From the NCBI RefSeq assembly GCF_030689645.1, contig NZ_JAUYFU010000032.1, forward strand, positions 1 to 35,102: DNA of 35,102 bases. Reading direction: 5' to 3'. The notes under the pieces are model-generated. The model did not search any database. It worked only from the letters and a program-made list of their open reading frames with translations, and was not told the origin of the DNA. This DNA comes from Humidesulfovibrio sp. (lineage in GTDB: Bacteria; Desulfobacterota; Desulfovibrionia; Desulfovibrionales; Desulfovibrionaceae). Every line of letters starts with the position of its first letter. Positions within the stretch are counted from its first letter, which is position 1. This document shows, in pieces, positions 1 to 35,102 of the stretch. Made by a program: the position numbers and the translations under genes.

Positions 1-89
1 GGCCGGGCATTAGCCGGACGGACCGCTTCGCGTTTTGCATGTTCCTTGAGCGCCAACAGGGGGGGGAAGATGTTTCGTACACGACACTT

Positions 90-119
90 CCTTGCGCCTT
101 TGGTGCGCAAGGAGCGCAA
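90..119. promoter_or_regulatory. Inverted repeat, possible activator site upstream of the sigma-54 promoter
   Basis: A perfect 8-bp inverted repeat, CCTTGCGC (90-97) and GCGCAAGG (105-112) with a 7-base spacer, is followed by a third GCGCAA copy at 114-119. It lies about 75-100 bases upstream of the -24 element at 193, a usual distance for a bacterial enhancer-binding protein site. It could instead be a terminator of a gene left of the window, but no run of T follows the hairpin. Confidence 0.4.
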
Positions 120-192
120 TCTTTGCTCTCCTGCGGTGGCACGCCGAAGCGTTGTTATAATTATCTCATTAAATAATGGACTGTTACGTGTT

Positions 193-208
193 TGGCACGG
201 CGGATGCT
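193..208 (+). promoter_or_regulatory. Sigma-54 (-24/-12) promoter for the 387-605 gene
   Basis: TGGCACG at 193-199, four bases, then ATGCT at 204-208 matches the sigma-54 consensus TGGCACG-N4-TTGCW with one mismatch. The GG (194-195) and GC (206-207) are exactly 10 bases apart. Transcription would start near 219, giving a leader of about 165 bases. The leader begins with an inverted repeat (ATGCC-GCGT-GGCAT, about 220-233). I see no gene in 1-386, so this stretch is regulatory or belongs to a gene outside the window. Confidence 0.6.
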
Positions 209-386
209 TCAGTGGTGTCATGCCGCGTGGCATAATGACGAAACACGCAAGCGGAACTGAACCGGAAACCTCTAGCAACATCTTTCTCGCCAGAAGCACG
301 ACAAGCAGACTGTTGTCCCGGCGCATGAGCCCCCAAACAGCAGCCTTGCAAACCCTCTGAACCTACAACCTGCAAGGAGAATCGCC

Positions 387-605
387 ATGTTGAAGAAGTT
401 CGCCGCCGCCGCTCTGGTCCTTTCCCTGGCCGTTCCCGCCTTTGCCGCCACTCCGGCTGTCGAGAATGCCGCCGCCCCGGCCGCCATGGAAGCCAAAACC
501 GAAGTGAAAGCCGAGAAAAAGGCCGCCAAGGTTGAGAAGAAGTCCACCAAGAAGGCCAAGAAGGCCGACAAGGCCGAGGCCAAGGTCGAAGCTCCTAAGC
601 AGTAA
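387..605 (+). CDS. Small secreted Ala/Lys/Glu-rich protein, unknown function
   Basis: The 72-residue product starts with a clean signal peptide: basic MLKK, a hydrophobic stretch to about residue 18, and a cleavage site near AFA-A at 20-21. The mature 50 or so residues hold only low-complexity Ala, Lys, Glu and Val with repeated KAEKK, KKAKKADK and EAKVEA runs. It would be a soluble, strongly charged periplasmic peptide, perhaps helical. A good ribosome site (AAGGAGA, 375-381) sets the start. The gene is monocistronic, with its own sigma-54-type promoter and a strong terminator. I do not recognise a named family. A role in envelope stress or a charged surface polymer is speculation. Confidence 0.75.
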   Translation: MLKKFAAAALVLSLAVPAFAATPAVENAAAPAAMEAKTEVKAEKKAAKVEKKSTKKAKKADKAEAKVEAPKQ

Positions 606-631
606 ATTCCATCCCAGCTCCCTCCCCCAGC

Positions 632-671
632 GGCGCGGTCTTCCACAGCAGGGACCGCGCCGCACTTTTTT
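632..671 (+). terminator. Rho-independent terminator after the small secreted protein
   Basis: GGCGCGGTC (632-640) pairs perfectly with GACCGCGCC (653-661) around a 12-base loop, and six T follow at 666-671. It begins 26 bases after the stop codon. Confidence 0.85.
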
Positions 672-916
672 GCGTCTTCCGTCCGCCGCAGCGGGAGCAC
701 CACGCCAAGCATCCAGAGAGTCTGCCGGCGGAGAAGAATGGCCGCAGGACACAGCGTAGAGCCTGCTGGCATGGTTGTTCTCCTAATGCTATAAGCGCTT
801 GGAGCCGATAGGGAAGAAAGCAATTGCGTAAAGTACGCATTCCGCTACTGTCACTATGCCATGTTAGGCTTGTGCCAAGCTTTGGCGACAAAATGACGAA
901 AGGGGATTCATACAAC
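672..916 (+). promoter_or_regulatory. Leader/promoter region of the hydrolase-mlaA operon
   Basis: No gene is visible here. A TATAAG at 790-795 could be a -10 element, but the matching -35 is poor. Two inverted repeats follow: TGCGTA-AAG-TACGCA (825-839) and GCCAA-GCT-TTGGC (874-886). Either could be an operator or a leader hairpin. A weak purine-rich ribosome site (AAAGGGG, 899-905) precedes the chosen ATG at 917. Confidence 0.35.
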
Positions 917-2218
917 ATGGCACGGGCCCTTTCCCTGGTTCTCTTCCTTCTGTTGGCCATGTCTGGCGCGGGTGTCGCCCTGGCGGATACTGCTGTTGAG
1001 GCGCCGAAGTATCCCTTCACCAACAGGTACAAGGCGACGGTTTTCGGCACGCCGCCGGACTTTCGCTACAAGCTTCCAGAAAACGCCCGGGGGGCCGTTC
1101 CGGAAGTTCGGTCGGTGAAGATCGACGGAAGGCGCATCCCGAAGGTGTTCTGGTACACCGAAGCAGTGGAATACTCCGTCATGCTGCAAGAGAAGGAAGC
1201 GCCGCTCATCTTTATCATTGCGGGCACGGGGGGCAGGTATAATTCGCCCAAGGTTCAGTTTCTGCAGTATTTGTTCTACGGAGCCGGGTACCACACCGTT
1301 GCCCTCTCGTCCCCAACGCATTTCAACTTCATTGTCAGCATGTCCAAGCATGGTCTTTCCGGTTATGTGCCTTACGATGTCGATGACCTGTACACGCTCA
1401 TGCGCTGGGTCAAGGCGGATGTAGAGGCCACGACAAAGGTGAGCCGCTACAGCGTGACCGGCTACAGCCTTGGCGGGCTGCATTCTGCGTTCATCGCCAA
1501 ACGGGATATGCAGGACAAGGTCTTCAATTTCGAGAAGGTGCTCGTCATCAATCCGCCGGTGGACTTGTACAATTCCGCCTTGGCCTTCGATTCCTGGCTT
1601 GCGGAAACCAGCACCAACAAGACGACGCCCCAGCAGTCGGTCGGAATGTTCATTGAGCGGTTTTCCGAGTTCTACAAGACGAATCACGTTGGCCGACTGG
1701 ATAGCGAGGTGCTGTACCAATTTTTCAAAACTCTTGACGTGACCGACGAGGAACTGAAGCAGATCATCGGCGTAGGCTTCAGGATCACGTCCTCCTCCAT
1801 GATATTCACGTCCGATATATGCCTGAACGCCGGCTACATCGTTGCTCCAGGCACCACTGTGTCGACAAGCGACCCGCTGCTCCCGTATTTCAGCGTGGCC
1901 AGCCGAATATCATTTGAGCAGTACTTCGAGGAGTTGCTCCTGCCGTATCTGCAGTCCAAAGACAGCAGCATTACAAAAGAGAAAGCCTTGCGCGCGTGCA
2001 CGCTGCAAGGCATTGAGTCCTTCCTGCGCACCTCGGAAAACGTTTACCTCATCGGCAATGCGGATGACCCTATTTTGAATGAGGCAGAGGTGGCCTTTTT
2101 GAGGGATGTTTTCGGCAAGCGGGGGGTATTCTTTCCCAATGGAGGCCATTGCGGCAATCTGCAATACGACGGCTTCGCCAAGACAATTCTGGAGATCCTC
2201 AAGGGAGGGAAGTCGTGA
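917..2218 (+). CDS. Secreted alpha/beta-hydrolase (serine esterase/lipase-like)
   Basis: A 433-residue protein with an N-terminal signal peptide (residues 1-23, cleavage near ALA-D) and an alpha/beta-hydrolase fold. A glycine-rich oxyanion loop (IAGTGG, about 101-106) is followed by the nucleophile elbow GYSLGG with Ser184. The likely acid is Asp383 or Asp384 (GNADDP) and the base His411 (GGHCGN), so the triad looks intact. The chosen ATG has a ribosome site and opens directly into the signal peptide; the in-frame extension to 824 lacks this. The stop overlaps the start of the MlaA-like lipoprotein by one base, which indicates translational coupling. An envelope lipid or acyl substrate is therefore a reasonable inference. 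Neither substrate nor named family can be read from the sequence. Confidence 0.8.
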   Translation: MARALSLVLFLLLAMSGAGVALADTAVEAPKYPFTNRYKATVFGTPPDFRYKLPENARGAVPEVRSVKIDGRRIPKVFWYTEAVEYSVMLQEKEAPLIFIIAGTGGRYNSPKVQFLQYLFYGAGYHTVALSSPTHFNFIVSMSKHGLSGYVPYDVDDLYTLMRWVKADVEATTKVSRYSVTGYSLGGLHSAFIAKRDMQDKVFNFEKVLVINPPVDLYNSALAFDSWLAETSTNKTTPQQSVGMFIERFSEFYKTNHVGRLDSEVLYQFFKTLDVTDEELKQIIGVGFRITSSSMIFTSDICLNAGYIVAPGTTVSTSDPLLPYFSVASRISFEQYFEELLLPYLQSKDSSITKEKALRACTLQGIESFLRTSENVYLIGNADDPILNEAEVAFLRDVFGKRGVFFPNGGHCGNLQYDGFAKTILEILKGGKS

Positions 2219-3033
2219 TGAACATGCGCACGCTTCTGCGTTCCTCCGTCGCCGCAAGAGTCATCCTCCTGGCGTCGCTGCCGCTGCTCTTTGCCTGCGG
2301 CGCGACAAAACACGCGCCGGAACACACCTTGCCGGAAACGGGCTTCCGGGCGCCGGTGCAACGCATTGTGGATGCCGCGACCATTGAGAGGGTGGAGAAG
2401 GAGTCGATGCTCGACGTTTATGACCCTGCGGAGCGCACGAACCGCCTCGTATACAACTTCAACGCCCGCTTTGACCGCGCCATCCTGATTCCTGTTGTCA
2501 CGGGTTACCAATATGCGTTTCCAGCCCCGGTGCGCACCGGGGTCTCCAACTTCATCAGCAACTTGAACGAAGTTCCGCGGCTCGCGAACTCCATGCTCCA
2601 GGCCAGCCAAACCAAGGTCAACGCAACCATCATACGGTTGGTGGCCAACACAACTGTGGGTCTTGGCGGCATGTTCGACGTGGCCACGGACATGGGGATC
2701 CCCAAGCAGGAAGAAGACTTCGGTCAGACCCTCGGCGTCTGGGGCGTGCCGGAAGGGCCGTATGTCATGCTGCCGTTCTATGGGCCCTCAAATGGCCGCG
2801 ACACGTTGGGGACAGCGGGCGACATCGTGTTCTCGTATTATCAGATGGAGTACATGTTTGATCTTGCGGGAATTACAGACCACTCCCTGGCGAGCAACAT
2901 CAACACTGGCGTTCGCGCTGTGGACACGCGTGCGGGCATACCGTTCCGCTATTACACGACGGATACGCCTTTTGAGTACGATATCCTGCGGTTTGCGTAC
3001 TCCAAGGCCCGCGTTCTGCAAATACTGCAGTAG
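2218..3033 (+). CDS. mlaA: MlaA/VacJ-family outer-membrane lipoprotein
   Basis: A 271-residue lipoprotein. The signal peptide ends in a lipobox LFAC with Cys27 as the lipidated residue and Gly at +2, compatible with outer-membrane sorting. The body carries the family hallmarks: DVYDPAERTNRLVYNFN near the start, FISNLNEVPRLANSMLQ, and DFGQTLGVWGVPEGPY followed by LPFYGPSNGRD. MlaA proteins remove misplaced phospholipids from the outer leaflet of the outer membrane and pass them to MlaC and the MlaFEDB transporter. None of those partners is in this window. The start at 2218 overlaps the hydrolase stop (TGATG) and follows AGGGAGGG; an earlier in-frame start lies inside the hydrolase. It is probably co-translated with the hydrolase. 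Confidence 0.92.
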   Translation: MNMRTLLRSSVAARVILLASLPLLFACGATKHAPEHTLPETGFRAPVQRIVDAATIERVEKESMLDVYDPAERTNRLVYNFNARFDRAILIPVVTGYQYAFPAPVRTGVSNFISNLNEVPRLANSMLQASQTKVNATIIRLVANTTVGLGGMFDVATDMGIPKQEEDFGQTLGVWGVPEGPYVMLPFYGPSNGRDTLGTAGDIVFSYYQMEYMFDLAGITDHSLASNINTGVRAVDTRAGIPFRYYTTDTPFEYDILRFAYSKARVLQILQ

Positions 3034-3143
3034 CGAAGAGCCGCACCTGCTTGTCGTTGGTGGCTGTATGAGATCGTTCCTGTTGCGCCGCTGGACCGGA
3101 AGACTCCACAGCCTTTCTTTCTCCCGTCCCGTTCCGCCCGGAT

Positions 3144-4202
3144 CTAGGCGGGCTTCACTCCCGCTACGATGCCGGTGTGGTTGGGTCCGTTGAACCCGAG
3201 CCGCGCGATGCCCTTGAGCCCTGCGTCCACGAGCATCTGTCCCACCTGCGCCCCGGAGTAGGACTGCCCTCCGTCCGTGCCCAGCAGCATGTTCAAGGAG
3301 AACAGGGCCGGAAACTCCGGGCCGTCCAGGCTGTCATCCAGCAAGAACTCATGCACCAGAAGAACGCCGCCGGGGTTCAGCCCGTCTGCGGCCTTGCGGA
3401 CGATATCCGCCGCCATGCCGGGGTCCTCGCCGTGCAGGATGTGCGACAGCCAGGCCACGTCGAACCCGGCGGGAACCGGGTCTGCCGTATAGTCCCCGGC
3501 GATGAACGCCAGGCGCTGGCCCTGGTCGTAGCCCAGGCCAAAGCGCTGGGCCGTGGCCTCGGCAAAGGGGCGGGTGGTGGTCAGGTCGAACACCGTGGCC
3601 GAAAGGCCCGGCAGGGCCAGGCAAAAGTGGATGGCGTAGGTGCCCGGCCCCCCGCCCAGGTCAAGCAGGCGGGTGCGTCCGGCCATGCCAGGCAGGCCCG
3701 CGTCCAAGAGCAGGTGGTCGAGCCTTGGGGCCAGCCGTGGGGCGATGCCCATGGCGATATTGAACATGCCGAGCAAAAAGTCCTGGCGATCAGCCTCAGC
3801 CCATTCCTGTCCGCCGCGTACGCGCTTGCCCGTTTGCACCGCCTGGGCCAGATGCCCGAAGGACTCCACAAGATTCATGTGGTGGCGGATGATGTGACCT
3901 TGGTAGCGCGGCGCCGTGCGCACCAGGAATGTTGCTGCCTGCTCGGTGAGGGCGAAGGCGTCGCCATGGCGCGTCAGCAGGCCCAGGCCGCACATGGCGG
4001 TAAGCAGCATGTCCAGGGCTCGGGCATCGCACGAAAGGCCGGGGGCGAGGTCCACGGCGCTGGCCGGGCCATCGGTCAGGGGGGTGAAAACGTCCAGGGC
4101 CACAGCCGCGTGCAGGGCGCAGGATTTCCAGTACGCGCCGGAAAGCGACAGCAACGGGCCGGGGGAAAGGTCGGGCGGCAGGTCTTTTTCAATGGCTGGC
4201 AT
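3144..4202 (-). CDS. SAM-dependent O-methyltransferase (dimerisation domain plus Methyltransf_2)
   Basis: 352 residues. The N-terminal part (about 10-110) is a winged-helix dimerisation domain of the kind found in plant-like and polyketide-tailoring O-methyltransferases. The C-terminal part has the SAM-binding motif LLDLGGGPGTYAIHF, an acidic residue after the next strand (VFDL), and SHILHGEDP with the His that acts as general base in this family, then LNPGGVLLVHEF. GAGGAGG lies five bases upstream of the ATG at 4202; the long in-frame extension upstream lacks a better site and does not resemble the family. The gene stands alone, converging on mlaA, with a candidate promoter at 4235-4264. The substrate, a small hydroxylated compound, cannot be told. 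Confidence 0.85.
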   Translation of the reverse strand: MPAIEKDLPPDLSPGPLLSLSGAYWKSCALHAAVALDVFTPLTDGPASAVDLAPGLSCDARALDMLLTAMCGLGLLTRHGDAFALTEQAATFLVRTAPRYQGHIIRHHMNLVESFGHLAQAVQTGKRVRGGQEWAEADRQDFLLGMFNIAMGIAPRLAPRLDHLLLDAGLPGMAGRTRLLDLGGGPGTYAIHFCLALPGLSATVFDLTTTRPFAEATAQRFGLGYDQGQRLAFIAGDYTADPVPAGFDVAWLSHILHGEDPGMAADIVRKAADGLNPGGVLLVHEFLLDDSLDGPEFPALFSLNMLLGTDGGQSYSGAQVGQMLVDAGLKGIARLGFNGPNHTGIVAGVKPA

Positions 4203-4234
4203 GGAGGCCTCCTCGGCGCGGGTGGTTTGCGCAC

Positions 4235-4264
4235 AGGATAGCGCAGGAATCACGTTGGGCGCAA
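4235..4264 (-). promoter_or_regulatory. Possible promoter of the O-methyltransferase gene
   Basis: Reading on the minus strand, TTGCGC (4264-4259), an 18-base spacer and TATCCT (4240-4235) lie about 33 bases upstream of the start codon. The match is moderate (3 of 6 and 4 of 6). Confidence 0.35.
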
Positions 4265-4438
4265 GGTCGCCTGTCGCCAAAACGTCACGCGGTCTGCGCC
4301 TGGGCAGCACCTTTGGCAAGGGCGGGGGAGGCACGCGCGAACCGGGTTTGTCGACAAGCCGCTGGCGGCGTCTTGCGGCAGCTCTGCCGCGAGGGCTGAA
4401 CTGACTTTGATGCGCATGGCGGTTCTTCCGGGCGCGAC

Positions 4439-4476
4439 AAAAAAAACGGGCGACCCCCCGCATGGAGAGCCGCCCG
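4439..4476 (-). terminator. Rho-independent terminator of argB
   Basis: On the minus strand CGGGCG (4476-4471) pairs with CGCCCG (4452-4447), followed by eight T (4446-4439). The hairpin begins 20 bases after the argB stop. Confidence 0.8.
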
Positions 4477-4495
4477 CTTTATGGGTCGAAAAAGC

Positions 4496-5434
4496 CTAGC
4501 GGGTGATTTCCGTGCCGATGCCGCAGGTGGTGAAGAGCTCCAGCAGCACGCAGTTCTCCACCCGGCCATCGATGATGTGCACCTTCTCCACCCCGGCCAT
4601 GATGGCTTCGAGCACGCACTGGAGCTTGGGGATCATGCCGCCCACCACCACGCCGTTCTCAATGGCCTGGAAGGCCTGGGTGCTGGTCATGCTGGGGATG
4701 AGCTTCTTGTCCTTGTCCAGCACGCCGGGCACGTCGGTCAAGAGGTGCAGGCGCTTGGCGCGCATGGCCCCGGCCACCGCCCCGGCCACAGAGTCGGCAT
4801 TGATGTTGTAAGTGTTGCCCAGGTCATCCACGCCCACGGGGGCGATGACCGGGATGACGCCGATGCCCATGAGGGACTTCAGCACGCTGGTTTCGATGGA
4901 TGTGACCTCGCCCACCTTGCCCAGGTCGATGATCTCGGTGGGGGCGTCGTCGCGGCTGATGGCCAGCTCTTTCTTCTCGGCGCGGATGAGCATGCCGTCC
5001 TTGCCGGAAAGCCCCACGGCCCGGCCACCTGCCAGGTTGATGAGGTTCACGATCTCCTTGTTGACCTTGCCCACCAGCACCATCTCCACCACGTCCATGG
5101 TGGCGTCGTCGGTGACGCGCAGACCCTGGCGGAAGTGGCTTTCGATGTTCAGCGCCTTCAGCATCTGCCCGATCTGCGGACCGCCGCCGTGCACGATGAT
5201 GGGATTGATCCCGACGTATTTGAGCAGCACCACGCTGCGCGCGAAGCTCTGCTTGAGGGTCTCGTCGATCATGGCGTTGCCGCCGTATTTGATGACCACG
5301 GTCTGCCCCGCGAATTCGCGGATGTAGGGCAGCATCTCGATGATCATGCGGGCGCGTTCGGCGTCCTGCGTCAGGTCGCGGGGCGTCTGGGTGGGGCAGG
5401 CAAAGGCCGCCTTGCTGTCGTCGGGCTTGGTCAT
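4496..5434 (-). CDS. argB: Acetylglutamate kinase
   Basis: 312 residues, slightly longer than the usual 290-300 because of a short polar N-terminal extension. ArgB phosphorylates N-acetyl-L-glutamate with ATP, the second step of the acetylated arginine pathway, in the cytoplasm. Visible amino-acid-kinase motifs include [10 protein letters not shown] near residue 47, VHGGGPQIG, the [17 protein letters not shown] region, [12 protein letters not shown], and the C-terminal [12 protein letters not shown] followed by VHIIDGR. The start ATG is preceded by GGAGG. The gene is monocistronic, with a strong terminator. A TTGACA on the minus strand about 118 bases upstream (5552-5557) could be its -35 element, but no good -10 accompanies it. 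No other arg gene is adjacent. Confidence 0.96.
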
Positions 5435-5619
5435 GGGAACCTCCGGCGGGCGATATGGAGCGCGGCAGACGCGCGCAAGCAGGCGCAGGTTGGCTTGCGC
5501 GGGCGCGGCTGTGGAAGCGTCAGCAGGACATTCGCCTCAAGGGCGCGGTTCTGTCAAGAATTGCGGTGTGGAACAGCCCGGGCGCAGCGCTAGGGAGCAG
5601 TGCCCGGAGAGGGTTGTGC

Positions 5620-5781
5620 TTATCCGGCCACGGGCCCGGTGAGGGGGCGGTACACCACGCGTTCGTATCCCTTGGTGAGGCTGCGGGCCAGGGCCGAGGA
5701 CAGGCCCATGTCGCGCAGACGGCAGTAAAGGTGCAGGGGATTCAGGCGGTGCGTCAGTGCTTCACGTATGCGGCGGCTCAT
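5620..5781 (-). CDS. Small basic protein, 53 residues, unknown function
   Basis: This short frame opens with ATG at 5781, seven bases after a clear AGGAG, and runs 53 codons to TAA at 5622-5620. The product begins MSRRIREALTHRLNPLHLYC and contains RLRDMGLSSALARSLTKGYE. It is rich in Arg and Leu, predicted mostly helical, has one Cys (residue 20), and lacks a signal peptide. Codons use G or C in most third positions like the neighbours, which supports real coding. It lies between argB (same strand, 185 bases downstream) and the divergent nfeD operon. I know no function; its shape would suit a nucleic-acid- or protein-binding adaptor. Confidence 0.65.
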   Translation of the reverse strand: MSRRIREALTHRLNPLHLYCRLRDMGLSSALARSLTKGYERVVYRPLTGPVAG

Positions 5782-5848
5782 GATCGAAACTCCTGTTACC
5801 CGCCTTATCGGCGTGGCGGACAGGGCGCATTAGCCGGACCAGGCCCGG

Positions 5849-5875
5849 TTGGCAAGGACGGGCAAAGCGTATTCT
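5849..5875 (+). promoter_or_regulatory. Possible promoter of the nfeD-SPFH-helicase-methyltransferase operon
   Basis: TTGGCA (5849-5854) and TATTCT (5870-5875) are good matches to -35 and -10 elements, though the 15-base spacer is short. The predicted start of transcription (near 5882) lies just before the palindrome at 5888-5904. Confidence 0.4.
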
Positions 5876-5887
5876 GCGGCCTGCGTA

Positions 5888-5904
5888 GTCTTGAGCCTCA
5901 AGAC
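5888..5904. promoter_or_regulatory. Perfect 17-bp palindrome, probable operator
   Basis: GTCTTGAG-C-CTCAAGAC is a perfect inverted repeat of two 8-bp arms around one base. It sits just downstream of the candidate -10 of the nfeD operon, in the space between that operon and the divergent 53-residue gene. Arms this close together suit a dimeric repressor better than an RNA hairpin. No regulator gene is adjacent. Confidence 0.5.
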
Positions 5905-5977
5905 GGTGCCGGGTTCGGCGGCCCTTGCCGTGACCCCGGCATTGGCGTATTGAGGGCAAGAGAGCGAGGAGGGTTTT

Positions 5978-6472
5978 ATGGACGGCTTCTGGACGGCGCA
6001 CGTAATGTGGTTCCTGGTGGGGACGTTGTTCCTCCTTGCGGAACTGGCTCTGCCCGGATTTGTGATGCTGTTCTTTGCGTTGGGCGCCTTTGTGGCGGCC
6101 TTTGCAGCCTATGCCCTGGGGCTTGGCCTCGGGGGCCAGTTCGTGGTTTTTCTGGCCGCCTCGTTGATCGGGCTGATTCTGCTGCGGCGCATGTTTCTGC
6201 GCGTATTTCGGGGGAGCACCCATTCCCCGGCCCAGCCGGACACCGAAGAGGTGGGCCTGGACGCCGGCGCGGGCAAGGCCGCCGTGGCCACCCGGACAAT
6301 CGGCCCTGGCGCTCCGGGCGAGATAAAGTACCGCGGCAGCTTCTGGCGGGCAGAGTCCGCAGAGACTATTGGCGAAGGCGAGAACGTGGTCATCCTCGGC
6401 CAGGCGCAGAACGACTCCGGCGCATATCTGGTGCGCTCCGCCAAGGCGGAGCCCCGGGACGGCGGACGGTAG
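5978..6472 (+). CDS. NfeD-like membrane protein
   Basis: 164 residues, the short form of the NfeD family. Hydrophobic segments at about 8-28, 29-50 and 52-70 give two or three membrane helices; ALPGFVMLFFALGAF is typical. The soluble C-terminal part (about 95-155: ATRTIGPGAPGEIKYRGSFW, GEGENVVILG) is the OB-fold domain. NfeD proteins act with SPFH/stomatin proteins in membrane microdomains and membrane protein quality control. The SPFH partner follows 10 bases downstream, supporting the assignment. GAGGAGGG precedes the ATG. It is the first gene of a four-gene operon. Confidence 0.9.
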   Translation: MDGFWTAHVMWFLVGTLFLLAELALPGFVMLFFALGAFVAAFAAYALGLGLGGQFVVFLAASLIGLILLRRMFLRVFRGSTHSPAQPDTEEVGLDAGAGKAAVATRTIGPGAPGEIKYRGSFWRAESAETIGEGENVVILGQAQNDSGAYLVRSAKAEPRDGGR

Positions 6473-6482
6473 AGGAGTTCCC

Positions 6483-7496
6483 ATGCTTGACGGCAACGTT
6501 ATCATCCTGATGATTCTGGCTTTTCTTGCCATCATCGTGTTCGTCAAATCCGCAGTTGTTGTGCCCCAGAAGTCGGAATTCATCGTGGAGCGCCTGGGCA
6601 AGTATTCCAACACCCTGGGCGCCGGCTTCCATATCCTCATCCCCTTTGTGGACAGCGTGGCCTACAAGCGCTCCATGAAGGAGGAGGTCATCGAGATCCC
6701 TCCCCAGGTGTGCATCACCAAGGACAACGTGTCCGTGAGCATCGACGGGCTCATCTACCTCGAGGTGCGCGACGCGCAGCTTTCCTGCTACGGCATCGCC
6801 AACTACTATCAGGCGGCCATCCAGCTTTCGCAGACGAGCCTGCGCTCGGCCATCGGCAAGATTGAGCTGGACCGCACCTTTGAAACGCGCGAGGTCATCA
6901 ACCATCAGGTCATCACCGCAGTGGATGAGGCCGCCATCACCTGGGGCGTCAAGGTGCTGCGCTACGAGATCAAGGACATCAACCCCCCGGCCAGCATCAT
7001 GGCCGCCATGGAGCTGCAGGTGAAGGCCGAGCGCGAGAAGCGCGCCGAGATCGCGCGCAGCGAAGGCGAGCGCCAGGCCCGCATCAATATGGCCGAGGGC
7101 CAGCGCCAGCAGGCCATCAACGTGTCTGAGGGCGAGAAGCAGAAGCGCATCAACGAGGCCGAGGGGCGCGCCAGCGAGATCGAAATCGTTGCCCAGGCCA
7201 CGGCTGAGGGCATCCGCCGCGTGGCCATCGCCCTGGGCAACGAGGGCGGAATGGACGCGGCCAAGGTGCGCCTGGCCGAAAAGTACATCACCGAGTTCGG
7301 CAATCTGGCCAAGGCCAACAACACACTTATTCTTCCGGCCAATGTGGCCGATGTCTCCGGCCTCGTGGCCTCGGCTTTGGCCGTGGTGGACGGGGTGCGC
7401 GGGACCAGAATCACACCAACAACCGACCACAGCGCGAGAGGCCAAGAGGCCGAGCCCCCCAAGGGCTTCGGGTCCGGCCAGACGCGCGGGAGCTGA
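6483..7496 (+). CDS. SPFH/stomatin-like membrane protein (QmcA type)
   Basis: 337 residues with one N-terminal membrane anchor (5-26). The SPFH domain (about 25-200) starts VVVPQKSEFIVERLGKYSNT and includes GAGFHILIPFVDSVAYKRSM and the GKIELDRTFETREVIN helix region. A charged, alanine/glutamate-rich coiled coil follows (about 185-260) with repeats of the form EGERQARINMAEG/QRQQAINVSEGE. Family members form large membrane-bound rings or cages around quality-control proteases. The ATG at 6483 follows AGAGGAG and opens directly into the membrane segment; a longer in-frame start lies inside nfeD and is rejected. The tail after 300 is polar and poorly conserved in type. Confidence 0.92.
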   Translation: MLDGNVIILMILAFLAIIVFVKSAVVVPQKSEFIVERLGKYSNTLGAGFHILIPFVDSVAYKRSMKEEVIEIPPQVCITKDNVSVSIDGLIYLEVRDAQLSCYGIANYYQAAIQLSQTSLRSAIGKIELDRTFETREVINHQVITAVDEAAITWGVKVLRYEIKDINPPASIMAAMELQVKAEREKRAEIARSEGERQARINMAEGQRQQAINVSEGEKQKRINEAEGRASEIEIVAQATAEGIRRVAIALGNEGGMDAAKVRLAEKYITEFGNLAKANNTLILPANVADVSGLVASALAVVDGVRGTRITPTTDHSARGQEAEPPKGFGSGQTRGS

Positions 7497-7502
7497 TTTT
7501 CC

Positions 7503-9173
7503 ATGGAGCACGACGACAAAGAGATCACCGGCGACACCAGCCCGGATTCCGGCAAGACCGCAGAGGGCGCACCCGCCCGCCAGTATGTCCAGGCCCCGGG
7601 GCTGACCCAGGTGCAGAAGGCCCTGCTCTTCGCCGAGGAGCAGGCCAAGGCCCCCAAACCGGAGGCCGTGGGCGAGATAGCTCCGGAGGACACCCTGCCG
7701 GAGCTGCGGCTGGCCGACCTGCCGCCTTTGCTGCAAGAGGCCTGCGCCCGCGCGGGTTGGGGCAAGCTTATGCCCGTGCAGGAAAAATCCCTGCCTTACA
7801 TGCTCAAGGGCCGCGACATAATGGTTCAGGCGCAGACCGGCTCCGGCAAGACCGGCGCGTTCCTGCTGCCGCTTTTGGGCCGCCTCAAGACTGCCCACAC
7901 CTCCACTCAGGCCCTCATCCTGGTGCCCACGCGCGAGCTGGCCCAGCAGGTTGCGGCAGAGGCCACCACCCTCTTCGCGGGCACGGGCATCGAATGCGTG
8001 GCCGTATACGGCGGCGTGGGCTACGCCACCCAGCTGGAGGCCTTCAAACGCGGCGCGCAGATCGTCGTCGGCACCCCGGGCCGAGTCCTCGACCACCTGC
8101 TCAAGCGCTCGCTCTCCCTGGCCGAGCTCTCCACCCTGATCTTCGACGAGGCCGACCGGATGCTGTCCATCGGCTTCTACCCGGACATGAAGGACATCCA
8201 GCGCTACCTGCCCCCGCGCAAGCGCATCCACGGGGCCATGTTCTCGGCCACCTTCCCGCAGCAGGTGCTGCGCCTGGCCCAGGAATTCCTCACCGATCCG
8301 GGCCGCCTGTCCCTGTCTGACGGGCAGGTGCACATCGCGGACATGACCCACGCCTATTACGAAGTGCCCTCCATGGGCAAAGACCGCTGCCTCATGCGCA
8401 TTCTGGAGATGGAATCGCCGGAATCGGCCATTATCTTCTGCAACACAAAGTCCGACGTGCACTACCTCACCGCTGTTCTGGGCCGTTTCGGCTACAACGC
8501 CGACGAGCTCTCCGCAGACCTCACCCAGTCGCGCCGCGACCAGGTGCTCACCAGCGTGCGCGCCGGGCAGCTGCGTTTCCTCATCGCAACAGACGTGGCC
8601 GGCCGCGGCATCGACATCCCCGGACTCAGCCACGTGATTTTGTACTCCCCGCCGGAGAACCCGGAAAGCTACATCCACCGGGCGGGCCGCACGGGCCGCG
8701 CCGGTGCTGCGGGCACGGTGATCTCGCTGGTGGACGTGATGCAGAAGATGGAGCTCACGCGCATCGCCCGGCAATACGGCATCCAGCTGCAGGAGCGCGC
8801 CCTGCCCACCGAGGCCGACCTGGCCGCCCACGTGACCCAGCGCATAACCACGGTGCTGGAGGCCAAGTGGCGCGCCAAGGACAGCCTGGAGCAGGAGCGC
8901 ATGCGCCGCTACGTGGACGTGGCCCGCGCCATGGCGCAGGACGATGACCAGGTGCTGCTCTTGTCCATGCTGCTCGACACCGCCTACCAGAAGGCAATGC
9001 ACACTCCGCCCCCTCTGCCCGAGGGCCGCAGGCCTGATTCCCCCGCGCGCGAGGGAAGCCATTCCGGCGCCCGGCCCGGCGACAGGTCTGGAGAACGATC
9101 GGGCGGCTCCTCCCGTGGTCAGGGCGAATCCCGTCAGGGTGGCGAGGGCTCCGGCCGCCGCCGCAAGCGCTAA
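7503..9173 (+). CDS. DEAD-box ATP-dependent RNA helicase
   Basis: 556 residues. An acidic N-terminal extension of about 60-70 residues precedes a complete core: motif I AQTGSGKT (110-117), Ia PTRELAQQ, Ib TPGR, motif II DEAD (215-218), III SAT, IV IIFCNTK, V ATDVAGRGIDIP and VI HRAGRTGRAG (from His392). The final 50 residues are rich in Ser, Gly, Arg and Glu, ending GRRRKR, like the RNA-binding tails of CsdA/RhlE-type helicases. It unwinds short RNA duplexes, for instance in ribosome assembly or mRNA turnover. The gene begins six bases after the SPFH stop and is followed nine bases later by an rRNA methyltransferase gene, which favours a ribosome-assembly role. The exact subfamily is not certain. 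Confidence 0.93.
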   Translation: MEHDDKEITGDTSPDSGKTAEGAPARQYVQAPGLTQVQKALLFAEEQAKAPKPEAVGEIAPEDTLPELRLADLPPLLQEACARAGWGKLMPVQEKSLPYMLKGRDIMVQAQTGSGKTGAFLLPLLGRLKTAHTSTQALILVPTRELAQQVAAEATTLFAGTGIECVAVYGGVGYATQLEAFKRGAQIVVGTPGRVLDHLLKRSLSLAELSTLIFDEADRMLSIGFYPDMKDIQRYLPPRKRIHGAMFSATFPQQVLRLAQEFLTDPGRLSLSDGQVHIADMTHAYYEVPSMGKDRCLMRILEMESPESAIIFCNTKSDVHYLTAVLGRFGYNADELSADLTQSRRDQVLTSVRAGQLRFLIATDVAGRGIDIPGLSHVILYSPPENPESYIHRAGRTGRAGAAGTVISLVDVMQKMELTRIARQYGIQLQERALPTEADLAAHVTQRITTVLEAKWRAKDSLEQERMRRYVDVARAMAQDDDQVLLLSMLLDTAYQKAMHTPPPLPEGRRPDSPAREGSHSGARPGDRSGERSGGSSRGQGESRQGGEGSGRRRKR

Positions 9174-9182
9174 GGACGAATC

Positions 9183-10514
9183 GTGGCCCAGCTTCCTCCG
9201 GCCCGCGCCGCCGCACTGGACTGTCTCTCGGCTTGCCTCATTGAAGGCCGGGATTTGCAAGCCGCACTGGACACCGCCCTCACGTCCGACCCCTTGTCGG
9301 ATCGTGACGCCGGGCTGGTGACGGAGCTCGTCTACGGGTATTGCCGCCTCAAGGGGCGGCTGGACGCGCTTTTGGCGCGCTTTCTGGACCCTTCCCGCCG
9401 CCTGCCGGACGAGGCCATGCTGGCCCTGGGGCTGGCCGCGCACGAGATCATCCACCTGGACCGCGTGCCCGCCTACGCCAGCGTCAACTGGGCCGTGGAC
9501 TGGGCCAAAGGCTACACCCGCGCCCACCTCTCCGGCCTGTTCAACGCCGTGCTGCGCCGCGTGTGCGACATGGCCGAGGCCGCACGCACCTTGGCGCCCT
9601 ACAAGGAAGGCGCCAAGGACGAGGCCGAGGTGCTCTCGCGCTACTACTCTTGTCCTGAGTGGATCGTGCGCCTGTGGCTCAAGGAATACCCGAAAGAAGA
9701 AGTGGCGCGCTATCTCAAGGCGCAGGCCCGCCCGCCCGCCATGGGTCTGGCTGTCGAGGCCGAGAGCCTTGGGACCGAACCCGCCATGGCGCTCTCGCGT
9801 CGGCTGGGCGCGCACCCTGCCTGCCTGGGGCGCCAGGGCCTTGGCCTGGCTTTTCAGCCCGGCACCGGGCTGGACACCTTGGCCGAAGATCTCGCCCTTA
9901 CCGACGAAGAACGCGCCGCCCTGTACCGCCAGGGCTTTTCCGCACGCCAGGCCCTGGCTGCGCTCAATCCCCAGCGCTGGCCCACGCCCGTGTGGGACGC
10001 ATGCTCTGGCCGCGGCGGCAAGACCCGTCTGCTCATCGAGGCGGGCTGCGCCCCGGTCCTCGCCAGCGACACCCACCTGGGCCGCCTGCGCGCGCTCAAG
10101 CGGGAGCTGGCCCCGGCTGTGGAATCCGGGCGGCTCTTGGCCTTCCGCGCCAGGGCCGACATGCCGTCCCCCCTGTCCACCCCGCCGGGCTCCATACTTC
10201 TCGACGCGCCCTGCACCGGCCTCGGCACCCTGTCGCGCAGGCCGGACATCAAGTGGAAGCGCCAACCCTCGGATGTGTTGGCCCTGGCGCGCATCCAGTC
10301 GGACATGCTGGAGAACTGCTTTGCGGCCCTGGCGTCTGGCGGGCAGCTCTTCTACCTCACCTGCACCCTCTCGCCGGAGGAAAATCAGCGCCAGGTGGCC
10401 CGGTTTCTCGATTCCCACCCTGCGGCGCGTCTAGCCGGATCATGGACCACCCCGCCGGATGTGGCGGCTGGGGAGTTCTTCTACGCAGCCAGCCTGCAAA
10501 AGGTTGGCGAGTAG
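9183..10514 (+). CDS. rsmB: 16S rRNA m5C methyltransferase, RsmB-type (NusB domain plus Fmu methyltransferase)
   Basis: 443 residues, close to RsmB in length. Residues 1-140 resemble the NusB RNA-binding fold (LVTELVYGYCRLKGRLDALL, VPAYASVNWAVDWAKGY, GLFNAVLRRV). The methyltransferase domain has motif I DACSGRGGKT (from Asp272), motif IV LDAPCTGLGTLSRRPDIKW with Cys344, and motif VI TCTLSPEEN with Cys394, the family's catalytic nucleophile. RsmB methylates C967 of 16S rRNA; that exact target is inferred from architecture. The motif I text SGRGG departs from the common AAPGG. The start is GTG at 9183 behind AAGGA. It is the last gene of the nfeD operon. Confidence 0.85.
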   Translation: MAQLPPARAAALDCLSACLIEGRDLQAALDTALTSDPLSDRDAGLVTELVYGYCRLKGRLDALLARFLDPSRRLPDEAMLALGLAAHEIIHLDRVPAYASVNWAVDWAKGYTRAHLSGLFNAVLRRVCDMAEAARTLAPYKEGAKDEAEVLSRYYSCPEWIVRLWLKEYPKEEVARYLKAQARPPAMGLAVEAESLGTEPAMALSRRLGAHPACLGRQGLGLAFQPGTGLDTLAEDLALTDEERAALYRQGFSARQALAALNPQRWPTPVWDACSGRGGKTRLLIEAGCAPVLASDTHLGRLRALKRELAPAVESGRLLAFRARADMPSPLSTPPGSILLDAPCTGLGTLSRRPDIKWKRQPSDVLALARIQSDMLENCFAALASGGQLFYLTCTLSPEENQRQVARFLDSHPAARLAGSWTTPPDVAAGEFFYAASLQKVGE

Positions 10515-10535
10515 AGACATCGGTTTGGAATTGCT

Positions 10536-10564
10536 TTTACACGGCCTGGGAATGAGGGTATACG
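10536..10564 (+). promoter_or_regulatory. Promoter of the multi-PAS histidine kinase
   Basis: TTTACA (10536-10541), a 17-base spacer and TATACG (10559-10564) lie in the 80-base gap after the rRNA methyltransferase gene. They match -35 and -10 elements at 5 of 6 and 4 of 6 positions. Confidence 0.5.
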
Positions 10565-10594
10565 TACTTTTATTCGACCACCTGAAGAGCCTCC

Positions 10595-12850
10595 ATGAAG
10601 ACGCCAGAAAACGAACTCCAGCCCGGAGACTGGGCAAGGGACCTGCCGGACGGCAGCGTTTTTCGTGCGGCCTTCGAGTCCAGCCGGGCGGTTATGTTCC
10701 TCATCGACCCGGATACGGCGCGGGTCATCGGGGCCAACCAGGCCGCCTGCGAGTTCTACGGCTACCATCCTGACGAGGTGGACAAGGTCCACGCCTCGGC
10801 GGTGAGCCTCCTGTCCAGCGAACGCATCCGAGAGCTGATGCACAGCCTGAATTCCGGCGGAGCAACGCGTTTTGCCAGCCGCCACCGCCTGAAGTCCGGC
10901 CAGGTTCGCGACATGGAGCTGGACGCCTCGCCCATCACCCTGCGCAGCGGACGCTCCTGTCTGTTCTTCATCGGCTACGACGTCACCATGCGCAAGCAGG
11001 CCGAGCGCTCCCTGCGCCACAGCGAGGGCATCCTCCGGGCCATCCTCGCTTCCGCTGGAGACGGCATCGGCTACAAGGACGCCGAGGGCGTGTACCGCGA
11101 GGTGAACCCGGCCTTTTGCCGCATGGTGGGCCTGCCCTGCGAAGAAGTTCTGGGTCGCCGGGGCGATGATTTCTTTGACCGCCGCGCCGCAGCCCAGCAT
11201 GTGCGCATGGACCGGCGCACCGTGGACGAGCGGTCTCTCGTTTCCTATGAATTGACGCAGGAAACCCCATCGGGGCCGCGCTATCTGAGCGTGCTGAAGT
11301 CCCCGGTGTTCGATGCCATGGGTGAGAACCTTGGCGTGGTCTCCGTCAGCCATGACATCACCGAGCGGCGCAACGCCGAGGCGGCCCTGGCCAAAAGCGA
11401 GGGACTGCTGCGGGCCATGCTGCAATCCGCCCAGGACAGCATCTTCATCACTGACGTGAACGACATCCTGCGCGAGCTGAACCATGCCTTCTGCACACAC
11501 GTGGGCCGCCCGCGCGAGGATCTCTTGGGGCACCCGCTGTCTGATGTGTTCACGGGGGAGGAACTGCGCATCCAGCTTTCCACCAGCGCCTTGGCCCGCA
11601 AGACCCGCGAGCCCGTGAGCTTCGCCCAGCGCATGCAGCCCGCTGACCAGGAGTACTGGATCAGCGTGGTCAAGACCGCAGTGTTGGACCCCGAGGGCAA
11701 CTGCCTGGGCGTGGTGGGCATGGGCCGGGACATAACCGCCCAGCGTGCGATGGAACTGGCCCTGCGCCAAAGCGAACGGCGCTTGGCAGGGCTTATCCGC
11801 CAGGCTCCGGTGGGGGTGTTCGAAACCGATTCCAAGGGTATGCTCGTCTTCGCCAACGAGCGCATGCAGCGCCAGACCGGCCGCACCCTGGAGGCCTTGT
11901 CCGGCAACCGCTGGCTTGAGAGCATCGTCCGGGCGGACCGGGAGGATTTTCTGGCCCAGTGGCGCAAGGCCTTGGAGCAGAAGCTCGAGGTGGACCGGGA
12001 GGTTCGGATTCTGGACGCTCGCGGCCAAAGTCTCTGGGTCTCCTGCCGCATACGGCCCATGACCGATGCGGCCAACCGCTTCAGCGGGTACCTTGGCGTC
12101 TTGAGCGACATTTCCGACCGCAAGAAGGCCGAGGCCATGCGCGAGGACGTGGAGAGCGTGGTGCGACATGATCTCAAGAGCCCACTCGGCTCCATGCAGA
12201 ACGCAATGGAGCTGCTGGAGATCCTAGGCCCGCTGAATCAGGATCAGTCTCAGGTTCTCCACGAGGTGCGCACGCTGACCAAGCGCATGCAGGGGCTCAT
12301 CACCTTGTCGCTGGACCTGCACGCCATGGAGGCCGGGGTCTTCAAACCCGTGCTGGAGGCGGTGGACCTGTGCGATGTGGTGGAGACCCAGCGCGCAGAG
12401 CTGCGTCCACTGGTGGAGGGCAAGGGCCTGCGCATCACGCTGGTTTCGGATTGCCCGGAAGAGCCGTTCCACGTGCTTGGCGAGCGCAGACTTCTGGACG
12501 CCGTGTTCTCGAATCTGCTCAAGAACGCTGCCGAGGCCTCGCCGGAAGGCGAGGAAATCATCGTGCGCCTGGGGCTGGAAGATCCCTTGGCCGAGATATG
12601 CATCCGCAATTCGGGCGAGGTTCCCGCAGCCGTCCGCGACCGCTTCTTCGAAAAGTACGCCACTTCCGGCAAGACCCACGGCACGGGCCTGGGCACCTAT
12701 TCCGCGCGGCTCATGGTGCGCACCATGGGCGGCACCCTTTCGCTGCACACCGAGGAGCCCGGGCACACAAGCCTGATTCTTCGCCTGCCCGCAGCAAGCC
12801 CGAAGAAGATGAGCCTGCTCGTCCCCTCGCCCCGGATTCTTCCGACCTAG
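10595..12850 (+). CDS. Cytoplasmic sensor histidine kinase with four PAS domains
   Basis: 751 residues with no membrane segment or signal peptide. Four consecutive PAS modules (about 20-135, 137-262, 263-388, 389-510) each end in a typical linker such as DITERRNAEAAL or DISDRKKAEAM. The phospho-accepting helix is RHDLKSPLG with His525; this HD form replaces the common HELRTP. The ATPase domain has LLDAVFSNLLKNAAEAS (N box) and TGLGTYSARL (G box). No receiver domain is present and no response regulator is adjacent, so the partner is elsewhere. PAS ligands cannot be predicted; a small molecule or redox cue is likely for a soluble kinase. The stop shares CTAG with the converging Ehr operon. Confidence 0.92.
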   Translation: MKTPENELQPGDWARDLPDGSVFRAAFESSRAVMFLIDPDTARVIGANQAACEFYGYHPDEVDKVHASAVSLLSSERIRELMHSLNSGGATRFASRHRLKSGQVRDMELDASPITLRSGRSCLFFIGYDVTMRKQAERSLRHSEGILRAILASAGDGIGYKDAEGVYREVNPAFCRMVGLPCEEVLGRRGDDFFDRRAAAQHVRMDRRTVDERSLVSYELTQETPSGPRYLSVLKSPVFDAMGENLGVVSVSHDITERRNAEAALAKSEGLLRAMLQSAQDSIFITDVNDILRELNHAFCTHVGRPREDLLGHPLSDVFTGEELRIQLSTSALARKTREPVSFAQRMQPADQEYWISVVKTAVLDPEGNCLGVVGMGRDITAQRAMELALRQSERRLAGLIRQAPVGVFETDSKGMLVFANERMQRQTGRTLEALSGNRWLESIVRADREDFLAQWRKALEQKLEVDREVRILDARGQSLWVSCRIRPMTDAANRFSGYLGVLSDISDRKKAEAMREDVESVVRHDLKSPLGSMQNAMELLEILGPLNQDQSQVLHEVRTLTKRMQGLITLSLDLHAMEAGVFKPVLEAVDLCDVVETQRAELRPLVEGKGLRITLVSDCPEEPFHVLGERRLLDAVFSNLLKNAAEASPEGEEIIVRLGLEDPLAEICIRNSGEVPAAVRDRFFEKYATSGKTHGTGLGTYSARLMVRTMGGTLSLHTEEPGHTSLILRLPAASPKKMSLLVPSPRILPT

Positions 12851-13605
12851 CCTGTTTCCCCGCGTCCCAAAAGCCGCAGCAGCCCGTCCAGAATAGTCCA
12901 GGGATGGGGTGCGCACCCCGGAACAAAAAGATCCGCTGGAATGAACGCCGCGCCGCCGCCGTGCGCTTCCGCGTGGTCCGCGTAGGGTCCGCCGGAAATG
13001 GCGCAGGCCCCCACCGCAATGCCCACTCGGGGCTCTGGCGCGGCGAACCAGGTTTTCTCCAGGCCCAGGCGCATGTTTTCTGTAACCGGCCCGGTGAGCA
13101 GCACGCCATCGGCGTGGCGCGGCGAGGCCACGAACTGGATGCCGAAGCGGCCCAGGTCGAACACCAGGGTGCCCAGCACGTTGGTGTCCAGTTCGCAGGC
13201 GTTGCAGCCGCCAGCGCTCACCTGCCGGAGCTTGAGGGAACGCTTGAACAGCCGCAGGCGGTCCGGCGGCAGGGGCCGGGCCAGCTCCAAGGGCTGGCCG
13301 CGCAGGATGAGCGCCTCGCGGCTGCTGGCGGCCAGGCGGAACTCGCCCGTGAAGCGGATGGCCTGGCGCGGGCAGATTCTTGCGCAGTCCGTGCAGAACA
13401 GGCAGCGGCCCAGGTCCAGGGAAAGTCCGCTGGCAAGGTCGATGGCCGCTGTGGGGCAAGCCTCTACGCAGGCTCCGCAGCCGTCGCAGGCCGCCGGGTC
13501 TATGTCCGGCCTGCCGGGATAGCGGTCCGGCAGCTGGGGCATTTGCTTCGGGTAGGCCAGGGTGCGGCGCCCCTGGCGCAGGCGGGCGATGATGTGCTGT
13601 ATCAC
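12847..13605 (-). CDS. Ehr complex ferredoxin/small-subunit fusion (HyfH-HyfI/NuoI-NuoB-like)
   Basis: 252 residues joining two proteins that are usually separate. Residues 35-85 hold two 4Fe-4S motifs: Cys40/43/46/50 and Cys68/71/74/78, each CxxCxxCxxxCP. Residues 125-250 are a NuoB/hydrogenase small-subunit domain with all four ligands of the proximal cluster in place: GGCNACE (Cys134, Cys137), GACAISGG (Cys201) and VPGCAPHP (Cys231). It should carry electrons to or from the large subunit on the cytoplasmic face of the membrane complex. The start is GTG at 13605 behind AGGGGG, nine bases after the upstream stop. It is the last gene of the operon. Confidence 0.9.
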   Translation of the reverse strand: MIQHIIARLRQGRRTLAYPKQMPQLPDRYPGRPDIDPAACDGCGACVEACPTAAIDLASGLSLDLGRCLFCTDCARICPRQAIRFTGEFRLAASSREALILRGQPLELARPLPPDRLRLFKRSLKLRQVSAGGCNACELDTNVLGTLVFDLGRFGIQFVASPRHADGVLLTGPVTENMRLGLEKTWFAAPEPRVGIAVGACAISGGPYADHAEAHGGGAAFIPADLFVPGCAPHPWTILDGLLRLLGRGETG

Positions 13606-13614
13606 TGCCGCCCC

Positions 13615-15108
13615 CTAAAGGTCGTGTCCGCAGTAGGACAGGTTGAAGCTCTTGTTGCAGATGGGGAAGTCCGAGATTTGCTGGTTGCGCAGGGCCATGG
13701 AGAGCCCGGCCCAGTTGTGGAAGCTCGGGTCCACCACCTTGTAGGCCGCGAATCGTCCCGCGCTGTCCGTCAGGGCCACGTGGCAGATTTCGCCCCGCCA
13801 GCCTTCCACGAGGCTTACGGCCAGGTGCTCCGGGGCCAGGTTGCCCATCGAAGCCTGGAATCCGCCGCACGGGCCGGAGCCGGCGGGCAGGTGCGTCAGG
13901 TGCTCGGTCAGGAATTTTTCGGAGTGCAGCAGCTCCATGTGGCGCACAAAGGCCCGGCCCGCAACGTCGCCCGTCTGGCTCACGGCCACCGGGACGTGTG
14001 AGAAGGCGTACGCGCCCACGGGATAGTCCTGGCGCACGTCGATTTCCACGTCGCAGGCCCGCGCCGCCACGCCAACCAGCCCCAGGGCCAGGGCGTCCAC
14101 GCGGGATACGATCCCTGTGCGCTCGAAACGGGAGAGCACTGACGGCGTGCTCCAAAGAAGCTCGACAGCTTCAACGCAGTGCGGGAAGACCTCAGCCAGA
14201 TGCGCGCGCACGGCCTCGGCCCTGGCGTTATCCAGGTCAAAGCCCGTGCCGCCCGGCCTGATGAGTCCGCGCCCAAAGCGGCTGCCGCAGAGCTTGGCCG
14301 TCATGTTCAGGAAATCGCCGCGGATGCGCCCCAAAAACGAGGAGGTGGGCAGGAATCCCACATCAAGGGCCAGCGCACCCAGGTCGCCTGCGTGGTTGGC
14401 CAGGCGCTCCAGCTCAAGGGCCATGGCCCGCAGCACCAGCGCGCCCGCAGGAACCCGGCACCCGGACAGGGCCTCCAGGTTCTGGCAGGCCGCCAGGGTG
14501 TGGCCGATTGTCGTGTCGCCCGCCAGGGTCTGCATGTGTTGCAGAAAGCGTGGGCCGGGGCCGTTCACCAGGGCGCGCTCAATGCCCCGGTGCTGGTAGC
14601 CCAGCGAAATCTCCAGGTGCAGCACATCTTCGCCGTGGCACAGAAAGCGGAAGTGCCCAGGTTCTATGATGCCAGCATGCACCGGGCCCACGGCCACCTC
14701 GTGCCCGCCCTCGCCCAGGGCCTCCAGGAACCGCGCCTGGCCGATCTCTGGTCCGGCGATCGCTTCACCCAGCGGGTTGCGTGCGGGGAAGCGCACGGGC
14801 TTGAGCCAGGGGTGGCCCAGCGGCGTCACGCCCCAGGTTTCCCAGATCTCCCTTTCGAAAAGATGCGCCTGGGGGCAGTCCGGCGTCAGCGAGGGGTAGC
14901 CGTTGCCAGCCGGGGCGGAAAGGGCGTGCAGCACGCCCAGGCGATCCTCGGCCAGGATGGCGAAGAGCCGGAGCTCGCCGTTCACGGGCGCGCAGAACAG
15001 GGCCGAAAGCCTGGCCTCGTGCAGCACGGCCTCAAGCACCTCCACGCAGAACTCCTCAACCGGCAGCAGCGGGATGTGGCGGATGGGTATTGCCTGGGCG
15101 TTGCGCAC
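13615..15108 (-). CDS. Ehr complex large subunit (HyfG/HycE/NuoCD-like) without NiFe ligands
   Basis: 497 residues. An N-terminal NuoC-like domain (about 1-125, with REIWETWGVTPLGHPWLKP) is fused to a NuoD/hydrogenase large-subunit domain. In hydrogenases the first nickel-binding motif is CGxC; here the aligned stretch (HRGIERAL ... QTLAGDTTIGH) has Ala196 and Thr199 in place of the two cysteines. The C-terminal DPCxxC is replaced by SFNLSYCGHDL (487-497), where only Cys493 remains and it is out of register. It should therefore bind no NiFe centre and is not a hydrogenase. The GTG start at 15108 lies two bases after the HyfF-like stop behind a G-run. A quinone-like or other redox site is possible but unproven. 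Confidence 0.9.
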   Translation of the reverse strand: MRNAQAIPIRHIPLLPVEEFCVEVLEAVLHEARLSALFCAPVNGELRLFAILAEDRLGVLHALSAPAGNGYPSLTPDCPQAHLFEREIWETWGVTPLGHPWLKPVRFPARNPLGEAIAGPEIGQARFLEALGEGGHEVAVGPVHAGIIEPGHFRFLCHGEDVLHLEISLGYQHRGIERALVNGPGPRFLQHMQTLAGDTTIGHTLAACQNLEALSGCRVPAGALVLRAMALELERLANHAGDLGALALDVGFLPTSSFLGRIRGDFLNMTAKLCGSRFGRGLIRPGGTGFDLDNARAEAVRAHLAEVFPHCVEAVELLWSTPSVLSRFERTGIVSRVDALALGLVGVAARACDVEIDVRQDYPVGAYAFSHVPVAVSQTGDVAGRAFVRHMELLHSEKFLTEHLTHLPAGSGPCGGFQASMGNLAPEHLAVSLVEGWRGEICHVALTDSAGRFAAYKVVDPSFHNWAGLSMALRNQQISDFPICNKSFNLSYCGHDL

Positions 15109-15110
15109 GG

Positions 15111-16562
15111 CTAGAACCCCCCGGTGAGCCGCGCCGAGGCGGCCAGCACTGCGGCCAGGGGCGCGGGCTGGTACAGGCCCAGCAGCAGCGCCGCCAGGAG
15201 CAGGGCCAGGGGCGGCCAGGTGGCGCTCATCGGCTCTGGCCGGGCGGGGATGGTGTTTTCGCCCTGGGCCATGCGCAGGGCCGCTGTGGTGATTCCGATG
15301 AAAGCCATGGCCAGAAGCACCAGGAAAATGACGGCCAGGAAGGGGCGGTCCCCGGCCAGGGCTGCGCGCAAGATGGCAAGCTCGCTGACAAAGAGGCCGA
15401 AGGGCGGCATGCCGGTAAGGGCGAGCACCCCCGCCACCCACAGGGGGCCGGAAAAGGGCAGGGCGCGCACCGCGCCGCGCACTTCGGAAACGTTCTTGGT
15501 CATGTAGGCGGCCAACACGTTGCCGGCCAGCAGGAACATGGCGCCCTTGGCCGCGCCGTGGGCCAGCACGTGCATCAGGCTGCCGTGCATGCCCGCGCCG
15601 CCTATTCCCGCCCCAAAGGCCAGGATGCCCATGTGCTCCACGCTGGAATAGGCCAGCAGGCGCTTGTAGTCGGTCTGGCGCAGCAGGAACACCGCAGCCC
15701 AGGCCATGCTGGTGAGGCCCAGGAACACCAGCAGGTCGTTGCCGAACTGGGCCTGGCCCGCCGCCGCCAGCACCTGCCGCACGCGCAGGATGGCCAGGAA
15801 TGACACGTTGAGCAGACAAGTGCTCATGAGGGCCATAACCGAGGGCGACTCGCTGTATACGTCGGGCAGCCAGGTGTGCATGGGCGCAAGGCCCATTTTG
15901 GTTCCGTAGCCCACCAGCAGGAACACGAAGGCCGCTTTGAGCAGCACCGGGTCCAGGGTGGGGCCTGCGGCCATCAGGGCGTTCAGGTTCAGGGAGATCT
16001 CGCCGCCCCCGGCCAGGGCCAGCATATACGTGCCGAAGAGCGCCAGCGCGATGCCCACGGAGCAGAGCAGCAGGTACTTCCAGGTGGCCTCAAGGGACCG
16101 GTGGTGGCGGTGGAAGTAGATGAGCGGGGCCGAGGCCAGCGTCGTGGCCTCTACGCCCACCCACAAAAGGCCCAGGTTGCGCGCCATGCACACGAAGCTC
16201 ATGGCCGCCAGAAACAGCAGCAGGCAGCCGGTGAAGCGCGCCTCGGGCGAGTTCGAAAAGAGCCGTCCCTCGATCATGTCCGGCCTGGAGCCGCGCATCT
16301 CGCGCTCCAGGTAGCCTGCGGAGTAGAAGGCCGCAGCCAGGAACAGCACGCTGGTGATGAGCAGGAACAGCCGTCCGGGCTCGTCCAGCAAAAGCGCGCC
16401 GTCGAACATGGGCCGGGCGGGCGCCGCAAAAGCCGCCAGCGTAAGCAGCAGGTGCGCCACCGCCGCGCCCACCAGAAGCGCGCGCCGGGCGCGATGCTCC
16501 CGCAGCATGAAGGCGGCAGCGCCCGCAAGGGCCGGGACCAGGATTGTCAGCGCGCCGAGCAT
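15111..16562 (-). CDS. Ehr complex antiporter-like membrane subunit (HyfF/NuoN-M-like)
   Basis: 483 residues with about 13-14 predicted membrane helices. The key proton-path residues of the Mrp-antiporter/NuoLMN family are present: Glu138 in LLWVGVEATT and Lys222 in VGYGTKMGLAPMHTWLPD. The text KRLLAYSSVEHMGILAFG, typical of this group, follows. It would move protons or sodium ions across the membrane, driven by redox change in the peripheral arm. The ATG at 16562 lies five bases after the preceding stop. HyfB-like and HyfF-like proteins are distinct subunits of the complex. Confidence 0.93.
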   Translation of the reverse strand: MLGALTILVPALAGAAAFMLREHRARRALLVGAAVAHLLLTLAAFAAPARPMFDGALLLDEPGRLFLLITSVLFLAAAFYSAGYLEREMRGSRPDMIEGRLFSNSPEARFTGCLLLFLAAMSFVCMARNLGLLWVGVEATTLASAPLIYFHRHHRSLEATWKYLLLCSVGIALALFGTYMLALAGGGEISLNLNALMAAGPTLDPVLLKAAFVFLLVGYGTKMGLAPMHTWLPDVYSESPSVMALMSTCLLNVSFLAILRVRQVLAAAGQAQFGNDLLVFLGLTSMAWAAVFLLRQTDYKRLLAYSSVEHMGILAFGAGIGGAGMHGSLMHVLAHGAAKGAMFLLAGNVLAAYMTKNVSEVRGAVRALPFSGPLWVAGVLALTGMPPFGLFVSELAILRAALAGDRPFLAVIFLVLLAMAFIGITTAALRMAQGENTIPARPEPMSATWPPLALLLAALLLGLYQPAPLAAVLAASARLTGGF

Positions 16563-16567
16563 CCCCG

Positions 16568-17209
16568 CTATTCCTTCAAGGACGCCAGCCGTCCGGAGTC
16601 GATGTGGTCGAATTCGCGGTTGATGCGGAAGATGGCGATGCCCATGACGAACACGGCCACGAACACGTCCAGGAGGATGCCCATCTCCACCAGGAGTTGG
16701 GCCTTGCGCAGGGCCACGGCCCCGAAGGCGAAGATGCCGTTCTCAAGCACCAGGTAGGCCACTACTTGGCTCACTGCCTTGCGCCGGGTGACTATGCCGA
16801 AAAGTCCCACCAGAATGGTGAAGAAAGCCACTGGGATGAGCAGCTGGGGCACGCCCGGCCCGGGCAGGGGCATGCGTCCGCCCAGCCACACCGAGACGGC
16901 CAGGGCGGCCACGCCGAAGAGCAGCGAGCCGGAGTAGCTCACATAGGGCTCCACCTCGGCGCGCACATGGGCGCTCTCCAGGGAGCGGAAGAGCAGGGTG
17001 GGGAAGGCCCAGCCCTTGAGCAGGGCCGTTGCGGCAGAGATCGCAAGGGATGACCATGTCAGGTCGCCGTGGCCCAGGAGCGGCAGAAAGGCCAGGCCCA
17101 CGCCCTGAAAAGCCACCATGCGGATGCACAGGCCGATGCGGCTGGTGCCCAGGAGCACCAGGTTCGTCAGCACCAGGCCGACCAGGATGAATTCCACCAG
17201 CGAGAGCAT
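16568..17209 (-). CDS. Ehr complex membrane subunit (HyfE/NuoK-like)
   Basis: 213 residues, almost all hydrophobic, with six or seven predicted membrane helices. HyfE proteins carry a NuoK-like C-terminal half; here QVVAYLVLENGIFAFGAVAL has the glutamate within a helix that is typical of NuoK-like proteins. Length and position between the HyfC- and HyfF-like genes match the E. coli hyf order, except that hyfD is absent. ATG at 17209, seven bases after the upstream stop. Confidence 0.85.
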   Translation of the reverse strand: MLSLVEFILVGLVLTNLVLLGTSRIGLCIRMVAFQGVGLAFLPLLGHGDLTWSSLAISAATALLKGWAFPTLLFRSLESAHVRAEVEPYVSYSGSLLFGVAALAVSVWLGGRMPLPGPGVPQLLIPVAFFTILVGLFGIVTRRKAVSQVVAYLVLENGIFAFGAVALRKAQLLVEMGILLDVFVAVFVMGIAIFRINREFDHIDSGRLASLKE

Positions 17210-17216
17210 GTTTACG

Positions 17217-18152
17217 CTACCTCAGCAAAAGTATCAGCGCCAGGGCGGAAAGGGCGGTAGCGCCCACCAGCAGCCGGGGCACCAGCAAAAGGCGCAGGCG
17301 CGCCATGCTCGACTCCACAACGCCCATGACAAGGGCCAGGGCGAACACTCCCGCCACGCCCAGGGACACGTCCAGAAGCGGGTCGCCGCTGCGCACGGGC
17401 GCCAGCAGCCCGGCCAGCATGGCGCAGAGGGTCCACATCTTCACTCCCTGGCCGTAGAGAATGAAGGCCAGGTCCGGGCCGGAGTGGTCCAGCACCATGA
17501 CCTCGTGGATCATGGTCAACTCCAGGTGTGTGTTGGGGTCGTCCACCGGAATGCGGCAGGTTTCGGCCAGGAGCACCAGGAAAAGCGCCGTGCCCGTGAG
17601 GGCCAGCACCGGTCCTGCCGCCTCCCAGCGCACCATGTCGATGCGGGCCAGCATTTCGGACAGGGATAATGAGCCCGTGGCCTGGGCCAGGGCGGCGAGG
17701 CCGAGGATCTGCGCCAGCTCCGCAGGCACGGCGAACTGCATCTCGCGGCTGGCGCCCATGCCTTCGAAGCTGGAGCCGGTGTCCAGGGCGGCGGCTGCGG
17801 TGGCGAAGCGCCCCAGGGACAGGAGCCCGGCGAAAAGGAACAGGTCGCCCTCAAAGGAGAGCAGCCCCGGCATGCCGCCCAGGGGCGCCAGGCACAGGGC
17901 GGCCAGGGCGCAGGCCAGGCCCAGCAGCGGCCCCATGGGGAAGAGCCATGTGGTGGTCCGGCTGTACACCGCGCCCTTTTTGAGCAGCCGCGCCAGGTCG
18001 AAATAGGTTTGCAGCAGCGGCTGGCCCGTGCGGCCCGCGAACTTGGCCTTCACGCGGTTGATGACGCCGAACAAAAGCGGGCACAGGGCGAGGCCCAGGG
18101 CCGCGCGCGCCAGCGCACCCCAGTGGACCGCGTTATGGTCGACGAGCGGCAT
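17217..18152 (-). CDS. Ehr complex membrane subunit (HyfC/EchB/NuoH-like)
   Basis: 311 residues with about eight predicted membrane helices. It carries the signatures of this family: QTYFDLARLLKKG near residue 50, EGMGASREMQFAVPAELA in the middle, and ETCRIPVDDPNTHLELTMIH. This subunit links the redox arm to the antiporter-like subunits and is common to complex I and group 4 hydrogenases. The ATG at 18152 overlaps the HyfB-like stop by one base (TGATG) and is preferred over the adjacent GTG at 18155. Confidence 0.93.
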   Translation of the reverse strand: MPLVDHNAVHWGALARAALGLALCPLLFGVINRVKAKFAGRTGQPLLQTYFDLARLLKKGAVYSRTTTWLFPMGPLLGLACALAALCLAPLGGMPGLLSFEGDLFLFAGLLSLGRFATAAAALDTGSSFEGMGASREMQFAVPAELAQILGLAALAQATGSLSLSEMLARIDMVRWEAAGPVLALTGTALFLVLLAETCRIPVDDPNTHLELTMIHEVMVLDHSGPDLAFILYGQGVKMWTLCAMLAGLLAPVRSGDPLLDVSLGVAGVFALALVMGVVESSMARLRLLLVPRLLVGATALSALALILLLR

Positions 18153-20125
18153 CACCAGAGCCCCCAGGCCAGAAGCGCCACCAGGGTGGCGGCGATGTAG
18201 AGCACGTAAACGTGGACCTGCCCCTGCTGGAGCCGGTGCAGGGCCTCAAGCCGGGCGTCCATGAAGTTGAAGGCGGCCAGAAAGGCCGTGAGGACGCGGT
18301 CCTGGGTTTCAGCGAAGTAGCCGACGCGCACCGGGAACAGCCGCCAGGGCCGGGTTGCGCTGCCGGTGCTGCCCGTCAGGGACCGGAACATTTCGGACAG
18401 GGGCTGGGCGAAGGACGAGTAGGTGTACTGGATGCGCGCCGTGGGCGCGATGTAGCCGCAGTCCCAGGTGGGCCCGGTGCGCACGTCGCGGCCGCGCAAA
18501 AGCGTGCGGCGCAGCAGGAAAAGCCCGCCGAAGAGCGCCAGCAGCAGGGCGAAGACAAGAGAGGCCGTGGTCAGGCCGGTCACCAGCGGTGCGCCCAGCG
18601 CCTGTGCTCCGGGCAGGGCTGGCTCAAGCACGCCCAAGGCCGTGTTGAGCAAGAGCGGCGCGCAAAGGCCCATCAGCGGGGCCAGGCAGGCCAGGAAGAT
18701 CATGGGCCAGCGCATGAGAGCCGGAGCCTCGTGGGCGTTTTGCGCTGCCTGGCTGCGGGGCTCGCCCAGGAACACCGCCCCGAAGGCTCCCACGAATACC
18801 GCAGCGGCTATGCCCGCGCAGAGGATCAGCGCGGCCAGCGCGGCCAGGCTGGGAATGTCCAGGCTGCTGGTGGGCAGCAGCAGGCCCTTCATGGCGGCCA
18901 GGCCCAGCAACAGCTCGGAGGCGAACCCGCCCAGAGGCGGCAGGCCGCAGATGCCCAGGGAGGCCACCAGGAAGGCCGTTCCGGTGGCCGGCATGCGTTT
19001 GAGCAGGCCGCCCAGCTGGTCCATGCGCCGCTCGCCCGCGCCATGCAGCACGCTGCCCGCGCAGAAGAACAGCAGGGATTTGAACACTCCGTGGTTCACC
19101 ATGTGGATGAGGGCCGCGCTGAAGCCCAGCGCCGCCACCAGGGGCGCGTCGTGGGCCCGGCCCAGGGTCCCGAGGCCCAGGCCAAGGAGCATCAGCCCGG
19201 CGTTCTCCATGCTTGACCAGGCCAGCAGGCGCTTGATTTCGGCCTGGCTCAGGGCTCCGGCCACGCCGAGCACCGCCGTGCCGCCGCCCATGGCGATGAG
19301 GGTCCAGCCCCACCAGGGCTCGGGCTGGTAGGCCAGGAGCACGCGCAGAATGCCGTACACGCCGGTCTTGATCATGACGCCGGAAAGCACGGCGGATACA
19401 TGGCTGGGCGCGGCGGGATGCGCCTCGGGCAGCCACACGCCGAGGGGGGCCAGGCCGGCCTTTGATCCGAAGCCCACCAGCGCCAGAAGGAATATCAATC
19501 CGGCGGGATCGGCTCCGGGCAGCATGGTGACTGACGCGCCGGGAGCCAGGCCGTAGGCTGGCGGCCAGGAGGCTCCGGGCTGCAGGCACAGCGCCAGCAG
19601 AAAGGCCGCACCCAGGTGCGAGGCCACAAGGTAGATGCGCCCGGCCCGGCGCACAGAGCCGTCCCTGTCCTCCATGCAGACCAGGAAGTAGGAGGAAAGG
19701 GCCATTCCCTCCCAGAACAGCAGCAACAGCAGCGGGTCGCGCGCGGAGAACACGCCGGTGATCGAGGCTGCCAGAATGTTGTAGAAGAACCAGGGCGGGC
19801 CGGCGCGCTTGCGGCCCTCCATGTTCGCCAGGTAGCCGCGCCCGTACACCGCGCCCAGGCCCATAAGCCCCAGGGCAGGGGTGAGGAACAGGGCGGAGAT
19901 GCCGTCGAGGCCCAGCGCGCCCAATCCCCAGGGGGGAGGCCAGTACAGAATGAGTTCCCAGTCCTGCGGGCTGGCCAAGGCCTGCACGGCGGGAACCAGC
20001 CCCAGCAGGCAGCCCAGCGCCGCGAAGCCGGAGCCCAGGGCGTTGGCCGCGCGGAAAGAGCGAGGAAGAAGGGAGGCCAGGGCGCCCAGCAGAAAGGTCA
20101 GCAGACAGGCGGCGAAAAGCGTCAT
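18152..20125 (-). CDS. Ehr complex antiporter-like membrane subunit (HyfB/NuoL-like)
   Basis: 657 residues with about 15-16 predicted membrane helices. The proton-path residues are present: Glu139 (LLFWEGMALSSYFLV) and Lys222 (GFGSKAGLAPLGVWLPEAH). The C-terminal segment has the HyfB text TWDCGY, then RIQYTYSSFAQPLSEMFR. It is the largest ion-translocating subunit of the complex. The start ATG (20125) overlaps the stop of the HTH-EIIA gene by four bases (ATGA), so the two are probably translationally coupled. Confidence 0.93.
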   Translation of the reverse strand: MTLFAACLLTFLLGALASLLPRSFRAANALGSGFAALGCLLGLVPAVQALASPQDWELILYWPPPWGLGALGLDGISALFLTPALGLMGLGAVYGRGYLANMEGRKRAGPPWFFYNILAASITGVFSARDPLLLLLFWEGMALSSYFLVCMEDRDGSVRRAGRIYLVASHLGAAFLLALCLQPGASWPPAYGLAPGASVTMLPGADPAGLIFLLALVGFGSKAGLAPLGVWLPEAHPAAPSHVSAVLSGVMIKTGVYGILRVLLAYQPEPWWGWTLIAMGGGTAVLGVAGALSQAEIKRLLAWSSMENAGLMLLGLGLGTLGRAHDAPLVAALGFSAALIHMVNHGVFKSLLFFCAGSVLHGAGERRMDQLGGLLKRMPATGTAFLVASLGICGLPPLGGFASELLLGLAAMKGLLLPTSSLDIPSLAALAALILCAGIAAAVFVGAFGAVFLGEPRSQAAQNAHEAPALMRWPMIFLACLAPLMGLCAPLLLNTALGVLEPALPGAQALGAPLVTGLTTASLVFALLLALFGGLFLLRRTLLRGRDVRTGPTWDCGYIAPTARIQYTYSSFAQPLSEMFRSLTGSTGSATRPWRLFPVRVGYFAETQDRVLTAFLAAFNFMDARLEALHRLQQGQVHVYVLYIAATLVALLAWGLW

Positions 20126-20844
20126 GCGCGCCTCGTAGAGGGGCTGGACGCGGACTGGTGCAGGTGTTCGGCTGCTGCGGCGGAGTGCAGGATGGCGGCC
20201 TCGGGGGCGCGGGAAAGCACGGCCTGGCGGAAATCCGCGTCGCGCAGGGCGGCGGCGAGCAGCGCCAGAAGGGTGAGGTGCGCGCGCACCGTGGGCGAGG
20301 CCAGCACGAACAGAGCCTCCACGGGCCGTCCGTCCGGGGTGCGTACGGCGGTTTCCGGCAGGGGCGTGGCCGGGTGGATGAGCAGGATGCGCGGCGTATC
20401 GCCCAGGATCAGCGGGGCGCGCACATGGGGCACCAGCACCCCGCCGCCCACGGCGGTGACGCCGGTGGCCTCCCGCGCCAGCAGCATGGCCAGCACCAGT
20501 TGGCGATCAGCCTCCCCGGCCTCGGGCAGCATGCGCGCAACCCCGGCGCAGAGCACTTCCGGCAGGGTGGCGCCTGGCACGTCCGCGAGGATTCCGCCCG
20601 CCCGCAAGGCTCCGGCCAGGGCGGAAACCGCAGCGCAATGTCCGTCATGTTCGGGCTCAAGCTCGCAGGACAAGGCTGTTGATTCTATGCCGTGGTGGAT
20701 GGCCCACTCCATCAGCTCCGCGCGGTTGAAATGGTACAGCCCGCCTAGACGCACAGTGGGGAGTCCCGCGTGCGCTATCCAGCGCAGCACGGTCTTTTCG
20801 GTGCAGTTGAGGGAGGTCGCAGCCTCGCGCAGGGTGAGCCGCAT
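20122..20844 (-). CDS. HTH (excisionase/MerR-like) - PTS EIIA fusion, predicted regulator of the Ehr operon
   Basis: 240 residues. Residues 1-52 are a helix-turn-helix of the HTH_17/excisionase type (LTLREAATSLNCTEKTVLRW, then LYHFNRAELMEWA). Residues about 75-230 are a PTS EIIA type-2 (fructose/nitrogen-type) domain, with phospho-acceptor His140 in VGGGVLVPHVR and a second conserved His in LASPTVRAHLTLL. EIIA domains receive phosphate from HPr-type carriers. Fused to a DNA-binding domain, the protein probably acts as a phosphorylation-controlled regulator. No EIIB or EIIC is adjacent, so sugar uptake is unlikely. It is the first gene of the Ehr operon and overlaps the next by four bases; it probably controls this operon, but that is inferred from position. 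Confidence 0.85.
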   Translation of the reverse strand: MRLTLREAATSLNCTEKTVLRWIAHAGLPTVRLGGLYHFNRAELMEWAIHHGIESTALSCELEPEHDGHCAAVSALAGALRAGGILADVPGATLPEVLCAGVARMLPEAGEADRQLVLAMLLAREATGVTAVGGGVLVPHVRAPLILGDTPRILLIHPATPLPETAVRTPDGRPVEALFVLASPTVRAHLTLLALLAAALRDADFRQAVLSRAPEAAILHSAAAAEHLHQSASSPSTRRA

Positions 20845-20846
20845 TC

Positions 20847-20870
20847 CACGTCCTTACGTGTTGGAGCTCC
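20847..20870. promoter_or_regulatory. Two palindromes before the Ehr operon start, possible operator
   Basis: CACGT-CCTT-ACGTG (20847-20860) and GGAGCTCC (20863-20870) lie directly upstream of the first start codon of the operon. The first overlaps its ribosome site. They could be the binding site of the HTH-EIIA protein itself. Confidence 0.3.
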
Positions 20871-20918
20871 GTCCGGGGAAGGGCGGGACGCACGGTTGAT
20901 TGCGGTGGAGACGAAGCA

Positions 20919-20947
20919 ACTGAAAACCTTCGGCCCCTGTTTGTCAA
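20919..20947 (-). promoter_or_regulatory. Possible promoter of the Ehr operon
   Basis: On the minus strand a perfect TTGACA (20947-20942) is followed after 17 bases by TTCAGT (20924-20919), a poor -10. The -35 sits within the inverted repeat CTGTT-TGTC-AACAG (20937-20950), which could be a regulator site. Confidence 0.35.
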
Positions 20948-20962
20948 CAGTGTTGTTGCGCG

Positions 20963-21772
20963 TCAGGGGGTTGCGCAATAACCCATGCTGCGCGCATCGG
21001 TGAGCCTGCGGCAGTGGCCAAGGGCGCAGGCCCGGGCATAGTCGAGGCACATGCCCGTCATGTCGCCGAGCTGCGAGCGTGAAACTCCCCGGTTCTCAAA
21101 GGCCGAGGCCTGTGTCGGGTCCAGATCCAGGGCCTTGGTGAAGTCGGCGATGGCCTCGGTGAAGCGTCCCTGCTCATCGCGCGCAACGCCGCGGTTGATC
21201 CAGCCCAGGGGGATTCCCGGCTCCAGGGCGATGGCGCGGGAGTAGCTCTCTTCGGCCAGATCCGGCAACTCAAGCAGGAAGTACAGGTCGCCTCTGGCCA
21301 GCAGGGCGGCGGCGTTTGTCGGGTCCAGCATCAGCGCGGCGTCCAGGTCCTCCAGGGCGCGCTCTGCATGGCCCAGGGCGGAGAGGGTCAGCCCCCGCTC
21401 CACAAAGGCCGCCCCCAGACGAGGCTCGCGCAGGATGAGCCTGTTGGCTTCGGCCACGGACTCATTCAGGCGGTCCAGCTGACGCAGGGCCTGCACGGCC
21501 AGCAGCCGGGCGGGCGGTTCGGCGCGGCCTTCCAACAGGTCAAGGGCGGCCTGGGCGTCATGTTCCGCGCCAGGTCGGAGCAGGGCCCGGGGGCGGTCCA
21601 GGGCATCGGTCTTTGCAAGGGCAGGAGGGGGAGGGGCCTCTAGCGCGGGGTCAGGGCGGCCGCAGCCCGCGCACAGCAGCAGGGCCAGGCAGAGAAGAGC
21701 CAGGCGCCCCAGCACTGGCCTGGCAGGGCTTGTGGAATTCGCCACTGTGCGGGAATCTGAGCGTGCGTGCAT
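20963..21772 (-). CDS. TPR-repeat lipoprotein
   Basis: 269 residues. A basic N-terminus and hydrophobic stretch end in the lipobox LCAGC, with Cys37 as the lipidated residue. The rest is alpha-helical tetratricopeptide repeats, for example SALGHAERALEDLDAALMLDPTNAAALLARGDLY and two similar 34-residue units after it. TPR lipoproteins scaffold envelope complexes; no specific partner is visible. GGAGGAG lies five bases before the ATG at 21772; a longer frame reaching 21865 lacks a ribosome site and is rejected. The gene lies 118 bases upstream of the Ehr operon on the same strand but seems separate. Confidence 0.85.
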   Translation of the reverse strand: MHARSDSRTVANSTSPARPVLGRLALLCLALLLCAGCGRPDPALEAPPPPALAKTDALDRPRALLRPGAEHDAQAALDLLEGRAEPPARLLAVQALRQLDRLNESVAEANRLILREPRLGAAFVERGLTLSALGHAERALEDLDAALMLDPTNAAALLARGDLYFLLELPDLAEESYSRAIALEPGIPLGWINRGVARDEQGRFTEAIADFTKALDLDPTQASAFENRGVSRSQLGDMTGMCLDYARACALGHCRRLTDARSMGYCATP

Positions 21773-21898
21773 GGGGCTCCTCCGGGTCCTGTGGGCATGG
21801 CCGGGCGGCCTGCCGGGGGCATGGGCTTCGCAAGGGGGTTGACTGCGGGGGGCGAAACGCGTCATGCACGGCTGTTTGCCACGCTAGCGAGGTTGTTC

Positions 21899-22228
21899 AT
21901 GTCCCGCAATACAATACTTACCGCACTCGTGTTCGCCCTCACCTATGTGGGGAGCTTCTACTTTCGCATTTATGTGGTGGACACGCCGGTGAGCGGGTCG
22001 GGCGGGAATGTGCTGCTCATGGCCGCGCGTCAGGCCGTGCTCTGGGGGCAGCTTTCCGGGGCCTGGGGCCTGGGCAGCCTGGGGGCTGGCCTTCTGGCGC
22101 TGTTCTTCGGTGGGCGGGGTCTTGTGCTGTTGTGGAGCTTCTTCACGGCCATGGCGCTTTGCAATTATAATGTAGACATCGGCGCCATCGGGTTCGTGCT
22201 GGGATTTTTGCGCCTGGTGCGCTTCTAA
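21899..22228 (+). CDS. Small integral membrane protein, unknown
   Basis: 109 residues with three likely membrane helices: about 6-23 (LTALVFALTYVGSFYF), 48-70 (VLWGQLSGAWGLGSLGAGLLALFF) and 72-106. No catalytic motif is visible. The chosen ATG at 21899 opens just before the first helix, with a weak purine-rich site (GCGAGG) upstream; a start at 21767 is possible but adds low-complexity residues. It is divergent from the TPR lipoprotein and converges on the receiver-TPR gene. I do not recognise the family. Confidence 0.65.
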   Translation: MSRNTILTALVFALTYVGSFYFRIYVVDTPVSGSGGNVLLMAARQAVLWGQLSGAWGLGSLGAGLLALFFGGRGLVLLWSFFTAMALCNYNVDIGAIGFVLGFLRLVRF

Positions 22229-22240
22229 TATCGCCTTCTG

Positions 22241-22262
22241 CCGGGGCGCTCGCCCCGGTGTT
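22241..22262. terminator. Possible bidirectional terminator hairpin
   Basis: CCGGGGCG-CT-CGCCCCGG (22241-22258) is a perfect 8-bp hairpin between two converging genes. The plus strand continues TGTTTC, so the T-run is poor. Confidence 0.4.
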
Positions 22263-22273
22263 TCACCCCAGCG

Positions 22274-23617
22274 CTATACGCCCAACTGCTCCAGGCGAGT
22301 CAGCAGCCGGCGTGATGCCGCGTGGCCCGGATCCCGCTCCAGCGCCGCCGCAAGATAGTAGCGCGCGGAGGGGATGTCCTTGGTCATGGCGAAGGCGTTG
22401 GCCATGTTGTAAGCTACGACGGCTGCGGTCTTGTGGAATTCCGGGGCGATGCGCTGCACCTGCTCGAAGGCGCCTACGGCCATGCGGTGGAGCTGGCCGT
22501 CGGCATAGGCCAGGCCCATGTTGTACAGCACGCGCTCGTCGTTCGGGGCCACGGTGAGGGCTTTCTTGTAGTTCTCCACGGCCTCGCGCCATTTTCCCTG
22601 CCGCCTGAGGGCGATGCCCAGCCGGTTGAAGGTGATCATGTCCTCCAGGGTCAGGTTGTCGCCCTTCATGTCCAGAAGCTGCACATAATACTTCTCCGCC
22701 AGATCCGGCGAAGACTCGGCCACCACCTCTGCGATTTCCTGCACGACGCGGTCCACGTGGTGCAGAGCCTCGCGCTGGGCCGTGGCTATGGCTTCGCTGA
22801 AGTAGCGGTCCGCGTGCTCCATGTCGTTTCTGCGCACATAGACCTTGCCGATCTCGCATTTGCGGTCGGTGTTCAGAGGGCTGATGACGTCGAGCTTGCG
22901 CAGGTAGCGCAGGTAGGCGTCGTCGTCGAGCTCCTTGTGGGCCTCGGCCAGCTTCTTCAGGGGCTCCAGATACAGGCGCGCACCCAGGTGGGCGGCCTCG
23001 TAGGCGCGGATGGCTTCGTCGCGGCGGTCCTCGGCCAGGAAGGCATCGCCCAGGAGCATGAAGGCCACGGGGCTTTTTTCCTTCAGCCGCAGGATTTCCT
23101 GAGCGATCTGCTTGACCTTGGCCGTGTCGCCCTGGTCCAGGGCGCCTCGGGCCTCCTGCACCATCTGGCTGATCTTGCTCTGCGGCTTGATGGCCCCGGC
23201 CATTTTTTCCACCAGAGTGTCAATGCTCACGGGCTTGGTCACGATGCTGTCCACCCCGATCTCATAGAGCTGCGACAGGCCTTCCTTGCTGGTCTCCTGG
23301 GTGATGACCATGGTCCTTGCTTCGGCGAAGGTGGTTTTGACGGTGCGGAGGAAGTCCAGCGTGTTCCGGCCGCGCAGCAGCCTGTCGGCCAGGACAAGCA
23401 CGGGCAGCTTGCGCGAGAGGCGGTCGCTGATGCCCTTTAGCGCCTGCACCGGGTCGGTGTGAATCTGCAGGCAGTCGGTCTTGACGCCCAGGGTCTTGAA
23501 TACTGTGGCTCGCAGGGCCCGCACAAAAAGGGGGTCATCTGAAAGCATGACGATCATTCCGGCCTGATTTTCAAGGAATTCCCGGAGATCCTGGTCCAAT
23601 TTCGGGGCAGTGGCCAT
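22274..23617 (-). CDS. Response-regulator receiver domain with TPR repeats
   Basis: 447 residues. The first 140 are a CheY-like receiver: acidic pair Asp27/Asp28 (MLSDDP), phospho-acceptor Asp78 (VLVLADRLLRGR), Thr107 (VIT) and Lys128 (IVTKPVS) are all in place, so phosphorylation is plausible. The remaining 300 are alpha-helical TPR-type repeats (EEILRLKEKSPVAFMLLGDA-like units, ending KALTVAPNDERVLYNMGLAY and following). Such proteins pass a phosphorylation signal to a protein partner rather than DNA. GGAGG lies before the ATG at 23617. The flagellin gene is the divergent neighbour, so a link to motility is possible but unproven. Confidence 0.88.
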   Translation of the reverse strand: MATAPKLDQDLREFLENQAGMIVMLSDDPLFVRALRATVFKTLGVKTDCLQIHTDPVQALKGISDRLSRKLPVLVLADRLLRGRNTLDFLRTVKTTFAEARTMVITQETSKEGLSQLYEIGVDSIVTKPVSIDTLVEKMAGAIKPQSKISQMVQEARGALDQGDTAKVKQIAQEILRLKEKSPVAFMLLGDAFLAEDRRDEAIRAYEAAHLGARLYLEPLKKLAEAHKELDDDAYLRYLRKLDVISPLNTDRKCEIGKVYVRRNDMEHADRYFSEAIATAQREALHHVDRVVQEIAEVVAESSPDLAEKYYVQLLDMKGDNLTLEDMITFNRLGIALRRQGKWREAVENYKKALTVAPNDERVLYNMGLAYADGQLHRMAVGAFEQVQRIAPEFHKTAAVVAYNMANAFAMTKDIPSARYYLAAALERDPGHAASRRLLTRLEQLGV

Positions 23618-23849
23618 TGTCCTCCTGCAGCGTTTGGGGGGGGCGGGTGGCGGTGGCGGGACAGCACGCCACGCTTCTGGGAAACTATCACAACGGTGAG
23701 AAACATGTCGAGTGCGTACTTCTTGAAATGGGTACTCGCGACAAGGCGCTGACGCCCGGCAGCTTTTTCATGGGCCACAAAGGTATTTTGAAAGAGTCTA
23801 GACAATGACGTGACGGATAATGGTTCGGAATAATATGCTTTTTGTTAGT

Positions 23850-23865
23850 TGGCATCGCCCATGCA
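23850..23865 (+). promoter_or_regulatory. Candidate sigma-54 promoter of the flagellin gene
   Basis: TGGCATC (23850-23856) and ATGCA (23861-23865) keep GG and GC 10 bases apart as in the sigma-54 consensus, with three mismatches overall. No sigma-28-type sequence is visible in the 296-base gap 23618-23913, which otherwise shows no gene. Confidence 0.45.
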
Positions 23866-23913
23866 TGTTGCGGCGCAAAAGGGAATGTTTTTTCGAACAA
23901 GGAGGTTTACGTC

Positions 23914-24885
23914 ATGTCTTTGGTGATCAATCACAACTTGATGGCCATGAACGCGTCCCGCAACCTGGGCACCGCGTACGGGGCCCTGTCTACCTCGACT
24001 GAGCGGCTGTCCTCGGGCCTGCGCGTGAACACCGCCGCAGACGACGCCGCCGGTTTGGCCATCCGCGAACTCATGCGCGCGGACATCAAGAGCATGAACC
24101 AGGGCGTGCGCAACGCCAACGACGCCATCTCCATGATCCAGACTGCGGACGGAGCGCTGGGCGTCATCGACGAGAAGCTCATCCGTCTGAAGGAACTGGC
24201 CATGCAGGCCTCGACGGGCACCTACTCGTCTGACCAGCGCCTCATGATCGACTCCGAATACCAGGCCATGTGCTCGGAAATCACGCGAATCGCCAACGCC
24301 ACCGACTTCAACGGTATCCACCTGTTGAACGGGCATCTTTCGGGCGGCGCCACCTCCCACAATGGCACTGGCATCGAAGCCGTGGGCGCGCTGAAGATCC
24401 ACTTCGGCTCCGGCAACGATTCCTCGGAAGATTACTACTACATCAATGTCGGCTGCTCCACCGCCTCGGCCTTGGGCCTTGGTCAGCTTGCCACCAGCAA
24501 GAACAAGTACACCGACGCGCAGATCAATGCCGAGCTCGACCTTACGATCAGGGCGAAGATGATCGCCGAGAACAACGCGGGCAAGAGCATCTCCACCCAG
24601 GAGCTTGCGCAGCAGGCGTTGGAGGCCATCAACCAGGCCATCATCTCCAAGGACAAGGTTCGCGCCGCTCTGGGCGCCATGCAGAACCGTCTGGAAAACA
24701 CCATCACCAATCTCACAATCCAGGCGGAAAACCTGCAAGCCTCGGAATCGCGCATTTCCGATGTGGACGTGGCGACGGAAATGACGGAGTTCACCCGTCA
24801 GCAGATCCTCGCGCAGTCCGCCGTGGCCATGCTTGCTCAGGCCAACAGCCTGCCCAAGATGGCGCTGCAGCTCATCCAGGGATAG
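23914..24885 (+). CDS. Flagellin
   Basis: 323 residues, a short flagellin. The N-terminal D0/D1 part (SLVINHNLMAMNASRNLG, LSTSTERLSSGLRVNTAADD) and the C-terminal part (SRISDVDVATEMTEFTRQQI ending in LPKMALQLIQG) match the family closely. The variable centre (about 140-230) is small. It polymerises into the flagellar filament outside the cell after export by the flagellar type III system, so it has no signal peptide. An ideal AAGGAGG precedes the ATG at 23914. Two cysteines (Cys120, Cys181) are uncommon in flagellins. The gene is monocistronic with its own promoter and terminator; no other flagellar gene is nearby. Confidence 0.97.
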   Translation: MSLVINHNLMAMNASRNLGTAYGALSTSTERLSSGLRVNTAADDAAGLAIRELMRADIKSMNQGVRNANDAISMIQTADGALGVIDEKLIRLKELAMQASTGTYSSDQRLMIDSEYQAMCSEITRIANATDFNGIHLLNGHLSGGATSHNGTGIEAVGALKIHFGSGNDSSEDYYYINVGCSTASALGLGQLATSKNKYTDAQINAELDLTIRAKMIAENNAGKSISTQELAQQALEAINQAIISKDKVRAALGAMQNRLENTITNLTIQAENLQASESRISDVDVATEMTEFTRQQILAQSAVAMLAQANSLPKMALQLIQG

Positions 24886-24930
24886 TAGGGCGCGGCCTAA
24901 GCGCCGCAGGCAAGACGCACGCTGTCAAAC

Positions 24931-24962
24931 GGGCCGGAGGGGGAAATCCCTTCCGGCCCGGT
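24931..24962. terminator. Terminator hairpin after flagellin
   Basis: GGGCCGGA (24931-24938) pairs with TCCGGCCC (24952-24959) and the stem continues inward for four more pairs around a GAAAT loop, a 12-bp stem. The T-run after it is weak. It lies between converging flagellin and rnc and may serve both. Confidence 0.65.
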
Positions 24963-24980
24963 GCGTTATTGGCGTCAGGC

Positions 24981-25679
24981 TCAGGCTTGGGCGCGGGAGA
25001 GGTCCGTGATGGCGTTGTGGGCGGCGGCCTGCTCGGCCTTCTTAAGGCTTGGGCCCGTGGCGCGGAAGCGCTGGCCGTCGGGCAGCAGCACCTCCACCAC
25101 GAAGACCTTATGGTGTTCTGGTCCGCTTGAGTCCACGAGGCTGTACACCGGCCTTTCCCGGTAGGTATCCTGGGTCAGTTCCTGCAGACGGCTCTTGCAG
25201 TCCTTGCCGCCGGGCAGGGCCGGGCTTGCGGGCCACAGGGGATCCAAAAGCTTCAGCACAAGCGTTTGCGCCGCCTCGAAGCCGCCGTCCATGAACACCG
25301 CTCCGAAAAGCGCCTCCAGGGCGTCGGCCAGCAGGCTGTCGCGGCCGCGGCCACCTTGGGACTCCTCGCCGCGGCCCAGCAGCATGCGCTGGTCCAGGCC
25401 CAGGCTGCGCGCCACCCCGGCCAGGGTGCTGGTCTTCACCAGCCGCGAGCGCAGCTTGGTTAACAGGCCCTCGTCGGCATCGGGGAAGCGGCGGTAGGCT
25501 TCTTCGCTGACGCAGAGCTCAAGCACTGCGTCGCCCAGAAATTCCAGACGTTCGTTGGAGAGTTCCGGGCGGCCCTTCTCGTTTGCCCAGGAACTGTGCG
25601 CCAGAGCCAGCTCCAGCAGCTTGACTTGCTTGAAACGATAGTGGATATCATCCTGTACCGTCGTGAGATTCTCGTCCAC
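24981..25679 (-). CDS. rnc: Ribonuclease III
   Basis: 232 residues from the GTG at 25679. The catalytic domain carries the signature NERLEFLGDAVLEL and a second acidic cluster (DALEALFGAVFMDGG). The double-stranded RNA-binding domain fills the last 70 residues (CKSRLQELTQDTYRERPVY, LKKAEQAAAHNAI). RNase III processes rRNA precursors and structured mRNAs. An ATG at 25703 would add eight residues, but it directly abuts the start of the divergent gene and has only a weak site. The GTG has GGAGG five bases upstream, so it is preferred. No era or lepB gene is adjacent. Confidence 0.92.
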   Translation of the reverse strand: MDENLTTVQDDIHYRFKQVKLLELALAHSSWANEKGRPELSNERLEFLGDAVLELCVSEEAYRRFPDADEGLLTKLRSRLVKTSTLAGVARSLGLDQRMLLGRGEESQGGRGRDSLLADALEALFGAVFMDGGFEAAQTLVLKLLDPLWPASPALPGGKDCKSRLQELTQDTYRERPVYSLVDSSGPEHHKVFVVEVLLPDGQRFRATGPSLKKAEQAAAHNAITDLSRAQA

Positions 25680-25703
25680 CCAGCCCTCCGGAAGGCCACC
25701 CAT

Positions 25704-27875
25704 ATGTCCCAAATCCAGTCCCTTGCCGCGCTTTTGTCCCCTGCTTCCGTGGCGGTGGTGGGGGCTTCGCGCAGCCGGTCCAAGGTGGGCGGCATGGTGT
25801 TGGCCAATCTTGTAGCCGCAGGGTACAGGGGGGGTGTCCATCCCGTCAATCCCGCCGCCGCCCTGGCAGGGGAGACTTTGGCAGGCCTGACGCCGCTGGC
25901 GTCCTCGGAAATGCTGCCGGAGGGCGTGGATCTGGCCGTGGTCTGCCTGCCGCGGGCGCAGGCCCTGGCCGAGGTTGAGGCCCTGGCTGCGCGCGGGGTG
26001 CGGGCGGCCATCGTGCTGGCGGCGGGCTTCCGCGAGACGGGCAGGCAAGGGTTTCTGGCCGAGCAGGAGCTCACGCGCATTGCGGAGCGTGCCGGGATGC
26101 TGCTTCTCGGCCCCAATTCCCTTGGCCTCATCAACACCGCATGCAACCTGAACGTGAGCTTTGCCGCTGGACACCCCAAGCCCGGCGGAGTGTCGTTTTT
26201 TTCCCAGTCCGGGGCCATGTGCGTTTCCGTGCTGGATTGGGCCATGAGCCTGGGCCTGGGCTTCGCCAAGTTCGTGAGCCTGGGCAACAAGGCCCGCCTG
26301 AATGAGGCCGACGTGCTGCGGGCCCTGGGCGACGACCCGGACACCAAGGTCATTCTTGGCTATTGCGAAAGCGTGGAGGACGGGCAGGAATTTCTGGCCG
26401 CCGCGCGCGAGGTGACTGCGAAAAAACCCGTGCTCATGCTCAAGGCCGGCATCACTCCGGCTGGGGCGCGGGCTGTTTCGGCCCACACGGGCTCGGCTTC
26501 CGGTTCGCCCGCCGCCTACCGCGCGGCCTTCCGCCAGGCGGGCATCGTTCATGTGGAGGAAATGGCCAGCCTCTTCGGCCTGGCAGAGGCCTTCGCCTCC
26601 CTGCCCCTGCCGGGCGGCCCCGGCCTGGCCATCCTGACCAACGCGGGCGGTCCGGGCGTTCTGGCGGCCGATGCCTGCGCGCGCACCAGCCTGACCCTGC
26701 CGCGCCCGGCTGCGGCGACCCTCGCCAGCCTGGGCGAGGTCCTGCCGGGGTTCGCGTCGCTGTACAATCCCGTGGATGCGTTGGGCGACGCCGGGGCCGC
26801 ACGCTACCGCTCGGCCCTGTCCATCCTTTTGTCCGACCCGCAGATCCACAGCCTGCTGGTGCTGCTTACGCCCACGGCCAAGTCCGAGCCGCTGAAAACC
26901 GCGCGCGCTGTCATCGAGGCCGCGAAAGGGCCGGACAATCCGCAGGCCAAGCCAGTGGCCGCGTGCTTCATGGGCGGGACCCTGGTGGCGCCTGCACGGG
27001 AGGCCCTTCTGGCGGCAAGCATTCCCTGCTACGATTTTCCAGAGGCTGCGGTGGAGGCGCTCTCCGCTCTGCATGACCAGCAGGTCTGGCTGCGGGGCCG
27101 CCCGGCGCCGCCCATGTCCTGCGAGGCCCAGGACGCCTGCGACGCCCCCTGGGACGACGAGGCCGTGGCCATCGTAGAAGCCGCCCACGCCCAGGGGTTG
27201 CTTGAGCTTGGCGGGGTGACGGCCCTGGAGGCCGCCCACGCGGCTGGGCTGCCCGTGCTCACCACCGGCCTTGCCCGCACCAGCCGCGAGGCCGTGCGCC
27301 TGGCCCGGGAGATCGGCCTGCCCGTGTCCCTGCGCCTGGCCGTGCGCGAGGGCGGGCCTGGAGCAGCCTTGGCGCTGCGCGAGAGCGAGGCCGCGCGCTT
27401 CGGTCTTCTCGCCGATGATGACGCGGTGCGCGGCGCATTTTTAGCCCTCACCAGCCGTGCGGCGCGCACAAGGCCGGACGCAAGCGTCACGGGTTGTCTG
27501 GTGCAGGCCGCTGCGGGAGCGCCGCGAAACGGGTTCGAGCTGGTGGCCGGCTTCACGCGGGATGCCCAGTTCGGGCCGCTTTTGTCCTTTGGCCTCGCGG
27601 GCGTCGGGTCCGAACTTTTGGGCGACGTGTCGTACCGGCTTGCGCCCTTGACCCCGGGGGATGCCCGCGAGATGCTGCGCGAGATGCGTTTTTATCCGCT
27701 TTTGCGCGGGGCCTGCGGCGGTGCGGTGGTGTCGCTTGCGGCGCTGGAGCGGCTGCTGCTGGCCGTTGCGCGCCTGGCGTTGCGCGCGCCAAGGCTGGCC
27801 GGGGCGCAGTTCGCGCCCGTGCTGGCCGGGCCAGAGGGCGTGTTCATCGCCGGGGCGCGGCTCACTTTGGGTTAG
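25704..27875 (+). CDS. Acyl-CoA synthetase (ADP-forming)-like protein with degenerate ATP-grasp domain
   Basis: 723 residues with the layout of fused alpha-beta ADP-forming acetyl-CoA synthetases: CoA-binding Rossmann domain (about 1-125, SVAVVGASRSRSKVGG), two succinyl-CoA-ligase-like domains (about 130-460), and ATP-grasp domain (490-723). His261 in SAHTGSASG corresponds to the phosphorylated histidine. The ATP-grasp half departs from the family: the LK...HKS..GGV stretch is missing (GLPVSLRLAVREGGPG at 538-553), and the metal-binding ExxxNP is replaced by GAQFAP (700-705). GGAAGG precedes the ATG. A phosphotransacetylase-like gene follows 51 bases downstream. It may be a regulator or protein acceptor rather than an energy-conserving enzyme. 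Confidence 0.82.
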   Translation: MSQIQSLAALLSPASVAVVGASRSRSKVGGMVLANLVAAGYRGGVHPVNPAAALAGETLAGLTPLASSEMLPEGVDLAVVCLPRAQALAEVEALAARGVRAAIVLAAGFRETGRQGFLAEQELTRIAERAGMLLLGPNSLGLINTACNLNVSFAAGHPKPGGVSFFSQSGAMCVSVLDWAMSLGLGFAKFVSLGNKARLNEADVLRALGDDPDTKVILGYCESVEDGQEFLAAAREVTAKKPVLMLKAGITPAGARAVSAHTGSASGSPAAYRAAFRQAGIVHVEEMASLFGLAEAFASLPLPGGPGLAILTNAGGPGVLAADACARTSLTLPRPAAATLASLGEVLPGFASLYNPVDALGDAGAARYRSALSILLSDPQIHSLLVLLTPTAKSEPLKTARAVIEAAKGPDNPQAKPVAACFMGGTLVAPAREALLAASIPCYDFPEAAVEALSALHDQQVWLRGRPAPPMSCEAQDACDAPWDDEAVAIVEAAHAQGLLELGGVTALEAAHAAGLPVLTTGLARTSREAVRLAREIGLPVSLRLAVREGGPGAALALRESEAARFGLLADDDAVRGAFLALTSRAARTRPDASVTGCLVQAAAGAPRNGFELVAGFTRDAQFGPLLSFGLAGVGSELLGDVSYRLAPLTPGDAREMLREMRFYPLLRGACGGAVVSLAALERLLLAVARLALRAPRLAGAQFAPVLAGPEGVFIAGARLTLG

Positions 27876-27926
27876 CCTTTGGGCGGACGCTGAGATATTT
27901 TTCGATCAAACGCGAAGGAGGGCGCC

Positions 27927-29015
27927 ATGCCCGGACTCTACATCGGCTCCACTTCCGGCTATTCCGGCAAGAACACAATCACCGTGGGCCTGGGCCTGGG
28001 CTTCCAGCAAGCCGGGCTCAAGGTGGGCTACATGAAGCCCGTGGGCGCCATGCCCCTGGAGACCGAGGCGGGGCTGGCCGACGAGGACGCGCTTTTTGTG
28101 CGCGCCGCCCTGGGGCTGGCCGAGGACCCGGCCCATACGCCAACGGCCATGACCCCTGTGGTGGTCACCCAGGATTTCAAGGTGGACGCCTTTGAGGGGC
28201 GGCTGCCCGGCGTGGCCGACGGCGGCCTGGTGGCGAACATCAAGAGCGCCTACGAGGGGCTGGCCAAGGGCCGCGACCTCATGCTGGTGGCTGGCAGCGG
28301 CAGCATGTATTCCGGCAAATATTCCGGGGTGGACGCCATCAGCGTGGTCAAGGCCCTGGGCATCCAGAGCGTGGTCATCGACCGCTTCGAGAAGGAGTTG
28401 AACTACGACCTGCTGCTGGTGCTGAAGGAGCAGCTGGGCGACAATCTTTCCGGCGTGATCCTGAACGACGTGCCCCCGCCGTTTCTGGAGGAGGTGTCGG
28501 GACACCTCGCGCCCTTCCTGGAGGCGCGCGGCATTCCGGTGCTGGGCATCCTCCCGCGCGACCCGCTCATGGGCTCCATCACCGTGGGGGACCTGGCCCA
28601 GCGCCTGGGCGGCAAGGTCATCAGCGCGCACCACCGCACCGACCGAGTGGTCTCGCAGTTCCTCATCGGCACCATGCAGGTGGAGAACTTCATGCTGCAC
28701 TTCCGCAAAAAGAAGAACGCCGCGGTCATCGTGGGCGGCGACCGCGCCGACGTGCAGCTTGTGGCCCTTGAGGGCGACTGCCCCTGCCTGGTGCTCACCG
28801 GCAACCTCTACCCCAACGACGTCATCCTCACGCGTTCCGAGGTTCTGGAGACGAGCATCATCATCGTGCGCGAGGATACCTTCACAGTGGCCAAGAAGAT
28901 GGAGAACCTGCTCACCCGCCACAAGATGCGCGACGCCGTGAAGGTGCGGCAGGGAGCGGAATTGGTTGCCAAGCACCTGCGCATGGACGTGCTGCGGCAG
29001 AGCCTTGGCCTATAG
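27927..29015 (+). CDS. Phosphotransacetylase-like protein (BioD-like P-loop plus DRTGG domain)
   Basis: 362 residues. The N-terminal half (1-215) is a dethiobiotin-synthetase-like P-loop domain with IGSTSGYSGKNTITVGLGLG (residues 6-25), followed by GYMKPVG. The C-terminal part (about 220-330) is a DRTGG domain like that in the N-terminal half of long phosphotransacetylases (ISAHHRTDRVVSQFLIG, VIVGGDRADVQLVAL). The catalytic phosphate acetyltransferase domain itself is absent, so it is probably not a Pta enzyme. GAAGGAGG precedes the ATG. Co-transcription with the acyl-CoA synthetase-like gene points to control or sensing of acetyl metabolism, an inference. Confidence 0.85.
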   Translation: MPGLYIGSTSGYSGKNTITVGLGLGFQQAGLKVGYMKPVGAMPLETEAGLADEDALFVRAALGLAEDPAHTPTAMTPVVVTQDFKVDAFEGRLPGVADGGLVANIKSAYEGLAKGRDLMLVAGSGSMYSGKYSGVDAISVVKALGIQSVVIDRFEKELNYDLLLVLKEQLGDNLSGVILNDVPPPFLEEVSGHLAPFLEARGIPVLGILPRDPLMGSITVGDLAQRLGGKVISAHHRTDRVVSQFLIGTMQVENFMLHFRKKKNAAVIVGGDRADVQLVALEGDCPCLVLTGNLYPNDVILTRSEVLETSIIIVREDTFTVAKKMENLLTRHKMRDAVKVRQGAELVAKHLRMDVLRQSLGL

Positions 29016-29065
29016 GGCCGCGTTGTAAGGTGTATGGAGGTAGGCTTTCGGGCCGGGAGGACTGC

Positions 29066-29608
29066 ATGCGAAAAAAGACCGTCACATGGTTCGTCGCGGT
29101 GGCGCTCACCTTGTTTTGCGCCTTTGAGGCCATGGCCCAGGGAGGGCTCCTGCGCGCGCAGCAGACCGCCCTGGCGAAGGTGACCGGGATCAAGGTGCTG
29201 GCCGTCGGCACTTTCTCTTCGACTGTGGAGAGCCGCGCTTATACGCCCAGCGTGGCTGACGGCATCCGCGACCAGGCGCGCGACTTCACTCTGGCGCGGC
29301 ACGGCGCGGCGGCGGAAGCCAGCCTGGATGTGGGCATCGGCCTGCGCTACCAGCTCACCGGCAGCCCCAAGGGCGCGGCAGTGGTGGTGGACGTGGTGGT
29401 GGAACACCCGCAGATTGTGAACCCGGACACCCAGTTGCCCATGACGCACTCGACGGCGCAGTTCGAGCGGGTCATCGGGGAGGTGGAGCACAGCGTGTGG
29501 AATTTCGACACCCAGGCCGACCTTGTGCCCGGCGAGTACGTCATTGAGATTCTGCACAAGGGCCGTCTGTTGGCCCGGCAGGCCTTTCAGGTGACGGTGA
29601 AGCCGTAG
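29066..29608 (+). CDS. Secreted DUF3859-like protein
   Basis: 180 residues with a signal peptide (1-24, cleavage near AMA-Q). The body resembles the DUF3859 family: a repeated VGTF strand near the start, VVVEHPQIVNPDTQLPMTHS in the middle, and WNFDTQADLVPGEYVIEILH near the end, suggesting a beta-sandwich. No function is known for this family. GGGAGGA precedes the ATG at 29066. It lies 50 bases after the phosphotransacetylase-like gene, so co-transcription is possible. Confidence 0.75.
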   Translation: MRKKTVTWFVAVALTLFCAFEAMAQGGLLRAQQTALAKVTGIKVLAVGTFSSTVESRAYTPSVADGIRDQARDFTLARHGAAAEASLDVGIGLRYQLTGSPKGAAVVVDVVVEHPQIVNPDTQLPMTHSTAQFERVIGEVEHSVWNFDTQADLVPGEYVIEILHKGRLLARQAFQVTVKP

Positions 29609-29636
29609 CCTTCAATCCCCCCGCGCCGGGCTTGCT

Positions 29637-30044
29637 TCAATCCCGTTGCTTCACGTTTTCGCGCCAGGCGTTGGCCCTTGCGCAGCAGCCCTGGCCCACA
29701 AAAAGCGGGGCCAGGTCCACGCCCGCAACCGGGCGCACTACCAGATCGCAAATATAGCGCGCGCCGGTCCACCTCAGGGCCGGGCAGCGCTTCGTGTGGC
29801 CGAAGGCCTGGTGCGACACCTCGCAGGGATTGTCCAGGCAGCACCAGCCGCAGCCCACGCAGTCAAGGGGCGGCAGGCCGGGATCTTGCGGGGAGAAGAA
29901 GCCGTCGTCCAGGGGATCGGCCAGGGGCTCGCCTTGGGCATGGGCCGCTGGAACGGGCAGGGCGTCGGCGCGCGGGTCCAGTTGTGGGGCATCTGCGTGG
30001 CCTGGCGGCGGAGAGGTTGGCGAATTGTGCTGCGGTTTGGTCAT
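29637..30044 (-). CDS. YkgJ-type cysteine-cluster protein
   Basis: 135 residues. After a Pro/Asp-rich, probably disordered first 55 residues comes CVGCGWCCLDNPC (Cys62/65/68/69/74), then Cys87, Cys99 and a C-terminal GQGCCARAN. This pattern fits the YkgJ/UPF0153 family of presumed iron- or zinc-chelating proteins. It has no signal peptide and is probably cytoplasmic. It follows the 184-residue gene on the same strand by 53 bases. The exact role is unknown. Confidence 0.8.
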   Translation of the reverse strand: MTKPQHNSPTSPPPGHADAPQLDPRADALPVPAAHAQGEPLADPLDDGFFSPQDPGLPPLDCVGCGWCCLDNPCEVSHQAFGHTKRCPALRWTGARYICDLVVRPVAGVDLAPLFVGQGCCARANAWRENVKQRD

Positions 30045-30097
30045 GGTGCGAAAAAGATACGGCAGGCCGGGCGGGAAGGCAACCGGAACGCCGGGCC

Positions 30098-30652
30098 TCA
30101 GCGCAGGGCGTCGGTGCGGCCTGTGATTCTGGATGCCGTGGACTTGCCCGGCAGGAACGTGGTTTTGAGGAACGCCGGGTCCAAAAAGCGCATGGGGTTG
30201 TCCACGGTGCCGTCGGGCAGCAGGTGGTACCAGCGGTAGCCCAGGGCGTGGAAGTGCGCGCGGGCGCACGGCAGGTGCCCAAGCTCCCGCGCGGCGGCCA
30301 GGGCTGCATCGCGCTGGCAGCGTGAGGTGGCCACAGGTCCAAGCAGGCGCGGGTGGAATCCCCGCCGGATCAGAACGCTCTTGAGCCGCAGATACTCCCG
30401 GTGCCGACAATAGCCGTCGGCCACGCACAGGAGAGCCAGGCCCAACCAGCCCGAGGCGGGCAGGGCCAGTCCCAGCCCGGCCAAAAGGGCGCCGTTGGCC
30501 AGCAGGTCCAGGCTGTACATCGCGATGTCGACCCCCAGCAGCGCAGAGATTGATCCCGTTGCATGGGGCAGCGGGGCCACGCGAAACAGATATTTGTGGG
30601 CTGCGCGCGCAAGATTGCACAAACGGAGCAGGCTTGTCTGCGGGGCGTTCAT
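30098..30652 (-). CDS. Conserved-looking membrane protein, unknown
   Basis: 184 residues. Two hydrophobic segments, about 42-62 (DIAMYSLDLLANGALLAGLG) and 64-80, flank a soluble C-terminal part (about 85-184) with RLKSVLIRRGFHPRLLG, then YRWYHLLPDGTVDNPMRFLD. The clean end and coding-like third positions support a gene, but the ribosome site of the ATG at 30652 is poor, so the start is uncertain. It may form an operon with the cysteine-cluster gene. I cannot name the family. Confidence 0.65.
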   Translation of the reverse strand: MNAPQTSLLRLCNLARAAHKYLFRVAPLPHATGSISALLGVDIAMYSLDLLANGALLAGLGLALPASGWLGLALLCVADGYCRHREYLRLKSVLIRRGFHPRLLGPVATSRCQRDAALAAARELGHLPCARAHFHALGYRWYHLLPDGTVDNPMRFLDPAFLKTTFLPGKSTASRITGRTDALR

Positions 30653-30726
30653 GCTTGGGCTACTACAGCAGGCGGGCCAGCCGGGCAAGGGCGTAGCGCC
30701 TGCCGCGCAGGCGGGTTCCAACCGCA

Positions 30727-30755
30727 TTGCGAGGGGGGTGTTTTGTTGTTATTCT
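30727..30755 (+). promoter_or_regulatory. Promoter of the Cys-rich PAS histidine kinase
   Basis: TTGCGA (30727-30732), a 17-base spacer and TATTCT (30750-30755) lie about 54 bases before the start codon. An upstream hairpin CGCCTGC-CGC-GCAGGCG (30697-30713) may be an operator or a terminator-like element. Confidence 0.5.
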
Positions 30756-30808
30756 CCCTCTCAACGCGGCGTCAGGGCCGCTTGTCGTCGTCACGCGGAG
30801 TTCCCCCA

Positions 30809-31948
30809 ATGCAAACGAATTCGCCTTTTGCGCCCTTCCTGCCCGGCGGGCGAGCGCCCATGGACACCCTTCGCCGACAGGCGGAGCTGGCCGGAACATT
30901 GAACGCCAGCGGCGTGCTGGACCTGCTCCCTGTCATCGTCATGGTGCTGAACCAGGGACGCGAGATAGTGCTGGCAAACCAGAATCTGGCCAGGTTGGTG
31001 GGCCGTCCTGCGGCCAGCCTGCTGGGACAGCGCGTGGGCGAGGTTTTGGGTTGCGACCATCGCCGCGCCACCCCTGACGGCTGCGGCGTCACGCCGTTCT
31101 GCTGCCACTGCGGCGCTGCCCAGGCCATCCTGAAAGGATTGGCAGGCGGACAGGATGTGCAGGAATGCCGCATCACCCGCGACGATCGCGAGGTCATGGA
31201 CGCAGCCAATTATCAGTTCTTTTCCACGCCGCTCACCCTCGCCGGGGAGAGCTTTCTCTTCGTCACCATGCTGGACGTCTCCTTTGAGAAGCGCGTGCAG
31301 CTTTTTGAGCGCATTTTCTACCACGACGTGCTGGACACTTCCTCCGGCATCCACGGTCTGTGCGGGCTTTTGGCCGGACAGGTAAGCGGCGACCTGCGCG
31401 ACGACACGGAGATCCTGCTCGGCGCGTCCTCACGCCTGGTGGACCAGGTTCTGGCCCAGAAGCAGTTCTCCGCGGCTGAAAGCCGCGAGGTGGAGGTGCA
31501 GCCCGTGAAGCTCGGCACCCGGCTCATCCTTCTTGAGCTTGCGGACTTTTTTCGTCGGCAGGGCGTGGCCGCGGGCAAGCATCTTGTGGTGCACCCGGAA
31601 AGCGCGGATGGGTATTTCGAGACGGACAAAAATCTGCTGTACCGCATCATGGCCAACCTGACCAAGAATGCGCTGGAGGCCTCGGGGCAGGGCGAAACCG
31701 TCACCCTTTCTTGCGGCCTCAGGCCCGGCGGTGTGTTTTATCGCGTGCATAATTCGGGCGTTATGGAAGATGCCGTGAGGCTGCAGCTGTTCACCCGATT
31801 CTTTTCCACTAAGGGGCAGGGGCGCGGTCTGGGCACATACAGCGCGCGCCTGCTGACCGAAGAGTACCTGCGCGGGCGGCTGGAGATGCGCTCCGAGGCC
31901 GGAGTGGGCACGGAGTTCACCGTCACGCTGCCTGAGCGTCTGGGTTAA
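30809..31948 (+). CDS. Sensor histidine kinase with cysteine-rich PAS domain
   Basis: 379 residues, no membrane segment. The PAS domain (about 30-160) carries an insert with Cys82, Cys92, Cys98, Cys99 and Cys101 (GCDHRRATPDGCGVTPFCCH followed by CGA), plus Cys120. Such a cluster could bind a metal or iron-sulfur centre, or act as a thiol switch. The phospho-accepting helix has an unusual text, FYHDVLDTSSGIHGL with His172. The ATPase domain has NLTKNALEAS and GRGLGTYSARL, very like the multi-PAS kinase at 10595-12850. GGAG precedes the ATG. No response regulator is adjacent. Redox sensing is the likeliest role but is an inference. Confidence 0.88.
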   Translation: MQTNSPFAPFLPGGRAPMDTLRRQAELAGTLNASGVLDLLPVIVMVLNQGREIVLANQNLARLVGRPAASLLGQRVGEVLGCDHRRATPDGCGVTPFCCHCGAAQAILKGLAGGQDVQECRITRDDREVMDAANYQFFSTPLTLAGESFLFVTMLDVSFEKRVQLFERIFYHDVLDTSSGIHGLCGLLAGQVSGDLRDDTEILLGASSRLVDQVLAQKQFSAAESREVEVQPVKLGTRLILLELADFFRRQGVAAGKHLVVHPESADGYFETDKNLLYRIMANLTKNALEASGQGETVTLSCGLRPGGVFYRVHNSGVMEDAVRLQLFTRFFSTKGQGRGLGTYSARLLTEEYLRGRLEMRSEAGVGTEFTVTLPERLG

Positions 31949-32139
31949 CCTCTGCCGTTTGCCGGGCGGAGCTTGTGCCGGGCGTTGACGCTTCCGGTCG
32001 ATGAGGGATAGATGATTCCTGTGCCCGGCGTGATTTTGGCTGGAGCTGTTGCCCCGGCATGTGATGATGCTTTGCGCTCGGTGCATTCTTTCTTTGAATT
32101 TTTCGTGGAATGGGATAGTCTGTCGGGTATGAGGTGAAA

Positions 32140-33222
32140 ATGGTCACGCCACATGAGCAAAACCCCCTGAGCGGGCTGGATTCGGTCCAGGAGACCCTGG
32201 CGCGCCTTGGCGTGGAGAATAATGCTGACTGGATGGCTGTTGTGCTTTTTGCCCGCAATCTCGTTTCGGCTATGGACCTCTTCACCGAGGACCAGAAAGC
32301 TCAGCTCCAGGCCATAGTTTTTGAGCAGATGGCCAAGCGGCCCCTGGATCGTCGGCGCTTCATGCGCATCGTGAACTCCATCCAGAACTTTGTGCTTGAA
32401 AATCAAAAAATGACCGACCTGCGCAGCCAGCTTGCGACGGAGCGCCAGGGCTTTAACGCCTTGTACCATGAAATGTCCAAGGTCGTTGTGGAGGTCCAGG
32501 AAAGCATGGCCGCGCGGGAGAGCAATATCCAGCGCCTGGGGGCGGACACGGAAAAAGGCATCGTCGAGGCGGATTCTCCGGCCGAGGTGCTGCGCCGCCT
32601 GCGCGGAATGATCTCCGACATGGTGAGCCAGGCCAGGGACGAGGCGCGCTCCTGGCAGGAGCGCGCGCGCCAGCTGGAGCACACCGCCAATTTTGATCCG
32701 CTGCTTTCCGAGCTTTACAGCCGCCGGGCTTTGGACGCCCAGCTTACAGCCGCATTGGAGCGCTGCCGCCGGAACAACATTCCGCTGTCGCTCATGTTCC
32801 TTGATGTGGACAATTTCAAAATCATCAACGACACTCATGGGCACCAGGTAGGCGACGGCGTGTTGCGGGTGCTTGCGGCCATTCTCTCGGCCCACGCGGT
32901 GCAGTTTTCCGGCTATGCAGCGCGCTTCGGCGGCGAGGAGCTGGTGGTGCTGTGCGAGGGGCTTGATGAGGCCAGCGCCTTGTTGCGCGCCGAAGGCATC
33001 CGCCAGGATGTGGCGAGGTGCCCTTTTGTCCCGCACCTTACAAGTCCGGAGGCCGTGCCGCCCCTGCAGGTGACGGTGAGCATCGGCGTGGCCCATCTTG
33101 GGGCGCGCCAGTCGGCCTCGGATTTGGTCCTGGCGGCGGATCAGGCCATGTATGCGGCCAAGGCCCAAGGCCGCAACCGCGTGGTGCGGTATAGCTCCCT
33201 GGCGACATCCCGGACCGCCTGA
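32140..33222 (+). CDS. Diguanylate cyclase (GGDEF domain)
   Basis: 360 residues. The first 180 are helical and soluble, with a likely coiled coil at about 90-180 that ends in the GGDEF domain. The catalytic site is GGEEL (264-268, in ARFGGEELVVL), with the metal-binding Asp222 in FLDVDNFKIIND, so c-di-GMP synthesis is expected. The product-inhibition site RxxD upstream of GGEEL is absent (FSGY instead). The start DPLLSELYSRRAL deviates from the usual DxLTGLxNR. GAGG precedes the ATG at 32140, preferred over the nearby GTG at 32134. It sits 67 bases before the membrane kinase gene, so an operon is likely. Confidence 0.93.
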   Translation: MVTPHEQNPLSGLDSVQETLARLGVENNADWMAVVLFARNLVSAMDLFTEDQKAQLQAIVFEQMAKRPLDRRRFMRIVNSIQNFVLENQKMTDLRSQLATERQGFNALYHEMSKVVVEVQESMAARESNIQRLGADTEKGIVEADSPAEVLRRLRGMISDMVSQARDEARSWQERARQLEHTANFDPLLSELYSRRALDAQLTAALERCRRNNIPLSLMFLDVDNFKIINDTHGHQVGDGVLRVLAAILSAHAVQFSGYAARFGGEELVVLCEGLDEASALLRAEGIRQDVARCPFVPHLTSPEAVPPLQVTVSIGVAHLGARQSASDLVLAADQAMYAAKAQGRNRVVRYSSLATSRTA

Positions 33223-33289
33223 ACGATTCTGCCCAATCGAAGAGAGCCGACAACCCCGCCAGACTGGCGGATACTCCCAAGGATAGATG

Positions 33290-35080
33290 ATGCCACGAGT
33301 GCGATCCATTCAGATGCGTGTTTTGTTGTGGGGCTGGGGCGTGCTCATTGCCGGCTTGGCCCTGGCCTTTTGGCGCTATAGCTCCACTCTGGATGATGAG
33401 ACTGCGCGCGACTTCGAGCGTGACACCCAGGCCAAGCTTGAGACAGTGCAATGGCTCCTTGACCGCAGCGGGCCCTTTAAGGAGCCCCGCGACCGCCAGG
33501 ACTTCCTGCACTCGCTGGCTGGCAGCATGGGTATGCGAATTTCCCTCATCGAGGGCGGGCACGTGGTTGCCGATTCAAGCGTGCCGTACGCCGAAGTAGG
33601 CAAGCTGGAGGACCACTCCTCACGGCCCGAGGTCATCGCCTCCCTTGGGGGCGAATTGGGCCAGGCCACGCGCCACAGCGCGACCCTTGACCGCGACATG
33701 ATCTACATGGCCAAGAAGCTGGTGAGCAATGAGGGCGCGCCCGACACGGTGCTGCGCCTGGCCGCCCCGGTAAGCCAGGTGCGCATGCACCTGCAGCGCA
33801 TGCGCTGGACACTTTTGGCTGCCATGGTGCCGCTCCTGCTTGGCTCCGGCGTTCTGCTCTGGCTGCTCACGCGCACCATCACCTCGGGCATCGCCCAGTT
33901 CACGGAGGCCGCACAGGCAATTGGCGACGGCGACTACCGCCGCAAGATCCTGTTCTATCCGGCGGCGGAGTTTCAGCCCCTGGCCGAGGCCATCAACCGC
34001 ATGGCCAAGAAGATCAAAAAGAACGTGAAGGTCATCGAGAACCAGCGCGGCGAGCTCTGGGCCATGTTCGAGGGCATGATCGAAGGCGTCATGGTGCTCG
34101 ATTCCGGAGGCCGCATCCTGCACGTGAATCCGGCGCTTTCGGGGATATTCCCACGTGCCCACGAGTTCATCGGCCGCGCTCCGCTTGAAGCCACCATGAG
34201 CCTGGAGATCCAAAATATCGTGGACTCCATCATGGCCGGCGAAACCAGCGAACGCGTGAACCGCCAGATCGAACTCAAGGACCGCCATTGCGCCGAGATG
34301 ACCGTGGTGCCCTTCCGCGACCACAAATACCGCCCGCGCGTCATCCTGGTGTTCCACGACACAAGCGAGCAGAAGCGCGTGGAGCGCGTGCTGCGCGACT
34401 TTGTTGCCAACGCCTCGCACCAGTTGCGCACGCCGCTCACCAGCATCCGCGGCTACTCCGAGACCCTGCTCGACTCGCCCCCGGCTGAGGCCGAGAAGCG
34501 CCGCGAGTTCCTGGAGATCATTCACGCCAACGCCGTGCACATGGCCAAGGTCATCGGCGGCATGTTCGCTCTGGCCAAGAGCGAGCGCGACGGCAAGCGT
34601 CCGGCTGACCTCTCGGCCAGCGTTGCGCAGGCCATGGACCACGCTCTCAAGAACGCATCGTTTGCGGCCCAGGAGAAGAACATCGAGCTGGTGCTGGCCC
34701 CCCTGCCGGAGAACCTGCCGCCTGCCGCAGCCGATCCCGACGGGCTTTTGCAGATCATTGAGAGCATCGTTGACAACGCCATCAAGTATTCGCCCGAAGG
34801 CACCAAGGTCACGATCGAGGCTGTGAGCGACGGCCCGAGCGTGACCCTGCGCTTTGCCGACGAGGGGCCGGGCATCACGCCCGAGAACCAGAAGCGCATC
34901 TTTGAGCGCTTCTTCCGCGCCGATGGCAACGGGGTGGATGGCGCGGGAAGCGCTGGACTCGGCCTGGCCATTTGCAGGCACATCGCCCGCAACTACGAGG
35001 GCGAGGTCTACGTTGATTCGCCGACGAATCCCGAGTCCGACACCGGCAGCGTGTTCACCGTGCGCCTGCCTGCCGCCTAA
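33290..35080 (+). CDS. Membrane sensor histidine kinase, PhoR-type
   Basis: 596 residues. One membrane helix at about 10-28, a periplasmic sensor domain to about 172, a second helix at about 175-193, HAMP (about 193-245), PAS (about 250-365), and HisKA with His377 in NASHQLRTPLTSIRGY. The ATPase domain follows (IVDNAIKYSPEG, EGPGITPENQKRIFERFFR, GAGSAGLGLAICRHI). This is the layout of PhoR kinases, which sense phosphate shortage with PhoU/Pst and phosphorylate PhoB. No phoB or pst gene is in the window, so the signal is uncertain. The residue after His377 is Gln instead of Glu or Asp. AAGGAT lies six bases before the ATG at 33290; another ATG at 33287 is possible. Confidence 0.92.
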   Translation: MPRVRSIQMRVLLWGWGVLIAGLALAFWRYSSTLDDETARDFERDTQAKLETVQWLLDRSGPFKEPRDRQDFLHSLAGSMGMRISLIEGGHVVADSSVPYAEVGKLEDHSSRPEVIASLGGELGQATRHSATLDRDMIYMAKKLVSNEGAPDTVLRLAAPVSQVRMHLQRMRWTLLAAMVPLLLGSGVLLWLLTRTITSGIAQFTEAAQAIGDGDYRRKILFYPAAEFQPLAEAINRMAKKIKKNVKVIENQRGELWAMFEGMIEGVMVLDSGGRILHVNPALSGIFPRAHEFIGRAPLEATMSLEIQNIVDSIMAGETSERVNRQIELKDRHCAEMTVVPFRDHKYRPRVILVFHDTSEQKRVERVLRDFVANASHQLRTPLTSIRGYSETLLDSPPAEAEKRREFLEIIHANAVHMAKVIGGMFALAKSERDGKRPADLSASVAQAMDHALKNASFAAQEKNIELVLAPLPENLPPAAADPDGLLQIIESIVDNAIKYSPEGTKVTIEAVSDGPSVTLRFADEGPGITPENQKRIFERFFRADGNGVDGAGSAGLGLAICRHIARNYEGEVYVDSPTNPESDTGSVFTVRLPAA

Positions 35081-35102
35081 GGATTACGCAATCCGGGCAT
35101 GG

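Follow-up and report, generated by a model that had tools for sequence, protein, structure and literature searches.

The window, by which we mean the whole stretch of 35,102 nt that was analysed, carries a six-subunit gene cluster at 12847-20125 on the minus strand, in the order B-C-E-F-L-S (Table 1). A sequence-only reading had proposed six genes in hyfB-C-E-F-G-(HI) order, and this was confirmed with Pfam and PRK profiles. B matched PRK06521 (hydrogenase 4 subunit B) with E 2.6e-153 and F matched PRK06458 (hydrogenase 4 subunit F) with E 4.6e-97, both under the curated cut-offs, and E was the weakest-matched subunit (Pfam 1e-5, just short of the cut-off). Since Pfam E values of single subunits reached 4.4e-49, chance was not an issue for the gene identities. 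Group-4-type large and small subunits and antiporter-like membrane subunits were thus found together in one operon, the first gene of which is reg, sharing a 4-base ATGA overlap with the start of B. The sequence-only reading contained neither the reg gene nor the invariance of the replaced site.

Table 1. Genes of the operon in the window.
Gene	Coordinates	Strand	Product	Basis
reg	20122..20844	-	240 aa	HTH_17 + PTS EIIA type 2 domain; Pfam
B, HyfB-type antiporter subunit	18152..20125	-	657 aa	PF00361; PRK06521; ion-path residues
C, HyfC/NuoH-type membrane subunit	17217..18155	-	312 aa	PF00146 E 1.6e-30
E, HyfE-type membrane subunit	16568..17209	-	213 aa	PRK11492 E 3.1e-22, under curated cut-off
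F, HyfF-type antiporter subunit	15111..16562	-	483 aa	PF00361; PRK06458
L, EhrL large subunit	13615..15108	-	497 aa, GTG start	PF00346/PF00329; HycE match
S, EhrS small subunit	12847..13605	-	252 aa	Fer4 families + PF01058; Cys conservation

The codon at 15114 is CTA and the usable start of L is the GTG at 15108, with a G-rich stretch before it, so that L has 497 aa and the numbering of Ala196 and Thr199 is correct. In one homologue comparison the L query was the 499-aa reading, with Met written for its first, CTA-coded residue. EhrL is a fusion of 30-kDa and 49-kDa domains, like HyfG/HycE. EhrS joins a two-cluster ferredoxin domain to a NuoB/HyfI-type proximal-cluster domain, as a HyfH-HyfI fusion. 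No hyp or protease gene was seen among the window genes scanned.

Electron-transfer and membrane arms

Conservation was determined in the window and 80 further loci, the best 80 of at least 580 matches; for B, F and S, proteins outside length limits were dropped, leaving 68-78 rows. Among these best matches, each of the twelve cluster cysteines of EhrS, eight in the ferredoxin domain (40, 43, 46, 50, 68, 71, 74, 78) and four at the proximal cluster (134, 137, 201, 231), was present in 75-78 of 78 rows, window included. E139, K222 and K253 of B were kept in 67-68 of 68 rows and E138, K222 and K339 of F in 72-73 of 73, and we take these residues to be the ion path. The earlier claims that the small subunit has four cluster cysteines plus two ferredoxin clusters, and that both antiporter-like subunits have the Glu and Lys of the proton path, were therefore upheld. 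Judged from these residues, the complex should pump ions. It is very improbable that the complex is a redox-dead cation/proton antiporter with the electron arm as a scaffold only: the antiporter-type subunits are intact, as this would predict, but the cysteines of S and the replaced site of L are also kept, which counts against it because a scaffold would not need them.

The replaced nickel-iron site of EhrL

The large subunits were aligned together with HyfG and the NuoD of the window's own genome. The HyfG segment RVCGICGFAHS paired without gaps with TLAGDTTIGHT of EhrL, and SLDPCYSCTDR paired without gaps with SFNLSYCGHDL; a profile alignment to solved HycE gave an identical register. At the four Ni-ligand positions Cys was replaced by A196, T199, S491 and G494, in agreement with the earlier statement that Ala196 and Thr199 replace the N-terminal ligands and that the C-terminal DPCxxC is gone. 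The [NiFe] four-Cys ligand set (CxxC ... CxxC) was absent from the EhrL of the window. A check for ligand cysteines in another register, which the sequence-only reading had named as a refutation, gave a single Cys, C493, immediately ahead of the last ligand position. The C-terminus of EhrL corresponds to the end of a mature hydrogenase, without the extension carried by HyfG.

We found the altered site to be conserved, not decayed. One large subunit (L082, cut by a contig end) was dropped from 81, and in the resulting 80 rows, the window and 79 others from the best matches of at least 580, residues G197, D198, S491, Y492, C493, G494, D496 and L497 were present in 80/80, as was the C-terminal SYCG-x-DL, with Cys at position 196 in 3/80. 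In a wider check of 13 Ehr rows, all from loci of the best matches (L149 was removed by a motif filter), D198 and C484 were each kept in 13/13, whereas C493 was A or S in 5/13 and H464 and D460 were variable too. Across 85 Ehr rows, 37 positions were at least 95% conserved yet unlike all six reference proteins. At 194, 459 and 497, Arg common to all six references gave way to T, V and L in Ehr, and the Ehr-specific gains included D198, D460, H464, C157, C274, C484 and C493. A sharper form of our main reading, possible but doubtful, is that a novel cofactor, metal or organic, sits in the pocket, with D198, S491, C493/C484, D460 and H464 as candidate ligands, or that the substrate is none of the superfamily's known acceptors (H+, quinone, phenazine, sulfur). 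The 37 Ehr-specific positions, the three Arg losses and the constancy of C484 in the wider rows favour it, but no simple ligand set is universal, since C493, H464 and D460 vary there.

The best solved match of EhrL was HycE (7z0s_E, E 3e-65), followed in the same profile search by MbhL (4.9e-46), Nqo4 (3.3e-44) and MBS-L (6u8y_L, 3.8e-24). The fold match of the EhrL model, built with two extra N-terminal residues, had Z 40.6 and rmsd 2.4 over 468 aligned residues. Mean pLDDT was 87.7, but values were <50 at 142-151, 170-172 and 484-497 (497-aa numbering), so that the structure models gave no resolved geometry for the loop and tail of the altered site. A model of the read-through L-S fusion of homologue L066 (mean 74.5) also had a disordered loop and tail. 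Foldseek and VIA searches bore out the fold and returned nothing beyond it.

Relatives of Ehr, and genomes without a HypD match

A large-subunit tree was calculated with IQ-TREE from 54 sequences and 360 columns, with 18 of the 85 Ehr rows and the 13 wider Ehr rows included and L112 left out. Ultrafast bootstrap support was 92 for the Ehr clade, 100 for Ehr with its sister group, and 100 for these with HyfG/HycE. Ehr was placed inside the hydrogenases, beside HyfG/HycE, and the complex I side was rejected (AU p=0.0002); the phylogeny named earlier as a check thus grouped Ehr with group 4 hydrogenases. The sister group includes two four-Cys proteins, L130 (its gene is that of the Myxococcales-titled locus L042) and L136 (from a genome in the same phylum sample), which have GPIHAGIIEPGHFRF and NKSF in common with Ehr. 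Unlike Ehr, they keep ERICGVCS and ELCYSCTDR (ELCYACTDR in L136), and because of this they are probably true hydrogenases. Immediately upstream of the Ehr operon, L042 carries the four-Cys gene together with its S. A passage of PMC3569383 reports a comparable EhrL, also with four Cys, from Desulfotomaculum ruminis. A third type, the single sequence L131, joined the four-Cys sisters with support of 87. A single joint loss of the Ni site, as opposed to a double loss, was nevertheless not rejected (AU p=0.25, with constrained trees from a fast search).

By sequence, fold and tree, the closest characterised relatives are hydrogenase-4 and formate hydrogenlyase (HyfBCEFGHI, HycCDEFG; group 4a). In contrast to hydrogenase-4, the window's complex is without Ni ligands, HyfA/HyfD and the C-terminal extension, and its HyfH and HyfI are fused. 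Its subunit types and missing Ni ligands match what the available passages of PMC3569383, PMC10284858 and PMC8691401 describe for Ehr complexes, for example GSU0739-0745 of Geobacter sulfurreducens. The comparison with Geobacter was made through these descriptions and through the Geobacteraceae-titled locus L053, whose Ehr falls into the window's family at 58% identity. L053 has the window's gene set and one B more, whereas the window has one B. Together, the subunit set, the missing Ni ligands and the tree position bore out the Ehr-type assignment and support the cluster being an Ehr complex and not a hydrogenase. Ehr is already in print and the cluster adds a member; the same passages agree with the sequence-only reading that Ehr is known as a group whose substrate is not established, and those of PMC6349859 and PMC10284858 leave the acceptor open.

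A [NiFe] hydrogenase needs the Hyp maturation system, including HypD. HypD was searched for in 10 genomes. Five of them (G006, G008, G049, G063 and G070, with G049 only 74% complete) had Ehr but gave no match to HypD or, at 1e-30, to PF00374, and Ehr therefore probably works there without the NiFe cofactor. HypD was present in 3/3 searched genomes with a PF00374 match (G000, G122, G047) and absent in two with neither Ehr nor PF00374 (G034, G011). Four of the genomes without a HypD match had all six Ehr subunits. In G006 and G070, both with all six, EhrL was the only Complex1_49kDa protein found; the two genomes in which no other complex-I-superfamily large subunit was found measure 1.5 and 2.0 Mb. 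Ehr was equally frequent in genomes without a PF00374 match (5/15) and with one (43/134). Co-occurrence with Rnf was uninformative: RnfC was detected at 1e-60 in 28/149 genomes, of which 4 passed the curated cut-off.

HypD and NiFe hydrogenases are present in the window's own genome, so the Hyp independence of its Ehr would follow by homology, the EhrL of the HypD-less genomes being 48-52% identical. The earlier claim that the acceptor is not hydrogen was strengthened by way of these relatives. That the complex is still a hydrogenase, binding nickel in another register or another way, appears highly improbable. The genome could make the cofactor, and among the best matches a Cys stands near the last ligand position in 80/80 large subunits and at 196 in a few. 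Against this, the four-Cys set was found in no Ehr row seen, complete six-subunit operons occur in the four genomes above, and L lacks a HyfG-type C-terminal extension (as does Ech).

Electron donor, acceptor and regulation

We consider it likely, at about 75%, that Ehr is a redox-driven ion pump derived from group-4a-type [NiFe] hydrogenases, in which the NiFe site became another functional site, whatever the acceptor is. From the cysteines, electrons of a low-potential ferredoxin-type donor would pass through the two [4Fe-4S] clusters of S to the proximal cluster. Conservation and sequence position suggest that a small acceptor would be reduced in a pocket of D198/T199, E149 and the tail S491-Y492-C493-G494-x-D-L, and this reduction would drive ion pumping via C, E, F and B, as the retained residues indicate. 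The evidence supports that H2 would not be produced.

The identity of the acceptor is the weakest step of this mechanism, and menaquinone is a first guess at odds well short of even. A UbiA-family gene was present in 7/7 genomes tested, with menA above the cut-off in G070, so menaquinone is possible in those genomes; having such a gene says little, however, as the UbiA family is wide and the gene of G006 was below menA-type cut-offs. Complex I (NuoD/Nqo4) has the same fold. Its His38, Tyr87 and Asp139, which we take to be quinone-site residues, correspond in a profile alignment to I148, G197 and D249 of Ehr. Only the Asp is retained. Ehr thus lacks the quinone site as it is known, which counts against menaquinone. 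Ehr further differs from complex I in its place on the other side of the tree and in its operon, as no NADH module (NuoEFG) was present among the operon genes and other window frames scanned.

Flanking genes were also compared, by clustering 3805 frames from the 81 best-match loci; clusters were judged by eye and many loci had short flanks. No conserved partner gene of a metabolic kind was found in at least 5 loci. Only two families reached that number: one of a scattered histidine-kinase type (10 loci) and, at the S end, a 111-residue frame (7 loci) taken for frame noise. Within these flanks, close copies of the window's PAS kinase (69-74% identical) were confined to L005, L006 and L007, and all other hits were at most 33% identical. 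These flanks speak against sulfur (polysulfide) reduction in the manner of archaeal MBS, which we regard as improbable. MBS belongs to the same superfamily and was matched, and the host, to judge by its nearest named relatives, is from a family of sulfate reducers, but MBS-L fell far behind HycE, MbhL and Nqo4 in the search, and the records with Ehr include some titled Planctomycetota, Verrucomicrobia, Acidobacteria and others.

On the donor side, a formate dehydrogenase feeding S would make the pump a short respiratory chain. Such an FDH-Ehr is proposed for lineages near Cyanobacteria in a passage of PMC6349859, and the proteomics of G. sulfurreducens, as given in part of PMC7894505, ties Ehr to formate, its subunits reaching higher levels on formate than under conditions with hydrogen. 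We consider this unlikely for the window, since the recurrent families in these often short flanks were of other kinds and no HycB/HyfA-type linker gene is in the operon. No electron-donor gene was found there.

In 52 of 63 assessable loci, counting the window and drawn from the best of at least 580 matches, the regulator was located no more than 6 kb upstream of C, but it was there in only 8/48 Ehr genomes of the window's family. Its EIIA domain has P139-H140-x-R142 and H189, with H140 and H189 in 48/48 of the best matches. Where reg is present, the phosphorylation state of this domain probably sets expression. A title-level look at the literature found no publication title linking such a regulator with Ehr. 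Sigma-54 control of reg was considered and rejected: upstream sites beat shuffles (p<0.05) in 2/46 loci, and the window gave 0.94.

Added here to what is in print are the invariance of the altered site, its tree position, the HypD-less Ehr genomes and the upstream regulator. The acceptor question is narrowed to a site that is conserved, is present in genomes where HypD gave no match, and has arisen inside the hydrogenases. The 1.5 and 2.0 Mb genomes with EhrL as the one such large subunit found are the kind of natural test case worth seeking, and reg provides a handle on when the Ehr complex is used. Tentatively, the former NiFe pocket may have turned into a new catalytic site that uses a cofactor or substrate of its own, and Ehr may be a widespread redox-driven ion pump, able to take the place of both complex I and hydrogenase where genomes are small and governed in many lineages by a PTS-type phosphorylation switch.

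Organization of the Ehr operon and its putative regulator

The minus strand carried seven consecutive genes, reg, B, C, E, F, L and S, whose neighbours overlapped by 4 bases or lay no more than 9 bases apart, with an ATGA common to reg and B. The sequence-only reading had correctly listed B to S but had left out reg, the first of the seven. No HyfA, HyfD or NADH-module genes were found in the operon. The small subunit, EhrS, carried twelve conserved cysteines, accounting for two ferredoxin-type clusters and a proximal cluster, and the membrane subunits kept the acidic residues and lysines of the ion path. The host genome (3.19 Mb, 111 contigs, of which the window covers 35 kb) also encoded an Ech-type large subunit with DPCISC intact (contig C73), a NuoD-type protein whose neighbours, judged by eye, resemble those of complex I (C34), further matches to the NiFe-hydrogenase profile PF00374 (C99 and C22), the cofactor maturation protein HypD, and two EI-type (PF05524) proteins. 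Among the matches listed, the closest named large subunits were those of Desulfovibrio UBA6121 (90%), a Humidesulfovibrio MAG (85%) and Desulfovibrionaceae CG1_02_65_16 (83%). The pair of proteins near the operon at 25596-29015 is possibly an acetyl-CoA energy pair.

Coordinates of the Ehr genes and of features observed beside them or in compared genomes
Feature	Sequence	Coordinates	Observation
Ehr-type complex	window	12847-20125	minus strand
PAS-rich histidine kinase	window	10595-12850	opposite strand, convergent on S with 4-base overlap; close copies next to Ehr confined, among the flanks compared, to the three closest relatives
Protein with succinyl-CoA-ligase-like, CoA-binding and ATP-grasp domains	window	25596-27875	adjoins the next
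DRTGG/AAA_26 protein	window	27927-29015	
Four-Cys hydrogenase-type sister of EhrL	L042, Myxococcales contig	673-2298	immediately upstream of the Ehr operon on that contig
Third kind of large subunit, L131	G151:C633	1913-3382	SGFG and SFDLSYAGCDL
Second EhrL copy	G094:C19	378482-379659	stop codons; intact copy on same contig

Reg combined an excisionase-type helix-turn-helix with a PTS EIIA type 2 domain. We compared 81 loci (the best 80 of at least 580 matches, plus the window), 18 of which could not be judged; of the 63 assessable loci, 52 had reg upstream of the operon and 11 lacked it. H140 and H189 were invariant (48/48), and we take H140 to be a phospho-acceptor-type histidine and both residues to act as in EIIA proteins. 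In 149 genomes of the window's family, reg matches at 1e-12 occurred in eight, all within the ehr locus and downstream of S in three. The remaining 40 of the 48 Ehr genomes gave no match at this threshold, so reg is not general in the family, barring diverged copies that escaped the search. Five other loci carried two B-type antiporter subunits each (L053, L079, L076, L082 and L075), and in the first two of these loci reg lay between the two B genes.

Replacement of the nickel site and its origin

A gapless alignment of the large subunit EhrL with E. coli HyfG and the genome's own Ech-type and NuoD proteins placed A196, T199, S491 and G494 at the four Ni-ligand positions, and a profile alignment with solved HycE gave the same placement, which bears out the earlier observation that the ligands are replaced. 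Across 80 large subunits (the window and 79 others, from the best 80 of at least 580 matches), G197, D198, S491, Y492, C493, G494, D496 and L497 were each present in 80/80. T199 was kept in 77, with Ser in the remainder, and A196 in 73, with Cys in three. All 13 wider Ehr rows kept D198 and C484; C493 was kept in eight of them and was Ala or Ser in five. Because the replacement residues are conserved, we infer a working site with new residues rather than a decayed one.

In a tree of 54 sequences, the Ehr clade (support 92) had as its sister group two four-Cys proteins and L131 (support 87); the two groups were joined at 100, with HyfG/HycE next, likewise at 100. Constraining Ehr to the complex I side cost 129 log units (AU p 0.0002). 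Given this position, the Ni ligands appear to have been lost within the hydrogenases. None of the four is present in L131 either, which has other residues in their place and may represent a second, separate loss; a single joint loss was not rejected (AU p 0.25). The four-Cys sister in L042 is placed as if it and Ehr were used together. Ech-like large subunits from the window's family (L110, L111, L113, L115, L116 and L124) showed ER(V/L)CSLCSN, with Ser for the Gly of CGxC, and an intact DPCxSC.

Ehr in genomes with no PF00374 match

Ehr was called by hand in the 149 genomes from large subunits of at least 48% identity, fragments counted, and PF00374 was applied at 1e-30. Ehr was present in 48 genomes and a PF00374 match in 134. 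Since Ehr occurred in 5/15 genomes lacking a match versus 43/134 with one, its occurrence does not track NiFe hydrogenases. Ech-type enzymes are invisible to PF00374 at this threshold and are covered by the absence of HypD, which was sought in ten genomes, seven of the 15 and three with a match. HypD was found in all three of the latter; it was not found in the five Ehr genomes (G006, G008, G049, G063 and G070; 100, 95, 74, 91 and 97% complete) or in the two searched genomes having neither Ehr nor a PF00374 match. In the five, Ehr probably operates independently of the NiFe cofactor. Four of the five encoded the complete six-subunit set, the G049 locus being cut by a contig end, and none had reg in its Ehr stretch. 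Their EhrL motifs were near those of the window: AGDT or AGDS, SFNLSYCG-H/V-DL in the four with the tail, and Cys for P150 in three. EhrL was the sole Complex1_49kDa protein found in G006 and G070, with one more in G008 and in G063.

Electron acceptor and place in the Ehr family

UbiA-family genes were present in 7/7 genomes tested, that of G070 above the menA cut-off and that of G006 menA-like but below it, which makes menaquinone a possible acceptor. A quinone would fit the menA-like genes of these two genomes, in which EhrL is the only large subunit of the complex I superfamily found, as well as the retained Asp139 equivalent and the absence of a conserved partner gene among the flanks compared; however, the equivalents of the other Nqo4 quinone-site residues, His38 and Tyr87, were lost in the profile alignment.

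Geobacter is where Ehr was first identified, and "in most cases" the complex is without the ligands (PMC3569383); its function is given as unknown (PMC10284858; PMC10432482), formate dehydrogenase is a possible partner (PMC6349859), and in G. sulfurreducens its subunits were higher on formate than under hydrogen-containing conditions (PMC7894505). The reading as an Ehr-type complex stands, and the complex is therefore a further example of this known family. Leaving the acceptor aside, we put at about three in four the probability that it is a redox-driven ion pump in which another functional site has taken the place of the NiFe site.
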